Of a stretch of DNA of 64,000 nt, positions 1 to 64,000 are shown one piece after another. Where the stretch lies: positions 913,501-977,500 of the forward strand of contig NZ_CP072642.1 in the NCBI RefSeq assembly GCF_018304765.1, in the 5' to 3' direction. The position numbers and the translations under genes were made by a program. This DNA comes from Chloracidobacterium sp. N. Its GTDB lineage: Bacteria; Acidobacteriota; Blastocatellia; Chloracidobacteriales; Chloracidobacteriaceae. Within the stretch, counting starts at the first letter, position 1; every line of letters starts with the position of its first letter. Below the pieces are notes generated by a model that saw only the letters and a program-made list of their open reading frames with translations, made no database searches and was not told the DNA's origin.

Positions 1-463
1 CGAGATCAGAAACATCGGGCGGGATGGAAAAACCATTGCCACGGTTGTCAAAGACATCCCGACTCACGAGACTCTCGAAGGCCTGTTTGTACGAAACCGG
101 GGCAGAGTCAACTTTGTTTCCAATACCTCTGGAAAGCTTTATGACTTCGACAAGCAAAAGCTTCTGGAAATTTCACCCCTGCCTTTTGAAAAGTATCCGG
201 CGGTTGTCAAACTTATCGTAACTGACACTGTAAATCTGGAAGACGGCACAACCCGCTGGATTGGTCTTCTTGAAGGCCGAAAGGGAAAAATCTTCAGAGG
301 CTTCGTTGCTGTGACTGATGCCAACGGAAAGGTTATCTTTCAGAAGCCCATGCCAGCCGCCCAACCCTACGTCGTCGCCCTTGATGCGGAGGGAAATCTG
401 GTTTTGCGGAACAAGGACCGCCTTGAGCAGTTGGAGAAGTTTGCCTTCAGTGTGAGCCAGTGA
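1..463 (+). CDS. C-terminal part of an unrecognised protein (5' truncated)
   Basis: The frame beginning at base 2 is open from the window edge to a TGA at 461-463, giving about 153 codons with no visible start. The residues are rich in short beta-type stretches and Asp/Gly turns (for example FDKQKLLEI and VALDAEGNLVL), which looks like the end of a beta-propeller or repeated beta-sheet protein, but I recognise no family. Base composition is clearly lower in GC than the following genes. Its last 17 bases overlap the end of the convergent phosphatase gene. The function is unknown; that it is a real gene is supported by an uninterrupted frame at ordinary codon use. Confidence 0.6.
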   Translation, partial: EIRNIGRDGKTIATVVKDIPTHETLEGLFVRNRGRVNFVSNTSGKLYDFDKQKLLEISPLPFEKYPAVVKLIVTDTVNLEDGTTRWIGLLEGRKGKIFRGFVAVTDANGKVIFQKPMPAAQPYVVALDAEGNLVLRNKDRLEQLEKFAFSVSQ

Positions 464-1091
464 GCACCGGGACGAAATTGTGCAGCCGCAGCCGCGGATG
501 CAGCGGCCCAAAGGTAATGACGTTGAGACAGCCGTGGTCCTGTTCGAGTCGGACGAGATACTCATCCGGCAGACCAAGCGCCCAGCCCAGAATGATGCGG
601 TTGACGCCGGAGTGCAGCGCCATCGCAATGGTTGCTCCGGCATGTGCGCTGAGTAACCGCTCGACGGTCGGCAGGACCCGCTGTTTGACTTCCTGAAAAC
701 TCTCCCCGTTGGGAAACCGACAGGTGGCCGGATTGGTGCGCCACGCGGCAACCGTTGCCGGAAAGCGCTCCGGCAGATCATCCACCAGGCAACCTTCGAG
801 GTCGCCAAAGTTGATTTCACGTAGGGCGTGCACGGCCGTTGGGCGCAGGTTCTGCCCTTCGGTCAGAATGTCCGCTGTCTGGCGCGAACGCTGAAGGTCG
901 CTGCTGTATATCGCTACCGGTTGCCCATCGCGCAGGTAGGCGCGCAGGTACTCGCGCAGCCGCGCAATCTGCGTCCGGCCCGTCTCCGAAAGCGGCAGGT
1001 CCGTCCAGCCATGGCAGCGGGGGGCCGGGCCGTCAATTGTTTCCCCGTGCCGAATCAGAAGCAGGGTCGTGACTGGTGTTTCAGGCAACAT
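447..1091 (-). CDS. histidine phosphatase family protein (phosphoglycerate mutase-like)
   Basis: This is a 214-residue cytosolic protein of the branch-2-free phosphoglycerate mutase/phosphatase superfamily. The RHGE motif places the phosphorylated histidine at residue 15; SSDLQRSRQTA (about 63-73), the acid loop EINFGDLEG (92-100) and a second histidine at 160 in ALHSG complete the active site. The reaction is removal of phosphate from a small molecule through a phosphohistidine. The GWTDLPLSETG segment resembles alpha-ribazole phosphatase (CobC), and B12 genes lie elsewhere in the window, but this gene is not next to them, so the substrate stays open. It follows the acetyltransferase on the same strand with a 3-base gap, so the two are probably cotranscribed. 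Confidence 0.85.
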   Translation of the reverse strand: MLPETPVTTLLLIRHGETIDGPAPRCHGWTDLPLSETGRTQIARLREYLRAYLRDGQPVAIYSSDLQRSRQTADILTEGQNLRPTAVHALREINFGDLEGCLVDDLPERFPATVAAWRTNPATCRFPNGESFQEVKQRVLPTVERLLSAHAGATIAMALHSGVNRIILGWALGLPDEYLVRLEQDHGCLNVITFGPLHPRLRLHNFVPVLTGSH

Positions 1092-1094
1092 GGG

Positions 1095-1598
1095 TCAGGT
1101 TGTACGGATTCCGCCCTCGCGGAGCATCTCGACGTGCGGCAAGCCATCCTCATCGTAGGGTTCGGAAACCGTCCGGTAGCCGAAAGCCCGGTAAAAGCGT
1201 TCCAGGTATTGCTGGGCTGAAATCCGGTTGCCCTGTCCCGGATACAGCTCCTCGTGCAGGGTGAGCGCCTGCTGCATGAGCGCCTTGCCAAACCCCTGCC
1301 CACGTCCGGCCGCCGGTGTGATCACCCGCCCGATGGATGGCTCGGCATACTTGACGCCCGGCGCAACAAGCCGACAGTAGGCCACCAGTTCGCGTCCCGT
1401 CGCCGTCTGTCGCCAGCCCAGGATGTGGTGCGCCTGGCGGTCAATGCCGTCAATGTCCTGATAGATGCACTGCTGCTCAACGACAAATACCGCGGCCCGC
1501 GCCTGAAGCAGGGCGTACAGCTCATCCACCGTCAGTTCCGTAAAGTGCGCCGCCCGCCAGATCAGTGCGGGCGCAGAAGAAGAGGTTTCCGCCGTCAT
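1095..1598 (-). CDS. GNAT family N-acetyltransferase, ElaA type
   Basis: A 167-residue single-domain acetyltransferase. The N-terminal segment ELYALLQARAAVFVVEQ followed by CIYQDIDGID is characteristic of the ElaA subfamily, and the acetyl-CoA pyrophosphate loop is visible as RGQGFGKAL near residue 101. It should transfer an acetyl group from acetyl-CoA to an amine; the natural acceptor of ElaA proteins is not established. The gene is divergent from the TetR gene, and the bases between them carry the TetR operator and promoter. It is the first gene of a two-gene unit with the histidine phosphatase. Confidence 0.85.
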   Translation of the reverse strand: MTAETSSSAPALIWRAAHFTELTVDELYALLQARAAVFVVEQQCIYQDIDGIDRQAHHILGWRQTATGRELVAYCRLVAPGVKYAEPSIGRVITPAAGRGQGFGKALMQQALTLHEELYPGQGNRISAQQYLERFYRAFGYRTVSEPYDEDGLPHVEMLREGGIRTT

Positions 1599-1613
1599 AA
1601 GTGGAAAACTAGC

Positions 1614-1641
1614 TTGTCGGCGGATGGGATGCCAGTATAGT
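1614..1641 (+). promoter_or_regulatory. sigma-70-like promoter of the TetR/efflux operon
   Basis: TTGTCG at 1614-1619 and TATAGT at 1636-1641 are separated by 16 bases. The predicted start of transcription near 1648 lies just ahead of the palindromic operator, which fits an autoregulated repressor. The same TTG...TATAG pattern recurs at two other promoters proposed here. Confidence 0.55.
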
Positions 1642-1650
1642 CTCTGGTGA

Positions 1651-1666
1651 GTAAGTGAATACTAAC
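1651..1666. promoter_or_regulatory. palindromic TetR-family operator
   Basis: GTAAGTGAATACTAAC is an imperfect dyad with half-sites GTnAGT and ACTnAC around four central bases, 6 of 8 positions matching on each arm. It sits at the expected transcription start and immediately upstream of the TetR coding region. TetR-family repressors of efflux pumps typically bind such dyads; binding here is inferred. Confidence 0.6.
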
Positions 1667-1693
1667 TTTGTAAGTAAACATACCCTGACTGCC

Positions 1694-2392
1694 ATGACCA
1701 GTGCCCCACTGACGACCGCACGGCCAACGACAACCCCCCGCCGGATGTCCGGGGAAGACCGGCGGCGGCAGATTGTCCGCATTGCCATGCAGCAGTTTTC
1801 CGAAAAGGGTTTCAACGGCGTCACGACCAAAGAGATTGCCGCGCGCGCCGGTGTGAGCGAGGCCATCATTTTTCGGCACTTTGCGACCAAGCAGGACCTC
1901 TATGCCGCGATTCTCGACCAGAAGATGAAAGACGCCGACGCCCGGAGCTTCTGGGAGCGCATGCGTGAGCTGGCCGCCCGGCGCGATGACCAGAACTTCT
2001 TTGAAACCATCATGCGGCACGTCATCGAGCGGCACCGCGCCGATTATTCCTTCCAGCGGTTGCTGTTTTTCAGCGCCCTCGAAGGCCACGAACTTTCCGA
2101 TATGTTCTTCCGGCTCTATGTGCGCGACATTTTTGACTTCCTGGCCGATTACATTGAAACCCGCATCCGTGAAGGCGCGTTCAGGGAAGTCAATCCCCAC
2201 GTGGTGGCGCGTTCCCTCTTTGCCATGCCCTTTCTGCAAACCATGTTCGAGCAGCTTCACGGCGATCAGACCGTGACCGGATCGCCCGAAGCGCTCGCAC
2301 GCGCCTACAGCAGCATTTTCTTTGAGGGCATCCGGCGGCCGGCAGCCGGGGCCCGGGTTCATCCTGCCGGCGAAACCGTTGTACCGTCATGA
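1694..2392 (+). CDS. TetR/AcrR family transcriptional regulator
   Basis: A one-component repressor of about 232 residues. The N-terminal domain carries the TetR helix-turn-helix, with ITFR-type signature VTTKEIAARAGVSEA and IIFRHFATKQDLY. The C-terminal ligand domain is not informative about the effector. I chose ATG 1694 because a longer GTG start at 1655 would place coding sequence over the operator and only about 7 bases after the predicted transcript start. The TGA stop overlaps the ATG of the adaptor gene (ATGA), so it is translationally coupled to the pump it probably controls. Confidence 0.88.
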   Translation: MTSAPLTTARPTTTPRRMSGEDRRRQIVRIAMQQFSEKGFNGVTTKEIAARAGVSEAIIFRHFATKQDLYAAILDQKMKDADARSFWERMRELAARRDDQNFFETIMRHVIERHRADYSFQRLLFFSALEGHELSDMFFRLYVRDIFDFLADYIETRIREGAFREVNPHVVARSLFAMPFLQTMFEQLHGDQTVTGSPEALARAYSSIFFEGIRRPAAGARVHPAGETVVPS

Positions 2393-3735
2393 AGAAGCTG
2401 CTTTGTTGGAGTCATGTCTGGCGGGCGGGACGCCCGCCTTCTCAGGAGGTGGAAGCCCGGCATGTTTGGCGGGCGGGACGCCCGCGCTCCCAAGAGGGTG
2501 GACGCCCGCGCTTCCAGGGAGGCGGAAGCCCGCGCTTCCAGGTGGTGCTGGCGCTGCTGCTGGTCAGCCTGCTGAGCGGCTGCTCACACAAGAAAGAAAC
2601 GGTCAGCGCCGCCGCCGACAATGCCACGCCGCCGCCAGTGCTCGAAGTCCGAACGACTCCGGCCGTCGAACGGCTCATCAAAAAGTCCATCGAAACCGTC
2701 GGTTCGCTCGTGCCCGATGAACAGGTGGTCGTCGCCGGCCAGGTGGGCGGCGAGATCGCCGAACTCACCGTGGATGTTGGCAGCCCGGTCAAGGCCGGAC
2801 AGATCATTGCCCGCATTTCTCCCAAGGAATACGAACTCAGGCTCCAGCAGGCCGAAGCCGCCCTGGCGCAGGCCCGCGCCATGCTCGGCGAAGCCGGACG
2901 GCGTGATCCCATAGACATCGAAGCCGTTCCCACCGTGCGCCAGGCCAAAGCCACACTCGATGACGCCCGCGCCCAGATGGAACGAACCCAGCGCCTTGTC
3001 GAATCCGGGGATGTCCCCCGGCAGCGGTGGGATACCGTCGAAGCCAACTACCGCGCGGCCGAAGCCCGTCACCAGGCCGCCCGCGATGAAGCCGTCATGC
3101 GCATCGGCATGGTCGAACAGCGCCAGGCTGAAGTGCGGCTGGCCAGAAAAAAACTTGAAGACTCCGCCGTTCGTGCCCCCATCAGCGGGTTCGTCAGCGT
3201 CCGCCACAAGTCACGTGGCGACTTCATCAACGAACAGGGCGGCAACCGGGACATCGTGACCATTGTCCGGCTCGATCCCATCCGGTTGCAGGCCAATGTC
3301 GCCGAAGTCGGTGTGTCCTACGTCAAGCCCAATATGCCAGTGCGCTTTACGACCGATGCCTATCCGGGACGCGATTTTCCGGCGCGCGTGGCACGTATCA
3401 GCCCCGTCCTCAACCAGCAGACGCGGCTGCTGATGGTCGAAGCCGTGGCTCCCAATCCGCAGGGGCTGCTCAAACCGGGCATGTTTGCGCGGGTGTATGT
3501 GGACATCGCCAGTGATGTCCCGGCGGTGTTCATCCCGTCCCTGGCCGTGGTCAGTGTGGCCGGCGTCGAAAAAGTCTTCGTGGCTGTGGACGGCAAGGCC
3601 GTGGAACGCAAGGTACGCCTGGGCAAACGCGATGGCGAATCGGTCGAAATCACCGAAGGTCTCAAGCCGGGCGAACAGGTCATCACCACGGCCCTTGACC
3701 GCCTCACTGACGGCACGCCGGTCAGAGTTTCCTGA
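2389..3735 (+). CDS. RND efflux periplasmic adaptor (membrane fusion lipoprotein)
   Basis: A 448-residue HlyD/AcrA-type adaptor that links the inner-membrane RND pump to an outer-membrane channel. A lipobox, LLSGC, follows a hydrophobic stretch about 54-64 residues from the start. Then come the lipoyl half-motif (EQVVVAGQVGGEIAELTV), a coiled-coil hairpin (roughly residues 145-245), the second lipoyl half (VRAPISGFVS-like, here SAVRAPISGFVS) and the beta-barrel and membrane-proximal domains. The leader is oddly long: between MKKL and the hydrophobic core lies a stretch made of 8-residue repeats encoded by 24-bp DNA repeats. It overlaps the TetR gene and precedes an SDR and the pump gene in one operon. 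No TolC-like gene is present. Confidence 0.9.
   Translation: MKKLLCWSHVWRAGRPPSQEVEARHVWRAGRPRSQEGGRPRFQGGGSPRFQVVLALLLVSLLSGCSHKKETVSAAADNATPPPVLEVRTTPAVERLIKKSIETVGSLVPDEQVVVAGQVGGEIAELTVDVGSPVKAGQIIARISPKEYELRLQQAEAALAQARAMLGEAGRRDPIDIEAVPTVRQAKATLDDARAQMERTQRLVESGDVPRQRWDTVEANYRAAEARHQAARDEAVMRIGMVEQRQAEVRLARKKLEDSAVRAPISGFVSVRHKSRGDFINEQGGNRDIVTIVRLDPIRLQANVAEVGVSYVKPNMPVRFTTDAYPGRDFPARVARISPVLNQQTRLLMVEAVAPNPQGLLKPGMFARVYVDIASDVPAVFIPSLAVVSVAGVEKVFVAVDGKAVERKVRLGKRDGESVEITEGLKPGEQVITTALDRLTDGTPVRVS
2413..2542. repeat. tandem 24-bp GC-rich palindromic repeats inside the adaptor leader
   Basis: Five units of the type G-C-C-C-G-C-G-C-T start near 2431, 2454, 2479, 2503 and 2527, so the period is 24 bases (8 codons), with a 48-base superperiod starting at 2413 and 2461. 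Perfect 7-bp inverted repeats with a GGA loop occur at 2421-2437 and 2469-2485. The array keeps the reading frame of the adaptor gene and encodes repeated GRPxSQE/GRPRFQ-like residues. Confidence 0.8.
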
Positions 3736-3763
3736 CGCTTCCAGCAACGCGGAGCCACTTCCT

Positions 3764-4543
3764 ATGAACATCAAGGATCGGGTCATTGTCATTACCGGTG
3801 CATCGAGTGGCATTGGCGCGGCCACGGCCCGGCATCTTGCTGCACAGGGCGCCAAAGTCGTCCTCTTTGCCCGGCGTGAAGCCCAACTCCAGGAGCTGGC
3901 CGCGGACATCCGGGAGCAGGGCGGACATGCGCTCGTGGTCGTTGGCGACGTGACGCAAAGCCACGACGTACGCCGCCTCATGCAGGAAACCCTGGCCACG
4001 TTCGGAAAGCTGGAAGTGCTCGTCAACAACGCCGGCACCGGCGGCGGCCTCAACCTGTGCGACACCCGCGATGAACTGCTCCGGCAGGTGCTTGAAGTCA
4101 ACGTTCTGGGCTGCGCGCTGTGTGCCAAGTACGCGCTGCCACACCTGCCGCCCGGCGGCGTCATCGTCAACATCGGCTCGGTGGCCGGGGAAGTCGCCAC
4201 GGTGGGGATGTACACCGCATCGAAATTCGCCGTGCGTGGCTTCAACGATGCCCTGCGGCGGGAAGTCAAAGGCCGCGGGCTGCACGTCGTACTCGTCGCG
4301 CCGGGATTCATTCGCACCGAGATGACCGCCGGACTGCGCTATGCCATGCCGGGGCCGGACATCGTCGCCCGCGCCATTGAAAAAGCCATCCGGTCGCCCC
4401 GGCGCAAAATCGTCGTGCCGTGGTGGTACCGCCCGTTGATGTATCTCGGCAAGATTCCCCCGATTGCCGATGCCATTTTTGGCAACCCGAAGACACAAGC
4501 CCGTTACCGCGACCGCGACAGCGTGAAAAAGTTGACGACCTAG
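3764..4543 (+). CDS. SDR family NAD(P)-dependent oxidoreductase
   Basis: A 259-residue classical short-chain dehydrogenase. The cofactor loop GASSGIG is near residues 12-18, NNAG follows at about 88-91, and the catalytic YxxxK is Y150-K154 (YTASK). A loosely Lys/Arg-rich C-terminal tail may associate with the membrane. The substrate cannot be read from sequence. ATG 3764 gives the normal N-terminus; the frame is open further upstream but overlaps the adaptor. Its position between adaptor and pump genes, with 28- and 36-base gaps, places it in the efflux operon, where it might modify the exported compound (inference). Confidence 0.88.
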   Translation: MNIKDRVIVITGASSGIGAATARHLAAQGAKVVLFARREAQLQELAADIREQGGHALVVVGDVTQSHDVRRLMQETLATFGKLEVLVNNAGTGGGLNLCDTRDELLRQVLEVNVLGCALCAKYALPHLPPGGVIVNIGSVAGEVATVGMYTASKFAVRGFNDALRREVKGRGLHVVLVAPGFIRTEMTAGLRYAMPGPDIVARAIEKAIRSPRRKIVVPWWYRPLMYLGKIPPIADAIFGNPKTQARYRDRDSVKKLTT

Positions 4544-4579
4544 CGCCGCTGCGGGCGGCTGGTCCCGCACTCTGCCGTT

Positions 4580-7500
4580 ATGCAAAAACTCGCCGAACTG
4601 TGTATCAAGCGTCCCGTCTTCGCCACGATGCTCGTCATGGCGTTTATCGTCGTGGGGGCATTTTCCTACTTCAAGCTGGGCGTTGATCTCTTTCCCAAGA
4701 TTGACCTCCCGACGGTGACGATCACGACACGCCTCGACGGGGCCTCGCCGGAAGAAGTCGAAACCCAGGTCACGAAGCGCATCGAGGAAGCCGTCAACAC
4801 CATTGCCGGTGTGGATGAGCTGCGTTCGGTTTCGGCCGAGGGGGTGTCGCAGGTGTTCGTCGTCTTTGTGCTGGAGCGCAACATAGACGAAGCCGCCCAG
4901 GATGTCCGCGACAAGGTCAACCGCATCCTTGGCGAGCTGCCTTCCGATGTCAAAGCGCCGGTCATCGAAAAGCTCGACCCCGACACCCAACCCGTGCTGT
5001 CACTGGCCATTTCCGGCAATCGTTCGGCGCGCGAAATCACCGAAATTGCCGACAAGCTGGTGAAGCAAAACCTGGAATCGCTCAGCGGCGTGGGGCGCGT
5101 GTCCTTCATCGGCGACCGCAAACGGGAGATTCAGATTGTTCTCGATGCGTCGAAGATTGCGTCCTACAACCTCAGCGTCGAAGCCATCAAGCAGGCGCTG
5201 CGCGCACAGAACGTCGAAATTCCCGGCGGGCGGCTCGAAGATGGTCGCCGGGAGCTGTCGCTGCGTACCCTTGGGCGCGTCACCAGCGTCGAGGACTTCA
5301 ACCGCGTCATCGTTGGAACCGCCAACGGACTGCCGATCTACGTCAAAGACATCGGCTATGTCGAAGACGGGGTCGAGGAGCCGCGTTCACTGGCCCGCCT
5401 CGACGGAAAGCCGGCGGTCATTCTGGAAATCCGCAAGCAGTCCGGGACAAACACCCTGGAAGTCGTGCGGCTCGTCAAGGAACGCATGGCGGAAATCCTG
5501 CCCCAGCTTCCGGCGGATTTCCGGGTGCAGTACCTCAAGGACCAGTCCATTTTCATTCAGGATTCCTTTGACGCCGTACAGGAGCACCTGCTGCTCGGCT
5601 CCATCATGGCGGCGCTCGTCATCCTGCTGTTTCTGCGCAACTGGCGCTCGACGGTCATTTCCGCCATCGCGATTCCTGCTTCGGTCGTAGCGACCTACGG
5701 CCTGATGTACGCCATGGGCTTTACGCTCAACCGCATGACGATGCTGGCGCTGGTGCTCAGCGTCGGGATTGTCATTGATGATGCCGTCGTGGTGCTCGAA
5801 AACATCTACCGCTTTATGGAAGAGAAGGGGATGTCAGCCTTCGAGGCCGCCAGGGAAGCCACGGCCGACATCGGTTTTGCCGTTCTGGCGACGACCCTTT
5901 CGCTGGTCGTCATCTTCGTCCCGGTGGCGTTTATGGGTGGCATTGTCGGGCGCTTTATGTCGTCCTTCGGCTTCACCTGCGCCTTTGCCATTCTGGTCTC
6001 GATGTTCGTCAGCTTCACGCTGACGCCGATGCTGTGTTCGCGCTTCCTGCGTCCACCCAAGGCCGACGGCGTGCACCACAAGTCGTCGCGTGCCACGGGC
6101 TTCTATGGCTGGCTGGAGCGGGGCTACATGTGGCTGCTGGAGTGGTCGCTGCGGCGTCCGGTGGTCATCATCGGCATTTCGGTGCTCACGGTACTGTCGG
6201 TTGTTCCCATCTTTTCCGTGATTGGCAAAAACTTCATTCCCTTTGACGATGTGGGCATGTTTGAGGTCGCCGTCAAGCTGCCCGAAGGCACGTCGCTGGA
6301 AGAAGCCGAAAAGCAGATGGCCAACCTCGAAGCCATCGTCCAGACGACACCGCACGTCACCCACTGCCTGACCACGCTTGGCGGTGATGAACAACGGCGG
6401 GTCAACCGGGGCAACATCTTCGTCCAGTTGACGCCGCTGACGGAGCGCGCGCTGACCCAGGCTGACCTGATGCAGATCGTCCGTGACAAGCTGGCCGACC
6501 AGCAGGGGAAACACATCTCGGTGCAGTATGTGCAGGCCATTACCGGCGGTGGAAACTCAGCCGCGCCGGTGCAGTATGTCGTCCGGGGGCCGGACATTGC
6601 CAAACTCACGGACGCTTCCCAGCGGCTGATGGACTTTCTGAAAGGCATGCCGGGGGTGGTGGACGTGGACACAACGCTCGAAGTCGGGAAGCCTGAACTG
6701 CGGGCGGTCATTGACCGCGAAAAGGCCGCCAACCTGGGCGTGAACGTGGCCGCCGTCGCTTCCGGGTTGCGGACGCTCGTGGCCGGGGAAATCGTCGGCA
6801 CGTACCGCGAAGGCGACGACCGTTACGACGTACGTTTCCGGCTGCGCCAGGAAGACCGTACGGGGCCGGAAACGCTGTTGCGCTCGTATGTGCCTTCGAC
6901 CCGGCTCGGCAATGTACCCATTGCCAACTTCGTTTCGTTTTTCAGCGGGGTCGGGCCGGCGCAGATTGACCGGTACAACCGGCAGCGCCAGGTGACGATT
7001 TCCGCCAACCTGCAGCCGGGCTACTCGCTGGACCGCGTCCTGCAGGGGCTGGATGAGAAGTCCAAACAGCTTGGACTGGGCCCGGAGTATCAGGCCAGCA
7101 AGCTCGGCCAGAGCAAGGAACTGGGGAAGGCGGCGGCCAACTTCCTGATGGCTTTCGTTCTGTCGTTCGTCTTTATGTACATGATTTTGGCGGCGCAGTT
7201 TGAAAGCTTCCTGCATCCGGTGACGATTCTGCTGAGCCTGCCCATGGCGGTGCCCTTTGCCCTGCTGTCGCTGATTCCCTTCGGCGAAACGCTCAACATT
7301 TTTTCGGCGCTGGGGATTCTGATGCTGTTCGGCGTGGTGAAGAAAAACTCCATTCTGCAGATTGACCACATCAACGTGCTGCGGGCGGCCGGGCAGGAAC
7401 GCTATGCCGCCATTGTGGCCGGTTGCCGCGACCGGCTGCGGCCGATTCTGATGACGACCCTGGCGCTGGTGGCCGGGCTGATTCCCATGGCCGTGGCGCA

Positions 7501-7735
7501 GACGCCCGGCTCGGCGGTGCTGCGTTCCGTGGCGATTATCGTCATCGGGGGGCAGTCGCTGTGTCTGCTCCTGACACTGGTGGCCATACCGGTGCTGTAT
7601 GAGCTTTTCGATGATCTGACGGATGGCTCCTGGTGGCGGGCGCGGTTTGACGCGCTGCGCAACCTGTGGCGTCCGGCGCCCGCCGGAGACGCGCCGGCGG
7701 ATGTCTCAGCCGCAGCACGCAAGCAGGTCCCGTGA
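4580..7735 (+). CDS. RND family efflux transporter permease (AcrB-like)
   Basis: A 1051-residue inner-membrane proton-driven exporter of the hydrophobe/amphiphile efflux (HAE1-like) type, of normal family length. The first membrane helix begins at about residue 12 (KRPVFATMLVMAF), followed by a periplasmic porter domain, helices 2-6, and a second half with the same layout. The proton-relay pair Asp400-Asp401 is present in helix 4 (SVGIVIDDAVVVLENIYR). It works with the adaptor encoded two genes upstream; the outer-membrane partner must come from elsewhere. Its TGA overlaps the ATG of the next gene by one base, implying translational coupling to the VWA protein. Confidence 0.95.
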   Translation: MQKLAELCIKRPVFATMLVMAFIVVGAFSYFKLGVDLFPKIDLPTVTITTRLDGASPEEVETQVTKRIEEAVNTIAGVDELRSVSAEGVSQVFVVFVLERNIDEAAQDVRDKVNRILGELPSDVKAPVIEKLDPDTQPVLSLAISGNRSAREITEIADKLVKQNLESLSGVGRVSFIGDRKREIQIVLDASKIASYNLSVEAIKQALRAQNVEIPGGRLEDGRRELSLRTLGRVTSVEDFNRVIVGTANGLPIYVKDIGYVEDGVEEPRSLARLDGKPAVILEIRKQSGTNTLEVVRLVKERMAEILPQLPADFRVQYLKDQSIFIQDSFDAVQEHLLLGSIMAALVILLFLRNWRSTVISAIAIPASVVATYGLMYAMGFTLNRMTMLALVLSVGIVIDDAVVVLENIYRFMEEKGMSAFEAAREATADIGFAVLATTLSLVVIFVPVAFMGGIVGRFMSSFGFTCAFAILVSMFVSFTLTPMLCSRFLRPPKADGVHHKSSRATGFYGWLERGYMWLLEWSLRRPVVIIGISVLTVLSVVPIFSVIGKNFIPFDDVGMFEVAVKLPEGTSLEEAEKQMANLEAIVQTTPHVTHCLTTLGGDEQRRVNRGNIFVQLTPLTERALTQADLMQIVRDKLADQQGKHISVQYVQAITGGGNSAAPVQYVVRGPDIAKLTDASQRLMDFLKGMPGVVDVDTTLEVGKPELRAVIDREKAANLGVNVAAVASGLRTLVAGEIVGTYREGDDRYDVRFRLRQEDRTGPETLLRSYVPSTRLGNVPIANFVSFFSGVGPAQIDRYNRQRQVTISANLQPGYSLDRVLQGLDEKSKQLGLGPEYQASKLGQSKELGKAAANFLMAFVLSFVFMYMILAAQFESFLHPVTILLSLPMAVPFALLSLIPFGETLNIFSALGILMLFGVVKKNSILQIDHINVLRAAGQERYAAIVAGCRDRLRPILMTTLALVAGLIPMAVAQTPGSAVLRSVAIIVIGGQSLCLLLTLVAIPVLYELFDDLTDGSWWRARFDALRNLWRPAPAGDAPADVSAAARKQVP

Positions 7736-10272
7736 TGTTGTTCCGAACCTGGTCACGCCTGCTGCGCCCACGCCAGACGGCGCCACCGGCTCCGGCGGAG
7801 CCACCGCCGGCCTCCGCGCCGTCCGATGGTGTGCCTTCCGCTGTTTCGTCGGCCGGACGTGGGGCAACCCTGGGCTCCCCGGCAGCCGCTGCGCTGGAGC
7901 GTACGCAGGCTGCCCTCGAACGGTTGTCACCCCAGTTGGCGGCTGAGTTCAGCGTACGGTTTCCGTCTCTGGTGGCCCAGCTCGGAGAACCCGTGGTGGT
8001 GGGTCTCTGCCACCTGCTGGAACGGGCGGCAGCGACCCGGCACACGGCGCGCATGGCGGACATCGTCCGGGAAACCTGTCAGTCCGCGTTGCTGCTCAGC
8101 GAGGATGAGCCGCGGTGCCGGGGATTGTTCCAGCGTGCCGCGCCGCTCTATGCCAGTGTGCCGCTGCTGGGGGCGGCGGCGCTGCGCGTCGCGGCCCAGC
8201 ACCCGGAATTGACGCCGGAGCAGTTTCACACCTGGCTATCCTGTGGTCTGGACCGCCATGGGGCGGATGCTTCGCGTCTGGCCGCTTTCATCCGTCTGGA
8301 AACGACCCAGGCGCGGGAAACTCTGGAGTCCTGCCTGCCGGGGCTTCCCCTTGCAGAAGCCATTCCAACCCTGCGGCACTACCTGCGGGCGCTGACCGGG
8401 CATCATTTTCAGTTGGTGGCGGCCACGCCTGTCGCCGATACGGTGGAAGTCGGCGGCCGGGTCACGGTGGGCGGGCAGGCGCATCATCTGGCGCTGCCCC
8501 GGCGGGTGGCGGTCTTCGATGAGCGCGAGCGGAACTTTGTGCTCTACAAGCTTCTGGCGGCACAGGGGGCAGGGCGGCTGCTCTTTGGCGGGGATGTGGC
8601 GGACAGCCCGGTACTGCGGGCGGCCTACGAAACGACGCGCACCTTTTTTGCCGATCTGGGGGCGGGTGCGGGCGGGCTGTCGCACGTGGATTTTGCCCTG
8701 ATCCGCGAACGTGCCGTGGAGTATGTCCTGCCGCCGCGCCCGGAAATCATCACGGTGGGGGACACGCTGGCGCTGTTTCCTGATGCCGAGATGGCCACGG
8801 TGCTGTTTGATGTCATCGAAATGGCCCGCGTGCTGCGTGGCATGCGCCGGGCTTACCGGGGCGTGGCGCGCGATACGGAGGCGCTGACGGAGCCATTGCT
8901 GGCCAGTCGGCGCTCCCTGGCTGGCGCACCGCTTGGGGCCGCCGTCGTCGAACTACTGTTCCGCCTGGCGCTGGTGGGACAGGTTGGCCCGGCCGTGCAG
9001 GCCGAATATGCCGCCCTGACCCACACGTTGACCGAGGCATTGTCGCCCTGTCTGGCGGAAGGCGCGACGGTGGCCGATACCCTCCGGGTGACACTCGACA
9101 TCTACCGCCTGCTTCCACCGCCCACGCAGCGTCGCTGGCAGCCGGATACCCGCCCGGACGAGGAAACTCCGTCCGGTCGCCACGCGCCGTCTGCCGCTTC
9201 AGCTACGGCGGCAGTGGACCGGTCGCCGCTGGCCCCGGTCAGCGTCCCGGTGCAGGGGGAACAACCGCCGGCGGAAGGCACCGCTTCGGATGCCGGAGAA
9301 CAGCCGGTTGTGACACCCATGCCGGACGAAACCGACCGCAACGGCCCTCCCCCGGTCATCTGGCAGGCGGCAGAGATAGAGCCTTACCCGGAATGGGATG
9401 TCCGTCTGGGGGACTACCGTCCGAACTGGTGTCGGGTGGCGACGCTCCGCCTCGCCCAGGCGCCGGCACTGGTGTTGCCGCCGCGCGACGAAACGGCCGT
9501 GCGCCGTCTGCGGCGAGCCTTTGAACGCTGGCAGCCAAGCGATTTCGCCTGGGTGCGCCCGACGACGGACGGGCAGGAACTCGTTGTCGAAGCCCTTATC
9601 GAGCGCCACGTCGAGCGGCGAACCCAGCCGTGGGCTTCGGATGCCGTCTATGCTGTCCGCCAGCGGACGACGCGCTCGGTGGCCGCCCTGCTGTTGCTGG
9701 ATGTTTCCCGCTCGACCGGTGAACACCTGGCCGGTGCCGGCCGGGGAGCGTCGCCGCAGCGGGTGCTGGACGGGGAAATCGAGAGTGTCCAGTGTCTGGC
9801 CGCGGCGCTTGACCAGATTGGGGATCGCTTTGCCGTCTATGCGTTCAACAGTCAGGGACGTCAGTCCGTGCGGTGTTTTCAGCTCAAGACATTTGCGGAA
9901 CCGGCGCGCTGTCTGCCCTCCCGCCTGGCGGCGCTGGTGCCGGCGGCCAATACGCGCCTGGGGGCGGCTGTGCGCCACGCCACACAGTTGTTGCTGCGTG
10001 AAGCCGCGCGGTCGCGCCTGCTGCTGGTGGTGACGGACGGCCTGCCGCAGGACAGCGACTACGGCGACGTGACCTACGCCGTAGCCGATACGGCGCAGGC
10101 GCTGGCCGAGGCGCAGTCCGTCGGGGTCAAGCCCCTGGGGGTGGCGCTGGAAGCTGGTCAGGACGAAGCCCTGCTGGATATTCTCTTCGGGCGGGGACGG
10201 TATGCCTGCATCCGCGAAGCTGCGCGCCTGCCCGAAGCCCTGCCCCGCCTGTACCGGCGGTGGGCAATGTAG
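7735..10272 (+). CDS. VWA domain protein of the NorD/CbbO type
   Basis: An 845-residue soluble protein. The N-terminal half is helical, a Pro/Ala/Glu-rich linker lies at about residues 470-540, then YPEWDVRLGDYRPNWC, a segment typical of NorD/CbbO proteins, and a C-terminal von Willebrand A domain with the metal-binding DxSxS at Asp656 (LLLDVSRSTG). NorD and CbbO act with a MoxR-type AAA+ ATPase (NorQ/CbbQ) to activate metal enzymes such as NO reductase or Rubisco. No such ATPase and no client enzyme is nearby. I chose ATG 7735, which overlaps the pump stop codon; a longer frame from 7666 would lie entirely within the pump gene. Confidence 0.8.
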   Translation: MLFRTWSRLLRPRQTAPPAPAEPPPASAPSDGVPSAVSSAGRGATLGSPAAAALERTQAALERLSPQLAAEFSVRFPSLVAQLGEPVVVGLCHLLERAAATRHTARMADIVRETCQSALLLSEDEPRCRGLFQRAAPLYASVPLLGAAALRVAAQHPELTPEQFHTWLSCGLDRHGADASRLAAFIRLETTQARETLESCLPGLPLAEAIPTLRHYLRALTGHHFQLVAATPVADTVEVGGRVTVGGQAHHLALPRRVAVFDERERNFVLYKLLAAQGAGRLLFGGDVADSPVLRAAYETTRTFFADLGAGAGGLSHVDFALIRERAVEYVLPPRPEIITVGDTLALFPDAEMATVLFDVIEMARVLRGMRRAYRGVARDTEALTEPLLASRRSLAGAPLGAAVVELLFRLALVGQVGPAVQAEYAALTHTLTEALSPCLAEGATVADTLRVTLDIYRLLPPPTQRRWQPDTRPDEETPSGRHAPSAASATAAVDRSPLAPVSVPVQGEQPPAEGTASDAGEQPVVTPMPDETDRNGPPPVIWQAAEIEPYPEWDVRLGDYRPNWCRVATLRLAQAPALVLPPRDETAVRRLRRAFERWQPSDFAWVRPTTDGQELVVEALIERHVERRTQPWASDAVYAVRQRTTRSVAALLLLDVSRSTGEHLAGAGRGASPQRVLDGEIESVQCLAAALDQIGDRFAVYAFNSQGRQSVRCFQLKTFAEPARCLPSRLAALVPAANTRLGAAVRHATQLLLREAARSRLLLVVTDGLPQDSDYGDVTYAVADTAQALAEAQSVGVKPLGVALEAGQDEALLDILFGRGRYACIREAARLPEALPRLYRRWAM

Positions 10273-10360
10273 CTTCACGCGCCGCCGGCCGGTTGCGCCA
10301 GCCATGCCGGATGAGCCGGTTGGGGCTTATGCGGGGTGGCGGGAGGGGAAAAATCGGCGC

Positions 10361-10389
10361 TTGACACTCCCGTGAAGCACAGCACATCA
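10361..10389 (+). promoter_or_regulatory. possible promoter of the glycan operon
   Basis: A perfect TTGACA lies at 10361-10366. Seventeen bases later only a weak -10 (ACATCA, 10384-10389) is found. It lies in the 147-base gap ahead of the ABC ATPase gene, the only sizeable gap before a run of seven plus-strand genes. Confidence 0.35.
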
Positions 10390-10419
10390 TCGGCGGCTTG
10401 ACGCACTGGGAGGTGCCCG

Positions 10420-11196
10420 TTGACGGTTGCCATTTACGTCGAACATCTCAGCAAGACCTTCAAACGCTACCAGCCCCGCCGGTATCGGACGCTCAAAGAG
10501 TCGCTCATCAATGGCGAAATGTTCGAGCGGCGGCTGTCAGAACGGATAGAAGCCGTCAGGGACGTTTCATTTTCGGTCGCTGCCGGTGAAACCTTCGGCA
10601 TCATCGGGCGCAACGGGGCCGGAAAAAGCACGCTGCTGAAGCTGCTGTGCGGCATCCTCAAACCGACCACAGGGCGCATTGCCGTCCGGGGCCGGGTGGC
10701 GGCCCTGCTGAGCCTGGGCGTCGGCTTTCACGAGCAGATGTCGGGCCGCGAGAACGTCTTTCTCAACGGGCTGGTGCTGGGGCTGTCGCCACGTGAAATC
10801 CGGGCGCGCTTCGATGACATCGTCACCTTTGCCGAACTGGAAGATTTCATTGACGCGCCGGTGTGGACGTACTCAACCGGCATGCGCATGCGGCTGGCCT
10901 TTTCGGTGGCCGTCAACGTCGATCCCGACATTCTCATCATTGATGAGGTCCTGGCCGTGGGCGACATTGCCTTTACGGAAAAGTGTCTGGAGCGGATGCG
11001 GATGTTTCAGGAAAAGGGCAGGACCCTGCTGCTGGTCACCCACGACACGGCCATTCTGACCGCTTGGTGTCAACGGGCGCTCTGGCTTGACCAAGGGCAG
11101 GTGCGGGCGCTGGGGGACCCGACCGAAGTGGCACAGACCTACCTCAGCACCTTTTCCGATCCCGTTGCCGTCCCGGCCATGAACGCCGTTGCATGA
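10420..11196 (+). CDS. ABC transporter ATPase for polysaccharide/O-antigen export (Wzt/TagH-like)
   Basis: A 258-residue nucleotide-binding subunit. Walker A is GRNGAGKST, the signature is YSTGMRMRL and Walker B is ILIIDEVLAVGD. The sequence AALLSLGVGFHEQMSGRENV is typical of the KpsT/Wzt/TagH group, which powers export of lipid-linked glycans or teichoic-type polymers. The start is TTG 10420, chosen because GGGAGG lies 6-11 bases upstream and no better start exists. It overlaps the following glycosyltransferase (ATGA). No partner permease (Wzm-like) is encoded in the window, and there is no C-terminal glycan-binding domain as in long Wzt proteins. Confidence 0.9.
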   Translation: MTVAIYVEHLSKTFKRYQPRRYRTLKESLINGEMFERRLSERIEAVRDVSFSVAAGETFGIIGRNGAGKSTLLKLLCGILKPTTGRIAVRGRVAALLSLGVGFHEQMSGRENVFLNGLVLGLSPREIRARFDDIVTFAELEDFIDAPVWTYSTGMRMRLAFSVAVNVDPDILIIDEVLAVGDIAFTEKCLERMRMFQEKGRTLLLVTHDTAILTAWCQRALWLDQGQVRALGDPTEVAQTYLSTFSDPVAVPAMNAVA

Positions 11197-13730
11197 AACC
11201 CATTGTCTTCTGCACCATCGCAGCCAAAAACTACTTTGCCTGCATTCGGACGCTGGCCGATTCCCTCCGGGCGCAGCATCCCCAGGCGGATGTTGCCGCG
11301 TTGGTGGTGGACCGCGACGAACTGCCGCCCCTGGCGGCAGACGGGATGGCGCTTCAGCTTCACGGGCCGGCGGACTTTCTGCCGGAAACCCGCTTTCGCC
11401 CGATGGCTTTCAAATACGATGTCACCGAGCTGTGCACGGCGGTCAAACCGTTTTACCTCAGCCATCTTTTCAGGCAGGGCTACCGGAAGGTGGTCTATCT
11501 TGACCCGGACATTCTCGTGCTGCGGCCGCTGGACATCGTTCTTGACGCGCTTGACCAGTCCAACATCGTCCTGACGCCCCATCTGGTCGAGCCGCTGCCG
11601 CTCGACGACAAAATCCCGACTGAAGTCAACATCCTCCAGGCCGGTGCATACAACCTGGGCTTCATCGGACTGGCAGCCGGAGCCGAAACCGAACGGATGC
11701 TGGCGTGGTGGAGCCGGCGGCTGGAAGACTTTTGCTTCAACGAAGTCAGCAAAGGGCTGTTTGTCGATCAGAAGTGGATTGATCTTGTGCCGGGGCTGTT
11801 TGACGGCGTGCAGGTGCTGCGTCATCCGGGTCTCAACGTGGCGTACTGGAACCTGCGCGAGCGGGACATCACGCAGCAGGACGGTGAGTTTTTTGCCAAA
11901 GGTGAGCCGATCCTGTTCTTTCACTTCAGCGGCTACGATACGTCCCACCCGACCGTCATCTCCCGGCATCTGTCGCGCTACACGCTGAAAGAGTACCCGG
12001 TGGTTGCGCCGCTGTTTGAGCGTTACACGAAGCTGCTGGCAGCCAACGGCCACGCGCGCTACCGCCGGATTCCCTATGGTTTTGCGACGTTTGACAACGG
12101 CTTTCCCATCGAGCCGGCCATGCGCCGCCAGTACGCCGAAGCTCTCCGGCAGGGGCGGCAGTTTGGTGATCCTTTTGCAGCGGGTGGGCGGCGTTCCTTC
12201 TTTCAGGAAATCACCGGCATTGAGCCGGTTGAGCTGCCGATGGGTGTCAACATTGCCGGTTACTTTCGGGCCGAACTGGGCATCGGCGAGGCGGCGCGGG
12301 GGTATGTCCGCGTCATTCAGAAGCTGGGCTATGCCACAAGCCTGTATGACTTTTCCGATACGGCCCCAAGCCGGAAACTCGATGCCACATTTGGCGAATT
12401 TTCACGTGACAACCCCTTTGGCATCAATCTTATATGTGTCAACGCCGACCAGGTCGAGGTGTTTGCCAGCCGGACAACAGAGGATTTCTTCCAGGATCGG
12501 TACAACATCGGTCTGTGGGCGTGGGAACTGCCGGACTTTCCTTCCGAGTGGGTGCCATGTGCGCGCCGCTTTGATGAAATCTGGACGGCCAGCCACTTCA
12601 TTCGCGCCAGCCTCGAAAAAAGCCTTGAAACGCCGGTGTACACCATTCCCCACGTGGTCGAGCCGGGGGCAGTGACGCCGCGCAGCAAGTCGTATTTCGG
12701 GCTGCGTGAGGATGAGTTTTGTTTCCTCTACTCTTTTGACTTCAACAGCACGTTCGAGCGGAAAAACCCACTGGCGGCAGTGGCAGCCTTCAAGCGCGCC
12801 TTTCGCCCCGACGAGCCGGTGTGTCTCGTGCTCAAGTGCATCAACGAGCATCTGGCGCCGGAGTCCTTTGCCCGGCTCACAGCGGCCGTCCAGGGAAGCA
12901 ACATCCGTATTCTGAATGGCTATCTCTCGCGGGAAGACAAGCATGCGCTGACCCAGGCCTGTGATGCCTACATTTCGCTGCACCGCTCGGAAGGCTTCGG
13001 GCTGACGATTGCCGAAGCGATGTACTTTGGGAAGCCGGTCATTGCCACGGGCTGGTCGGGCAACATGGACTTCATGACGCCGGACAACAGCTTTCCGGTT
13101 GAGGTTACACCGGTGGCCATTCGTGAAACCACGCATGTCTATCGCGCCGGGAACATCTGGGCGGAGCCAAATGTCGGGCACGCGGCGCGGCTGATGCGGG
13201 AAGTCTGTGACCACCCGGAAGCGGCCCGCGCGCGCGGTGAGCAGGCGGCGCGTGACATGCGGGAATACCATTCGATTGCAGCCATCGGCCGTGTGGTGGA
13301 AGCCCGGCTGCGTGAGATTGAACGTTGCCGCCGGGCGAAAGTCATCCAGCGCGCCCTGGCCGCACGCCAGGAACCGGCATCAGCACCGGCGGCCCCGCCG
13401 GCCGTGACGACGCCAGACCTGCCGGTGGCTATCCAGAATGGCTATCAGGGCGGTCAGGGGTGGCAACTGGCGCTGCGCTCGCAGCCCGAACTGGTGCGGC
13501 AGATGTTGCCGCTGCCCGGCGAAGCGTACGTGGAAGATTCCAAAGTGGGCACGCTGGGGCGTCTCTCAAAGCGCCTGCTGGCGCGACTGTTCCGGTTCTA
13601 CATCTTCCACCAGAACAAGCTCAATGTGCACCTTCAGGGACGGGTGATGGAGTTGACGGAGGATGTCCACCGTCTGAACGAAGCCCTGGCGGAGTTGCGC
13701 GCCCGGCTCTTGCACCCGGACAAGCACTGA
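11193..13730 (+). CDS. two-domain glycosyltransferase (nucleotide-sugar transferase + GT4)
   Basis: An 845-residue cytosolic protein with two catalytic modules. Residues about 1-300 look like a GT-A nucleotide-sugar transferase, with the metal motif YLDPDI and PTEVNILQAGAYNLGF. Residues about 345-720 form a GT-B fold of family GT4, with the donor-site EX7E motif in HRSEGFGLTIAEAM and GKPVIATGWSGN. The C-terminal 120 residues are Ala/Pro-rich and then helical, possibly a coiled coil. It should add two sugars in building a surface polymer exported with the ABC ATPase encoded just upstream, with which it overlaps by 4 bases. Confidence 0.85.
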   Translation: MKPIVFCTIAAKNYFACIRTLADSLRAQHPQADVAALVVDRDELPPLAADGMALQLHGPADFLPETRFRPMAFKYDVTELCTAVKPFYLSHLFRQGYRKVVYLDPDILVLRPLDIVLDALDQSNIVLTPHLVEPLPLDDKIPTEVNILQAGAYNLGFIGLAAGAETERMLAWWSRRLEDFCFNEVSKGLFVDQKWIDLVPGLFDGVQVLRHPGLNVAYWNLRERDITQQDGEFFAKGEPILFFHFSGYDTSHPTVISRHLSRYTLKEYPVVAPLFERYTKLLAANGHARYRRIPYGFATFDNGFPIEPAMRRQYAEALRQGRQFGDPFAAGGRRSFFQEITGIEPVELPMGVNIAGYFRAELGIGEAARGYVRVIQKLGYATSLYDFSDTAPSRKLDATFGEFSRDNPFGINLICVNADQVEVFASRTTEDFFQDRYNIGLWAWELPDFPSEWVPCARRFDEIWTASHFIRASLEKSLETPVYTIPHVVEPGAVTPRSKSYFGLREDEFCFLYSFDFNSTFERKNPLAAVAAFKRAFRPDEPVCLVLKCINEHLAPESFARLTAAVQGSNIRILNGYLSREDKHALTQACDAYISLHRSEGFGLTIAEAMYFGKPVIATGWSGNMDFMTPDNSFPVEVTPVAIRETTHVYRAGNIWAEPNVGHAARLMREVCDHPEAARARGEQAARDMREYHSIAAIGRVVEARLREIERCRRAKVIQRALAARQEPASAPAAPPAVTTPDLPVAIQNGYQGGQGWQLALRSQPELVRQMLPLPGEAYVEDSKVGTLGRLSKRLLARLFRFYIFHQNKLNVHLQGRVMELTEDVHRLNEALAELRARLLHPDKH

Positions 13731-13751
13731 ACTGCACCCGACGGGAATCCC

Positions 13752-15647
13752 GTGAAGTCGCTGCTCGATTACTACCGTCGCCATCCACATCGGATTCGGC
13801 AGGCTGTGCAGACGGCGCACCGACTCTGGCGGACTGAAGGCGTGCGAGGGGTTTGGCGGCATATCCAGACGCGCATGGCCGAAGAAGGACGCACCGCGCC
13901 GCCACGCTGCCCGTATCGCCGATGGGTGGCGCGCTACGACCGCCTGACCGATGTTGACCGACGGCGCATCCGGGAACGTCTTGCCCGGCTGACCCATCGC
14001 CCGCTGTTTTCAATCCTCATGCCGGTGTGTGATCCTGACCCGCGATGGTTGCAGGCCGCACTGGCTTCCGTCACCCGTCAACTCTATCCCCACTGGCAGC
14101 TTTGCATTGCCGATGACGCCTCGACCCGCCCTGAAGTACACCGGTGTCTGGCCGAAGCGGCCCGGGCGGATGACCGCGTACGTGTCGTCTATCGTCCGAC
14201 GCGCGGCCACATTGCTGCCGCTTCCAACAGCGCCCTGGAACTTGCCACCGGCGATTTCATCACCTTTCTCGACCACGACGACGTGCTGGCCGAGCACGCG
14301 CTGGCCTGCCTGGCCGTGGCCCTTGATGAACAGCCTGAAACCGACGTGATCTACACGGATGAAGACCAGATCGACATGCGGGGGCAGCGCTTTGCCCCAC
14401 ACTTCAAGCCCGGCTGGAGTCCAGAGTTGTTACGCGGCTGCCATTACCTTTCCCATCTGACCGTCTATCGGGCAACGAAGGTGCGCGCCGTCGGCGGTTT
14501 TCGTCCGGGGCTGGACGGCGCGCAGGATTATGACCTGTGTCTGCGCATCACGGCGCAGACCGATCCGGCACGAATTCGGCATCTGCCGCACGTGCTCTAC
14601 CACTGGCGGGTGACGGCCGGTTCCACGGCCGGGCGGCACGAAGCCAAACCTTACGCCATGGCGGCCGGAGAGCGGGCGCTGGCCGAACATCTCGCCCAGG
14701 TCGCGCCGGGGGCGGAAGTGACCCGGACGCCGACCGGACGCTATCGGGTACGTTATCCGTTACCAGCACCACTGCCGCGTGTCAGCATTCTGATGGGCAC
14801 GCGCGACCAGGCGGAACTGACCCGTACGGCACTTGACGGAGTGCTGAACGCCACGGATTACGCGAATCTTGAAGTCGTCCTCGTGGACAACGGCAGCCGC
14901 GAAGCTGAAACGCTGGCGCTGTTTGAAACCCTGCGGCAGGACGCACGGGTGCGCGTCATGCGCTATGACGCACCATTCAACTTTTCGGCCATCAACAACC
15001 TGGCCGCGCATCATGCGACCGGAGACGTACTTGTGCTGCTCAACAACGATGTGCAGATCATCCACGCGGACTGGCTGCGGGAGATGGTTTCGCACGTCAT
15101 GCGCCCGGAGGTTGGCATCGTTGGCGCGAGGCTGCTGTACCCGGACGACACGATTCAGCACGTGGGCGTCGTGCTGGGGATTCGGGGCTTGCCCGGACAC
15201 GTGCACCGGGGCGAACCACGGACGGCGCGCAGCATTCCTTCCAACGTCCAACTTCTGTGGAATGAAGTTGCCCGTGACGTTTCGGCGGTGACGGCCGCCT
15301 GTCTGGCCATCCGCCGGACGGTGTTTGAAACCGTTGGCGGCCTCGATGCCGAACACCTGCCGGTAGCCTTCAACGATGTGGATTTGTGCCTGCGGGTGCA
15401 GGAACATGGCTATCGCATTCTTGTGACGCCGCATGCCGAACTCTACCATCTGGAATCGGCCTCGCGTGGTTCCGACCAGCGCCCGGAGCGGCGCGCCGCC
15501 TTTCAACGGGAGTGCGAGTACATGCTGGCGCGGTGGGGGGCGCGGCTGGCCGATGACCCGTACTACAATCCAAACCTGACCCTGGAACGTCTGGACGCCT
15601 CACCCGCCCGTCCACGCCGGCCCTATTTCTTTCGGGAGTCATCCTAG
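13752..15647 (+). CDS. glycosyltransferase with two GT2 domains
   Basis: A 631-residue protein with no membrane segment. The first GT2 module starts at about residue 80 (FSILMPVCDPDPRWLQAAL) and has LDHDD as its metal motif; the second starts at about 340 (RVSILMGTRDQAELTRTAL) and has LLNNDVQI. Proteins of this layout build rhamnan or other surface glycans. The start is GTG 13752, 21 bases after the previous stop. The gene lies in the glycan operon and ends 2 bases before the HAD gene. Confidence 0.87.
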   Translation: MKSLLDYYRRHPHRIRQAVQTAHRLWRTEGVRGVWRHIQTRMAEEGRTAPPRCPYRRWVARYDRLTDVDRRRIRERLARLTHRPLFSILMPVCDPDPRWLQAALASVTRQLYPHWQLCIADDASTRPEVHRCLAEAARADDRVRVVYRPTRGHIAAASNSALELATGDFITFLDHDDVLAEHALACLAVALDEQPETDVIYTDEDQIDMRGQRFAPHFKPGWSPELLRGCHYLSHLTVYRATKVRAVGGFRPGLDGAQDYDLCLRITAQTDPARIRHLPHVLYHWRVTAGSTAGRHEAKPYAMAAGERALAEHLAQVAPGAEVTRTPTGRYRVRYPLPAPLPRVSILMGTRDQAELTRTALDGVLNATDYANLEVVLVDNGSREAETLALFETLRQDARVRVMRYDAPFNFSAINNLAAHHATGDVLVLLNNDVQIIHADWLREMVSHVMRPEVGIVGARLLYPDDTIQHVGVVLGIRGLPGHVHRGEPRTARSIPSNVQLLWNEVARDVSAVTAACLAIRRTVFETVGGLDAEHLPVAFNDVDLCLRVQEHGYRILVTPHAELYHLESASRGSDQRPERRAAFQRECEYMLARWGARLADDPYYNPNLTLERLDASPARPRRPYFFRESS

Positions 15648-15649
15648 CC

Positions 15650-16273
15650 ATGCCGCTCCGGGCGGTGGTGTTCGATTACGGCAAGGTGCTTTGTCAGCCG
15701 CAGCCGCCGGCTGTCCGGGAAGCTCTGGCAACACGTTTGGGTGTGCCACGGGAAGCCTTTGAAGCGGCCTATGGGCGGTTTCGGCTCGAATATGATCGCG
15801 GCACGCTCGACGATGTGGCCTACTGGCAGTCCGTGGTGCAGGCTTGCGGACGGACGCTCGATGCCGAGACGGCGTTGTGGCTGGCTGGTGTTGATGCGCG
15901 AGGTTGGTCACATCCCAACCTGTCGCTTGTGGACTGGGCCGGGCAGGTCCGGCAGGCCGGTTTTCAGACGGCGATTCTCTCCAACATGCAGCGCAGTTTG
16001 CGGCAGCGGTTGGAGGAATTGTGTCCATGGTTGCCGGAAGTGGATGCGGCGGTTTTTTCCAGTGACCTTGGCTATGTCAAGCCGGAGCCGGAGATGTACC
16101 GCCGGGTGGTGGAGCTGTTGGCCGTTGCACCGCAGGAGGCGCTGTTTATTGACGACGTGGAAGCGAATGTTGCTGGGGCGCGGCAGGTGGGACTGTCTGC
16201 GTTGCGGTTCACCGATGTTCCAACGCTGCGACAGGCGTTGACCGCGTTTCCCGAACTACCGCCAATCCTGTGA
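15650..16273 (+). CDS. HAD family phosphatase (YihX-like)
   Basis: A 207-residue HAD hydrolase. Motif I is FDYGKVL: the nucleophile Asp8 is present but the usual second Asp is Gly, as in YihX (sugar-1-phosphatase)-type proteins with FDLGNV. Motif II is ILSNMQ, and motifs III/IV are the Lys in YVKPEPEMY and FIDDVEANV. A sugar-phosphatase role in supplying or recycling precursors for the surrounding glycosyltransferases is reasonable but unproven. GGGAG 12 bases before ATG 15650 supports the start. Confidence 0.85.
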   Translation: MPLRAVVFDYGKVLCQPQPPAVREALATRLGVPREAFEAAYGRFRLEYDRGTLDDVAYWQSVVQACGRTLDAETALWLAGVDARGWSHPNLSLVDWAGQVRQAGFQTAILSNMQRSLRQRLEELCPWLPEVDAAVFSSDLGYVKPEPEMYRRVVELLAVAPQEALFIDDVEANVAGARQVGLSALRFTDVPTLRQALTAFPELPPIL

Positions 16274-16283
16274 ATGGTTCGCC

Positions 16284-18161
16284 GTGGGTATGAACTTCAA
16301 CTTGAGTCCACTGGATGAGCCGGACATGACTTCCCGCCGCGTCTGGCAGCAGCGTGCCGTGCTGGCTGTCCTGCTTGGCGTATTGGCCGGGCTGACCTGG
16401 CGCAAGTGGGGCGATCCGGTGGTGGACTTCGGCTGCGAGTTGTATGTGCCGTGGCAGATCACGCAGGGAAAGCACCTCTACCGGGATATGGTCTGGTTGG
16501 GCGGGCCGCTGGCACAGTACGGCAACGCGCTGGCCTTTGCCGTGTTCGGCGTTTCCCTGACAACGCTCATCTGGGTCAACCTGGTGCTGCTGGCCCTGTT
16601 GACGGAACTCATCCGGGGCTATTTCGCCCGCTGTGTATCGCCGCTGGCCGGGCTGCTGGCCGGACTGCTGTTTCTGAGCCTGTTTGCCTTCGGGCAGTAC
16701 GGCCCGCTGGCCAACTACAACTACATGGCGCCGTACCGCCACGAGCCGATTCGCGGAGTCCTGTTGGCTATCGGCGCGTTGCATGCAGCGACACATGCCT
16801 GGTCCCTCCAGGCGGAAAACAGTCCACGCGCGGCCCGGCGGGTGGGGTGGTGGATGGCGTTGAGCGGGCTGCTTTTTGGCGGTGTCTGCCTGACGAAGCT
16901 CGAAATTGCCCTGGCGGCGGGATTGGCGTTGCTGGCCGGCTTTGTTGTCGGGATGGCGCGGCTTGACGTTCGCGGTCAGGCCCGGTGGAAGCTGCCGGGC
17001 TGGTTTTTGGGTGGCATGCTGGTATTGCCGGTGGGGTTTGTGGCCTACCTTGCGCTGCACATGCCGCTCACGCTGGCCCTACGCGGCGCACTGGGCAACC
17101 TAGCAACGGTTGTGGTGGCCAACCCGGCGCAGCAGGCATTTTACTGGCATGTGCTTGGTCTTGATGCCTGGGTGCAGCACGTCACCGACATCACAACCGG
17201 CTGTGGCATCGTCAGCCTGGCCGGGCTGGTGGTGCTGGGTGGAGAACGGTGGTTGCCGCACCGGTGGCAGCCAGCAGCAGCGCTAGTGGGTGCGTTGTTG
17301 AGCGGCTGGCTGGCCTACCGTTTCGTGCCGTGGGAGCGGTTCGCCAAGCCCTTTCCGGTGTTGCTGGCGCTGACGGCTGCGGGACTCGTCTCGGCTGTAA
17401 AGTGGGAAACTGACCGTGACCGTCTCTGCCGGCGCTGGCTGCCGCTGCTGATGTGGAATCTGCTGGCGCTGGTCATGATCGGGCGACTCGGACTAGCAGC
17501 GCGTCTGCACCACTATGGGTTTGTTCTTGCCTTTCCGGCCTTTCTGTTTCTGGCGACGATGGCGCTGTTCGTCCTGCCGGCCGTGTTGCGCGGACAGCCG
17601 TCCAGCACAGGCAGGCTCACGAGCGGTGTGGCAGCCGGTTTTTTGCTCGCCTGTGTGACGGCGCACCTTCAGCTTGCCTTCGATCACTACGGGAAAAAAA
17701 CACAGCCGGTGGGTTTGGGCGGCGATCAGTTGCTGACCTACGGCCCACAGTGGGTACCTGTTGGGAAGGTTATAGCAGAAACCGTCACCGCACTGGATCG
17801 GTTACTGCCACCGGAGGCGAGCCTGTTGGTAATGCCAGAAGGAATTGCTCTCAACTACTGGCTGCGGCGCCCCTGCCCGACATCTATGCTGACATTTGAT
17901 CCGTATTACTTGGCTGCTGGCGGAGGAGAAGCCGCTGTCATCGCCGAACTTGAGCGCCACCCGCCGGATGTTATTGCGTTGACCCGGCGCGACATGCCCG
18001 GCTATGGTGTCGGTTGGTTCGGTGAGGACCCAAACTACGGACGCCAGGTAATCGTTTGGGTGCTCCAGCGCTACGAAGTTGCGCAGGTGTTTGGTGAATG
18101 GGAAGATTTTGGCGTCGTGCTGTTCCGGCGGCGGGCGGCTGATCTTCCACCCGTGCCATGA
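16284..18161 (+). CDS. polytopic membrane protein, GT-C glycosyltransferase-like
   Basis: A 625-residue protein with about ten to twelve hydrophobic helices in the first 480 residues and a soluble C-terminal domain. The first periplasmic loop carries DFGCELYVPWQITQGKHLYRD, with the acidic residue and YR pattern common in GT-C (family 39/PMT-like) enzymes that use lipid-linked sugars. I cannot assign the substrate. Start choice is weak: GTG 16284 and ATG 16290 are in frame and neither has a strong ribosome site. Its place in the operon supports a role in assembling the exported glycan. Confidence 0.75.
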   Translation: MGMNFNLSPLDEPDMTSRRVWQQRAVLAVLLGVLAGLTWRKWGDPVVDFGCELYVPWQITQGKHLYRDMVWLGGPLAQYGNALAFAVFGVSLTTLIWVNLVLLALLTELIRGYFARCVSPLAGLLAGLLFLSLFAFGQYGPLANYNYMAPYRHEPIRGVLLAIGALHAATHAWSLQAENSPRAARRVGWWMALSGLLFGGVCLTKLEIALAAGLALLAGFVVGMARLDVRGQARWKLPGWFLGGMLVLPVGFVAYLALHMPLTLALRGALGNLATVVVANPAQQAFYWHVLGLDAWVQHVTDITTGCGIVSLAGLVVLGGERWLPHRWQPAAALVGALLSGWLAYRFVPWERFAKPFPVLLALTAAGLVSAVKWETDRDRLCRRWLPLLMWNLLALVMIGRLGLAARLHHYGFVLAFPAFLFLATMALFVLPAVLRGQPSSTGRLTSGVAAGFLLACVTAHLQLAFDHYGKKTQPVGLGGDQLLTYGPQWVPVGKVIAETVTALDRLLPPEASLLVMPEGIALNYWLRRPCPTSMLTFDPYYLAAGGGEAAVIAELERHPPDVIALTRRDMPGYGVGWFGEDPNYGRQVIVWVLQRYEVAQVFGEWEDFGVVLFRRRAADLPPVP

Positions 18162-18200
18162 TGGGTTCTCCGGCGGTGTCACCAGGGCAAGTCAATCACC

Positions 18201-20156
18201 ATGAGTCATCCCACAAACGATCCTGTTGCGCCAGAGCTGTTTGCCGCGGTCTTTCAAAGTCTTGACATCCCCATCGTTGTTGTGGACTACGCCACCCGCC
18301 GCGTCGTCGCCGTCAACCGGGCTTTTACCAGCGAATCCGGCTACACTGCTGAACAACTTATCGGGCGGGAAACCAGGGAACTTTCCCTGTTTCCTTCGGA
18401 AGAGTCTCGCGACCGGCTCTACGCCACACTGGCCGAGCAGAAGCAACTGACCACAACCGTGGTGGGGCAGGCCCCAGATGGCAATGTGGCTGAACTGACC
18501 CTGTGCCTGTCGCTGGCCGAGGTTGGCGGCCGGCGCTACATGGTCATTTACACCAAGTTCATGAACACCCTGCTGGACGAGACGCATCAGGTGGAGCAGC
18601 GCCTGCGGGATGTCCTGGCGGTGGTGCCGGGCGTGATTTACCAGTACCGCTACGATGCTGCCAGGAAAGGACGCTTTACCTACCTGAGCAACAAGACGGA
18701 AGCCCTGTGCGGGATCACAGCCAAGGACATCGTGATGCATGAAGGCTGTTTCTGGGAGCACGTGCCGTACGAACATCGGCGCGAGGCCCGGGACAGCTTC
18801 GCAGCGGCAGCCGCCAACCGCAGCCCGTGGGAGTGGAAGTTTCCGCTCCGCCACGTGCGCACGGGTGAAGAACACTGGTTTTACTGCATTGCTTTTCCGA
18901 AGATGCTGCCTGACGGGGGTACGCTGTGGACAGGTTTTGTTTCTGACATCACCCAACTGCACCGCCTGCAGGAAGCGCAGCAGGCTGCCCAGACGCTGCT
19001 CCAGGAAGAGCGCCTCCAGAAAAACAAACTGGAGTCACTGGGGACGCTGGCCGGCGGCATTGCCCACGATGTCAACAACCTGCTGGCCGTGCTCACCGGC
19101 AATCTGGGCCTTATCAAACGCGATACGTCCCTGGGAGAGGAAAGCCAGCGCCGGCTGGAATCCATCGAGCGCGCTACGGAACGCGCCAAATTGCTCGCCA
19201 AACAGCTTTTGACCTTTGCCAAGGGCGGCGACCCGGTTCTGGAAAGTGTCTCGCCGGAAGTCTTCGTGGTTGAGCCCATGCAGTACATCCTGGAAGGCCG
19301 CGGCGTGGATGTCACCTTCCATCTCGCTACACCCCTGTGGCGTGTGCGGGCGGATGTCGGCCAACTGAGTCAGGTGTTTCAGAACCTGGCCACCAATGCG
19401 GCGGATGCCATGCCGGAGGGCGGGCAGGTGCGGGTGCATCTTCAGAACCGTACCCTGGGGGAACAGGATGTGCCGGGCCTGGCGGCGGGTGATTATGTAC
19501 ACATCAGCGTCACCGACACCGGCTCCGGGATTGCACCGGAACATCTGTCACGGGTTTTTGATCCCTACTTTACGACCAAAGCCGAGGGCTATGGTCTGGG
19601 GCTGGCGATTGTCTATAGCGTGATTTCCAAGCATGGCGGCCACATCGCCGTGACTTCAACCCTGGGCGTCGGGACACGTTTCGATGTCTATCTGCCGGCC
19701 AGAAAAACCATGGAAGTCACGCTGGAATCGGCAGTGCTGACCGGGGATGAAGCTGACCGGATTGCCAACCGCCGCCTGCTGGTGATGGATGACGATGAGT
19801 TGGTTCGGGAAATGCTCGGCACGGCGCTGGAAACCTTTGGCTATGGGGTCGTGGCCTGTCGGGCGGGAGAAGAAGCCATTGAACGCTACCAGGCAGCCAT
19901 GGCGAATGGTTCTCCCTTTCTGGCGGTGATTCTCGACCTGCACATCAACCGTGGAATGGGGGGACGGGAAACGCTGGAGCGGTTGCGGCAGCTTGATCCG
20001 CAGGTGACGGCCATTGTCTGTAGCGGCTATCACGACGACAGCATCATGGCGAACTACCGCCTCTACGGCTTCGCGGCCAAGCTGCCCAAACCGTTTGACA
20101 TCGAAGCCTTGGGCGCTGTTCTCGGCCGGCTGTTTCCTGACGCATCCAAGCCATGA
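18201..20156 (+). CDS. hybrid sensor histidine kinase / response regulator with two PAS domains
   Basis: A 651-residue soluble kinase with no membrane helix. PAS 1 spans about 8-120 and PAS 2 about 130-260 (ending WTGFVSDITQL). The phosphoacceptor is His289 in LAGGIAHDVNNLLAVL; the ATPase domain shows NAADAMPEGG, DTGSGIAP and GYGLGLAI. A C-terminal receiver follows, with acidic DDD at the start, Asp579 as acceptor (VILDLHINRG) and KLPKPF as the conserved Lys. No output regulator is adjacent. It overlaps the DprE1-like gene by 4 bases, so signal sensing is built into the glycan operon. Confidence 0.92.
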   Translation: MSHPTNDPVAPELFAAVFQSLDIPIVVVDYATRRVVAVNRAFTSESGYTAEQLIGRETRELSLFPSEESRDRLYATLAEQKQLTTTVVGQAPDGNVAELTLCLSLAEVGGRRYMVIYTKFMNTLLDETHQVEQRLRDVLAVVPGVIYQYRYDAARKGRFTYLSNKTEALCGITAKDIVMHEGCFWEHVPYEHRREARDSFAAAAANRSPWEWKFPLRHVRTGEEHWFYCIAFPKMLPDGGTLWTGFVSDITQLHRLQEAQQAAQTLLQEERLQKNKLESLGTLAGGIAHDVNNLLAVLTGNLGLIKRDTSLGEESQRRLESIERATERAKLLAKQLLTFAKGGDPVLESVSPEVFVVEPMQYILEGRGVDVTFHLATPLWRVRADVGQLSQVFQNLATNAADAMPEGGQVRVHLQNRTLGEQDVPGLAAGDYVHISVTDTGSGIAPEHLSRVFDPYFTTKAEGYGLGLAIVYSVISKHGGHIAVTSTLGVGTRFDVYLPARKTMEVTLESAVLTGDEADRIANRRLLVMDDDELVREMLGTALETFGYGVVACRAGEEAIERYQAAMANGSPFLAVILDLHINRGMGGRETLERLRQLDPQVTAIVCSGYHDDSIMANYRLYGFAAKLPKPFDIEALGAVLGRLFPDASKP

Positions 20157-21526
20157 GCCTTGCCCAGCGTACCGTGCGTCTGACCAGTTGGGGACGTTTT
20201 CCGGTGGCCATGGCCAAGGTGGCGCGTCCGGCCCGGCAGGGCGACCTGGTGGGACTCCTCGGTGACGACACCCACCCTTCACTCATTGGGCGCGGTTATG
20301 GCCGCAGCTACGGCGACGCTGCCCTCAACACGTCGGGCGTCGTTGTCGAACAGGTGCATTTTGACCGCCTGCTGGCTTTCGACGAGACCACGGGTGTGCT
20401 TGTCGCTGAAGCCGGGCTGCGGCTCAAGGACATTCTGGAAGTGTTCGTTCCACGGGGTTGGTTTCTGCCGGTGACGCCGGGGACGAAGTACGTCAGCCTG
20501 GGCGGGGCGCTGGCCTGTGACATTCACGGAAAAAATCACCACGGCGACGGTTCGTTTTCCAGTCACGTGGAATGGTTTGACCTGCTGACTGCCGACGGCC
20601 AGGTGCGCCGCTGTTCCAGAACCGAACAGTCCGACCTGTTCTGGGCCACGGCCGGGGGCATGGGCCTGACCGGCATCATCCTGACGGTGGCGCTGAAGCT
20701 GCGCCGCATCGAGACGGCTTACGTCAGCGTGGATTACCGCCGCACCCGTGATCTGGATGAAACGCTGGAACGCTGTGACGCCGAAGACCACCGCTACCGC
20801 TATGCCGTATGCTGGATTGACTGCCTGGCCCGGGGAAAACATCTGGGGCGCAGCGTCCTGATGCGCGGCGATCACCTGCCGCTGGCCGACCTGCCGGCCC
20901 GCTACCGGACACAGCCACTCCGGCTGCCGCGCAAGCCCGAAGTGACCGTGCCCTTTTCCTTTCCCAATGGCGTCATCAATGCCTGGACGGTCCGGGCCTT
21001 CAACATCGTCTTTTACCACAAGCACCCGAAGGCAACGTCGGGTGTGGTCGTGGACTTCGATTCGTACTTTTATCCACTGGACGCCGTGCTCGAATGGAAC
21101 CGGGTCTATGGCCGGCGTGGTTTCATTCAGTACCAGCCGGTAATTCCTCTGGAAACAAGCCGTGCAACGCTCATCAGGTTGTTGGAAGAACTCAGCCGGG
21201 CCGGAATCGCTTCGTTTCTGGCGGTGCTCAAGCGGTTCGGGCCCCAGGAAGGGCTGCTGTCCTTTCCCATGCCGGGCTACACGCTGGCGCTCGACATTCC
21301 GGTGAGCGGAGACGCCATGTTTGCCCTGCTCGACAAGCTGGATGCACTCGTCGTGCAGGCCGGTGGACGGATTTACCTCGGCAAAGATGCCCGCCTGAAA
21401 CCGCAGCACCTGGAGGCGATGTATCCGCAGCTTCCAGTCTGGCGACGGATCAAGCAGACGGTTGATCCCGAAGGCCGGTTTTCGTCCGATCTGGCGCGGC
21501 GCGTGGGCCTTGTGCCGCCGGACTAG
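20153..21526 (+). CDS. FAD-linked oxidase, DprE1-like
   Basis: A 457-residue flavoprotein of the VAO/PCMH fold. The FAD-binding loop is IGRGYGRSYGDAALN and the second flavin segment PGTKYVSLGGALACDIHGKN; the C-terminal half matches the D-arabinono-lactone oxidase type. The pattern best fits DprE1, which oxidises decaprenylphosphoryl-ribose at C2 in arabinan precursor synthesis. Its usual partner reductase DprE2 is not adjacent, although SDR proteins exist elsewhere in the window. As the last gene of the glycan operon it probably epimerises or oxidises a lipid-linked sugar (inference). It ends 6 bases before the convergent TPR gene. Confidence 0.82.
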   Translation: MSLAQRTVRLTSWGRFPVAMAKVARPARQGDLVGLLGDDTHPSLIGRGYGRSYGDAALNTSGVVVEQVHFDRLLAFDETTGVLVAEAGLRLKDILEVFVPRGWFLPVTPGTKYVSLGGALACDIHGKNHHGDGSFSSHVEWFDLLTADGQVRRCSRTEQSDLFWATAGGMGLTGIILTVALKLRRIETAYVSVDYRRTRDLDETLERCDAEDHRYRYAVCWIDCLARGKHLGRSVLMRGDHLPLADLPARYRTQPLRLPRKPEVTVPFSFPNGVINAWTVRAFNIVFYHKHPKATSGVVVDFDSYFYPLDAVLEWNRVYGRRGFIQYQPVIPLETSRATLIRLLEELSRAGIASFLAVLKRFGPQEGLLSFPMPGYTLALDIPVSGDAMFALLDKLDALVVQAGGRIYLGKDARLKPQHLEAMYPQLPVWRRIKQTVDPEGRFSSDLARRVGLVPPD

Positions 21527-21532
21527 ACGGCG

Positions 21533-23308
21533 TCAGGGCTGTTTGTCCGGGCGGAACGGACGTTCCTTTCCGGCCACAGCTTCGGCGTAAGCACCGCCCC
21601 GTACGTCGCCAAGGGCGATGGCCCGCTCATAGGCGGCAATGGCTTCCGGCCGCCGGTCGGCAAAATCGTAAATCCGGCCGATGGCCACGTAGGCCCGCGA
21701 CGCCAGCCAGCGTTCTTCGGGCTTGGCCAGCCGGGCCGCGCGTTCATACAGCTCGACGGCCTGTTCGAGCCGTTCCTGGAGGGCGGCCAACTGTTCGCTT
21801 TCATCGGCGGCGGGGTCCGTTTCCACGGCGCTCGGCTGTTTGGCCGTGAGTTCCGCGAGGCCGAACGTGGCGCGGGCATCCTGGGGGTCTTCACGCAGCA
21901 GGGCTCCGAGCAACTGCCGTGCCTCGGCGTATTTTTTGGCGCGCAGGAGGTCATCCGCCTGCTCGATGCGGGACAGGCTTTTGGCTGTCGGCGCGGCGCG
22001 GACGAGCTGCCGGCGCTGTTCGACCCGGGCGCGCAGGGCGGCCAGTTCCGTCGGGCGGCGGCGTTCGCGTTCCGCATCAAAAGCCGACACCATGCGGGGA
22101 AGCCAGTCGAGAATATCCACGCCGGTTTCATCGAGCGCGGCAAGCTGCTCGAAGAAGTGCAGGGCCAGAACGCCGCCACGCTCCCAGACGCCCAGCAGTT
22201 CGACGCGCGCTTCTTCATCGGCAAGCTGAAGCTGGGCCCGTTCGGTGTCATCGTCCGTCTGGCGCGCGGCCTGCCGTGCCGCCTGAATGGACAGGCGGGC
22301 CTCGATGGCCCGGCTCAGGGATTCCCGGACGATTTCAAAGACGTTGTTTTTCAGGGCCGGATCGGCATTGGGCAGGCTGCCGGCCAGTTTCACAATGGCA
22401 GTACGCCGGTCAGCGATGAGTTTGCCCGAACGGGCAATGACCGGCTCCAGAAGAAAGCGCAGCAATGCCCGCCGGATAGCCCGGTTGGGGGCTTCCCGTG
22501 GCGCGCTGACGACAAGAAAGAACTCGTCTCCGGGCCGGCGGTAGGTGCGCCGGTCAGCACCGTTCAGAATGTCATTGCGTGTGACGACCCGCCCCACCGG
22601 GCCCAGCAGGTCAGGCAGGATGAACATCCGCCGGGTGCGTTCACGGAGTTCACCGGCCGGCAGGTTGGCGCTGGTCAGGGTGTCGAGATCGGCGATGGGC
22701 GGCGCATCCCGGGCCGTGACGATGGGCTGCGTGTGCAGAAACGTCAGCAGGCGGAGGGTTTCTTCGTCGGCGATGGACTGGAGCCGTTCGGTAAAGGCTG
22801 TGTAGTTGGCGGCATATTTGGGAAATGCCGCCCGTACCGGTGCGCGGGTGGCAAATTCGGCGATCAGCGGCGCCAGACCCGCCAGTGGACGCACATCCGG
22901 CGGCAGGGTTTCTGCTGGCGGCAGGGTGAAGTCCGGCAACGGGCGCGCCAGCATGGCCAGTGCCACGGCGCTGCCCATGAGGGTCGGGCGGTGGCGTTCG
23001 GCTTCAGGGAGCTGTTTCCAGAAAGCGCGCAGCTTTTCCGTGATTTCAGGCGGGGTGGTCTGCTGGAGATCGCGGAGCAGTTGCGCCCGGACCTCATTGG
23101 GCGGGGCGTCCGGCGTTTCGGCGTCGAAGCCGGCCAGATTGAGCGCGGCGAGCGTCACGAAGAGCCGCTCGTCCGTTCCCACGACGATGTTGGCCCGGGC
23201 TGACGGGGGCTGGGTTTGCGCGGTGACGGCTCCGGCCGTCCAGGCCAGGACCGACCAGACCAGAAGCATGACGGGCCAGAGGTGGTGTCGCATCCGTAAG
23301 AAAGGCAT
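21533..23308 (-). CDS. exported TPR-repeat protein of unknown function
   Basis: A 591-residue protein. A signal peptide (hydrophobic run about residues 10-28, ending near AVTAQ) predicts export. The middle is helical and Arg/Glu-rich with no family I recognise. The C-terminal 110 residues hold TPR-like units with the A...Y...A pattern (ASRAYVAIGRIYDFADRRPEAIAAYERAI). The gene is the last of a minus-strand set behind the epimerase (52-base gap). A second in-frame ATG lies 5 codons in. It is likely a periplasmic or outer-membrane scaffold; nothing more can be stated. Confidence 0.75.
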   Translation of the reverse strand: MPFLRMRHHLWPVMLLVWSVLAWTAGAVTAQTQPPSARANIVVGTDERLFVTLAALNLAGFDAETPDAPPNEVRAQLLRDLQQTTPPEITEKLRAFWKQLPEAERHRPTLMGSAVALAMLARPLPDFTLPPAETLPPDVRPLAGLAPLIAEFATRAPVRAAFPKYAANYTAFTERLQSIADEETLRLLTFLHTQPIVTARDAPPIADLDTLTSANLPAGELRERTRRMFILPDLLGPVGRVVTRNDILNGADRRTYRRPGDEFFLVVSAPREAPNRAIRRALLRFLLEPVIARSGKLIADRRTAIVKLAGSLPNADPALKNNVFEIVRESLSRAIEARLSIQAARQAARQTDDDTERAQLQLADEEARVELLGVWERGGVLALHFFEQLAALDETGVDILDWLPRMVSAFDAERERRRPTELAALRARVEQRRQLVRAAPTAKSLSRIEQADDLLRAKKYAEARQLLGALLREDPQDARATFGLAELTAKQPSAVETDPAADESEQLAALQERLEQAVELYERAARLAKPEERWLASRAYVAIGRIYDFADRRPEAIAAYERAIALGDVRGGAYAEAVAGKERPFRPDKQP

Positions 23309-23360
23309 GGGGGAAGGTTGAATCAGCGAAAGGGAAAAACTGCCGGGTGCGTTCGAGAGT

Positions 23361-24320
23361 TTACTTGCTGAGTTTATACACCTGCCGCATCCAGTCGGCC
23401 GTCAGGCGCAAGCCTTCTTCAAGGCTGTAGGTGCTACGGTGGCCGAGATCGCGTACGGCTTTGCTTGTGTCCACCAGCTTGACTTTGGTGGTCAGCGGTT
23501 CGGCGTCGGCATAGCGCACCAGCGTGGGCGAAGCGCCGGTCACTTTCAGCACCAGATCGGAGAGTTCCTCGATGGTGTGAAGCTGGTCGCCGCCAATGTT
23601 GTAGGTTTCACCCGGCTTGAAGTGTTCGACCAGATTGGCCACCGTGCGGATGGTGTCGGCCAGAAACGTGGAAGTCCGGGCATGGCCGCGATAGACCGTC
23701 CACGGCAGGCCGTGCAGGGCGCAGTAGAGAAAGCGGCAGTTCACCGAGCGATAGGGGCTGTAGTATTCGCCGGGTCCGTAGGTGTTGAACAGGCGCACGA
23801 CGACGCTTTCGACGCCATGCTGGGCAATGGCGTTGCGGATTTGCATCTCATTGACCCACTTCGACATGGCGTAGTCGTTGAGCTGCTTGATCTCGACTTC
23901 ATCGGTGATGTGTTCGACCATCAGATGCGGATAGTCGCCATAGACTTCCGATGAGGAGAAGTGCACCAGTCGAAAACGCTGGCTTTCCTGAAGGCGCAGC
24001 AGGTGCTTGGTGCCAATGACGTTCGTGCGCCAGAGCGTTTCGTAGAAGTCTTCTCCGTTCCAGCGTCCAAACTCGGCGGCGCAGTGGAAGACGTAGTCGA
24101 AACGGCCGAAGTGCTCGAACAGACGGGCGAGTTGGCGAAACTCGCCGATGTCGCAGCGGGCATAGCGCGGCTCGCGGAGGTCGCCCTGAAGCCCAAACGC
24201 AACTTCGTCGGGCTGGTGCGCGAGGTCACAGGAGATGACATCGTGATGTCGTTCGCGAAGTTCACGGACGAGCCAGGTGCCAACGACACCCAACCCGCCC
24301 GTGACCAGAATACGTGCCAT
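23361..24320 (-). CDS. NAD-dependent epimerase/dehydratase (extended SDR)
   Basis: A 319-residue extended short-chain dehydrogenase. The cofactor loop is TGGLGVVG at residues 7-14, the catalytic pair is the YAMSK motif, and the C-terminal half carries NTYGPGEYYSPYRSV and the IGGDQLHTI substrate segment typical of nucleotide-sugar epimerases/dehydratases. It should act on a UDP-, GDP- or dTDP-sugar; which one is not visible. It lies downstream of the STAS gene and may supply sugars to the plus-strand glycan operon that ends nearby. Confidence 0.85.
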   Translation of the reverse strand: MARILVTGGLGVVGTWLVRELRERHHDVISCDLAHQPDEVAFGLQGDLREPRYARCDIGEFRQLARLFEHFGRFDYVFHCAAEFGRWNGEDFYETLWRTNVIGTKHLLRLQESQRFRLVHFSSSEVYGDYPHLMVEHITDEVEIKQLNDYAMSKWVNEMQIRNAIAQHGVESVVVRLFNTYGPGEYYSPYRSVNCRFLYCALHGLPWTVYRGHARTSTFLADTIRTVANLVEHFKPGETYNIGGDQLHTIEELSDLVLKVTGASPTLVRYADAEPLTTKVKLVDTSKAVRDLGHRSTYSLEEGLRLTADWMRQVYKLSK

Positions 24321-24403
24321 CGTTACGTGTGGCGTGAGTGGCCGCTTCAGCCAGCCGCGCCAGCGGGGGAGGTATGTGGCCCACCCGGAGAAAGACCCGC
24401 AGA

Positions 24404-24420
24404 CCTGAAGCCACTTCAGG
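24404..24420 (-). terminator. hairpin over the STAS stop codon
   Basis: CCTGAAG and CTTCAGG form a perfect 7-bp stem with a 3-base loop; the STAS stop codon lies inside it. On the minus strand the following bases contain only a short T tract, so it may attenuate rather than end transcription into the epimerase gene. Confidence 0.4.
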
Positions 24421-24760
24421 AAAAGCTGGCAATGGCGTCGGCCTCGTTGTCGAACGTATCGAACACCGTCAGCAGCTTGGTGATCATCAGCAGGTCCTGA
24501 ATCTTCTTCGTGAGGTTCAGCAGCTTGAGCTGCCCCTGCTGATTTTTGACCGTCGTGTAGCTGTGGACGAGTTCGCCAATCCCGGAACTGTCCACGTAGC
24601 TCACATCGCCCAGATTGAGCAGGATGTTTTTGTTGCCATTTTCGAGCAGGGACTTGACAGCTTCCCGGAGCTGGACGCTGCCTTCGCCAATCGTGATTTT
24701 GCCGCTGAGGTCCATGATGGCGACATCGCCAACAGTACGATGGGAAATGGTCAGTGACAT
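24416..24760 (-). CDS. STAS domain anti-sigma factor antagonist
   Basis: A 114-residue single STAS domain of SpoIIAA/RsbV type. The phosphorylation site is in [10 protein letters not shown] (Ser58/Ser59). In partner switching, the unphosphorylated form binds an anti-sigma kinase and frees its sigma factor; phosphorylation resets it. The start at 24760 is set by AAGGAG about 11 bases upstream and by the normal family N-terminus. The RsbW-like kinase gene lies 237 bases upstream on the same strand, so the two form a pair. No sigma factor or PP2C phosphatase is next to them. Confidence 0.9.
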
Positions 24761-24973
24761 ACGGACGCGGGACTCCTTCGCTGAAAAATATCGGCCGGTG
24801 CGCCGGTGTGATTCGAGCCTGTTGGTTGGTGGCAGCCTATCATTGCTGTCCTGGCGTTGGTTTTCAAACTTTGCTCCACGTCCCCGCCACAGTCTCCTCC
24901 GGGAGCAGGTCGCAGGAGCGGTGGACATAACGGATGCGTCCCTAAGCCTGCTTTCAGACATCCATCCCGGTTG

Positions 24974-25014
24974 TTTTCAGCCTTGGCTGCGGCTTTTTCA
25001 GCCTTGGCTGCGGC
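24974..25014. repeat. tandem 21-bp direct repeat at the end of the RsbW-like gene
   Basis: TTTTCAGCCTTGGCTGCGGC occurs at 24974-24993 and again at 24995-25014, identical and 21 bases apart. The repeat straddles the stop codon of the RsbW-like gene. In another minus-strand frame it would encode an AAAKAE repeat, which suggests that an earlier, longer tail lost its frame. Confidence 0.75.
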
Positions 25015-25492
25015 TGTGGCTGGCGTCACGGCCGTTGCTGCTGCCGGCAGGGCTGGCAGGGCGGTACTTCACCATGCGCACTTCAAGTCCGCCCTGCCGG
25101 TGGGGCAGGAATTCGACGGTATCCATGAAGGTTCGCATGTAAAAAATGCCCCGCCCGTTGGGGTTCAGGAGGTTCTCCGGGGCGCGCGGATCAGCAAGGT
25201 GGCTGGCATCGAAACCGTTGCCACGGTCACGCACGACGACGATCAGCTTTTCATCCGTCAAATGAAAGCGAACCTGAACCGGCTTGGAAATATCGAGTTG
25301 GTTGCCGTGCTTGATGGCGTTGACGATGGATTCCCGAACGGCCAGCCCGACCCAGTCCACGTTTTCGGCCTCGAATCCAGCCAGTTGTGTCAACTGATCG
25401 GCAACCGTACCCACCATTTCCACGAACCGGTAGTGACTCGCAATTGTGACTTCAATGACCGTATCGGCCGCACCCTGAATGTCGTCTGGCAT
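24998..25492 (-). CDS. ATP-binding anti-sigma factor / serine kinase (RsbW/SpoIIAB-like)
   Basis: About 164 residues of the GHKL ATPase fold. The N box is VRESIVNAIKHGN, the ATP lid begins at DRGNGFD and the G2-like loop is NPNGRGIFYMR. It should bind a sigma factor or another target and phosphorylate the STAS antagonist encoded next. I prefer the ATG at 25492 (MPDDIQ), because the frame to 25540 adds only an unconserved stretch. The C-terminal 20 residues (Ser/Arg/Gly-rich) run into a 21-bp tandem repeat and look unconserved. Confidence 0.88.
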   Translation of the reverse strand: MPDDIQGAADTVIEVTIASHYRFVEMVGTVADQLTQLAGFEAENVDWVGLAVRESIVNAIKHGNQLDISKPVQVRFHLTDEKLIVVVRDRGNGFDASHLADPRAPENLLNPNGRGIFYMRTFMDTVEFLPHRQGGLEVRMVKYRPASPAGSSNGRDASHSRSQG

Positions 25493-25638
25493 CGTTTCCA
25501 CGATTGTTGCCCGCCTGCACGCCGACTGAAGTTGAACCACGGCGCATCATCAACAGCTTGAGCACCACTGCCCCGGCTAGATAACACGCGGTGAAAACGA
25601 GCGTCAAGGCAGGGAGCGTCATGGCCGCGGGCAATTCG

Positions 25639-25647
25639 TGCTATGAT
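25639..25647 (+). promoter_or_regulatory. extended -10 promoter for the hydrolase gene
   Basis: TGCTATGAT provides the TGn extension and a near-consensus -10 (TATGAT, 25642-25647). No good -35 lies 17 bases upstream, which is acceptable for extended -10 promoters. It implies a leader of about 200 bases ahead of the GTG at 25862. Confidence 0.5.
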
Positions 25648-25751
25648 TTCCGGCCGTGGGCAACCGTCCTGTAGGATTGTCCGCCGGTCCCTGTGCGGTG
25701 AGCCGCTACGGTACGCCGCGGCTGAACGTCTGATTGGAGTCTGGGTTAAAG

Positions 25752-25769
25752 GGCCGGCAATGGCCGGCC
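25752..25769. repeat. perfect inverted repeat in the hydrolase leader
   Basis: GGCCGGC (25752-25758) and GCCGGCC (25763-25769) form a 7-bp GC-only stem with loop AATG. No T tract follows, so it is not an ordinary terminator. It could shape the leader RNA. Confidence 0.5.
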
Positions 25770-25861
25770 ATAAGCTGCGGAAGTCTGTCGCCGGGGACGG
25801 TTCACAGGCGGGCTTCATGTCCTGGTCTTTTGAGTTTGTCGTTTCTGGGGGAAGTGATTTC

Positions 25862-27004
25862 GTGAAAGCAAAACAATGGTTGGCGGCGCTGGGGGGCGCA
25901 ACCCTGGCCGGTGGTTTGGCCTGGCAGTATCTCAAGCGTCCGCGTGACGTGCGCTGGATTGATTACGTGGGCGAACTGCCCCACCCGGATGCCAGTCGCT
26001 TTACGGTGGTGGATGGCGTGCGGTTGCACTACCAGGAATTTGGCGCACCGGATGCGCCGGTGCTGCTGCTGCTCCACGGCTACTGTTCATCCAACTACAC
26101 GTGGAAAGACGTGGCCGAGCCGCTGGCCGCAGCCGGCTACCGGGTGATTGCACCCGATCTGAAAGGGTTTGGTTTTTCGGAAAAACCGGCCGACCGCCGC
26201 TACCACGTGCAGGACCACGCCCAACTCGTGATTGGGCTGCTCGACCGGCTGGGCATCGAGACCGCCACCTTTGTGGGGAACTCCTTTGGCGGGGCGGTGT
26301 CGCTGGCCTGCGCTCTGATGTGGGCCTCGCGGGTGACGGGACTGGTGCTCATCGATGCGGCCTACAATGACGCACCTTTGCAGCAGTACCCGTTCAGCCT
26401 CTATGCCCGGATTACACGGACCTGGCTGGTTGGGGAAGCCGCCGTGCCGTTGCTGATGTCCACCCGCCAGACCTCGGAAACCCTGCTGCGCGGGTTCTTC
26501 CACGATCAGCAGGTGGTGACGCCGGAGCGCATCGCGGCTTACTTTCGTGCGCTGCGGACGGTGGAAGGGCAACGCGCCGCCATGACGACGGCCCGCCAGT
26601 GGGACCTGAACTGGATCGAGCAGGAGTTGTCCAGCATTACCGTCCCGGTACTCATCATCTGGGGCGAGTATGACCGGTCCATTCCGGTCACGCTGGGCGT
26701 CCGTCTGCGCGCCCGGCTTCCACAGGCCGAGTTTGTGGTCATCCCCGATTGTGGGCACATCCCGGAAGAGGAGCGCCCGGAAGAAACCACGGCCCTCATC
26801 CTTGACTTCTGCCGTCGGCAGGCGGCGCGTCCGGCCCCGTCGCTGGCGGCTTCCGCCACGGCGGCTTTGGCGGCCGGTGCGTCTTCCGCACTGGCTCCGG
26901 TCAGTCTGGCCGTGGCCGTCCAACCCGACACGTCGGCTTCGGCTGACACCGCTCCGCCCAATGCCACTTCACCCCAGGCGGCCGAGGAATCGCCGGCGGA
27001 GTAG
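25862..27004 (+). CDS. alpha/beta hydrolase with N-terminal membrane anchor
   Basis: About 380 residues. A hydrophobic N-terminus (LAALGGATLAGGLAW) suggests an anchor or signal. The hydrolase fold shows the oxyanion segment LLHGYCSSNYTW, the nucleophile elbow GNSFGG, the acid in WGEYDRSIP and the histidine in DCGHIPEEE. The last 60 residues are Ala/Pro/Ser-rich and probably disordered. The start GTG 25862 follows GGGGGAAG by about 8 bases; a longer frame from ATG 25817 is possible but lacks a ribosome site. The substrate is unknown; esterase or epoxide/haloalkane hydrolase relatives are all possible. Confidence 0.85.
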   Translation: MKAKQWLAALGGATLAGGLAWQYLKRPRDVRWIDYVGELPHPDASRFTVVDGVRLHYQEFGAPDAPVLLLLHGYCSSNYTWKDVAEPLAAAGYRVIAPDLKGFGFSEKPADRRYHVQDHAQLVIGLLDRLGIETATFVGNSFGGAVSLACALMWASRVTGLVLIDAAYNDAPLQQYPFSLYARITRTWLVGEAAVPLLMSTRQTSETLLRGFFHDQQVVTPERIAAYFRALRTVEGQRAAMTTARQWDLNWIEQELSSITVPVLIIWGEYDRSIPVTLGVRLRARLPQAEFVVIPDCGHIPEEERPEETTALILDFCRRQAARPAPSLAASATAALAAGASSALAPVSLAVAVQPDTSASADTAPPNATSPQAAEESPAE

Positions 27005-27087
27005 TCCTGGGAGTGGCGGTCGGACCAGGCACGACTTTGGCAGCACGCCCTGGCTCTTCAGGCAAGGGGCGCTTTGGGAGTACACCA

Positions 27088-28257
<1,170 letters not shown>

Positions 28258-28401
28258 CCCAACCCGCTGAAGTCACCGGGTGACGGCCGTCGGCCGCCAC
28301 GGACTGTGGCGCCCAGGCACGGGCCGCAGCCCACATGTCCCGGACGGACGAAACCGGCCGTGGGTTGCAACGGAAACGTAACGGACGGAAAGAGCAACGA
28401 C

Positions 28402-28902
28402 GTGAAGTGTCCATACTGTGGCAACCTTGAAGACAAGGTTGTGGACTCCCGCGAAAGCCGCGAAGGCGACGTCATCCGTCGCCGCCGTGAATGCCTGAAA
28501 TGTGAACGCCGGTTCACATCCTATGAGCGGATTGACGAAATCCCCTACATGGTCATCAAGAAAGACGGCCGGCGGGAACCCTTTGACCGGCAGAAGGTGC
28601 TGGCCGGGTTGGCACGGGCCTGCGAAAAGCGTCCCGTGCCGGCCGCCAAGCTGGAAGCCATCGTCAATGCCGTCGAGAAATACGTTCAGGAATCGCGCGA
28701 CCGGGAGCGGTCAACACAGAAGATTGGCGAACTCATCATGCGCCGGCTCAAGGATTTGGACAAAGTGGCCTATGTCCGCTTCGCCTCGGTGTATCTGGAG
28801 TTCAAGGATGTGACGGAGTTTATGTCCGAGTTGAAATCACTTGTGAAGACCACCCCGCCAGCGTCCCGCCGGAGACGTGGCGCGAACGGGATTTCAGCCT
28901 GA
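28402..28902 (+). CDS. nrdR: transcriptional repressor NrdR
   Basis: A 166-residue repressor of ribonucleotide reductase genes. The N-terminal zinc ribbon is CPYC...CLKC, followed by [13 protein letters not shown] and an ATP-cone that senses ATP/dATP ([19 protein letters not shown]). NrdR binds NrdR boxes in front of nrd operons; none is encoded in this window. The start is GTG 28402, directly before the conserved KCPYC and preceded by GGAAAGAG. The tail beyond residue 150 is Arg-rich. A strong terminator follows. Confidence 0.96.
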
Positions 28903-28920
28903 GTCAGAACCTGAAGTGTG

Positions 28921-28950
28921 CGGCGGCAAGTGATGCCGCCGGTGTCTTTT
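28921..28950 (+). terminator. Rho-independent terminator after nrdR
   Basis: CGGCGGCA (28921-28928) and TGCCGCCG (28934-28941) form a perfect 8-bp stem with a 5-base loop, followed within 8 bases by TTTT. It ends the DUF444-nrdR unit. Confidence 0.75.
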
Positions 28951-28965
28951 CAGCAGACGGGGCCG

Positions 28966-28993
28966 CTTGCGCCCCGGGCCGGGCTGATATAGC
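28966..28993 (+). promoter_or_regulatory. putative promoter of the pilT-like gene
   Basis: CTTGCG at 28966-28971 and TATAGC at 28988-28993 are spaced by 16 bases, the same arrangement as in front of the cobalamin riboswitch. It lies after the nrdR terminator and 131 bases ahead of the pilT-like start. Confidence 0.45.
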
Positions 28994-29026
28994 GTGTCGG
29001 ATACCACCAGAGCTGTTTTTCAGACC

Positions 29027-29059
29027 GGTTCAAGGTGGCCCACCGGGCTGGTTTGAACC
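29027..29059. repeat. 33-bp inverted repeat in the pilT-like leader
   Basis: GGTTCAA (29027-29033) pairs with TTGAACC (29053-29059). Inside, GCCC and GGGC form a second 4-bp stem around the loop ACC. No T tract follows. It may be an operator or a folded RNA leader. Confidence 0.55.
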
Positions 29060-29124
29060 CTTCCTGATGCAACCACCAGACCACGGCCGCGCGACCAAGG
29101 CGGGGAACAAGGGAGTAGAGTCGT

Positions 29125-30384
29125 ATGAGTTACTTTGACTTGCCACCGATCATCGAACGCATGCTGGCGGTCGATGACAAAATCAGTGACCTGAACTTTT
29201 CTGTCGGGCGTCCGCCACAAGTCGAACTCAACGGCAAGCTCGTTCCGGTGGACATCAAGGGGCTGCGCAACCTGACCCCCTACCAGACCGAAATCATCGC
29301 CATGGCGCTGATGGCCGGGAACAACGACGCGGCAGAGAAGCTGGTGCAGACGGGGTCGGTGGACCTGTCCTACAGTCTGCCTTCCCGGACGCGCTTCCGC
29401 GTCAACATCTTCTCGCAGCGTGGGACGTATTCCATCGTCATGCGCGTCATTCCGACGGAAGTGCCCACGATTGAGTCGCTGGGGCTGCCGCCGCAGTTGG
29501 GCGAGATTTCCCACCTCAAAAACGGGATCGTGCTGCTGACCGGGCCGACCGGAAGCGGCAAGTCTTCGACGCTGGCGGCGATTCTGCGCAAGATCAATGA
29601 GGAAAAGTTCTACCACATCGTCACCATTGAAGACCCCATTGAGTTTCTGCATACCCACAAAAACTGCACCATCAATCAGCGTGAACTCGGCAGTGACACG
29701 CCAAGTTTTGCGCTGGCACTGCGGGCGGCGCTCCGGCAGGCGCCGAAAGTCATCCTCGTCGGTGAAATGCGCGACCTGGAGACGACCGAAATTGCGCTGG
29801 AAGCCGCCGAGACGGGCCACCTGGTGTTTTCCACCCTGCACACCACGGACGCTTCCAAGACGGTGGACCGCATCATCGGTATCTTCCCGAAGAACGAAGA
29901 ACACGTCATTCGCGTGCGACTGGCGCAGGCCTTCCGTTACATCATCACCCAACGCCTGATTCCACGGGCGGATGGCAAAGGGCGCGTCGCCGCGGTGGAA
30001 ATCCTCAAGTCCACGCCCCGTACCCGTGAGTACATCGAAAAGGGCGAGAGTGAAGGAAAGTCGCTGCTGGATGCCATGGAAGACGGTTCACTCGACGGCA
30101 TGCAGCATTTCGATCAGGTGATTGAGCGGATGATCCGGCAGGGCGTCATCACCCAGGAAGACGGACTGGCCTTTGCCACGAACCAGAACAACCTCCTGCT
30201 GCGCCTTTCCGGCCTTGGCTCTTCCAGCGACTTTGCCGGCGCCGGGGGCAGTGAAATCAACCGCATGCAGAAGGACCAGGGGCTACGCAATCCGACCATG
30301 GGCGGCATGCGCCCGGTCACGCCGCCGGTGCGCAGCACGACCGAGACGCCGCGCCCCTCCATGCTCGACATCATCGAACGGTGA
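29125..30384 (+). CDS. type IV pilus retraction ATPase, PilT/PilU family
   Basis: A 419-residue hexameric AAA+-like secretion ATPase. Walker A is GPTGSGKSS with Lys146; the Asp box (TIEDPIEFLH), Walker B (ILVGEMRDLET) and His box (STLHTTDASKTVDRII) follow. The protein should drive pilus retraction from the cytosolic face. The AIRNLIRE motif of true PilT is missing; the region reads STPRTREYIEKGE, closer to PilU, so I leave the symbol empty. The Gly/Arg/Thr-rich tail after residue 360 is extra. No pilin or assembly gene is in the window. It probably shares a transcript with the zinc-ribbon gene 64 bases downstream. Confidence 0.92.
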   Translation: MSYFDLPPIIERMLAVDDKISDLNFSVGRPPQVELNGKLVPVDIKGLRNLTPYQTEIIAMALMAGNNDAAEKLVQTGSVDLSYSLPSRTRFRVNIFSQRGTYSIVMRVIPTEVPTIESLGLPPQLGEISHLKNGIVLLTGPTGSGKSSTLAAILRKINEEKFYHIVTIEDPIEFLHTHKNCTINQRELGSDTPSFALALRAALRQAPKVILVGEMRDLETTEIALEAAETGHLVFSTLHTTDASKTVDRIIGIFPKNEEHVIRVRLAQAFRYIITQRLIPRADGKGRVAAVEILKSTPRTREYIEKGESEGKSLLDAMEDGSLDGMQHFDQVIERMIRQGVITQEDGLAFATNQNNLLLRLSGLGSSSDFAGAGGSEINRMQKDQGLRNPTMGGMRPVTPPVRSTTETPRPSMLDIIER

Positions 30385-30448
30385 CGGCTGGAAACGGCCG
30401 CCAAAGCCCCGGCCTGTGCAAAGCCCTTCGGCCTGTGGATGACGGTTC

Positions 30449-31135
30449 ATGAAAGTTGTCTGCACGCAGTGTCGCGCCAAGTTTGAGATTCAGGAAAAAA
30501 ACCTGCCGGACAAGCCGTTTCAGGTGAACTGCCCGAAGTGTCGCTTCGGGATGATGGTCAAACCACCGCCGAAAGCTACTCCCACGTTGCGCGGAGCGCC
30601 AAAATCTATGCAAGCCAATCAGGATGCCATCATGCAACTCGTGGCCCTGCTGACCGGGCAAACCACCCGCAGTGCCGATGGCTCGACGGGGGCGCTTGCC
30701 AACTGGCAGCGCCGTCAGACACTGCTGTGTCTGGCAGACCCGGCGCAGGCCCAGCAGGTACTCGACAAACTCGACCACCAGACCTACGCCCCGACGGTCT
30801 GTACCGAAGCCGCCAAGGCCATTGAGCTGATGCGGGACTCGCAGGTGGACATGGTGCTGCTTGACCCCCAGTTTGACAGCGCGAACCAAGGGGGGATCGC
30901 CGTTCTCCGGCACGTCAACTCGCTGCCTCCCAAGTATCGGCGTCGGACATATCTCGTCCTGGTCTCGCCGCAGGTCAAGACGCTGGACACCTACATGGCG
31001 TTTCTGAACGGCGTCAACCTCACCATCAACACCACCGACATCGAGACCATCAACCAGATACTGGAGCGCAGTATCCGTGACTTCAACGAGCTGTATCGCG
31101 GCTACAACACGGCGGCCGGGCTGAACCCGTTCTAG
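30449..31135 (+). CDS. zinc-ribbon protein with receiver-like domain
   Basis: A 228-residue protein. Residues 1-45 form an MJ0042-type zinc ribbon (CTQCRAKF and CPKCRFGM). After a linker, residues about 90-215 have the alpha/beta order of a response-regulator receiver: hydrophobic strand TLLCLAD, an Asp-bearing loop MVLLDPQFDS, then YLVLVSP. The acidic pocket at the first strand is reduced and the conserved Lys is not evident, so it may be a pseudo-receiver. It sits 64 bases behind the PilT/PilU-like gene, suggesting control of motility (inference). A pair of hairpins follows. Confidence 0.75.
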   Translation: MKVVCTQCRAKFEIQEKNLPDKPFQVNCPKCRFGMMVKPPPKATPTLRGAPKSMQANQDAIMQLVALLTGQTTRSADGSTGALANWQRRQTLLCLADPAQAQQVLDKLDHQTYAPTVCTEAAKAIELMRDSQVDMVLLDPQFDSANQGGIAVLRHVNSLPPKYRRRTYLVLVSPQVKTLDTYMAFLNGVNLTINTTDIETINQILERSIRDFNELYRGYNTAAGLNPF

Positions 31136-31201
31136 TTGTCGCTCTCCGTCAATGGGGCACGCTACGCCTGAAGGGGGGACAGATGCGGGGCGTGTCCAAA
31201 T

Positions 31202-31233
31202 CACCGGTGCCATGGCATGCTATGGCATCGGTG
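31202..31233. repeat. 32-bp inverted repeat before the DUF3299 gene
   Basis: CACCGGTGCCAT (31202-31213) pairs with ATGGCATCGGTG (31222-31233): a 12-bp stem with one G-U pair and an 8-base loop that is itself nearly palindromic. Its 3' end touches the terminator stem that follows. Confidence 0.75.
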
Positions 31234-31259
31234 GGTGCCTGATGCGCCCGGATTTTTTT
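31233..31259 (+). terminator. Rho-independent terminator between the zinc-ribbon and DUF3299 genes
   Basis: GGGTGC (31233-31238) pairs with GCGCCC (31244-31249) around loop CTGAT, followed by GGA and seven T residues (31253-31259). It ends only 32 bases before the DUF3299 start, so it could also act as an attenuator together with the preceding inverted repeat. Confidence 0.65.
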
Positions 31260-31291
31260 ACAGCGTTGTTGTCGAGGTTGAAGTCATCGTG

Positions 31292-31756
31292 ATGCAGGTC
31301 AAATCACGTGTGAAGACGTTGCTTGCGGTGCTGTGGCTGCTTGTCGTGGCCGTCAGCCACAGCGGGGCCGGAACACCGGCACCGACCGCTTTGCGGTTTC
31401 GCGATCTGGATGGGGTGCAGGTCAACGGTCGGGAAGTCGTCTTTCCAGCACGCGCCCAACAGCTCAACGGCAAGCAGGTGGAAGTCAACGGCTTCATGGT
31501 GCCGCTTGGCATCAGTGATGGGAAAATCCGCCGGTTCATCCTCATTGAAGTGCCGCTGGCCTGTTGCTTTGGCGATGGGCCGGGCATCGAGCAGATGATT
31601 TTCGTGACTCTCGCGCCGGGACAGGAACTCAGCGCCGCCAGTGACTACCCCGTGGCGGTCAGCGGCACACTTCAGGTCGGGGTGCAGCGCCGGGAAAGCG
31701 GGGCTGTCGAAAGCCTCTACCGGATTGTCAACGCACGGGCGCGGAAGCTGGTGTGA
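31292..31756 (+). CDS. exported DUF3299 protein
   Basis: A 154-residue protein with a signal peptide (basic start, hydrophobic LLAVLWLLVVAV, cleavage near SHSGAG). The mature part carries the DUF3299 pattern: LNGKQVEVNGFMVPL, then a Cys pair in LACCFGDGPGIEQMIFV. Members are small periplasmic or lipoprotein-like proteins of unknown role, often near ABC exporters of the MacB type, not seen here. ATG 31292 is the first start after the terminator; GTG 31289 is also possible. It is convergent with the Gfo/Idh gene. Confidence 0.8.
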   Translation: MQVKSRVKTLLAVLWLLVVAVSHSGAGTPAPTALRFRDLDGVQVNGREVVFPARAQQLNGKQVEVNGFMVPLGISDGKIRRFILIEVPLACCFGDGPGIEQMIFVTLAPGQELSAASDYPVAVSGTLQVGVQRRESGAVESLYRIVNARARKLV

Positions 31757-31811
31757 AAGCCCGCATACTCCCGGTCTGTCAGATACAAACCGGAAGATGT
31801 GCTCTGTCAGC

Positions 31812-32849
31812 TCACGCCGGCTTTGTCCGGCTGATGACTATGGGGGCGCCACGCTGGGCAAGTGAAGCCTGAATGGCTTCAAGGGTACGAACGACCGCCA
31901 GCCCGCTTTTCCCGTCGGAAACCGTCAGACTGCCGCGCCGCAGCCCGTCGAGGAAGTAGCGCGCCTGCGCCTTGAGCGGTTCTTCAAGCTGAATGCGCGG
32001 AATGGAGATGTCACCTTCACGGGCAAGCAGTTGGAATTGCCCGTAATCTTCATAGTACGGCTCGCGGATCACCCCTTTGTCGTAAATGCAGAGCGGCCCG
32101 ATGGTGGCGAGGTCATCCCAGACGAGCATCTTCCGGTCGCCCACGACAGTAATCTCACGCACCTTGCGCGGGTTGAGCCACGACACATGGACATGCGCCA
32201 GCAGGTCATTGGGATAGCGCAGGGTGATGAACGCCAGGTCTTCGATGCCGGGCTGGAGATAGGCCGCGCCCGAAGCCGAAACTTCGATTGGCGTGGCGCC
32301 GGTCAGAAAGTCGAAAATGGCAATGTCGTGGGAAGCCAGGTCATAGACGGCATTGACATCCTTGCGAATCGGCCCCAGGTTCGTACGGGTCGAAACCATG
32401 GTGTAAATCCGCCCCAGATCGCCGAATTGCAGGTATTCCTTGAGCTTGAGAATCCCACGGTTGAACAGGAAGACCTGCCCGACCATCAGCAACCGGTTCC
32501 GTTCGGTTGCCAGGGTGACGAGTTCCTCCCCTTCTTCCGCCGTGCGACAGAGCGGCTTTTCGACCAGAACGTGCTTGTCGGCCAGCAGCGCATCCCGGAC
32601 GATGGCATGGTGCGTGTTCGTCGGCGTGGAGATGACAACGGCGTGAATGTCGGTTTCGGCGAGCATCCGGCGGTAGTCTTCAAACAGGGCGAGGCCCGGA
32701 TAGGCCCGACCCACCCGCTCCAGGTTCTGGCGGCTGACATCCGCGGCCGCCACAACCCTGGCTTCGGGAAAAGCCGAAAATGTGCGGATGTGGTTCGGCC
32801 CCCAGTGACCACACCCAATGACGGCGATATGAAAGGTGGCTTGGCTCAT
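31812..32849 (-). CDS. Gfo/Idh/MocA family oxidoreductase
   Basis: A 345-residue NAD(P)-dependent sugar oxidoreductase. The Rossmann loop is IAVIGCGHWGPNHIR at the N-terminus and the catalytic EKP motif is VEKPLCRT. The C-terminal sheet domain ends normally. WbpB/WlbA-type enzymes with this GHWGPNH start oxidise UDP-sugars such as UDP-GlcNAcA at C3 in surface glycan synthesis; that role is plausible but not proven. It stands alone on the minus strand, divergent from a GT-C-like membrane gene. Confidence 0.9.
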   Translation of the reverse strand: MSQATFHIAVIGCGHWGPNHIRTFSAFPEARVVAAADVSRQNLERVGRAYPGLALFEDYRRMLAETDIHAVVISTPTNTHHAIVRDALLADKHVLVEKPLCRTAEEGEELVTLATERNRLLMVGQVFLFNRGILKLKEYLQFGDLGRIYTMVSTRTNLGPIRKDVNAVYDLASHDIAIFDFLTGATPIEVSASGAAYLQPGIEDLAFITLRYPNDLLAHVHVSWLNPRKVREITVVGDRKMLVWDDLATIGPLCIYDKGVIREPYYEDYGQFQLLAREGDISIPRIQLEEPLKAQARYFLDGLRRGSLTVSDGKSGLAVVRTLEAIQASLAQRGAPIVISRTKPA

Positions 32850-33092
32850 AACCTATGCTTTCAGATGCAGATTTGCGGACGGGTGACTCCACATGTGCCG
32901 GGACCAATGAAAAGCCCGGTGGCGCAGGTGCAATCAGGTTTGTCCCCGAATATACATCGTTCGGTCGCGGAGCAGGATGGTTTTGGTCAACCGGACTGAG
33001 GGGATGGTTTGCCAGCCGTCTTCGGGCTGTGTCCTTCGGACTCACCTGCGGGTATCCCACCTCTCCGGCCGGGCATTACTGAAGCCTGCGGC

Positions 33093-34778
33093 ATGCTGCT
33101 TACCCTTGCCATCTGGATCATCATGATTGTGCTGGCAGGCGTGATTGGGCGGATCTGCCTGTCCGGGGTTGTCTTTTCCAGCACGTCTGAGCCGTTCACA
33201 ATCAGCCTGTGGTTTGGGGTCGGGGTGTTGTCCAACCTGTGGTTAAGCACGGCCTTCCTGCTCCCACTCACGCCCTGGGTCGCCGCCCTGACCGCTGGCA
33301 TCCTGCTTCTGGCACTACAGCGGATGCGGCCGGCCCACCCGCTTCTGCCCGAATGGGGGAAGTGGCGTTGGTCGGCGGCGGCCGGACTGCTGTCCTTGGC
33401 CCTGCTGGCGGCAGCAGCGGTTGCCGTCGCTCCCGTCATCCTGGTGGACACGGGGATTTACCACTACCCCGCGATGCGCTGGTTGGCCGAGTATGGCGTG
33501 GTGAAAGGCACGGCCCTGCTCGATGTGCAACTGGGCTATGCCTCGCCGTGGTTTGCCCTCTTTGCGCCATGTGTTCACGGCGGTCTGAAAACCCGCGCGG
33601 CGGGGCTGGCCGGTGGTTTTGCTCTGGCGCTGTGGTTGGTTGGGGCCGGACTGGCCGGGTGGCGGCTGTATCGTGGAACAGGCCGCCCCGGCGACTGGTT
33701 TTTCATCTGGGCCACGGCTCTGGGCATTGGCGCGCTGGGCACTTCCGATGGGCTGCTGGCGTCTTCATCGCCGGATGTGCCGACAGCGGCGCTGGTTGTC
33801 GTCGTACTGTGGGCGATGCTCGACCGGGAAACCCTGCCGCCGCCCGCCCGCCAGGGCCGGGACTGGACGGTGGCCGCCCTGGCCGGAATAGCCGCTGCCA
33901 TCAAGCTGACGGCCATCCCCTTGCTGCTGTTGGCCGGCTGGCTGGTGTGGAGGTCAGCCCCCCGCCGCCGGTGGACGGCGCTCATCGCCTTCGTTGTCCT
34001 TGGAAGTGTGGCGCTTCTGCCGGTGACGCTGGCGCGGGTGCTGACTTCCGGCTGTCCCTTCTTTCCCTCGAAGCTGCTGGCGCTGCCGGTGGTGTGGCGC
34101 TATGAAATGAACCCGTGGCAGTCCTCAAGCGGCATACCCCGGTCACTGACCACCGTGATTCGTGATCAGGCGCGCTGGGACTGGGGAGCTTTGGCTGTGG
34201 CGCGCTACAGTACAGGTCCGCTCAACGGCTGGCTGGACTGGCACTGGCTTCCGGGCTGGCCGACGCATGAACCTGTCGCCGCCGGACTGCTGGCCGGAAG
34301 CGGACTGGCAACGCTGGTCTGTCTGGCGCGGCGCCGGACGATGCCGGCAAGCTGGATGTGGGCGCTGGGAACCGGATGGCTCGGAAGTGCCTATGTGCTG
34401 CTTCAGGCTCCGTCGCTGCGGTTTGGTGTCGGCTACTTCGTCGTCCCGCTGGCATTGGGGCTGGCGCAGCTTTCGAGGACGTTCCCCCGGTGGGCTCCGC
34501 TCCTGGTCTGGAGTGTGGGGCTATGCCTGCTCCCGTTTCCTTCGCAGTTGCCGCTGGTGCGTCCGCCGCGTCTGACGCCGGTTCCGGTTGTCCTCACCGA
34601 GGTCAACGGCATGAAGCTCTACCAGCCGGTGCCCCGGCCGGGCATCTTTCCGCGCTGTGGCGACAGTCCGCTTCCGTGTGGCTCGAACATTGATCCCACC
34701 GTCCGCTTGAGCGATCCCCGGCGCGGCGTTGCGGCCGGTTTCATCCGGGGGCCGATGCCGAGAAGGGAAGCCTTCTGA
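33093..34778 (+). CDS. polytopic membrane protein, GT-C-like
   Basis: A 561-residue protein with about twelve hydrophobic helices. The periplasmic segment DTGIYHYPAMRWLAEYGVVKG resembles that of a widespread bacterial membrane family related to GT-C glycosyltransferases (LIC_10190-like). It may transfer sugars from lipid carriers. The start ATG 33093 precedes the first helix directly; an upstream frame from 33009 adds an unlikely hydrophilic leader. Its TGA overlaps the ATG of the EamA gene by one base, so they are coupled. Confidence 0.75.
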   Translation: MLLTLAIWIIMIVLAGVIGRICLSGVVFSSTSEPFTISLWFGVGVLSNLWLSTAFLLPLTPWVAALTAGILLLALQRMRPAHPLLPEWGKWRWSAAAGLLSLALLAAAAVAVAPVILVDTGIYHYPAMRWLAEYGVVKGTALLDVQLGYASPWFALFAPCVHGGLKTRAAGLAGGFALALWLVGAGLAGWRLYRGTGRPGDWFFIWATALGIGALGTSDGLLASSSPDVPTAALVVVVLWAMLDRETLPPPARQGRDWTVAALAGIAAAIKLTAIPLLLLAGWLVWRSAPRRRWTALIAFVVLGSVALLPVTLARVLTSGCPFFPSKLLALPVVWRYEMNPWQSSSGIPRSLTTVIRDQARWDWGALAVARYSTGPLNGWLDWHWLPGWPTHEPVAAGLLAGSGLATLVCLARRRTMPASWMWALGTGWLGSAYVLLQAPSLRFGVGYFVVPLALGLAQLSRTFPRWAPLLVWSVGLCLLPFPSQLPLVRPPRLTPVPVVLTEVNGMKLYQPVPRPGIFPRCGDSPLPCGSNIDPTVRLSDPRRGVAAGFIRGPMPRREAF

Positions 34779-35722
34779 TGGCGGCCATGACGCTGCACCG
34801 CTGGGCGCTGCTGGGGCTGATCGTGGCGAATGCGATCTGGGGCAGCACGTTTGTCGTGGCACAGGATGTCACCAATCCGGCGCATCCCGGCAGTCTCGCG
34901 CCCATGCGCTACATCATGGTGCGGTTCGGGCTGGCCGTGGGGCTGATGTTGCTGGTGTGGGGCTGGCGATTGCGGCGGCTGTCCTTTCAGACCCTGATCC
35001 ATGGGCTATGGCTCGGCGTTTTTCTGGGGCTGGGCTACGTCCTGCAGGCGCAGGGGCTGGCCTGGAGCGGTAGTCCCTCCAAAGCGGCATTTATCACCGG
35101 GTCAAGTGTGTTGCTCGTTCCGCTGTTTGGGGCCTGGTTTGGAAAGCAGCGGCCGACGGCGGCCAATCTGCTGGGCCTCGGTGTGGCCTTCATCGGGTTT
35201 ACCCTGCTGTGCTTTCCCGATGAGGCATCCCGTGGCTGGCGCTGGAGTGATGCCGTATCGTTCGGGTGCACCGTCCCGTTTGCTGTGCACATCGTCCTGA
35301 TGGAGCGTTATGCCGGGCAGTCGGATGTGGACAGTCTCAACATCGTGCAACTTGGCGTCTCCGTGCTCGTGGCCGTGGCCGGCTGGCTGGCGGTGGCCGG
35401 CTGGGTGCAGCTTGCCCTGCCGCTGCCGGATGTACTGACCCCGGAACTGCGGCCGTTGTCCATGACGGCCTACCAGGTGGGGGAGCTGCTCTATCTGGTG
35501 ATGTTTGGCACGATTCTCTGCTATCGCCTGCAAACCTGGGCGCAGCGGCATGTTTCCGCAACACAGACGGCCCTGACGTTGACGCTCGAACCGGTGTTTG
35601 CCTCACTCATCGCGTTTCTGGCCGGCGTTGAACGGCTTGGCAGCCGTGAGCTGGTGGGCGGCCTGCTGACCATTGCCGGGGTCGTGATTTCCGAAGTGCT
35701 GGCTGTGACCAAAAAGACTTGA
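34778..35722 (+). CDS. DMT superfamily transporter (EamA domains)
   Basis: A 314-residue protein with ten predicted membrane helices in two EamA repeats, the first starting [21 protein letters not shown] and the second around residue 165. The signature AIWGSTF near the first helix is typical. The family exports amino acids, nucleotide-type metabolites or other small molecules; the substrate cannot be read here. It is translationally coupled to the GT-C-like protein. Confidence 0.9.
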
Positions 35723-35807
35723 CCCACCTGCCCAAAATGACAACACTCGGTGGCTTCGGTTGTCTTCCCAACCTTGTGAGTCAGGCAAAGAAAGGAGGTC
35801 TCGCTTC

Positions 35808-35969
35808 ATGGCAAAGGCAAGCAAGCGCATCAACATCAAGTTGCAGAGTTCGGCCAGTTCACATTGCTACTACACGGAAAAAAACAAGCAAAACACCAAT
35901 GAGCGTCTCGTGCTGAAAAAGTATGACCCCAAAGTGCGGCGGCACGTGGAATACAAAGAGGCCAAGTAG
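35808..35969 (+). CDS. rpmG: 50S ribosomal protein L33, zinc-free form
   Basis: A 53-residue protein of the large ribosomal subunit. It keeps the conserved [10 protein letters not shown] and [18 protein letters not shown] segments. It has only one Cys, so it lacks the two CxxC pairs of the zinc-binding form. A strong AAGGAGGT lies 10 bases before ATG 35808. The gene stands alone, not beside secE-nusG as in many genomes. Confidence 0.96.
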
Positions 35970-36089
35970 CGACCTCAACGGCACGGTGGAATGTGGTCAG
36001 GGCGCGAGTCGGCAGGCTGGCGCCCTTGCTGTTTTGCCCGGCCGGAGCGCTGGCGGCCGGGCAACCCGCGCCTTTTCCTGCCGAAAAGG

Positions 36090-36118
36090 TTGACGCAGCG
36101 CATTACGCTCGCTAGTGT
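36090..36118 (+). promoter_or_regulatory. sigma-70-like promoter of the second STAS gene
   Basis: TTGACG (36090-36095) and TAGTGT (36113-36118) are spaced by 17 bases, about 80 bases before the STAS start at 36200. It lies in the 230-base gap after rpmG, which otherwise shows nothing. Confidence 0.5.
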
Positions 36119-36199
36119 AGCCGTACACAAGCGTGTAATCAGCCAAGCTTTTCAAGGGCCGAGTAGGAGCTTTTACCTCTCCCCGGCGGCGCGCAAGTC

Positions 36200-36850
36200 A
36201 TGAAATCTTCTGAAAATGACAGCGGAGCAGGACGCCCGCTTGCCCGGCGTCCGACACGCTACCGTCTGGAAAAAAAGGTCAACGGTATCTGTGTCCTGGA
36301 AGTCGTGGGACGCCTGGCTCCCAGTACGGCACAGGAAGAGTTGACAACGCGCGTGGACGACCTCATTGCCTCCGGCCACGCCAACTTTCTCATTGACCTG
36401 CGCGGTGTGAGCTACATCAGCAGCACCGGTGTCGGGTCACTCATCGAGTGCTATCACCACGCGGAACGTGCTGGTGGCAAGCTCAAACTGCTCAATCCCT
36501 CGCAGGCCGTGCGGCAAATCCTCACCGTGTCAAAGCTGGACAGTGTGTTCGACATCTGGACCGACGAGGAAGCCGCCATCCGCAGCTTTGGAACAACTGG
36601 CACTGAGACTGCGCACCCGGAGGAAGACGACCCGCCGACGCTTGTCCCTGAAGCTGTCAAACGTCCTTCTGCTACCACTTCCGCGCCAGCGACGGCAGCC
36701 GCTTCCGCCTCCAAGGCGTCTCCCGCAGCACCGGAGACGCCAGAGGTCAAACCGGCACCGGCGGCTCCCCAACCACGGATTGTCAAGGCCGCCGATGCCC
36801 CCCCGCTGAAGAAAAGCCGCTCACGGCGCGCCAAGCCTTCTTCTCCCTAG
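36200..36850 (+). CDS. STAS domain protein with Pro/Ala-rich tail
   Basis: A 216-residue protein. Residues about 20-130 form a STAS domain; the switch segment is VSYISSTGVGSL, so the usual DSSG reads SSTG and the phospho-acceptor position would be Thr76. Residues 140-216 are low-complexity Pro/Ala/Ser/Lys and end in a basic cluster. It is probably an anti-sigma factor antagonist or a related switch protein; no kinase or phosphatase is adjacent. It differs from the STAS protein at 24.4-24.8 kb in both the switch site and the tail. Confidence 0.85.
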   Translation: MKSSENDSGAGRPLARRPTRYRLEKKVNGICVLEVVGRLAPSTAQEELTTRVDDLIASGHANFLIDLRGVSYISSTGVGSLIECYHHAERAGGKLKLLNPSQAVRQILTVSKLDSVFDIWTDEEAAIRSFGTTGTETAHPEEDDPPTLVPEAVKRPSATTSAPATAAASASKASPAAPETPEVKPAPAAPQPRIVKAADAPPLKKSRSRRAKPSSP

Positions 36851-36859
36851 AAGCACGGC

Positions 36860-38824
36860 CTAACCTGCCGCCGACAGTCCAATGACCGTGCCGAAGGCCA
36901 GGGAGTCGCGGATGCGCAGCGCCGTTCGGACAGCCTGCTGCAGGCGGATGACCGGGAAGGTGGGGGCCCGCCCCTCGGCCAGGTCCCGGAGAAAGCCCTC
37001 GAAACAAGCCCGCTGGCTGGCAGGTGACGGCGTAAGGTCTTCGCGCTCAAGGTAGCCAGCCGGTGTCTGGACGGCCAGCCGTTCACGTGGGCTTTCTGCT
37101 CCAAAAGTGGCGCTGATGTGAATGCTGCTCCCATCGGCGAGTGCCAGTGTCAGGGCAAGGGTCGTCAGGCGTTCATGACTGACTTCCTGCGCGTAGAGCC
37201 GCTCCGGGACGCTGTCGGTGAAGCTCATGGCCAGCAGAACGGCTTCGGCCAGCCGCAATGTCGCTTCGGCAGAGGGCGCCGGGCAGGTGGCATGGAAGTC
37301 ATATCGCAGCCAGGACGGAGCCTCCGTGCGCAGCCGCTTCAATTCAGCAAAAGCCGGCGTCGTCAGCCGGGCAAAGCCAATCATCAGCGGCACATCCTGC
37401 GCCATGGCCAGCCGGAACACTTCCTCCAGTTCGCTTTCCTCATCCGTAGGCAACTGGGTCAGAAAAAGCGGCAGCCGGCCCTGCAAAACCTCACAGGCAA
37501 GACGAAAGGCGTCCCCGGTGCGTCCCAGCAGCACCACGTCGGTCTTGCCGTCCGAACCCAGGGGCGACACGTCATTCGTGCCGTATTCGGCATCGAAGGT
37601 TTTCACAAGCTGCCGCGCCTTTTCCGGGGTGGGCGCCACGACGCCCGTCACGCGAACCTGTCTGGAAGGGATGATTTCCCGCAGTGCGTCCTGTCCGGTG
37701 TCGGCAATCACGGCCAGCCCGACCATGCCGCTGAGTTTGGGACGCGCAACGCCGACATCGAACCGGACGGCCGGACTCGCCTCAACCGTGGCCGGATAGG
37801 TGACAGCCACGGCGCGACCCGGCGCGGTGTCGGCGCGGAGCATTTCCTGTACGGCGGCATCAATGGCATTGAAGTCATGACGCTCGATGGCCGGCCGGGC
37901 GGGCGGTGGCAGTGCCGTCACAAAACGCAGAAAGGCCTCCATGGCTGGAAGAGGTGAGGCTGCCGTCGCCAGCGGGTCCTGCTCACCGCGTCCGCCAAAC
38001 CAGGTAAACTGTATCTGCATTTCCTGGGCGCGACAGGCGGCCCAGGCCGCTTCGGGCAGCATCGGCAGGCTGGCAATCAGGCGCGCCTGTGGCTGGGCCA
38101 GACTGGAAAGCCACGGCGTCAGGCATTCGGCGGCGGCTGTGTCGGTGACAATCAACACCGGGAGGCGTTGCGCACGGGGTGGCGCGGCGTCCAGGTCACA
38201 GAGATCGGCTCCGGCAAGCTGACACAGCCCACGCGCCAGTCGTCCGGCCACGTTTTGCCCGCCAACGCCCACCGGCAGGCCCAGACGCACTTCAGCCGCC
38301 TCAACGGCCCGCCAGGCAATGCCGCCCGGAAGCGCCAGCAGCGCCAGATCGTCGGGCACGTCTTCCGGGATGGCCACCAAGCGGTTCGTGGCGACAAAAA
38401 CCAGCGGGCCCGGAAGGTCCTGCCCGTAGCCAACCCAGGCCACCCGCTGTCCAATCTGGAAGCCACTGCGGGGCGCAACGGCCGTGATGACACCGACGCC
38501 GCCGTACTCGATGCTGAAGAGCGTCACCTTGCGCGTGACGAAGGTTTCGTAAGCCTTTTTGAAGCCTGCCTGCCGAAAGGAGGACCACATCCGGCGGACC
38601 AGTCCGGGTTTGGCCTCGGGTTTGGCCGCCGGCGCCAGCGCCGTCGTTTCCGTGCCGGTGCGGGCTTCGGGCGCGGCCGGCCTTTCGTTTGCCGCCAGCG
38701 TGGCGGCGGCATGCAGCAGGCACTGGCTGACGCGAATCACCGCGCCGCCCGGCGCCAGACGTGGGACAGGGGTTTCAGCATAGGTGAAGCGCCCCGTGCG
38801 GGGGTCCTGAACTGGTCGTTTCAT
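36860..38824 (-). CDS. degenerate two-domain oxidoreductase (MDR + Gfo/Idh/MocA fusion)
   Basis: A 654-residue protein with the layout of bi-domain oxidoreductases found in polysaccharide clusters. Residues 1-340 follow a zinc-type alcohol dehydrogenase-like (MDR) fold: TYAETPVPRLAPGGAVIRV, then IEYGGVGVITAV and IGQRVAWVGYG. Residues about 350-654 follow a Gfo/Idh/MocA fold. Both active parts look lost: the nucleotide loop GLGLLGQ reads GGQNVAGR, and the EKP motif reads TQLP. An Ala/Pro-rich insert replaces residues 48-75. It is probably non-catalytic or altered in function. It is the last gene of a three-gene minus-strand unit with a zinc-ribbon protein and a monooxygenase-like protein. Confidence 0.72.
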   Translation of the reverse strand: MKRPVQDPRTGRFTYAETPVPRLAPGGAVIRVSQCLLHAAATLAANERPAAPEARTGTETTALAPAAKPEAKPGLVRRMWSSFRQAGFKKAYETFVTRKVTLFSIEYGGVGVITAVAPRSGFQIGQRVAWVGYGQDLPGPLVFVATNRLVAIPEDVPDDLALLALPGGIAWRAVEAAEVRLGLPVGVGGQNVAGRLARGLCQLAGADLCDLDAAPPRAQRLPVLIVTDTAAAECLTPWLSSLAQPQARLIASLPMLPEAAWAACRAQEMQIQFTWFGGRGEQDPLATAASPLPAMEAFLRFVTALPPPARPAIERHDFNAIDAAVQEMLRADTAPGRAVAVTYPATVEASPAVRFDVGVARPKLSGMVGLAVIADTGQDALREIIPSRQVRVTGVVAPTPEKARQLVKTFDAEYGTNDVSPLGSDGKTDVVLLGRTGDAFRLACEVLQGRLPLFLTQLPTDEESELEEVFRLAMAQDVPLMIGFARLTTPAFAELKRLRTEAPSWLRYDFHATCPAPSAEATLRLAEAVLLAMSFTDSVPERLYAQEVSHERLTTLALTLALADGSSIHISATFGAESPRERLAVQTPAGYLEREDLTPSPASQRACFEGFLRDLAEGRAPTFPVIRLQQAVRTALRIRDSLAFGTVIGLSAAG

Positions 38825-38853
38825 GAAAAATCAGGATGTACGCCCGTCCGCCG

Positions 38854-39288
38854 TCAGGCATCGTCTTCGCTGCCCGTGGGGTCCTGGTCGGCAAGGTAGG
38901 CCGCAATCTGCCGGGCAACTTCACTGTCCTGGAGCGCGTGGCGGAGCGGGGCATCGAGGGCTGTCAGGCAGTCCGGGCAGAAACGCACGACCGGCGCCGC
39001 CAGCCGTTTCCCACAGCCGGCGCAGTGTTCCGCCAGAAAGCGCATCGTCTCGTTGGCGACGGCCTCCCACTGGGGATGGGCGTCGAAGCGGTCACTGGCC
39101 AGCGCGCTCAACTGCCACACCAGAAGGGCCAGCTCACCGACTTCATGCCAACTGTCGGTATAGCTTGCGGCTGGCTCGAAGATGGATGGCGCTGCGATGT
39201 CCCGGGCCGTCACTTCATACAGCGTCCGCAGAAGCGCCTGCCGGTATTTGTGCAAATGCTGCTTGGCCGCATAGACCGGGGGATTCAC
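38854..39288 (-). CDS. small protein with C-terminal zinc ribbon, unknown function
   Basis: A 144-residue protein. The first 85 residues are helical (YRQALLRTLYEV, ELALLVWQLSAL) with no recognised family. Residues about 89-110 carry two Cys pairs, CAGC and CPDC, forming a zinc ribbon. It overlaps the ABM-domain gene by 4 bases (ATGA) and lies 29 bases before the degenerate oxidoreductase, so all three are probably cotranscribed. No function can be assigned. Confidence 0.7.
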   Translation of the reverse strand: MNPPVYAAKQHLHKYRQALLRTLYEVTARDIAAPSIFEPAASYTDSWHEVGELALLVWQLSALASDRFDAHPQWEAVANETMRFLAEHCAGCGKRLAAPVVRFCPDCLTALDAPLRHALQDSEVARQIAAYLADQDPTGSEDDA

Positions 39289-39638
39289 GACGGTTGGGTC
39301 CCTTCGGCGAAGGGAACGGTCTCGCCCGCCCTGGCCGGCTTGACACTGTACAGGATGTCGTAGGCGAGGGGATATTCAAGCAGCTCCCGTGCCGATTCCT
39401 GGAGGGCGGCAATGAAGGGGGAGGCAAGGTGGGTACGGAAGTTTTCCAGGCTCGTCCATACCTCATAGGACACAAAACATGCCGGGTCATCAGCCCGCAC
39501 GTGAAAGTCATAGTAGAGGCAGTGGGGATGCTGGCGGATGGGTTCGATGAGCGCACTAACCGCGCCAAGAACCTTCTCCTCGCAGCCCGGACGGGCCGTA
39601 AGCCGTACCATGATGGCAACCGGGCCGTCAGGTGTCAT
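39285..39638 (-). CDS. antibiotic biosynthesis monooxygenase (ABM) domain protein
   Basis: A 117-residue dimeric alpha-beta barrel domain. VRLTARPGCEEKVL and CFVSYEVWTSLENFRTHLAS match the YgiN/quinol monooxygenase type. Such proteins oxidise quinols or act on reactive small molecules without cofactor. The start at 39638 follows AAAGGAG by 4-5 bases; a frame to 39671 adds an unlikely leader. It heads the minus-strand unit with the zinc-ribbon protein. Confidence 0.85.
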   Translation of the reverse strand: MTPDGPVAIMVRLTARPGCEEKVLGAVSALIEPIRQHPHCLYYDFHVRADDPACFVSYEVWTSLENFRTHLASPFIAALQESARELLEYPLAYDILYSVKPARAGETVPFAEGTQPS

Positions 39639-39791
39639 GGTGTCTCCTTTGTGGCACTGGGGGAATTCCAAAGGCCCTGCCTGTCCTGACCAAGGCTGGC
39701 CGCCATGATGCCGTCAGTCCTGACGCTGACGCAAGTCGTCAGCCACCCGGCCAGACGCACGGGCGGTTTGGAGTGAACTTTCGGACTCTGA

Positions 39792-39820
39792 TTCGGTTTT
39801 CCAACCGGCCGTGTTATACA
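39792..39820 (+). promoter_or_regulatory. extended -10 promoter for the acyl-CoA dehydrogenase gene
   Basis: TGTTATACA (39812-39820) gives a TGn-extended -10. TTCGGT at 39792-39797 is a weak -35 at 17 bases. It is 45 bases ahead of ATG 39865, in the 226-base gap between divergent units. Confidence 0.5.
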
Positions 39821-39864
39821 GGGAAAACGTTGCTTATCTCACATTTGCCAAAAGGAGTTCTGCG

Positions 39865-41046
39865 ATGTCTGCTGCTGCACCTGTCCCGGTGGCGTCACCT
39901 GTTCCGGCGCTGACCACCCTCTCCGAAGACGAGCGCATGTTTCGTGACAGTGTTGCCGATTTTGCCCGTGAACGCATCCGTCCGCACGTGGCCCGCATGG
40001 ATGAAGACGGTGTGTTTGAAACCTCGCTTCTGGACCAGTGTTTTGAACTGGGGCTGATGGGCGTCGAGATTCCGGTCGAGTACGAAGGGTCGGGCGGGAC
40101 GTTTTTCATGGCCACGCTCGCCGTTGAGGAACTGGGCAAGGTGGACGCTTCAGCCGCGGTCATCGTGGATGTCCAGAATACGCTCGTCAACAATGCACTG
40201 CTGCGCTGGGGGACGCCGGAGCAGAAGAAACAGTACCTGCCCAGACTGGCCACAAACATGCTGGCCTCGTATGCCCTTTCCGAAGCCGGTTCCGGCAGCG
40301 ATGCCTTTGCCCTGAGCTGCCGCGCCGTGGACAAGGGCGACTTTTGGGAACTCACCGGACGCAAGCTCTGGATTACGAATGCCGCGGAAGCCGGGCTGTT
40401 CATTGTCTTTGCGACGGTCAACCCGGAAGCCGGCTACAAAGGCATCACGGCCTTTCTGGTGGAGCGCGACATGCCCGGCTTTTCGGTTGGCAAGAAGGAA
40501 AACAAGCTGGGCATCCGGGCGTCTTCGACCTGTGAGCTGATTCTGGAAAACTGCCGCGTGCCAAAGTCGAATGTTCTGGGTGAGATTGGCAAGGGCTACA
40601 AGATTGCCATCGAGACGCTGAATGAAGGGCGGATTGGCATTGGCGCCCAGATGGTCGGCGTCGCAGCCGGTGCGCTGGAGCACGGCATCCGCTATGCCAA
40701 GGAGCGGGTGCAGTTTGGCAAACGCATTGCCGATTTTCAGGCCATTCAGCACCAGATTGCCGAACTTGCCACGCATATCGAGGCTGCCCGCCTGATGGTG
40801 TACAATGCGGCGCGCCTGCGGGATGCCGGCCAGCCGTTCGTCAAGGAAGCCGCCATGACGAAATGGTTTGCGTCACAGGTGGCGGAGAGTGTCACTTCCC
40901 AGGTTGTCGAAATCTTCGGCGGCTACGGCTTCACCAAAGAGTATCCGGTCGAGAAATACTTCCGCGACTCCAAGATCGGAAAGATTTACGAAGGCACGTC
41001 ATTTATGCAGCTCAACACGATTGCCAAGCTGCTGCTGGCCGACTGA
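39865..41046 (+). CDS. acyl-CoA dehydrogenase (short/branched-chain type)
   Basis: A 393-residue flavoenzyme that introduces a 2,3-double bond into acyl-CoA and passes electrons to ETF. ALSEAGSGSDAFAL and WITNAAEAGLFIVFA form the FAD/substrate region; the catalytic base is Glu376 in KIYEGTSFMQL, as in short/branched-chain and short-chain enzymes. GGYGFTKEYPVEKYFRDSKI is the usual C-terminal signature. AAAGGAG precedes ATG 39865 by 7 bases. A role in branched-chain amino-acid or fatty-acid breakdown fits. The flavoprotein gene follows after 21 bases. Confidence 0.94.
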   Translation: MSAAAPVPVASPVPALTTLSEDERMFRDSVADFARERIRPHVARMDEDGVFETSLLDQCFELGLMGVEIPVEYEGSGGTFFMATLAVEELGKVDASAAVIVDVQNTLVNNALLRWGTPEQKKQYLPRLATNMLASYALSEAGSGSDAFALSCRAVDKGDFWELTGRKLWITNAAEAGLFIVFATVNPEAGYKGITAFLVERDMPGFSVGKKENKLGIRASSTCELILENCRVPKSNVLGEIGKGYKIAIETLNEGRIGIGAQMVGVAAGALEHGIRYAKERVQFGKRIADFQAIQHQIAELATHIEAARLMVYNAARLRDAGQPFVKEAAMTKWFASQVAESVTSQVVEIFGGYGFTKEYPVEKYFRDSKIGKIYEGTSFMQLNTIAKLLLAD

Positions 41047-41067
41047 GCTGCGTCATGGAATCGCACG

Positions 41068-42012
41068 ATGGATAATGACGCACAGGCTGACCTGCTGATT
41101 GTGGGCGGTGGCCCGGCTGGCATTGCCGCCGCCCTGTGGGGCAAGCGGCTGGGTCTGGACCCGCTGCTGCTGGAAGCCGGTGCCCACCTCGGCGGGCAGT
41201 TGCTGCGCAGCTACAACCAGTCGGTGGACTGTCCGGGATTTTACGGACTCGTTGGCACGGACATCGCCGAGCGGCTGACAATTCACCTCGTACGCGAAGG
41301 CATACGTTTTCGGACAAGTGCCTTGGTGACGCAGGTGGATTGTGCCGCCCGGAAGGTCATCGTCAATGAGACGGAAACCCTCACCGGACGCGCTCTGGTG
41401 CTGGCGCTCGGCGTACGCAAGCGCCGGCTGGGCGTACCCGGTGAACGCGAGTTTGCCGGCCGCGGGGTGAGCACTTCAGCCACCCGCGACAAGGGGCGCT
41501 ACGCCGGCCGGGAAGTCATCATCGTCGGCGGTGGGGACGGCGCGTTTGAGGAGGCCCTTATCCTCGATGAAGCCGGTTGTCGGGTGACACTGGTGCATCG
41601 CTCCGGGACGTTTCGGGCGCGTCCTCTCTACCGCGATCGCGTGTTGACGCATCCCCGGATTCGCGTCATGACGCATACGCGACTGCTTGCCATCGAGGGA
41701 AAACACCAGGTTGAGCGCGTCATTGTGGAACAGGACGCGCCGGGCGCGGCTCCGCACCAACAGGCCATCCCGGTGTCCGGCGTCTTTCTGGCCCTGGGGG
41801 TTGTGCCGGGAACGGACCTGGTTGCCGGCCAGGTAGAGCGTGACGCCGAAGGCTATCTCATCACGGACCGCCACGGGGCAACCTCCTGTCCCGGCGTCTG
41901 GGCCTGTGGCGATACAACGCGACCGCTGCTGTCGAGCCTTTCGACGGCTTTCGGTGACGGTGCTACTGTGGCCAAAGCCGCTTTTGACTGGCTTATGGCA
42001 CAAAAGCAGTAG
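41068..42012 (+). CDS. thioredoxin-reductase-like flavoprotein lacking the redox cysteines
   Basis: A 314-residue FAD/NAD(P)H oxidoreductase. FAD binds at IVGGGPAGIAAAL (11-23), the pyridine nucleotide at IIVGGGDGAFEEA, and the C-terminal FAD motif is GVWACGDTT. At the place of the CATC disulfide of thioredoxin reductase the sequence reads SATR (Ser137, Arg140), so it cannot reduce thioredoxin by the normal route. It may reduce ferredoxin or flavodoxin, or be one of the cysteine-free homologues of this fold. It is likely cotranscribed with the acyl-CoA dehydrogenase, to which it could be an electron partner (inference). Confidence 0.85.
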   Translation: MDNDAQADLLIVGGGPAGIAAALWGKRLGLDPLLLEAGAHLGGQLLRSYNQSVDCPGFYGLVGTDIAERLTIHLVREGIRFRTSALVTQVDCAARKVIVNETETLTGRALVLALGVRKRRLGVPGEREFAGRGVSTSATRDKGRYAGREVIIVGGGDGAFEEALILDEAGCRVTLVHRSGTFRARPLYRDRVLTHPRIRVMTHTRLLAIEGKHQVERVIVEQDAPGAAPHQQAIPVSGVFLALGVVPGTDLVAGQVERDAEGYLITDRHGATSCPGVWACGDTTRPLLSSLSTAFGDGATVAKAAFDWLMAQKQ

Positions 42013-42091
42013 CGGCCAGGGCTGACTTTGTTTATCGTCGGCCGCATCCCCCCGCCCGCGTCCCGATTCTGCTTCTTCATCGTGGTGAGCG

Positions 42092-43510
42092 ATGCTTTTG
42101 TATGAAATCAATGCCCGCCTCAATGGGCAACGCTTTGCCGACATCAGCGAGCGCCAGTTACAGGACTATGCCGCGCTTGGCTTTGATACCCTGTGGCTGA
42201 TGGGCGTGTGGGCCATCGGCCCCGAAGGGGTGATGATGTCAAAGCGCCATGCCCCGGACTTTGTCGGCTCGCCCTACGCCATCAGTGACTACCATTTCAA
42301 CCCGGAGCTTGGCGACGAAGCGGATTTTGCGGCGCTCCGCCGGCGCGCTCACCGCCATGGGCTGCGGCTGGTGCTTGATTTCATCCCCAATCACTTTGCC
42401 CGTGACACACCGCTCATTCTGACGCACCCGGAATACTTCATGCACAGCAACCCGGAGTGGCGCGATGAATACCGCGACGACTACTACTGGCATCCATCGG
42501 GACGCTGCCTGGCACATGGCAAGGACCCACACTTCGCTGGCTGGGAAGACACGGTGCAACTTGACTACACCGTAGCTGGCACGCGGGCCCACATGCGCGA
42601 CACGCTCGTTCGGTTGGCAACGCTTTGCGATGGCGTCCGGTGCGACATGGCCATGCTGCTGCTGCGTGACCAAATCCGTCGCCAGTGGTATCCGCGGCTG
42701 CCCCAGGAAGTCTTTGACCGCGCCATGCCGGGTGAGTTCTGGGATGAAGCCATTGCAGCGGCCAAGCGCGCCAATCCCGATTTCGTCCTGATTGCCGAAG
42801 CCTACTGGGATACCGAGCTGAAACTGCTCTCGCTGGGTTTCGATTATGCCTACGACAAGCGGCTGCTCGATGGTCTCGTGGCACATGATGCGCCTCGTGC
42901 TGTGGCTGAACGGCTGCGCTCGGTCTCCGAACTTTTTCTCAAAAACACGCTCCGCTTTACCGAAAATCACGATGAGGAACGGGCGGCGGCGCGTCTTTCG
43001 CCGCTGGCCAATCGGCGCGCGGCGGCGCTGGTGTGCCTGCTGCCGGGCGGCGTTCTCATTCATCAGGGACAGATGGAGGGCGTCACGGAAAAAATCCCCG
43101 TTCAGCGCATCTGGCCGCTGCACCACCACGAGCCGGATGTGGCTCTTCAAACGTACTTCAAGGCACTGCTGGACCTGGCACGACGGCCCCTTTTCCGCCA
43201 CGGCCACTATGCCCGCGCCGAGTCCAATCTGCCCCACGTGGTGAGTTTCTGGCGGGCCCACGGCACTGCGGCCGAGCTGGTACTTGTCCCCATCGGGGAC
43301 GCCCCTGTGCACCTGCCCGTCACACCGTGCGTCACGTTGCCTCCACCGGCTTACCGGGTCAATCCCCAGGCAGCGCAGATACGCCAACGCCCGGAACAAC
43401 GGCTGCCGGTTGTAACCCGGAACGACTGCTGGGAACTGAACGCTGCGGTGCTGGCCACGGCGTTTGAAGCATCCCCGTTCGTAAGCGTCACCTTTGACGC
43501 CGAGGTTTGA
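42092..43510 (+). CDS. glycoside hydrolase family 13 (alpha-amylase-type) enzyme
   Basis: A 472-residue (beta/alpha)8 enzyme. VLDFIPNHFA is conserved region I. The nucleophile is Asp185 (GVRCDMAML), the acid/base Glu236 (LIAEAYW) and the third acid Asp294 (TENHDEER). There is no signal peptide, so it acts in the cytosol, probably on glycogen, maltodextrin or a trehalose-type sugar. The chain is compact with a small C-terminal domain. It overlaps or abuts the methyltransferase gene. Confidence 0.9.
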   Translation: MLLYEINARLNGQRFADISERQLQDYAALGFDTLWLMGVWAIGPEGVMMSKRHAPDFVGSPYAISDYHFNPELGDEADFAALRRRAHRHGLRLVLDFIPNHFARDTPLILTHPEYFMHSNPEWRDEYRDDYYWHPSGRCLAHGKDPHFAGWEDTVQLDYTVAGTRAHMRDTLVRLATLCDGVRCDMAMLLLRDQIRRQWYPRLPQEVFDRAMPGEFWDEAIAAAKRANPDFVLIAEAYWDTELKLLSLGFDYAYDKRLLDGLVAHDAPRAVAERLRSVSELFLKNTLRFTENHDEERAAARLSPLANRRAAALVCLLPGGVLIHQGQMEGVTEKIPVQRIWPLHHHEPDVALQTYFKALLDLARRPLFRHGHYARAESNLPHVVSFWRAHGTAAELVLVPIGDAPVHLPVTPCVTLPPPAYRVNPQAAQIRQRPEQRLPVVTRNDCWELNAAVLATAFEASPFVSVTFDAEV

Positions 43511-43512
43511 AT

Positions 43513-44355
43513 GTGAACGCCCGGCTCACGACGCTCCTCCATGCCCTGCGCTGCCCGGTGTGCGCTGGCGAAGCCCTCGTCTTTGAAGGCGAGTTTGAGG
43601 GGGTGCGCCGCACCGGGACGTTTTCCTGCCGTCAGTGCAGCGCCCGGTATCCGTTGCAGGATGGAATTGCCGATTTCCTGCCGACGGTCCACCCGGCGCT
43701 GACGCTGGCCCAGTTGACGGGACAATGGAAGCTGACGGCAACCGTGTATGAGCGCCTGTGGCGAACCCGCGCCCTGTCGCTGCTTTCCGGGGAGGCATTT
43801 CCGCCAGCGCGCGAAATTGGCTTGCTGCTCGATGCCCTTGAACCCACCTTTGCTGAAGATGGGCTATGGCTCGATGCCGCCTGTTCGACGGGCTACTACG
43901 GACGCCCGATAGCCAAACGACTCCTGGAGCAGGGCCGGACAGCTTCACTTGTGATTGGGATCGATCTTTCGCTGGCGATGCTGGAAGAAGCCCGTGCCTA
44001 CGCCAACCGTGAGGGCGTCGCCGAAGCCATGCTCTGGCTGCGGGCGGATATGTCCGCGCTGCCGCTGGCGGAGGCCACGGTGCGGGGCATCGCCTGCGGT
44101 GGCTCACTCAATGAGTACCGCGATGCGCTGGCTGTGTTGAAGGAGGGGCGGCGCGTCCTGCAACCCGAAGTCGGACGGTACTTCGTCATGAACCAGCTCG
44201 ATCCACCGCTCATCGTACGGGCGGCGCTGTCTTCCATGGGCGGGCTGACATTTTTCACGCGCCCCAAGCTGGATGCGCTTTTCGAGGCCGCCGGGCTGCA
44301 AAAGGTGACGGCCGCCGATTACGGCAAACTGGCCATCACCGTGCTGACCGTCTGA
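43513..44355 (+). CDS. class I SAM-dependent methyltransferase with Trm112-like zinc ribbon
   Basis: About 280 residues. The N-terminus has CPVC and CRQC (residues 14-45), a Trm112/YbaR-like zinc ribbon ending in YPLQDGIADFLP. The SAM-binding motif I is LWLDAACSTGYYG, and motif IV-like LRADMSALPL follows. The methyl acceptor is unknown. GTG 43513 is preferred because GAGG lies 7 bases upstream; TTG 43507 would overlap the previous stop. Confidence 0.85.
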   Translation: MNARLTTLLHALRCPVCAGEALVFEGEFEGVRRTGTFSCRQCSARYPLQDGIADFLPTVHPALTLAQLTGQWKLTATVYERLWRTRALSLLSGEAFPPAREIGLLLDALEPTFAEDGLWLDAACSTGYYGRPIAKRLLEQGRTASLVIGIDLSLAMLEEARAYANREGVAEAMLWLRADMSALPLAEATVRGIACGGSLNEYRDALAVLKEGRRVLQPEVGRYFVMNQLDPPLIVRAALSSMGGLTFFTRPKLDALFEAAGLQKVTAADYGKLAITVLTV

Positions 44356-44375
44356 AGCCGGGGCAACGTCAGGCT

Positions 44376-45149
44376 TCAGGAAACGCTGGACGCCACCGCG
44401 GACCGAGCCGCCACGGCATCGGGCGGAACAGAAGCAAAAAAGGCACGCCAGTCGCTGACCGGAGGCGTGTCGTCAGAAACGATTTCCAGTGTCCTGCCGT
44501 AGGCCGTGTCCGTCCACAGTGCCTGAACGCAGACTTCAGCCACATCAGCACGTGGAATGGAGCCACTCGAAAGGGCATCGGCCGGAGCCACCCTGATGCC
44601 TTTCTGGAGCGGAGGCTGGTTGGTCAATCCGCCCGGTCGCACGATGGTGTAGCGCAGTCCCGACGTACGAACGGCCTTTTCGGCCTTGTCCTTCATCGTG
44701 AGGATGTCGCCAAAGGGCTTCATCATGAGGCTGAACGGGTTGAGCGGTTGGTTGATGAGCATCGAGGTGACGATGACGATATGTTCGGCTCCGACCCGCT
44801 TCATCGCTTCCAGCACATTGACGGTGCCACGGTTGTCCACAGCGTCAGCGCCGTCGTCGCCAAAACCGAAGAAGTCGGCAAGACCCTTGCCCGTATTGGC
44901 AAAGCCGACGCGCGTGCCAACACAGTTGATGACCGCCCGGACACCGCGCAGCGCGTTTTCCAGTCCGGCCGGGTCCCGGACATCCGCCACGGCCGTTTCC
45001 ACGCCCGGCCTGGCGACTTCCTTCAGCTTGGCTTCTGACCGGGCAATGGCGCGGACCGGGATGCCATAATGCTGCAAGCGCGCCACGGCTTCCCGTCCGG
45101 TGCCGCCGTTGGCGCCCAGAACTGCCACGATACCTTCGTAAGTGGGCAT
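44376..45149 (-). CDS. NmrA-like/atypical SDR NAD(P)-binding protein
   Basis: A 257-residue protein. The cofactor loop is LGANGGTGREAV at residues 11-22, and YTIVRPGGLTNQP is the usual later segment. The catalytic YxxxK is not conserved, as in NmrA and complex I-assembly-type atypical SDRs, which bind NAD(P) for regulatory or isomerase roles, and in chlorophyll divinyl-reductase relatives. I cannot choose among them. It is the downstream neighbour of the P1 peptidase gene. Confidence 0.8.
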   Translation of the reverse strand: MPTYEGIVAVLGANGGTGREAVARLQHYGIPVRAIARSEAKLKEVARPGVETAVADVRDPAGLENALRGVRAVINCVGTRVGFANTGKGLADFFGFGDDGADAVDNRGTVNVLEAMKRVGAEHIVIVTSMLINQPLNPFSLMMKPFGDILTMKDKAEKAVRTSGLRYTIVRPGGLTNQPPLQKGIRVAPADALSSGSIPRADVAEVCVQALWTDTAYGRTLEIVSDDTPPVSDWRAFFASVPPDAVAARSAVASSVS

Positions 45150-45196
45150 GAATCCTGTTCCTCACACACATGGTACGGGGGGCGAAGGGATTGATT

Positions 45197-46180
45197 TCAC
45201 GGGGCAGCCACCGGCGCAACCTGTGCTGCCGGAGATGGCGCAGGTGTCACGGCACGCACGACCGCTTCAGCCACGACTTCCGCCGCAAGCGTTCCCAGGC
45301 AGCCAACATCCGTTACCGTCGCCGGCAGGTCGGGCGCGGCGACGGAGACGGCAAAGAGGGTGTCACCGTCGAAGGGCGTGTGGACGGGGAAAATCGTCCG
45401 GGCCAGCCCGTCGTGGGCCATCTGGGCGACTTTTGTGAGTTCAACCTTGGAAAGGGGAACGTTGGTGGCCACGACCCCGATGGTCGTGTGGCTGGCCGGC
45501 GGCAGCGGCGAAAAACGGGTGATGCGTCCGTCGCGGATGCATGCGGCAAGGTCGGCAAAGCGGCCATCCTCCAGCCGTGCGCCGGCGATGATCTGCTGTG
45601 TTTGAGGATGCCGGACGTCGCCGACAGCATTGACAGCCAGTAGGGCAGCGACGCATACGCCGTTGGGGAGCGTGCGCTGAAAACTGCCAATACCGCCCCG
45701 TGAGGCGCGGGCAAAACCGAGCAGCTTGCCGACCGTTGCCCCTGCGCCGGCCCCAACGTTCCCTTCGGCAACCGGAGCTGTCGTGGCGGCCAGGCAAGCC
45801 TGGTAGCCCGCTTCAGCATCGGGATATATCGCCGGATCGCCGGTGTGCAGGTCAAACAGGATGGCCGCCGGGACAATCGGCACCCGCGCCACACCAACGT
45901 CAAAACCAACGCCCTGCTCCCGCAGGTAGCGGACGACGCCGGTCGCCGCTTCCAGACCGAAGGCGCTGCCTCCGGCCAGAACGATGGCGTGCACCTGGGC
46001 GACGAGGTTGAGCGGCGCCAGAACATCCGTTTCACGGGTGCCGGGCGCGCCGCCACGCACGTCCACACCCGCCACGGCCGGACGGTCGAAACACACGACG
46101 GTACAGCCGGTCGGACGGCGCGTGTCGGTGAAGTGTCCGACGCGCAGCCCGGTAATGGCGGTCAGGGTCAGGTTTTCCAT
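45197..46180 (-). CDS. P1 family peptidase (DmpA/L-aminopeptidase type)
   Basis: A 327-residue N-terminal-nucleophile hydrolase. GLRVGHFTD at the start, the GGSAFGLEAATGVVRYL stretch and the GNVGAGAGATVGK-GGIGS region are family hallmarks; the enzyme self-cleaves before the nucleophile in the GGIG[ST] segment. It releases N-terminal or beta-amino acids from peptides. The C-terminal 20 residues are Ala/Pro-rich. Its start overlaps the end of the RmlD-like gene by 13 bases, so the two are translationally linked. Confidence 0.88.
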   Translation of the reverse strand: MENLTLTAITGLRVGHFTDTRRPTGCTVVCFDRPAVAGVDVRGGAPGTRETDVLAPLNLVAQVHAIVLAGGSAFGLEAATGVVRYLREQGVGFDVGVARVPIVPAAILFDLHTGDPAIYPDAEAGYQACLAATTAPVAEGNVGAGAGATVGKLLGFARASRGGIGSFQRTLPNGVCVAALLAVNAVGDVRHPQTQQIIAGARLEDGRFADLAACIRDGRITRFSPLPPASHTTIGVVATNVPLSKVELTKVAQMAHDGLARTIFPVHTPFDGDTLFAVSVAAPDLPATVTDVGCLGTLAAEVVAEAVVRAVTPAPSPAAQVAPVAAP

Positions 46181-47022
46181 ACTGCCAGACTTTCAGCCAA
46201 AGCGTCGCGCCAGTCGCGCAGTACCGGCAGCCCACGGGAAGCATCCGCCGAGTGTGCCAGGACGCACGACATCGGGCGCTTTGCCGGGCGGCGCAACTCG
46301 GCTTCCGTCACACCAACCAGCGTAGCCTGGGCGTGGGAGCCAAGCCATGCACGTGCCAGAGCGGCAAAATCGTACCAGCTACAGGGTTCTCCGGCGCTGA
46401 CGGCATGAAACAGCCCGCCAGCGCGGGCTTCCGCCAGACAGCGCAGGTACAGAGCAACGTCGGCTGCGTAGCTCGGAAGAATGCGGTTGTCGGTGATGCC
46501 TTTGACGACGCCGGGACGGGTGAGCAGGTCGCCAATCACGCTGGCAAAGTTCTTGCCGCCGTGTCCAAAAAGCCCGGCTACCCGCACGACGGCGAAATCC
46601 GGTGAAACGCTGTGCACGGCCTGCTCCCCCGCCAGCTTGGACGCGCCATAGACCGAAATGGGGTTGGGAGGACTCGTCGGCTGGTAGGGGAGTGGGCTGG
46701 TGCCGTCAAAGACGTAGTCGGTGCTGATGTGAATGAAGTAGGCCCCGATGGCCATGGCATTTTCAGCCAGGTGACGGGGGCCGTCCGCGTTGTGGAGAAA
46801 GGCGGCGGCGCGCTCGGTTTCACACGCATCCACGTTCGTCATGGCGGCGCAGTTGATGATGACGGCCGGATGGTATTGCTTCAGACAAGCGCGTACGGCT
46901 GCCGCGTCGCTGATGTCCAGCTCAGAGCGGCGCAGAGCGATGACCTCGTAGTGCTGGTGGCAGGCTTCAGCAACGTGGCGGCCAAGCAATCCGGCTGCGC
47001 CGGTGACAAGCAGGCTGGGCAT
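46168..47022 (-). CDS. RmlD-like NAD(P)-dependent sugar reductase
   Basis: A 284-residue extended SDR. VTGAAGLLGRHVA binds NAD(P), FIHISTDYVFDG and the catalytic YGASK match dTDP-4-dehydrorhamnose reductase. It would reduce dTDP-4-keto-rhamnose to dTDP-rhamnose, but RmlA, B and C are not adjacent, so a related nucleotide-sugar reductase, or the methionine-adenosyltransferase-beta-like group, cannot be excluded. It overlaps the P1 peptidase gene and follows the kinase gene by 8 bases. Confidence 0.82.
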   Translation of the reverse strand: MPSLLVTGAAGLLGRHVAEACHQHYEVIALRRSELDISDAAAVRACLKQYHPAVIINCAAMTNVDACETERAAAFLHNADGPRHLAENAMAIGAYFIHISTDYVFDGTSPLPYQPTSPPNPISVYGASKLAGEQAVHSVSPDFAVVRVAGLFGHGGKNFASVIGDLLTRPGVVKGITDNRILPSYAADVALYLRCLAEARAGGLFHAVSAGEPCSWYDFAALARAWLGSHAQATLVGVTEAELRRPAKRPMSCVLAHSADASRGLPVLRDWRDALAESLAVWKT

Positions 47023-47030
47023 GGTGTGTG

Positions 47031-48866
47031 TCAGTCACGCGGACGACGTTTGTCTTTGTCCTTGTCGTCTTTGTCGCGTCCGATTTTCCAGATTTCCCAG
47101 AAACGGCGTTTTTCGCGTCTTTCCTCACGTCTTTCGGCCTGACGCTGCTCAGCGCGTGGGGCGCGCGCAGTCCCAGGGCCGGGTTGTGGGCGAGGCGTGG
47201 ACGGCGGCTCCGTGCGGGTGGCTTCCGCAGGTGGTCGGGAGGGTGGAGGAGCGGGTGTTTCGGCGGGTGGTTGGGGCGGGCGTGCCGCTTCCGCTTCGTT
47301 CCGGGCTTTATTGGTTGTTGGGGAACGGCGGGCGGCAGGAGTTGTGGCTGGTGGAGCAGCAGGCACTGTTTCCCCTGGCGGGTTGGCTGGTGTGGTCGCT
47401 GATGGTGATGAAGCGGCTGAATGGTTTTCTCCCGACGGATTGGCAGCAGGGCTGGTGTCCGGGGATGGCCCGTCCGTAACTGGCGGTGCTGTAACAGCCG
47501 GTCTTTCGACAGGGGATGTCACCGGAGCCGTAGGGCGCATCCAGCTTGTTGCCACCAGCCCCCCAACCAGCAGTACGGCCGAGATACCGCCCACAATACC
47601 CAGCCGCTGAACTGCCCTGGAGCGCGATTCGGGGGCCTTGGCCGTGGTCACGGTCTGAACCGTGACCATCTCCGGCGCCGGTGTGGACGCCGCGCCGATA
47701 GCCAGTGTGCCCGTTCCGGCTCTCGGCGTGGGAGCCGCCGGGACCTGGCTCAGAGGGGATGATGACACCGACGATGAAGCCGGCCCGTCAGTGCCCACGG
47801 GGTTTCCGATGGCAAAGGTCCCTCCCACCGTGTCTTGTGTGGCCGGAGTGGGTTGAAGACTGCTGCCCTGAAGGGTGGCTTTCTGGGCCGGGCCTGCTTC
47901 CGCCGCCAGTGTGCTGTCATCCGTCGGCGCCTTGAACGGTGTTGGTGTTGGCAGGGAAAGGGGAATGACCGGACTGGGCTTCGCGCCATAGGCCGCGGCG
48001 TAGGCTGCTTCGAGACGGTTCCACCAGTCAGCCACCGAGTCCGGGCGGTCGGAGGGCTTTTTGGCCAGCGCCGTCAGGACGGCTTCTTCCAGTACCGGAG
48101 GCACGTCGGGGTTGAGTTCCCGGAGTGGTGTCGGCGGCTTCTGAATCTGCGCCGTGAGAATGGCGGCAACCCGCCCCCGAAACGGCGGTTGCCCAACCAG
48201 CATCTCGTAGGCAATCACGGCCAGACTGTAGAGGTCAGACCGCGCATCCAGGTCCTCGCCGCTGCAATGTTCGGGTGACATGTAGGCCGGTGTTCCCACC
48301 AGTTCACCCGTGCGCGTGATACTCGACGAAGTTTCAGCCTCTTCGACGGTTTTGGCCAGCCCGAAGTCGAGAACCTTGACCGTGGTGCTGCCGTCATCCC
48401 GCCGCTTGAGCATGATGTTGTCCGGCTTGAGATCGCGGTGGATGATGTTGCGGCGATGGGCAAACTCAACGGCGGCACAGACTTCGCGCAGAATCGGGAG
48501 CGCCAGCGGGGGTGGCAGTACCCCCTGTTCCAGCAGGATATGGCGTAGTCCCTTGCCCTCGACAAACTCCAGAATCAGGTAAGCGCCGCCGTCAGGAAGC
48601 TTGCCGAAATCATAAACCGTGACGATGTTGGGGTGTTCGGTGGCAGCCGCCGTGCGTGCTTCCCGGAAGAAACGTTCGAGTGAGCCTTCAACCGTCAGAA
48701 TTTCCGAACGCAGGACTTTGACGGCTACGGTCCGCTCCAGGAGCAGATGGCGGCCGCGATACACTGCACCCATGCCACCCTGTCCCAGGATGGCTTCCAG
48801 CCGAACCTTGTTGTCAATGATGCTCCCTACCAGGGATGACTCGGACGCCGTATCGGGCTGGGGCAT
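47031..48866 (-). CDS. transmembrane Ser/Thr protein kinase (Pkn type)
   Basis: A 611-residue kinase. Residues about 20-280 form a Hanks-type kinase domain: glycine loop GQGGMGAVY, Lys50 (VAVK), HRDLKPDN with Asp145, DFG with Asp167 and APE-like TPAYMSPEH. A Ser/Thr/Pro-rich juxtamembrane region follows, then a membrane helix (VGGISAVLLVGGLVATSW, about 430-450). The outer part is Pro/Ala/Thr-rich and ends in an Arg/Glu/Lys/Asp-rich tail, with no PASTA or other sensor domain. Targets are unknown. It is upstream of the RmlD-like and P1 peptidase genes. Confidence 0.93.
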   Translation of the reverse strand: MPQPDTASESSLVGSIIDNKVRLEAILGQGGMGAVYRGRHLLLERTVAVKVLRSEILTVEGSLERFFREARTAAATEHPNIVTVYDFGKLPDGGAYLILEFVEGKGLRHILLEQGVLPPPLALPILREVCAAVEFAHRRNIIHRDLKPDNIMLKRRDDGSTTVKVLDFGLAKTVEEAETSSSITRTGELVGTPAYMSPEHCSGEDLDARSDLYSLAVIAYEMLVGQPPFRGRVAAILTAQIQKPPTPLRELNPDVPPVLEEAVLTALAKKPSDRPDSVADWWNRLEAAYAAAYGAKPSPVIPLSLPTPTPFKAPTDDSTLAAEAGPAQKATLQGSSLQPTPATQDTVGGTFAIGNPVGTDGPASSSVSSSPLSQVPAAPTPRAGTGTLAIGAASTPAPEMVTVQTVTTAKAPESRSRAVQRLGIVGGISAVLLVGGLVATSWMRPTAPVTSPVERPAVTAPPVTDGPSPDTSPAANPSGENHSAASSPSATTPANPPGETVPAAPPATTPAARRSPTTNKARNEAEAARPPQPPAETPAPPPSRPPAEATRTEPPSTPRPQPGPGTARAPRAEQRQAERREERREKRRFWEIWKIGRDKDDKDKDKRRPRD

Positions 48867-48903
48867 AGGTCTGGCTCACATGTTTGGTTGGGGTTGCGTG
48901 ACT

Positions 48904-49953
48904 TTAGCCCATCTGGGCCTCAGCAAAGGTCACCATGCCTACGTGCAGGCTACATGCTGCATCGAGAATTGAAAATGCCAAAGCCGCGCCGCTGGCTTCG
49001 CCCAGACACAGGTCAAGCTGCAAGAGCGGCGTCACTCCCAGCAAATCAAGCAGCACCTGATGCCCCGGCTCGGCCGAACAATGCCCAAACACCATGAACT
49101 CGCGCGCCGCCGGTGCCAGGGCGACGGCTACGGCTGCGGCGGCCGTCGAAACGTATCCGTCGGCAACAGCCACGAGTCCTTCAGCCGCACACCCCAGAAA
49201 CGCCCCACACATGGCGGCCAGATCAAGCCCCCCAACGTTCACCAGGATGTCGTACGGAGCATCGGGGCGCAGGCGATGGCGTTCGAGGGCGTGCCGGATG
49301 ACATCCGCCTTGTGCGCGACGCCTTCCGGTGAAAGTCCGCTGCCACGGCCTGTCACCAGTTCGGGTGGCTTGCCGGTCAGGGCCGCCGTGACCGCGGCTG
49401 CCGCCGTCGTGTTGCCAATGCCCATTTCACCAATCGCCACGGCCCGGATGCCCCGTTGACGAAGTTCGGACACCGTTGTGTAGCCAGCGTGCAGGGCGGC
49501 GGCGCATTCCTCCGGCGTCATGGCCGGTTCGTGGGCAAAGTTGCGCGTCCCACGGCGTACCTTGCTGTGCCGGATACCAGGCAGGTGCAAAACATCGGCG
49601 TCAATGCCGACATCACAGATGACGAGTTCACTGCCGGTGAGTCTGGCGAGAACAGCAATCGCTGCCCCGCCGCCGATGAAGTTGTGCAGGTGCTGGTGGG
49701 TGATCCGTGTTGGAAACGCATTGACGCCTTCGGCACAGATGCCATGGTCGGCGCAAAAAACCACAATTGCCCGTGGCCGGGACTGTGGGGTTTCCGTCGC
49801 CTGAATGGCAGCTATCCGGGCTGCCAGGGTTTCCAAGCGGCCGAGACTGCCCGGCGGTTTGACAAGGCTGGCCTGCCGCACTGCTGCCTTTTCTGCCCAG
49901 ACCGGCTGCGGTGGATGGATGTTTTCCAGAAGACTTTGCCACCAGTGCGTCAT
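48904..49953 (-). CDS. cobT: nicotinate-nucleotide--dimethylbenzimidazole phosphoribosyltransferase
   Basis: A 349-residue enzyme that makes alpha-ribazole phosphate from nicotinate mononucleotide and dimethylbenzimidazole, the lower-ligand step of cobalamin assembly. VVFCADHGICAEGVNAFP, GEMGIGNTTAAAA and the catalytic Glu in CLGEASGAAL are family signatures. It is separate from the riboswitch-controlled B12 block at 55-64 kb. It overlaps the esterase gene upstream by 4 bases. Confidence 0.94.
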   Translation of the reverse strand: MTHWWQSLLENIHPPQPVWAEKAAVRQASLVKPPGSLGRLETLAARIAAIQATETPQSRPRAIVVFCADHGICAEGVNAFPTRITHQHLHNFIGGGAAIAVLARLTGSELVICDVGIDADVLHLPGIRHSKVRRGTRNFAHEPAMTPEECAAALHAGYTTVSELRQRGIRAVAIGEMGIGNTTAAAAVTAALTGKPPELVTGRGSGLSPEGVAHKADVIRHALERHRLRPDAPYDILVNVGGLDLAAMCGAFLGCAAEGLVAVADGYVSTAAAAVAVALAPAAREFMVFGHCSAEPGHQVLLDLLGVTPLLQLDLCLGEASGAALAFSILDAACSLHVGMVTFAEAQMG

Positions 49954-50897
49954 GACAGCGTACCGAAGGCCCGGCGCAGCGCGGCTGCCGATTCATCGAG
50001 GGCGCGGGAAGCGTCGTCAAACAAGCCCGTCAGCGCGAAAAAGCCGTGCAGCATGCCGGCATAGCAGGAAACCGAGGTGGTCACACCGGCGGCTTCAAGG
50101 CGCCGGGCATACGCTGTGCCTTCGTCCCGCAGGGGGTCGTACTCAGCCACGATGATGTGCGCCGGAGGCAGCCCGGACAGGTCTTTTTCAAAGAGCGGTG
50201 AGAGATAGGGATGCCGCCGGTCCTGGTCGGCCGGGACGTAGTGGCGCAAAAACCACTGCATGGTTTCTTTCGTCAGCAGGTAGCCTGTGCCGTAAGCCTC
50301 ATAGGACGGTTGGCTGTGGGTGACATCGGTCACAGGATAGACGAGCAACTGGAACACCGGCAGCTTTCCCTTGCGATTGCGCGCCATCAGGGCGGCCACG
50401 GTGGCCAGGTTGCCGCCAGCGCTGTCGCCCGCAACGGCAATCCGCGCCGGATCGCCGCCCAGTTCGGCCGCGTGGGCGGCCGTCCATTGCAGGGCGTCGT
50501 AAGCGTCAATGGGCGCTGCCGGGAAGGGATGTTCCGGGGCCAGCCGGTAGTCCACCGAGACCACCAGCGTCGGAGTCCGGTTGGCCAGAATGCGGCAGAC
50601 GTTGTCGTGGCTGTCGAGATTGCCAATGACGAACCCGCCGCCGTGGAAGTAGAGCGTGATAGGCAACGGCTGGTCGCTCGGCGGCGCGTACAGGCGAACG
50701 GGAATTTCAGCCTGGCTGCCCGGAATGCGCCGTTCCTCGATGCGGGCCACAGGTTCCGGCGGCCCGGCCAGGGCCCGGAGCGCGAGGAAGGACGCCCGCG
50801 CCTGCTCCGGCGTCAGCGTCCACATGGGCGGATTGCCCAGCGCTGCCATCTGGTTGAGAAAAGCTTCTGCTTGTGGATGCAGGGGCATCGGATACAC
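49950..50897 (-). CDS. alpha/beta hydrolase, HSL-type esterase/lipase
   Basis: A 315-residue soluble esterase of the hormone-sensitive-lipase (family IV) type. The oxyanion motif is FHGGGF, the nucleophile is in GDSAGGN, the acid in EYDPLRDEG and the histidine in MLHGFF. It should cleave short-chain esters. A short leader is possible, with an alternative ATG three codons in. It overlaps cobT by 4 bases, an association I cannot explain functionally. Confidence 0.92.
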   Translation of the reverse strand: MYPMPLHPQAEAFLNQMAALGNPPMWTLTPEQARASFLALRALAGPPEPVARIEERRIPGSQAEIPVRLYAPPSDQPLPITLYFHGGGFVIGNLDSHDNVCRILANRTPTLVVSVDYRLAPEHPFPAAPIDAYDALQWTAAHAAELGGDPARIAVAGDSAGGNLATVAALMARNRKGKLPVFQLLVYPVTDVTHSQPSYEAYGTGYLLTKETMQWFLRHYVPADQDRRHPYLSPLFEKDLSGLPPAHIIVAEYDPLRDEGTAYARRLEAAGVTTSVSCYAGMLHGFFALTGLFDDASRALDESAAALRRAFGTLS

Positions 50898-50945
50898 CTC
50901 CGCTGCCAGGCGTGCGCGTTGTTCCCGCCCGGCTCAAGTCAGCTC

Positions 50946-51971
50946 TCACGTCAGCCGCACCGTCTGATCGCCGGCGATGATCTGTCCAATCGTGAAGACT
51001 TCATAGCCGCGCGCGCGCAGGTTTTGGGAAACGGCCTCGGCGTCGCCTGCGGCCACGACCAGCGCCATGCCGATTCCCATGTTGAACACCCGGTAGCTTT
51101 CTTCTTCAGGAAGCTGCCCCAGGGCGACGAGGTGGGAAAAGACCGGCAGGATGGGCCAACTCCCGCGCCGAAGTTCAACCGCACATCCTTCAGGCAGGAT
51201 ACGGGGCAGGTTGTCAAGCAGACCGCCGCCGGTAATGTGCGCCAGCCCTTTCACCTGTCCGCTGCCGAGCAGAGGTTCGAGCGCCGGCAGATAGCACTGG
51301 TGCGGTTTGAGAAGTTCTTCGGCCACCGTACAGCCCAGGGCTTCAACCTGCGTGTCGGTTTCGTAGCGCGCCGTCTCGAAAAACAGTTTCCGCGCCAGGC
51401 TGTAGCCATTCGTGTGTAAGCCTACCGAGGGCAGGCCCAGAACGACATCGCCGGGGCGGATGGTTTTCCCGTCAATGATGTGGGGACGGTCCACCCAGCC
51501 AACGATGAAGCCGGCGATGTCATACTCGCCATCGCCATAGAAACCGGGCATCTCGGCCGTTTCGCCGCCGATGAGGGGACAGCCGAAGTTGCGGCAGGCC
51601 CGGGCCAGTCCGTCCACAATCGCGGCCACGATACTGGGGGCAAGCCGGCCCGTGGCGATGTAGTCGAGAAAAAACAGCGGGCGCGCACCCTGAACGAGAA
51701 TATCGTTGATGCAGTGGGCAACCAGATCGTAACCCACGGTGTGGTGAATGCCGGTCAGAAAGGCGATTTTGAGCTTCGTGCCAACGCCGTCGGCGCTGGC
51801 CACGAGCACCGGGTCGGTGGCGCCGGCAAAGGTCGGGCGAAACAGTGCGCCGAAGCTGCCGATGTCACTGAGCACCTGGGCGTTGAACGTCGTCTGTGCC
51901 AGGTGGCGGATGCGGCGCTTGGCTTCCTGAGCGGCCGCCAGATTCACGCCGGCGTCACGGTATGTCACCAC
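50946..51971 (-). CDS. purM: phosphoribosylformylglycinamidine cyclo-ligase
   Basis: A 341-residue enzyme of purine synthesis that closes the imidazole ring of AIR using ATP. Hallmarks include DGVGTKLKIAF, the GGETAEMPGFY loop, GLPSVGLHTNGYSLARK and HITGGGLLDNLPR. The length is normal. It precedes the esterase-cobT pair on the same strand, and follows the DUF3006 gene by 14 bases. Other pur genes are not in the window. Confidence 0.97.
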   Translation of the reverse strand: MVTYRDAGVNLAAAQEAKRRIRHLAQTTFNAQVLSDIGSFGALFRPTFAGATDPVLVASADGVGTKLKIAFLTGIHHTVGYDLVAHCINDILVQGARPLFFLDYIATGRLAPSIVAAIVDGLARACRNFGCPLIGGETAEMPGFYGDGEYDIAGFIVGWVDRPHIIDGKTIRPGDVVLGLPSVGLHTNGYSLARKLFFETARYETDTQVEALGCTVAEELLKPHQCYLPALEPLLGSGQVKGLAHITGGGLLDNLPRILPEGCAVELRRGSWPILPVFSHLVALGQLPEEESYRVFNMGIGMALVVAAGDAEAVSQNLRARGYEVFTIGQIIAGDQTVRLT

Positions 51972-51985
51972 GGTGGTTTCCCCAT

Positions 51986-52255
51986 TCAGAGATAAAAATC
52001 TTTCTGGTCCGGGTCCTGGCCCTGGGTCAGTTCGCGGAGCAGCGTTTTGACTTCGGCCTGGGCGCGCAGACGGGCGTCCTCGTCGAGTGTGAAGGTCACA
52101 CGCAGGTGATCGCCTTCGCGCAACCCGGCCGGAAGCAGGCTCACCGGACAGTCGAAATACACCCGGTCGTTGTCGTGGAGCACAAGCCGGGCAAGGCCCT
52201 CGGTCAAACTGTCCACGACGAGGTGGCAGGCGCTGGAAGTTGCCGGATCGTCCAT
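51986..52255 (-). CDS. DUF3006-like small protein
   Basis: An 89-residue protein. HLVVDSLTEGLARLVLHDN and GLREGDHLRVTFTLDEDA match the small beta-barrel DUF3006 type, usually one domain of unknown function. The start at ATG 52255 is preferred to a frame up to 52312, which would run into the YqeY gene. It is in a tight minus-strand series YqeY-DUF3006-purM. Confidence 0.72.
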   Translation of the reverse strand: MDDPATSSACHLVVDSLTEGLARLVLHDNDRVYFDCPVSLLPAGLREGDHLRVTFTLDEDARLRAQAEVKTLLRELTQGQDPDQKDFYL

Positions 52256-52280
52256 GGGTATCGGCCTTTCAGATAATGGC

Positions 52281-52730
52281 TTAGGCGGAGAGTTTGGCGC
52301 GCACGAGGTCATTGACGGCTTTCCCGTCGGCGCGGCGTCCGGCCAGCCTGGCCATGACGGCTTTCATCACCCGGCCGATGTCCTTGGGTGAACTGGCTCC
52401 GGTTTCGGCAATGACAGCCGTGACGATGGTCTCCAGTTCGTCGGCGCTGACGGCCGCCGGCAGGTAGCTTTCCAGAAGTTCCAGTTCGGCCTGTTCCCTG
52501 GCGGCCAAATCTGCGCGCCCGCCCTTGGCAAAGGACTCGGCGGCTTCCCGGCGCTGTTTGATCAGGGTCGAAAGCAGCGCCATGACTTCGGCATCGTCAA
52601 GCTGGTGCTGCACCTCGATTTCCTGTTTCTGAAGCGCCGCCTTCACCATGCGCAGGGCTTCGAGGCGGGCGGTGTCCCTGGTTTTCAGCGCCGTGGTGAG
52701 GTCGGCAAGCAGGCGTTCACGAAGCGTCAT
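52281..52730 (-). CDS. GatB/YqeY domain protein
   Basis: A 149-residue helical protein, MTLRERLLADLTTALKTRD, of the YqeY family, which shares the C-terminal tRNA-binding-like domain of GatB. The C-terminal segment DIGRVMKAVMARLAGRADGK-like (here RLAGRRADGKAVNDLVRAKL) is a hallmark. The biochemical role is unsettled; it is thought to help tRNA amidation or binding. It lies between DUF3386 and DUF3006 genes on the same strand. Confidence 0.93.
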   Translation of the reverse strand: MTLRERLLADLTTALKTRDTARLEALRMVKAALQKQEIEVQHQLDDAEVMALLSTLIKQRREAAESFAKGGRADLAAREQAELELLESYLPAAVSADELETIVTAVIAETGASSPKDIGRVMKAVMARLAGRRADGKAVNDLVRAKLSA

Positions 52731-52746
52731 ACAGGCTCAATCAGAC

Positions 52747-53430
52747 TTAATCCGCCAGCAGGGTAAGGTCATGCAGTTCGATGGCGCGAACCGTCGTGAT
52801 GCCTTCCTGGTTGGTTTCGATGATACGGATGAAAGTGGGCAGGTGGATGCCGCCAACGGGCGCGTAGTGTTCCGTGTACTGGGCCACGCCCGAAAGCCGG
52901 CCGGTTTCGGGATCGAAGTAGGTCACAACGTAGTGCCTGGGCAGGTTACGCCCGTCTTCAGTGATGACCACGTCAAGCGTGGTGATGGTGAAGCGCGAGC
53001 CGTGCATCTGCCGGCAAACTTCGGTGATGACGCCATCCTGAATCCGGTAGCTGGAGCCGAGCGGGTCGCCCTCGAACACGATTTTGACCCCCAGGGCATT
53101 GTCCTCGCCTTCGGCAATGAACACGGGATAGTTGGTCGGCACGGGCATCCCGCCGCTGCGCTCCAGCCGGTGCGCCAGGTTCATCGCCAACACCCCGCGC
53201 AGCCACTCCAGGCTCTCCTGGCTCGCGCCGGGAAGGTCAAGGGTGATGTCGCGGATGGTTTTCAGCGTGACGTGGCCGGTGAAGGTGTGGCTGCCTTCGC
53301 GGAAGGTCACGGCCGCCATAAAACCGTGAAACTGGTCGTCCGGGAAGGTGGCCCGGCGGGCACGCGCGTCTTGCAGCAGCGTTTCGGCCATTGTGGAAGG
53401 GGCGTCGGGTACGGTGACAGAAACAGCCAT
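52747..53430 (-). CDS. DUF3386 family protein
   Basis: A 227-residue soluble protein. FHGFMAAVTFREGSHTFTG, the central GDPLGSSYRIQDGVITEV and the C-terminal HLPTFIRIIETNQEG follow the pattern of DUF3386, which I know chiefly from cyanobacteria. The function is unknown. The gene is first in the minus-strand run ending with cobT. Its occurrence in an organism with other acidobacterial traits is one reason to suspect a phototroph (inference from memory of the family). Confidence 0.75.
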   Translation of the reverse strand: MAVSVTVPDAPSTMAETLLQDARARRATFPDDQFHGFMAAVTFREGSHTFTGHVTLKTIRDITLDLPGASQESLEWLRGVLAMNLAHRLERSGGMPVPTNYPVFIAEGEDNALGVKIVFEGDPLGSSYRIQDGVITEVCRQMHGSRFTITTLDVVITEDGRNLPRHYVVTYFDPETGRLSGVAQYTEHYAPVGGIHLPTFIRIIETNQEGITTVRAIELHDLTLLAD

Positions 53431-53559
53431 GGTACGTTATCTTGAAACGGGTTCAGGTTTTTGAGCCGGCGAAGGGAGATGCGTCCAACAGCATACCCAG
53501 CACGGCCGTGGTCGTGCAATCCCGCGTGCGGTCAGGATGATGGATGCACGGTGTGTATT

Positions 53560-53589
53560 TTGACAAACCTTCGGCGGATTGGCTACGGT
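53560..53589 (+). promoter_or_regulatory. putative promoter of the amidotransferase gene
   Basis: A perfect TTGACA (53560-53565) is followed after 18 bases by TACGGT (53584-53589). It lies 77 bases before ATG 53666, in the 235-base divergent gap with DUF3386. Confidence 0.45.
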
Positions 53590-53665
53590 AAGCGAATACG
53601 GTTTGATGTTGGTTGTCCATGGTTCCCCAACGGCGTCCCCGTGACGAGGAAAGGACTGTGTTTCT

Positions 53666-54733
53666 ATGGCGCGACAGTGGAAAAACTACTGTGAGTTCGA
53701 GCCTATCGTGCAACGCATCGAGCACATGCGGGTGCTGGTGCTGGATAATCTCATCGCCTGCATGTCTGACCTCAACGAGAAAGCGAAGGACGAACCCAAC
53801 TTCGATGCCGAGGCGTGGGTTGCCGAAGAACGCAAGATCGCTGGATTCGCCATCGGAAACATCACCCAGAACATCAACAACCTGGTTGTCAAGCCACACT
53901 GGCTGGTGGTCCGCCTCAATGAGCTGACGGATGCCCGGGTCGCCGATTTTGACCCCGATGCCATCATCATCAGCGGCACGCTGCGCGACTTTGATCTCTA
54001 CAATCCGAAACTCATGGCCAACCTGGAGTCCTTTCTGCAGCGCACGACGGTTCCCGTGCTGGGCATCTGTGGCGGACATCAGATTATGGGGCAGGCGTTT
54101 GGCGTCCGGGTGGTGACGTTGGACGGTTTGAACCCGTGGGAAAAACGTACCGAGCGCATGCGGGAGTACCAGTATTACCTCATCCACGTCCTGCGCCCAC
54201 AGGACCCGCTGTTTGCTGGCATCCTGACCGAACGTGGGCGGCGGCTGCCGAAAAATACGCTTCGGGTGTGGCAAAACCACGGGCTGATGCTGGAGCGCGT
54301 GCCACCCGGATTTTCGTTGCTGGCCAAAAGCGAGTTGACCCGCAACCAGATCATGGTCAAACGCGGCGACGGGCAGTTGCTCTATGGCGTGCAGTTTCAC
54401 CTCGAAAAATCCTTCGAGGACTGGCGCAAGCTGCCCAGCCCGTGGGAACACCGGAACGAAAGCCGGGACGGACGGCGGATGTTTGAGAACTTTCTCATCG
54501 AGGCGCTCAAACACCGTGGTAAGGCGGATTTGGTACACGAGAAAGCCATTCTGCCGGCGCCGGTTGTCCAAACCCAGCCGGCCCAGCCGGCCTATGCGGT
54601 TGCGGCGAGTGGGCAACGGCTCAACGGGCATGGCAGTTCCGGGAAAGCGCTTCCGCCAGCGCGTCCGGCGGCGGAAGTCCCTACGCCGGAAGCAGAAGGC
54701 GAATACATTGCCGACCGCCTGACCGGCCTCTGA
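53666..54733 (+). CDS. stand-alone class I glutamine amidotransferase
   Basis: A 355-residue protein. The GATase1 triad is complete: Cys135 in GICGGHQIMG, His245 and Glu247 in GVQFHLEKS. An N-terminal extension (residues 1-90) with a Gln/Asn-rich helical part and a disordered Pro/Ala tail after residue 295 are unusual. It should release ammonia from glutamine or cleave a gamma-glutamyl bond, but no synthetase domain or subunit is nearby. ATG 53666 is preceded by GGAAAGG. It is a neighbour of the B12 locus without visible B12 link. Confidence 0.82.
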   Translation: MARQWKNYCEFEPIVQRIEHMRVLVLDNLIACMSDLNEKAKDEPNFDAEAWVAEERKIAGFAIGNITQNINNLVVKPHWLVVRLNELTDARVADFDPDAIIISGTLRDFDLYNPKLMANLESFLQRTTVPVLGICGGHQIMGQAFGVRVVTLDGLNPWEKRTERMREYQYYLIHVLRPQDPLFAGILTERGRRLPKNTLRVWQNHGLMLERVPPGFSLLAKSELTRNQIMVKRGDGQLLYGVQFHLEKSFEDWRKLPSPWEHRNESRDGRRMFENFLIEALKHRGKADLVHEKAILPAPVVQTQPAQPAYAVAASGQRLNGHGSSGKALPPARPAAEVPTPEAEGEYIADRLTGL

Positions 54734-54863
54734 TTCCGGCCATTTTCCTGACCCGGTTCCTGATTCCGGGCCATCGCTGCCCAAGGCATTTCCACGCCGG
54801 GGCCGAAAGCGGTATCTGCGCCGTTCCTTCCCGTGTGCGTACCGGCCACACGTTCAAGCTGGC

Positions 54864-54901
54864 TCTTGCGTCCGTCTGTTTCTCTTGCGTCCGTCTGTTT
54901 C
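54864..54901. repeat. perfect tandem 19-bp duplication upstream of the riboswitch
   Basis: TCTTGCGTCCGTCTGTTTC occurs at 54864-54882 and again at 54883-54901 with no mismatch. The second copy supplies the likely -35 element of the B12 operon promoter. Confidence 0.85.
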
Positions 54902-54911
54902 AGGATATAGC
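54884..54911 (+). promoter_or_regulatory. putative promoter of the B12 operon
   Basis: CTTGCG (54884-54889) and TATAGC (54906-54911) are 16 bases apart, the same arrangement as in front of the pilT-like gene. Transcription would start near 54918, just before the riboswitch. Confidence 0.5.
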
Positions 54912-54936
54912 TTGTCTGCAGAGTAAGGTTCTTTTG

Positions 54937-55115
54937 GTTTTGGGTGCCCGTTGCTTCAAGCAAGCGAACGGGAGAATAGGGAAGCGGGTGCAAATCCCGC
55001 ACGGTCCCGCCACTGTGACGCCAACATCAGGTTTCGCGCCATTTCCTCAGTGAGCCACTGCGCACCAGCGTGGGAAGGCGCGGCGCGAAACGGCGAAGTC
55101 AGGAGACCTGCCCAG
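54937..55115 (+). promoter_or_regulatory. cobalamin riboswitch
   Basis: The aptamer core is clear: GAATAGGGAAGCGGGTGCAA begins near 54974, GCCACTGTGA lies at 55009-55018 and the B12 box AGTCAGGAGACCTGCC at 55097-55112. It binds adenosyl- or another cobalamin and represses the downstream B12 genes. The expression platform is probably within 55116-55299, where GCCCTTTTTGGGC near 55188 can form a short hairpin; whether control is of translation or transcription is unclear. Confidence 0.93.
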
Positions 55116-55299
55116 AGCCACGCGCACGGAAAGCTTCTCGCGGAAGGAGCTGCGCGGCCAACAGTCTGCCGACCCGTGCCCTTTTTGGGCGCAGGTTCCT
55201 CGCCTGTTTGCTTTCCAGTGCGTGCGACTGAAGTTGCCGGGGCTTTTGACGCCCTGACTGGCTTGGCCCGTCTTGTCAACGTGGGCCACGGAAGCGTTG

Positions 55300-56253
55300 A
55301 TGTCGCCGCTGTTCCTGATTGCCGCCTACACCCTTGACCGCCTCATTGGCGATCCGCCGTGGCTGCCCCATCCCGTACGCTGGATGGGACGCTTCATTAC
55401 CATCGGCGAGCAGGGACTGCGCCCGTTGACCGCAGGGCCGGCCAGCCTGTTTCTGGCCGGAACCGGCTTGTCACTGGCGCTGGTGGGTCTCAGTTATGGC
55501 GGCAGTTGGCTGGCTTTGCGCAGCCTGTGTGCCTGGTCGCCGACCTTTGGCGCCATGGTCATGGTCTATCTGGCCGCCACGACGCTGGCGATCAAAGACC
55601 TGCTGGACGAAACCGCCACGGTCGTTGACTGTCTGCTTTGCCATGACCTGCCGGGCGCGCGGGCGCGGGTGGCGCGGATTGTCGGACGCGATACTGTCGA
55701 ACTCAGTGAAAGCGAAGTCTGCCGGGCAACGGTGGAAACGCTGGCCGAAAGCGCCTCGGACGGCATCATCGCGCCCTTGTTCTATCTGGCTGTGGGCGGC
55801 GTTCCGGCGGCGCTGGCCTACAAGGCCATCAACACCCTCGATTCCTGCATCGGTCACAAAGACGAACACTACTTCTGGTTTGGCAAGTTCGCGGCACGGC
55901 TGGATGACCTTGCCAACTGGCTTCCGGCACGGCTGACGGCACTGCTGCTGGTGGTCGCCGCTGCACTTGGCGGCGCGGACTGGCGCGGCGCGCTGTCCAC
56001 GTGGTGGCGGGATGCGCACCGCCACGCCAGCCCGAATGCCGGGCATCCCGAAGCCACCATGGCCGGCGCGCTTGGCGTCCGCCTGGGCGGCCGCAACACC
56101 TACGCCGGCGTTCCCCACGTCACACCTTTTCTCGGTCAGGCTCTCCGTCCGCTGGACATAGTCGCTGTTGAAACGGCGCGGCGGCTCGTGGCCCGGGTCT
56201 CCTGGCTCGGCTTCGCAGCGGCGCTCATCTTCTGCCTGGGAGGGCCCCGATGA
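55300..56253 (+). CDS. cbiB: adenosylcobinamide-phosphate synthase CbiB
   Basis: A 317-residue inner-membrane enzyme that attaches aminopropanol (phosphate) to adenosylcobyric acid. AYTLDRLIGDPPWLPHPVRWMG is the family start, and NTLDSCIGHKDEHYFWFGKFAARLDD and SPNAGHPEATMAGALGVRLGG are core signatures, with 4-5 hydrophobic helices. I prefer ATG 55300; a TTG at 55273 lies in frame. It is the first gene after the riboswitch and overlaps cobD by 4 bases. Confidence 0.95.
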   Translation: MSPLFLIAAYTLDRLIGDPPWLPHPVRWMGRFITIGEQGLRPLTAGPASLFLAGTGLSLALVGLSYGGSWLALRSLCAWSPTFGAMVMVYLAATTLAIKDLLDETATVVDCLLCHDLPGARARVARIVGRDTVELSESEVCRATVETLAESASDGIIAPLFYLAVGGVPAALAYKAINTLDSCIGHKDEHYFWFGKFAARLDDLANWLPARLTALLLVVAAALGGADWRGALSTWWRDAHRHASPNAGHPEATMAGALGVRLGGRNTYAGVPHVTPFLGQALRPLDIVAVETARRLVARVSWLGFAAALIFCLGGPR

Positions 56254-57359
56254 ATCCTTCTCCGTGGTTACTCGCACATGGTGGACGTGTTTTCGAGGCG
56301 GCGCAGCGGTTGGGCATTGCGCCGGCGGACGTGCTGGACTTCAGCGCCAGTCTCAATCCCTGGGGGCCGCCAGCTTCCGTCAGGTCGGCGGTGGCGCAGG
56401 CAGACTGGACACATTACCCCGACGACACGGCGCTGCGCGCCAGTTTTGCACAGCGCTATCGGCTCGATCCGGCAGCCGTGGTGGTCGGCAACGGCGTATC
56501 GGGACTGCTTTTTGATGCCTTGCGCATCTGGCGTCCCCGGCGCGTCCTGCTGCTGGAACCTTCCTTTACCGAGTACCGCCGGGCGCTCGTGGCCGTCAAC
56601 GCCTGTCTCGTCACCTGGCCGCTGCGTGCTGAAGACGGTTTTCAGCCCAACTTCGGGCAGCTTGGGCCGTTCATCCGCGAAACGCGCGTGGATACGGTCC
56701 TGCTCAACACACCGCACAACCCAACCGGCGTCGCCTATCCGCCGGAGCACCTGCTGGAGTTCGTCCGTACCGTGGCCCAGCACAGCGTACGGGTCGTGCT
56801 GGACGAATCCTTTGTGGATTACCAGCCCGAAAACTCCCTGATTCAGAAAGCCGCCAACCTGCCCAATGTCGTCGTCCTGCGTTCGATGACAAAGTTCTAC
56901 ACGATGCCGGGGTTGCGCGTCGGGGTCGCCGTTGCCTACCCGCCGCTGGCACAGGAGTTGCGCCGTCAGACGGCCGCCTGGCCCGTCGGCGTACCGGCGC
57001 TCGAAGCCGCCCGGGCCGCCCTGGCCGATGAGGATTTTGCTTCCCGGACGCGCCTGCGTACCGAGTGCGCCCGGCGCACCTTTGCCCACGCCCTCGATGA
57101 ACTCGGCTGCACGGTGTTTCCCAGTGCGGCCAACTTTTTGCTTCTCCGCCTGCCACGCGGCACAGGGACGGATTTGGCCCGCTGGCTGGAACCACACCAC
57201 GTCCTCATCCGCCGCTGCACGGATTTTGTCGGTCTGGACGACCGCTATGTGCGGGTTGCCGTCCGCGACGATGCCGCCAACGCGCATCTGGTTGCCTTGC
57301 TGGTGCGCTGGCTTGGAGAACAGCAGCGGGTGGGCTTGACTGATTCGGAAAATTCTTAG
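56250..57359 (+). CDS. cobD: threonine-phosphate decarboxylase CobD
   Basis: A 369-residue PLP enzyme of the histidinol-phosphate aminotransferase fold. LDFSASLNPWGPP at the start is the CobD hallmark, and the PLP lysine is Lys215 in SMTKFYTMPGLRVG. It decarboxylates L-threonine phosphate to aminopropanol phosphate, the substrate of CbiB, which the preceding overlapping gene encodes. A histidinol-phosphate aminotransferase role is possible by fold but unlikely in this context. Confidence 0.92.
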   Translation: MNPSPWLLAHGGRVFEAAQRLGIAPADVLDFSASLNPWGPPASVRSAVAQADWTHYPDDTALRASFAQRYRLDPAAVVVGNGVSGLLFDALRIWRPRRVLLLEPSFTEYRRALVAVNACLVTWPLRAEDGFQPNFGQLGPFIRETRVDTVLLNTPHNPTGVAYPPEHLLEFVRTVAQHSVRVVLDESFVDYQPENSLIQKAANLPNVVVLRSMTKFYTMPGLRVGVAVAYPPLAQELRRQTAAWPVGVPALEAARAALADEDFASRTRLRTECARRTFAHALDELGCTVFPSAANFLLLRLPRGTGTDLARWLEPHHVLIRRCTDFVGLDDRYVRVAVRDDAANAHLVALLVRWLGEQQRVGLTDSENS

Positions 57360-57390
57360 TTAGTATCAAAGCGAAAGGAAAGCATCCGTC

Positions 57391-59847
57391 ATGAACTCCA
57401 TACTCCGTTGCCTAGCTGTCAGTGCGATGTGGTGGCTGCTGCTTGTCGGCAGCGCCGCGGCCCAGTCCAATGCCATTCGGGGACGCATCCTGGATGAACA
57501 GGGAAGCCCCGTTCCCAATGCCAGAGTGGCCCTGCAGGGGCGTGATGTCAGTGTGCGGCTCACGACGGTCAGCAGCGCCAACGGCGAATATGCCTTTGAA
57601 AACGTAGCCGGACGCGAGTACCTCATCGAGGCCGAAGCCCCCGGCTTTGCCCGCACAACGCGCCGCGTCACACCCGGCGAAGCCGCCGATATTACCCTCA
57701 AGGTGGAGGGGATTGCCGATGTCGTGGTGGTCACAGCCGCCGGCGCACCCCAGACCGTGGATGAGGTCTCCAAGGCCATCACCGTCATTGACCGCCAGGA
57801 AATCCTTGACCGCAATGAGTTTGCCCTCTACGAAGTGCTGCGCACCGCGCCGGGTATCCAGATTCTCAACAACGGCGGTCCGGGCGCCTTTACCCAGCTT
57901 CGGACGCGGGGGCTGCGCCCGGATGCCACAGCCATCCTCTACGACGGGTTGCGCTTCCGCGATGCCTCAACCACGCAGGGTGATGCCACATCGTTTATGT
58001 CCAACCTCAACTTTGTGGATTTCGGACGGGTGGAGTTTCTGCGCGGGTCGGGTTCGTCGCTCTACGGAACGAATGCCGTGGGCGGCGTCGTCAATATCGT
58101 CTCCAATCCCGGCGGCGGCCCGACAACCGGCTCACTGCAACTCGAAGGTGGCGGACTGGGACTGTTTCGCGGACGGTTTCAGCTCCAAGGCGGGCTGGCC
58201 GGCGACCGTTTCACCTACAGCTTTGCCACAACGCACCTCAACGTCACACGCGGCGTCAACGGCTGGACGCCCACGCGCAGCACGGGGGTTCAGGGAACGC
58301 TGCGCTATGACTTCACGCCCAACATTTCGTTGACCGGGCGCGTCAATGCCTCAGACGACTTTGTGGCGCTGCAAATCAGTCCGACGACGGCAGGCATTCC
58401 GGCGGCCAACTTTCCCACGGTCGGCGTCATTCCGGCGCGGTTTCTGCCGGCCGACCAGGTGCGGCGGCTGATTGCCGGTGTGCCGTCCTCCCAAATCATC
58501 TGGGGAGATACGACCATCATTCCCAACCGGCAGGACCCGGACAACCGCCGGTCGTCTGACTTTGCCATGGGAGCGGTCATCTTCAACCACACCATCAACC
58601 CGACGGTAGGCTACCGGGTGGCGTGGCAGCGGGTGCATACGGCGCGCGTCTTTCAGAACGGCCCCGGCGGCTTTGGCTTCCAGCCGGTTACTTCCAACTT
58701 CCTCAACTATGTCGGCGACATTGACACCGTGGATGCACGGGTCAACTGGCAGCCGGCGCGCTGGTTCACCTTTACGGCCGGCTACGAGTTTGAACACGAA
58801 GCCTACTTTGACCGGCAGGACAACCGCCTGCCCGATCCCCAGCGGCGGGTGAACGTACAGACCAACATCAGCCAGAACGCCCATGCCGGCTACTTTCAGG
58901 CGCAGTTCCGGTTGCTCGAAGACCGGCTTCAGCTTTCCCTGTCGGGACGGACGCAGGGCTTCCGGTTGAACCGTCCCACGTTTGTGGCGACCGGGACGAC
59001 CAGTGCCTACGCCAACGTGCAGCTCAAGGCGCCGCCAACGGCCTACACCGGAGACATTTCGGCTTCGTATTTCGTCCCGACAACCAGGACCAAGCTGCGC
59101 GCCCACGTGGGCAATGCCTATCGCGCGCCGGCGCTCTATGAACGCTTCGGGGGCGGCTTTTTCAACAATCCCCGCACCGGTCTGGTCAACTTCACGCCCT
59201 ATGGCGATCCGTTCCTCGCCCCGGACCGGTACAACTCGTTTGACGCCGGAGTGGACCAGTATTTTTTCCGCGACCGGCTGCAAATCGGTATCACCGGCTT
59301 TTACACCCGCGTCGTGCAGATTACGGCCTTTGATTCAAGCGGCGTGCTGAATCCGGCCACCGATCCTTACGGGCGCTCTTCGGGATACATCAACGGTTCG
59401 GGCGGTATTTCACGCGGCGTTGAGGTCAGCTTCAATGCACGTCCCACGACGACGCTGACGCTGAATGGTTCCTACACCCACACCAGCGCCGGCACGGACC
59501 GCGACGTATCGGTACGCGGCTTTTTCCGCATCTTTGGCGTTGCCGAACACACCTTCACCTTTGTGGCCAATCAGGCACTCGGCAAGCGCGTCAATATCAA
59601 CTTTGACCTGGCGGCCTACAGCCGCACCTATGCGTCGCTGTTTGCCGTCAACCGGTCACGGGCATTTGAAGTGCCGGGCTATGTCAAGGCCGATGTGATG
59701 GGCAGCTACACCCTTCCGGTCGGCAATGACCGGACGCTGCGCTTCTATGGCCAGGTTGAAAACATGTTCAACCGGCGTTACTTCACTGGAAACGGCTGGC
59801 TGGCGCCGGGTGTCGTTGGCCGCGGTGGTGTGGCCTTCCAGTTCTAG
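57391..59847 (+). CDS. TonB-dependent receptor, probably for cobalamin
   Basis: An 818-residue outer-membrane transporter. A signal peptide ends near residue 25 (GSAAAQ). A carboxypeptidase-regulatory-like domain (about 27-105) is typical of Acidobacteria and Bacteroidota. A TonB box-like ADVVVVTAAG is followed by the plug (ITVIDRQEILDRNEFALYEVL, LRTRGLRPDATAILYDGLR) and a 22-strand barrel ending in the C-terminal Phe. AAAGGAAAG precedes the ATG. Its place between cobD and BtuFCD-like genes suggests BtuB function; the ligand is inferred. Confidence 0.92.
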   Translation: MNSILRCLAVSAMWWLLLVGSAAAQSNAIRGRILDEQGSPVPNARVALQGRDVSVRLTTVSSANGEYAFENVAGREYLIEAEAPGFARTTRRVTPGEAADITLKVEGIADVVVVTAAGAPQTVDEVSKAITVIDRQEILDRNEFALYEVLRTAPGIQILNNGGPGAFTQLRTRGLRPDATAILYDGLRFRDASTTQGDATSFMSNLNFVDFGRVEFLRGSGSSLYGTNAVGGVVNIVSNPGGGPTTGSLQLEGGGLGLFRGRFQLQGGLAGDRFTYSFATTHLNVTRGVNGWTPTRSTGVQGTLRYDFTPNISLTGRVNASDDFVALQISPTTAGIPAANFPTVGVIPARFLPADQVRRLIAGVPSSQIIWGDTTIIPNRQDPDNRRSSDFAMGAVIFNHTINPTVGYRVAWQRVHTARVFQNGPGGFGFQPVTSNFLNYVGDIDTVDARVNWQPARWFTFTAGYEFEHEAYFDRQDNRLPDPQRRVNVQTNISQNAHAGYFQAQFRLLEDRLQLSLSGRTQGFRLNRPTFVATGTTSAYANVQLKAPPTAYTGDISASYFVPTTRTKLRAHVGNAYRAPALYERFGGGFFNNPRTGLVNFTPYGDPFLAPDRYNSFDAGVDQYFFRDRLQIGITGFYTRVVQITAFDSSGVLNPATDPYGRSSGYINGSGGISRGVEVSFNARPTTTLTLNGSYTHTSAGTDRDVSVRGFFRIFGVAEHTFTFVANQALGKRVNINFDLAAYSRTYASLFAVNRSRAFEVPGYVKADVMGSYTLPVGNDRTLRFYGQVENMFNRRYFTGNGWLAPGVVGRGGVAFQF

Positions 59848-59859
59848 GTGGCAGCCGAA

Positions 59860-60378
59860 ATGGAAGCCGGGCCGCCAGACCGTTTTCTCGATGTGGTGCG
59901 CGCCGATGGCGTCGTCAGGGAACTGCGCGTCATCGAGGGGCAGCTTTTCGTCTGCCAGGGCTGCTGCTGCGGACAGACGGAGCGGGGGATTCCAGCCGTA
60001 CCGCTCGACGCCTACAAGCGTGAGTGGAAAGGGCGTGGGCTGCGGTTGCGCGTGCACCTGACAGTCACCGGCTGCTTGGGCCCGTGCCCACTGGCCAACG
60101 TCATCCTCATTCTCTTTGGCGGGGAAACGGTCTGGCTGCACTCCGTCAACGATGAAGCGACCGTGATGGCGGTGTTTGACTACCTTGAAGCCATGCTGGC
60201 CGCCGGGCGGTATCTCCCGCCGCCCGGCGCGCTGGCGGCGCGGCATTTCAACCGCCACATCTTTGATTCCGCTTCACCCGGCGTCTGGCGCAGTGAGAAG
60301 CGGAGTGACCTGACGCAACCGCCTTCAGCAGACCCGGCGGCAGGACAGGTGACAGCTGTCGGAAAGGTGTCCGGGTAA
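59860..60378 (+). CDS. [2Fe-2S] thioredoxin-like ferredoxin domain protein
   Basis: A 172-residue protein. FVCQGCCCGQTE (about residues 28-40) and VTGCLGPCPLANVIL (about 66-80) supply the cysteines of a thioredoxin-like [2Fe-2S] ferredoxin. The family occurs beside B12 genes in several phyla, where it may serve cobalt reduction or chelation (inference). ATG 59860 is favoured: AGGTGG lies 8 bases upstream, and the in-frame GTG 59848 has none. The tail past residue 130 is unconserved. The transporter gene follows 6 bases later. Confidence 0.8.
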   Translation: MEAGPPDRFLDVVRADGVVRELRVIEGQLFVCQGCCCGQTERGIPAVPLDAYKREWKGRGLRLRVHLTVTGCLGPCPLANVILILFGGETVWLHSVNDEATVMAVFDYLEAMLAAGRYLPPPGALAARHFNRHIFDSASPGVWRSEKRSDLTQPPSADPAAGQVTAVGKVSG

Positions 60379-60384
60379 GCCTTC

Positions 60385-61350
60385 ATGACACGACTTCTGG
60401 CCAATCTGGGACTGGTGGTATTGGCGCTGGGGCTGTCGGCGCTGGCCGGGAAGTACGGCTTTGCCTGGCAAAAAGCTGCGCTTTCGATGCCGCACCACAG
60501 CGACAACACCGCAGCGCAGCGCCCATCACGCATCATTTCAACCGAATACAATGTCAATGAAATCGTCATGGACATGGTTGCGCCGGAGCGGATTCTGGCG
60601 CTCAGCCAGGATGCCGACAATCCGGGCCTATGCAACATCTTGGAACGCACCGCGCAGATTCCGGGACGGGTGGCGTCCAATCCGATCCGGGTCGAGCAAA
60701 TTCTGGCGCTCGAACCGGATGTGGTCTTCGTTGGGGCTGCGTGCCCGGCAGAAACCGTGTCGTTGCTTGAGCTGGGCGGTGTGCGTGTCGTACGCATCAA
60801 CCGTGGTTATACGATTAGCGAAATTCAGGAAAACATCCGGCTTATTGGCAACGCCGTTGGCGAACCGGCGCGGGCGGAAGACCTGATTGCCGGGATGAAT
60901 CGTGAACTGGCGACTATCCGCCGCATTGTGGCTGATGCGCCAGCGCCACGGGCGCTCTACATCGGGAGCGGTTATGGGTACACCGCCGGGATTGACACCT
61001 ACACCGATGAGTTACTTCATGCGGCCGGCGCGCGCAATGCCGCACGGGAAGCCGGCATCAAGGCGTGGGGCAAAATCGCCCTCGAAACGGTCATTGAGAT
61101 GGACCCGGATGTGATTTTTGTACCCGACACCGGCGGTCGCGCGCACGGTGCCGTCGGTATGCGGCTGGTCATTCCGCCAAAACCACTCGAACAGGACCCG
61201 GTGTGGCAGGACGTGCGGGCCGTCAAATCCGGCCGGGTGGTGACGTTGCCCTCAAGCCTGCTGCTCTGTAACTCGCACTACAACACGCGGGCGGCGTGGG
61301 CTATGGCACGGGCGCTGCATCCTGACCGGTTTCAGCAGAATTCGCCATGA
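60385..61350 (+). CDS. periplasmic corrinoid/siderophore-binding protein (BtuF-like)
   Basis: A 321-residue solute-binding protein of the two-lobe class III type. An N-terminal hydrophobic segment (LGLVVLALGLSALAG) serves as signal or anchor; no lipobox Cys is seen. PSRIISTEYNVNEIVMDM, the LEPDVVFVGA strand and ETVIEMDPDVIFVP are typical. It delivers ligand to the BtuCD-like transporter encoded next. Given the riboswitch and neighbours, cobalamin is the likely ligand. Confidence 0.88.
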   Translation: MTRLLANLGLVVLALGLSALAGKYGFAWQKAALSMPHHSDNTAAQRPSRIISTEYNVNEIVMDMVAPERILALSQDADNPGLCNILERTAQIPGRVASNPIRVEQILALEPDVVFVGAACPAETVSLLELGGVRVVRINRGYTISEIQENIRLIGNAVGEPARAEDLIAGMNRELATIRRIVADAPAPRALYIGSGYGYTAGIDTYTDELLHAAGARNAAREAGIKAWGKIALETVIEMDPDVIFVPDTGGRAHGAVGMRLVIPPKPLEQDPVWQDVRAVKSGRVVTLPSSLLLCNSHYNTRAAWAMARALHPDRFQQNSP

Positions 61351-62381
61351 CGCGCCGTGACGCATGGATGTTGACCGGATTGACGCTGCTGCTGACCGGG
61401 GTGGTCATTCTGGCAACCGCTCTGGGGACAGCAAATGTGCCCCCGCTGCGCGCCATGCGCATCCTGTGGGATGTCCTGACCGGCAACGAAGGTGACTATC
61501 CGGCGTGGCAGCGAACCGTCCTGTTGTGGGTACGTCTGCCGCGCGTCCTGACAGCGGCGCTGGTCGGAGGCGGGCTGGCGCTGACCGGGGCCGTGATGCA
61601 GGCGATTTTTCGCAATCCGATGGCGGAGCCGGGCATCATCGGCGTCTCAGCCGGAGCAGCTTTTGGCGCGGTGACGGCGCTGTACCTTGGCGCGACGACC
61701 TTCTCGATGCTGCTGGCCCCGACGGGCGCTTTCATCGGCGCGCTCGGCTGTACGTTTGTCGTCTATGCGCTGGCATCCAGCGGACATGGACGGCTGTCGG
61801 TCACGACCCTGTTGTTGTCGGGGGTTGCCGTGGGCAGTATCGTATCGGCCCTGACCTCGTTTGTGCTCGCTTTGTCGCTGCGCCAGTGGGAGGTCGGGCG
61901 GCAGATGCTTTCTTGGCTGATGGGGGATTTTGAAGGGCGCTCGTGGGGCCACGTGGCGCTGGTATTTCCGCTGACCCTGGTGGGGAGTGTCTGGCTGGCA
62001 CTGCACGGCCGGGAACTCAACCTGCTGCTGACCGGTGAAGAATCCGCGCTGTCGCTGGGGATTGACGTGCCGGCGCTGCGCCGCAACCTGATTGTCTGGG
62101 CTTCGCTGGTGACGGCAGCGACGGTCTCGGCCGTGGGGGCCATCGGGTTTGTTGGCTTGATTGTGCCGCACCTGTTGCGTCTGGTGATGGGGCCGGACAA
62201 CCGCCGTCTGTTGCCAGCGGCGTTTCTGGGCGGAGCGGCCTTTCTGGTGGTGGCTGACATGGTGTGCCGTCTGGCGTCTCTGTCGGACTTGCGTCCGGGT
62301 GTCGTCACCTCGCTGGTCGGTGGGCCGTTCTTTCTCTACCTGCTCATCCGATCGCGGCGTGCGTGGGCGGCATCGGTGTGA
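61347..62381 (+). CDS. FecCD/BtuC-family ABC permease
   Basis: A 344-residue inner-membrane permease with about ten helices. RLPRVLTAALVGGGLALTGAVMQAIFRNPMAEPGIIGVSAGAAFG is split here into the family's opening signature around residues 53-105, and GFVGLIVPHLLRLVMGPDN follows before the last helices. It forms the channel for cobalamin or a siderophore. It overlaps the binding-protein gene by 4 bases, confirming a transport operon. Confidence 0.94.
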   Translation: MTRRDAWMLTGLTLLLTGVVILATALGTANVPPLRAMRILWDVLTGNEGDYPAWQRTVLLWVRLPRVLTAALVGGGLALTGAVMQAIFRNPMAEPGIIGVSAGAAFGAVTALYLGATTFSMLLAPTGAFIGALGCTFVVYALASSGHGRLSVTTLLLSGVAVGSIVSALTSFVLALSLRQWEVGRQMLSWLMGDFEGRSWGHVALVFPLTLVGSVWLALHGRELNLLLTGEESALSLGIDVPALRRNLIVWASLVTAATVSAVGAIGFVGLIVPHLLRLVMGPDNRRLLPAAFLGGAAFLVVADMVCRLASLSDLRPGVVTSLVGGPFFLYLLIRSRRAWAASV

Positions 62382-62387
62382 AGCTTT

Positions 62388-63194
62388 ATGGCGGTTCTCG
62401 AACTCAACGACGTGTGGTTTGAGGTTGACGGCAAGGCCATTGCGCGCGAAGTGTCCCTGTCGCCAGCGCCGGGCAGCTTTCTGGCGCTGATCGGGCCGAA
62501 CGGCTCCGGGAAGACAACGGTGCTCCGGTTGCTCGCCGGGCTGTTGTCGCCAACCCGTGGGGCGGCCTATCTGGAAGGACGTGACCTGCGCGAGTGGTCG
62601 CGCCGGGAAGTCGCGCGGAAGGTGGCCGTCGTGCCACAGGACACGCATCTGGATTTTGCTTTTACTGTGCGTGACATCGTGGCCATGGGGCGGCACGCGC
62701 ATCTGGGGCGTTTCCAGCCGGAAGGGGCGCACGACCGCGCTGTGATTGAGCAGGCCATGGCGCGGGCCGACATCCTGGATTTGCGCGCGCGGCTGGTCAC
62801 AGAGCTTTCCGGCGGAGAGCGCCAGCGCGTCCTCATTGCGCGCAGCCTGGCAACTGAAGCGCCGACCATTCTGCTCGATGAACCCACGGCCAGTCTGGAT
62901 GTGGCGCATGCGCTTGAAACCTACGAGCTGTGCCGAAGGCTGGCCCGCGAAGGCAAAACCATCGTGATGGCCGTCCACGATCTCAATGCCGCCGCCCGTT
63001 ATGCTGACCGGGTGGCGGTGATGCAGGGTGGGCGGTGTGTGGCGCAGGGCCAGCCCGAAGAGGTGATGAACGAGTGCCTGCTGGCCGAAGTGTTTGGCGT
63101 ACAGGTGGAAATGTACCGGTCACGCGGCGGGTGGATGAGTTTTGTCTTTCACCTGGGGCCGGTTGCCGCTGAAGTGGCGGAGTATCCGCGCTAG
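62388..63194 (+). CDS. ABC transporter ATPase (BtuD/FepC-like)
   Basis: A 268-residue ATPase. Walker A is GPNGSGKTT, the signature LSGGERQRV and Walker B ILLDEPTASLD, followed by VHDLNAAARYADRV. It energises the permease encoded 6 bases upstream. A hairpin with a T tract follows the gene. Confidence 0.95.
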   Translation: MAVLELNDVWFEVDGKAIAREVSLSPAPGSFLALIGPNGSGKTTVLRLLAGLLSPTRGAAYLEGRDLREWSRREVARKVAVVPQDTHLDFAFTVRDIVAMGRHAHLGRFQPEGAHDRAVIEQAMARADILDLRARLVTELSGGERQRVLIARSLATEAPTILLDEPTASLDVAHALETYELCRRLAREGKTIVMAVHDLNAAARYADRVAVMQGGRCVAQGQPEEVMNECLLAEVFGVQVEMYRSRGGWMSFVFHLGPVAAEVAEYPR

Positions 63195-63201
63195 TCCTCT
63201 G

Positions 63202-63235
63202 AACAGACCCGTGCATCGGGCAGGCCTGTTTTTGC
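63202..63235 (+). terminator. Rho-independent terminator after the transport genes
   Basis: AACAG...CCCG at 63202-63211 pairs with CGGG and CTGTT (63217-63230) with an interior bulge, followed by TTTTT. It lies 8 bases after the ATPase stop, so cobQ may need its own promoter. Confidence 0.5.
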
Positions 63236-63393
63236 CGTAAGTGTCTGGGGGAGCGTCGCCCGGAATGGCCGGGCTGATCGCCACAGAGGGCTGGCTTTGC
63301 CGTGGACATCATGGCTAAAAGCACGGTGGTTCTCTTTGGCAGCCCACTTTTCGGGACATACCCGGACAGACGCAGACAGAGGAGGTGTTCACC

Positions 63394-64000
63394 ATGCCGG
63401 CGCGGGCGCTGATGGTGCTGGGGACGGCATCCCATGTGGGCAAGTCGCTGCTGACGGCCGGGCTGTGCCGCATCTTCCGGCAGAACGGCTGGCGCGTTGC
63501 TCCGTTCAAGGCGCAGAACATGGCACTCAACTCGGCGGCCACACCCGACGGCGGAGAAATCGGCCGGGCCCAGGCGCTTCAGGCCGAAGCCTGCGAACTG
63601 GCCCCGACGACCGACATGAACCCGATTCTCATCAAGCCGTCGTCTGATCAGACGGCGCAGTATGTCGTTCAGGGGAAGGTTTGGCGCAACCTGACGGCGC
63701 GCGATTACTTTTCTTTTCGGGTACGGGAACTGTTCCCGCGTGTTCTGGAAAGCTACACCCGCCTGGCTGAACAGTTTGATCTCATCATTCTCGAAGGAGC
63801 CGGCTCGCCGGCAGAAATCAATCTCCGTGACTACGACATCGTGAACATGCGCATGGCGCACGCGGCCAATGCCGCCTGCCTGCTGGTGGGGGATATTGAC
63901 CGGGGCGGAGTGTTTGCCTCCCTGGTTGGAACCCTCGTCCTGCTGGACGAAGCCGACCGCGCGCGGATTCGTGGAACGGTCATCAACAAGTTCCGGGGCG
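63394..64000 (+). CDS. cobQ: cobyric acid synthase CobQ (3' end beyond the window)
   Basis: The first 202 codons of the glutamine-dependent enzyme that amidates four side chains of adenosylcobyrinic acid diamide. The dethiobiotin-synthetase-like ATP domain is clear: [43 protein letters not shown] and [15 protein letters not shown] strong GGAGGT precedes ATG 63394. The C-terminal amidotransferase domain is outside the window. A terminator and about 160 bases separate it from the transport genes. Confidence 0.96.

Follow-up and report, generated by a model that had tools for sequence, protein, structure and literature searches.

A predicted pseudoenzyme of MDR-Gfo/Idh/MocA descent retained beside a zinc-ribbon gene in Chloracidobacterium

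Gene layout at the locus

The window, i.e., the whole stretch of 64,000 nucleotides that was analysed, comes from Chloracidobacterium, a hot-spring phototroph. A group of three minus-strand genes, referred to below as the cassette, lies in it between two plus-strand genes.

36200-36850, plus strand: STAS-domain gene, flanking the three-gene group
36860-38824, minus strand: bi-domain gene, 654 aa; degenerate MDR-Gfo/Idh/MocA bi-domain protein (predicted pseudoenzyme)
37436..37471, minus strand: site of the lost Gfo EKP motif, residues 452-463, PLFLTQLPTDEE, located by alignments
38177..38272, minus strand: remnant of the MDR Rossmann beta1-alpha1-beta2 unit, residues 185-216, located by aligning 6 degenerate proteins with 6 canonical ones
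38854-39288, minus strand: zinc-ribbon gene, 144 aa, GTG start; zinc-ribbon helical protein
39285-39638, minus strand: ABM-domain gene, 117 aa; antibiotic biosynthesis monooxygenase-like, accessory
start at 39811 or 39874, plus strand: acyl-CoA dehydrogenase gene, on the opposite flank of the three-gene group

The stop of the ABM gene and the GTG start of the zinc-ribbon gene overlap by four bases (GTGA). The STAS-domain protein has a long Pro/Ala-rich C-terminal tail, which ends in KKSRSRRAKPSSP and is kept across the genus. About 4 kb from the predicted pseudoenzyme, the minus-strand gene at 31812-32849 encodes an intact Gfo/Idh/MocA dehydrogenase with the motifs GCGHWG and VEKPL; it lies near the cassette in most, not all, Chloracidobacterium genomes.

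Descent of the bi-domain protein

In Pfam, the bi-domain protein matches only GFO_IDH_MocA, and this below threshold (E 0.018; 16.2 of 24 bits); its strongest match to a solved structure is weak. Its identity as an MDR-Gfo fusion, proposed in the sequence-only reading, is nevertheless borne out by profile-profile alignment. Thus, hhalign matched the protein to six class-level bi-domain oxidoreductases with a probability of 100% over 640 of 652 columns, with both domains aligned in the same order and at full length. Ordinary homologs of the same class are readily recognised: all six carry GFO_IDH_MocA (best 2.9e-23), the Gfo C-terminal domain and ADH_zinc_N (best 1.2e-17), and five carry ADH_N. 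No canonical bi-domain paralog was found in Chloracidobacterium, which has only separate MDR and Gfo proteins, and in a tree with the canonical forms the degenerate clade sits on a very long branch. The predicted structure has a pLDDT of 36 and so offers no fold-level confirmation.

Purifying selection on both domains

Orthologs of the bi-domain gene are present in six genomes of the genus, two of them MAGs labelled uncultured Chloracidobacterium and uncultured Blastocatellia. The full-length frame remarked on earlier is intact in all six, with no internal stops and with identities of 64-96%. Pairwise dN/dS, calculated by the Nei-Gojobori method for the 15 pairs of orthologs, averages 0.166; this value is approximate, since dS exceeds 1 for most pairs (up to 1.7). 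The close pair G000-G001 (dS 0.145) gives 0.139, in agreement with the overall ratio. For comparison, dN/dS is 0.23 for the zinc-ribbon gene, 0.10 for STAS, 0.11 for EamA and 0.03 for acyl-CoA dehydrogenase.

By region, the most constrained part is the GroES-like half (residues 73-175; 0.115), followed by the Gfo Rossmann part (0.16) and the Gfo C-terminal part (0.20); an insert at residues 49-72 stands at 0.51, while all domains otherwise fall between 0.12 and 0.20. The constraint on both domains is real, and the view that this oxidoreductase homolog is conserved holds. Six intact orthologous frames together with a dN/dS of about 0.17 mean that the gene is neither a pseudogene nor a chance reading frame.

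Loss of catalytic and nucleotide-binding motifs

The six orthologs were aligned with six canonical proteins, and the outcome was checked on 23 canonical homologs of the phylum, all of which keep both GxGxxG and EKP. Both of the losses claimed from the sequence alone (GLGLLGQ to GGQNVAGR, and EKP to TQL) are upheld. In the MDR half, GLGLLGQ faces GQNVAGR in the window protein, and the orthologs have GQNVAGR, GQNLTGR, GQNPVGL, GRNLTGL and the like. The pattern is GxNxxG in all six, i.e., glycines 1 and 3 are kept and glycine 2 is always Asn. Past beta2, the window protein lacks 29 residues relative to the G009 homolog; the Asp that closes beta2 (residue 212) is present in five orthologs and replaced by Asn in that of G001. 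Also missing are Cys, His and Glu residues that ordinary homologs conserve in their MDR half.

In the Gfo half, the six orthologs carry ADTGQD or a similar sequence in place of GAGNFA, with all glycines of the motif lost. VEKPL faces LTQLP in the window protein, and L-T-x-L-P is found across the orthologs; the histidine of GEVCH is replaced by Glu (E527), and about 10 residues of the loop before this site are gone. The 29-residue deletion, GAGNFA, the GEVCH histidine and the Gfo substrate loop thus extend the list of losses first drawn up. The replacements at the old motif positions are themselves invariant among the orthologs (G to N191, E to T456, P to L458, H to E527).

The surviving GxNxxG and the Asp at residue 212 may leave room for a ligand, possibly for some nucleotide binding. 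This raises the alternative that the protein is a sensor of a nucleotide or sugar-nucleotide, which has lost the chemistry, still binds its ligand in a remodelled MDR pocket and signals via the zinc-ribbon protein. The invariance of the two glycines and the Asn, the Asp in five of the six orthologs and the strong constraint on the GroES-like half are all consistent with such a role. However, the deletion after beta2 takes away a large part of the first Rossmann half, and the Gfo half has lost every glycine of its own motif, so that we regard a sensor as rather unlikely.

An enzyme that is still active, through an active site that has moved or through another cofactor, would likewise be full length and under selection, and sequence-based pseudoenzyme calls can err (PMC10211241). 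Shifted active-site residues were therefore sought in the sequence alignment: none of the six orthologs has a Lys between residues 449 and 466, and no His is invariant in their Gfo half. With the substrate loop and the MDR-half Cys, His and Glu also lost, a relocated active site is, in our opinion, improbable. The non-catalytic character first read from the motifs stands, and the bi-domain protein is predicted to have no enzymatic activity.

The zinc-ribbon and ABM neighbours

The zinc-ribbon gene adjoins its bi-domain counterpart in each of the six genomes that have the latter, in keeping with the coupling suggested earlier. In four of them it overlaps the bi-domain start by 4 bp (ATGA); the gap is 29 bases in G000 and 54 in G001. 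The two genes are placed for co-transcription. The zinc-ribbon protein has the motif CxxC-x11-CxxC, whose cysteines C89, C92, C104 and C107 are invariant in eight homologs, metal binding being predicted only. Its Pfam matches are weak zinc-ribbon matches only, and a fold search with its model (pLDDT 65) gave no significant match.

The ABM protein is a clear PF03992 member (6.9e-15; 55.4 bits versus a cut-off of 23.1). Its gene is adjacent in four of the six cassettes (G000, G001, G002 and G005) and missing from those of G004 and G006; these two form a sister pair in the bi-domain tree, and a single loss is therefore enough. The three-gene system with a conserved order envisaged in the sequence-only reading must therefore be given up: the invariant unit is the zinc-ribbon gene plus the bi-domain gene, i.e., two genes rather than three. 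All six cassettes have the same genes (STAS and acyl-CoA dehydrogenase) as immediate flanks.

Distribution and absence of the cassette

A search of 396 genomes of the phylum gave scores above 1200 bits for the degenerate bi-domain form in genus members alone; the match ranked next reaches 106 bits. Genus members were likewise all that was returned by a pattern scan, which requires exact short peptides and covered 84,980 species with one genome each, and no relatives were found in viral contigs. Among the genomes of the phylum searched, the zinc-ribbon family was seen only in the genus and in two FMO-less members of the same family. Standalone zinc-ribbon homologs (L051:6722-7258 and L052:6790-7266; about 36% identity) occur in two sister genera without an FMO gene, one beside an rRNA methyltransferase and the other beside a protein kinase-GGDEF-TPR protein. 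In G007 and G009 the zinc-ribbon homologs stand without a neighbouring bi-domain gene and do not share a gene context.

One phototrophic species of the genus, represented by a 95% complete MAG (G003), has no cassette at the syntenic locus (G003:C134:34000-52000, L107). Within this 82-kb contig, genes for a large membrane protein, EamA, L33 and STAS have the same order as in the other genomes and are followed by an aminotransferase-like gene. The adjoining acyl-CoA dehydrogenase is also missing there. In a tree built from the flanking membrane protein, G003 groups with G002, which suggests secondary loss of the cassette. Since one species does without it, the role of the cassette is dispensable. 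It should be noted that G003 has an FMO gene, so phototrophy does not require the cassette; a link to phototrophy was rejected because FMO-bearing G003 and G008 both lack the cassette. The FMO (bacteriochlorophyll a protein) gene of G008 (L100, G008:C758:4686-5735) belongs to a second genus of the family; either this genus is phototrophic as well, or the contig is a contaminant.

Pseudoenzymes frequently regulate their active relatives, and the intact EKP-bearing Gfo protein encoded about 4 kb away invites the thought that the bi-domain protein serves as a pseudo-subunit that regulates an active Gfo/Idh/MocA dehydrogenase, for example the 31812-32849 product. The gene for the latter, however, does not adjoin the cassette in G004 or G005, and G003 retains it despite having no cassette; such a pairing therefore strikes us as very improbable. 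A decaying gene, intact only by recency, would agree with the empty locus of G003, but it is contradicted by the low dN/dS over 15 pairs with such high dS and by the stop-free frames in six genomes, and hardly merits consideration.

Interpretation

Homology and loss of catalytic residues coincide in orthologs under purifying selection, as expected of a pseudoenzyme. The explanation that we favour, and consider reasonably probable, is that the bi-domain gene encodes a pseudoenzyme kept for a non-catalytic role, in which it and the zinc-ribbon protein would together serve as scaffold or regulator. An MDR-Gfo/Idh/MocA ancestor would have lost dinucleotide binding and hydride transfer before the sampled Chloracidobacterium species diverged. 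The zinc-ribbon protein would be made together with the pseudoenzyme and is most likely its binding partner; gene overlap and joint presence and absence point to such a physical partnership. The pair would then scaffold or regulate another protein, with the ABM protein as an optional associate. More tentatively, the two may be obligate partners in a complex that unites a dead double-Rossmann oxidoreductase with a family-specific zinc ribbon, i.e., a genus-private regulatory or assembly module of an undescribed kind; this stronger version is possible rather than probable.

We know of no described MDR-Gfo pseudoenzyme, and a literature search found no paper on one. If the favoured explanation is true, the locus offers a clear example of a metabolic enzyme that has become non-catalytic in both of its domains, is retained by selection and has a co-translated partner, in a genus of which isolates are available. 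Naming the gene an oxidoreductase from homology only would then be misleading.

Comparison with known systems

The ordinary MDR-Gfo/Idh/MocA bi-domain oxidoreductases of the phylum (about 720-740 aa) are of the same length class as the window protein (654 aa) and share with it the domain order, conserved N-terminal residues and the full-length profile match. Unlike them, the window protein, at 23-26% identity, has no GxGxxG, GAGNFA, EKP or His and has deletions in the first Rossmann fold and the Gfo substrate loop. Its C-terminal half aligns with Gfo/Idh/MocA dehydrogenases (PF01408; e.g., inositol 2-dehydrogenase), but it falls below the Pfam cut-off and is without their catalytic residues. 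The product of the third gene shows a clear family match to ABM/PF03992 proteins (PDB 4zos, 1y0h), and this member, unlike the bi-domain and zinc-ribbon genes, is optional in the cassette. Pseudoenzymes as a general class (PMC5106787, PMC10211241) show the same conservation of a fold family without its catalytic motifs, under selection.
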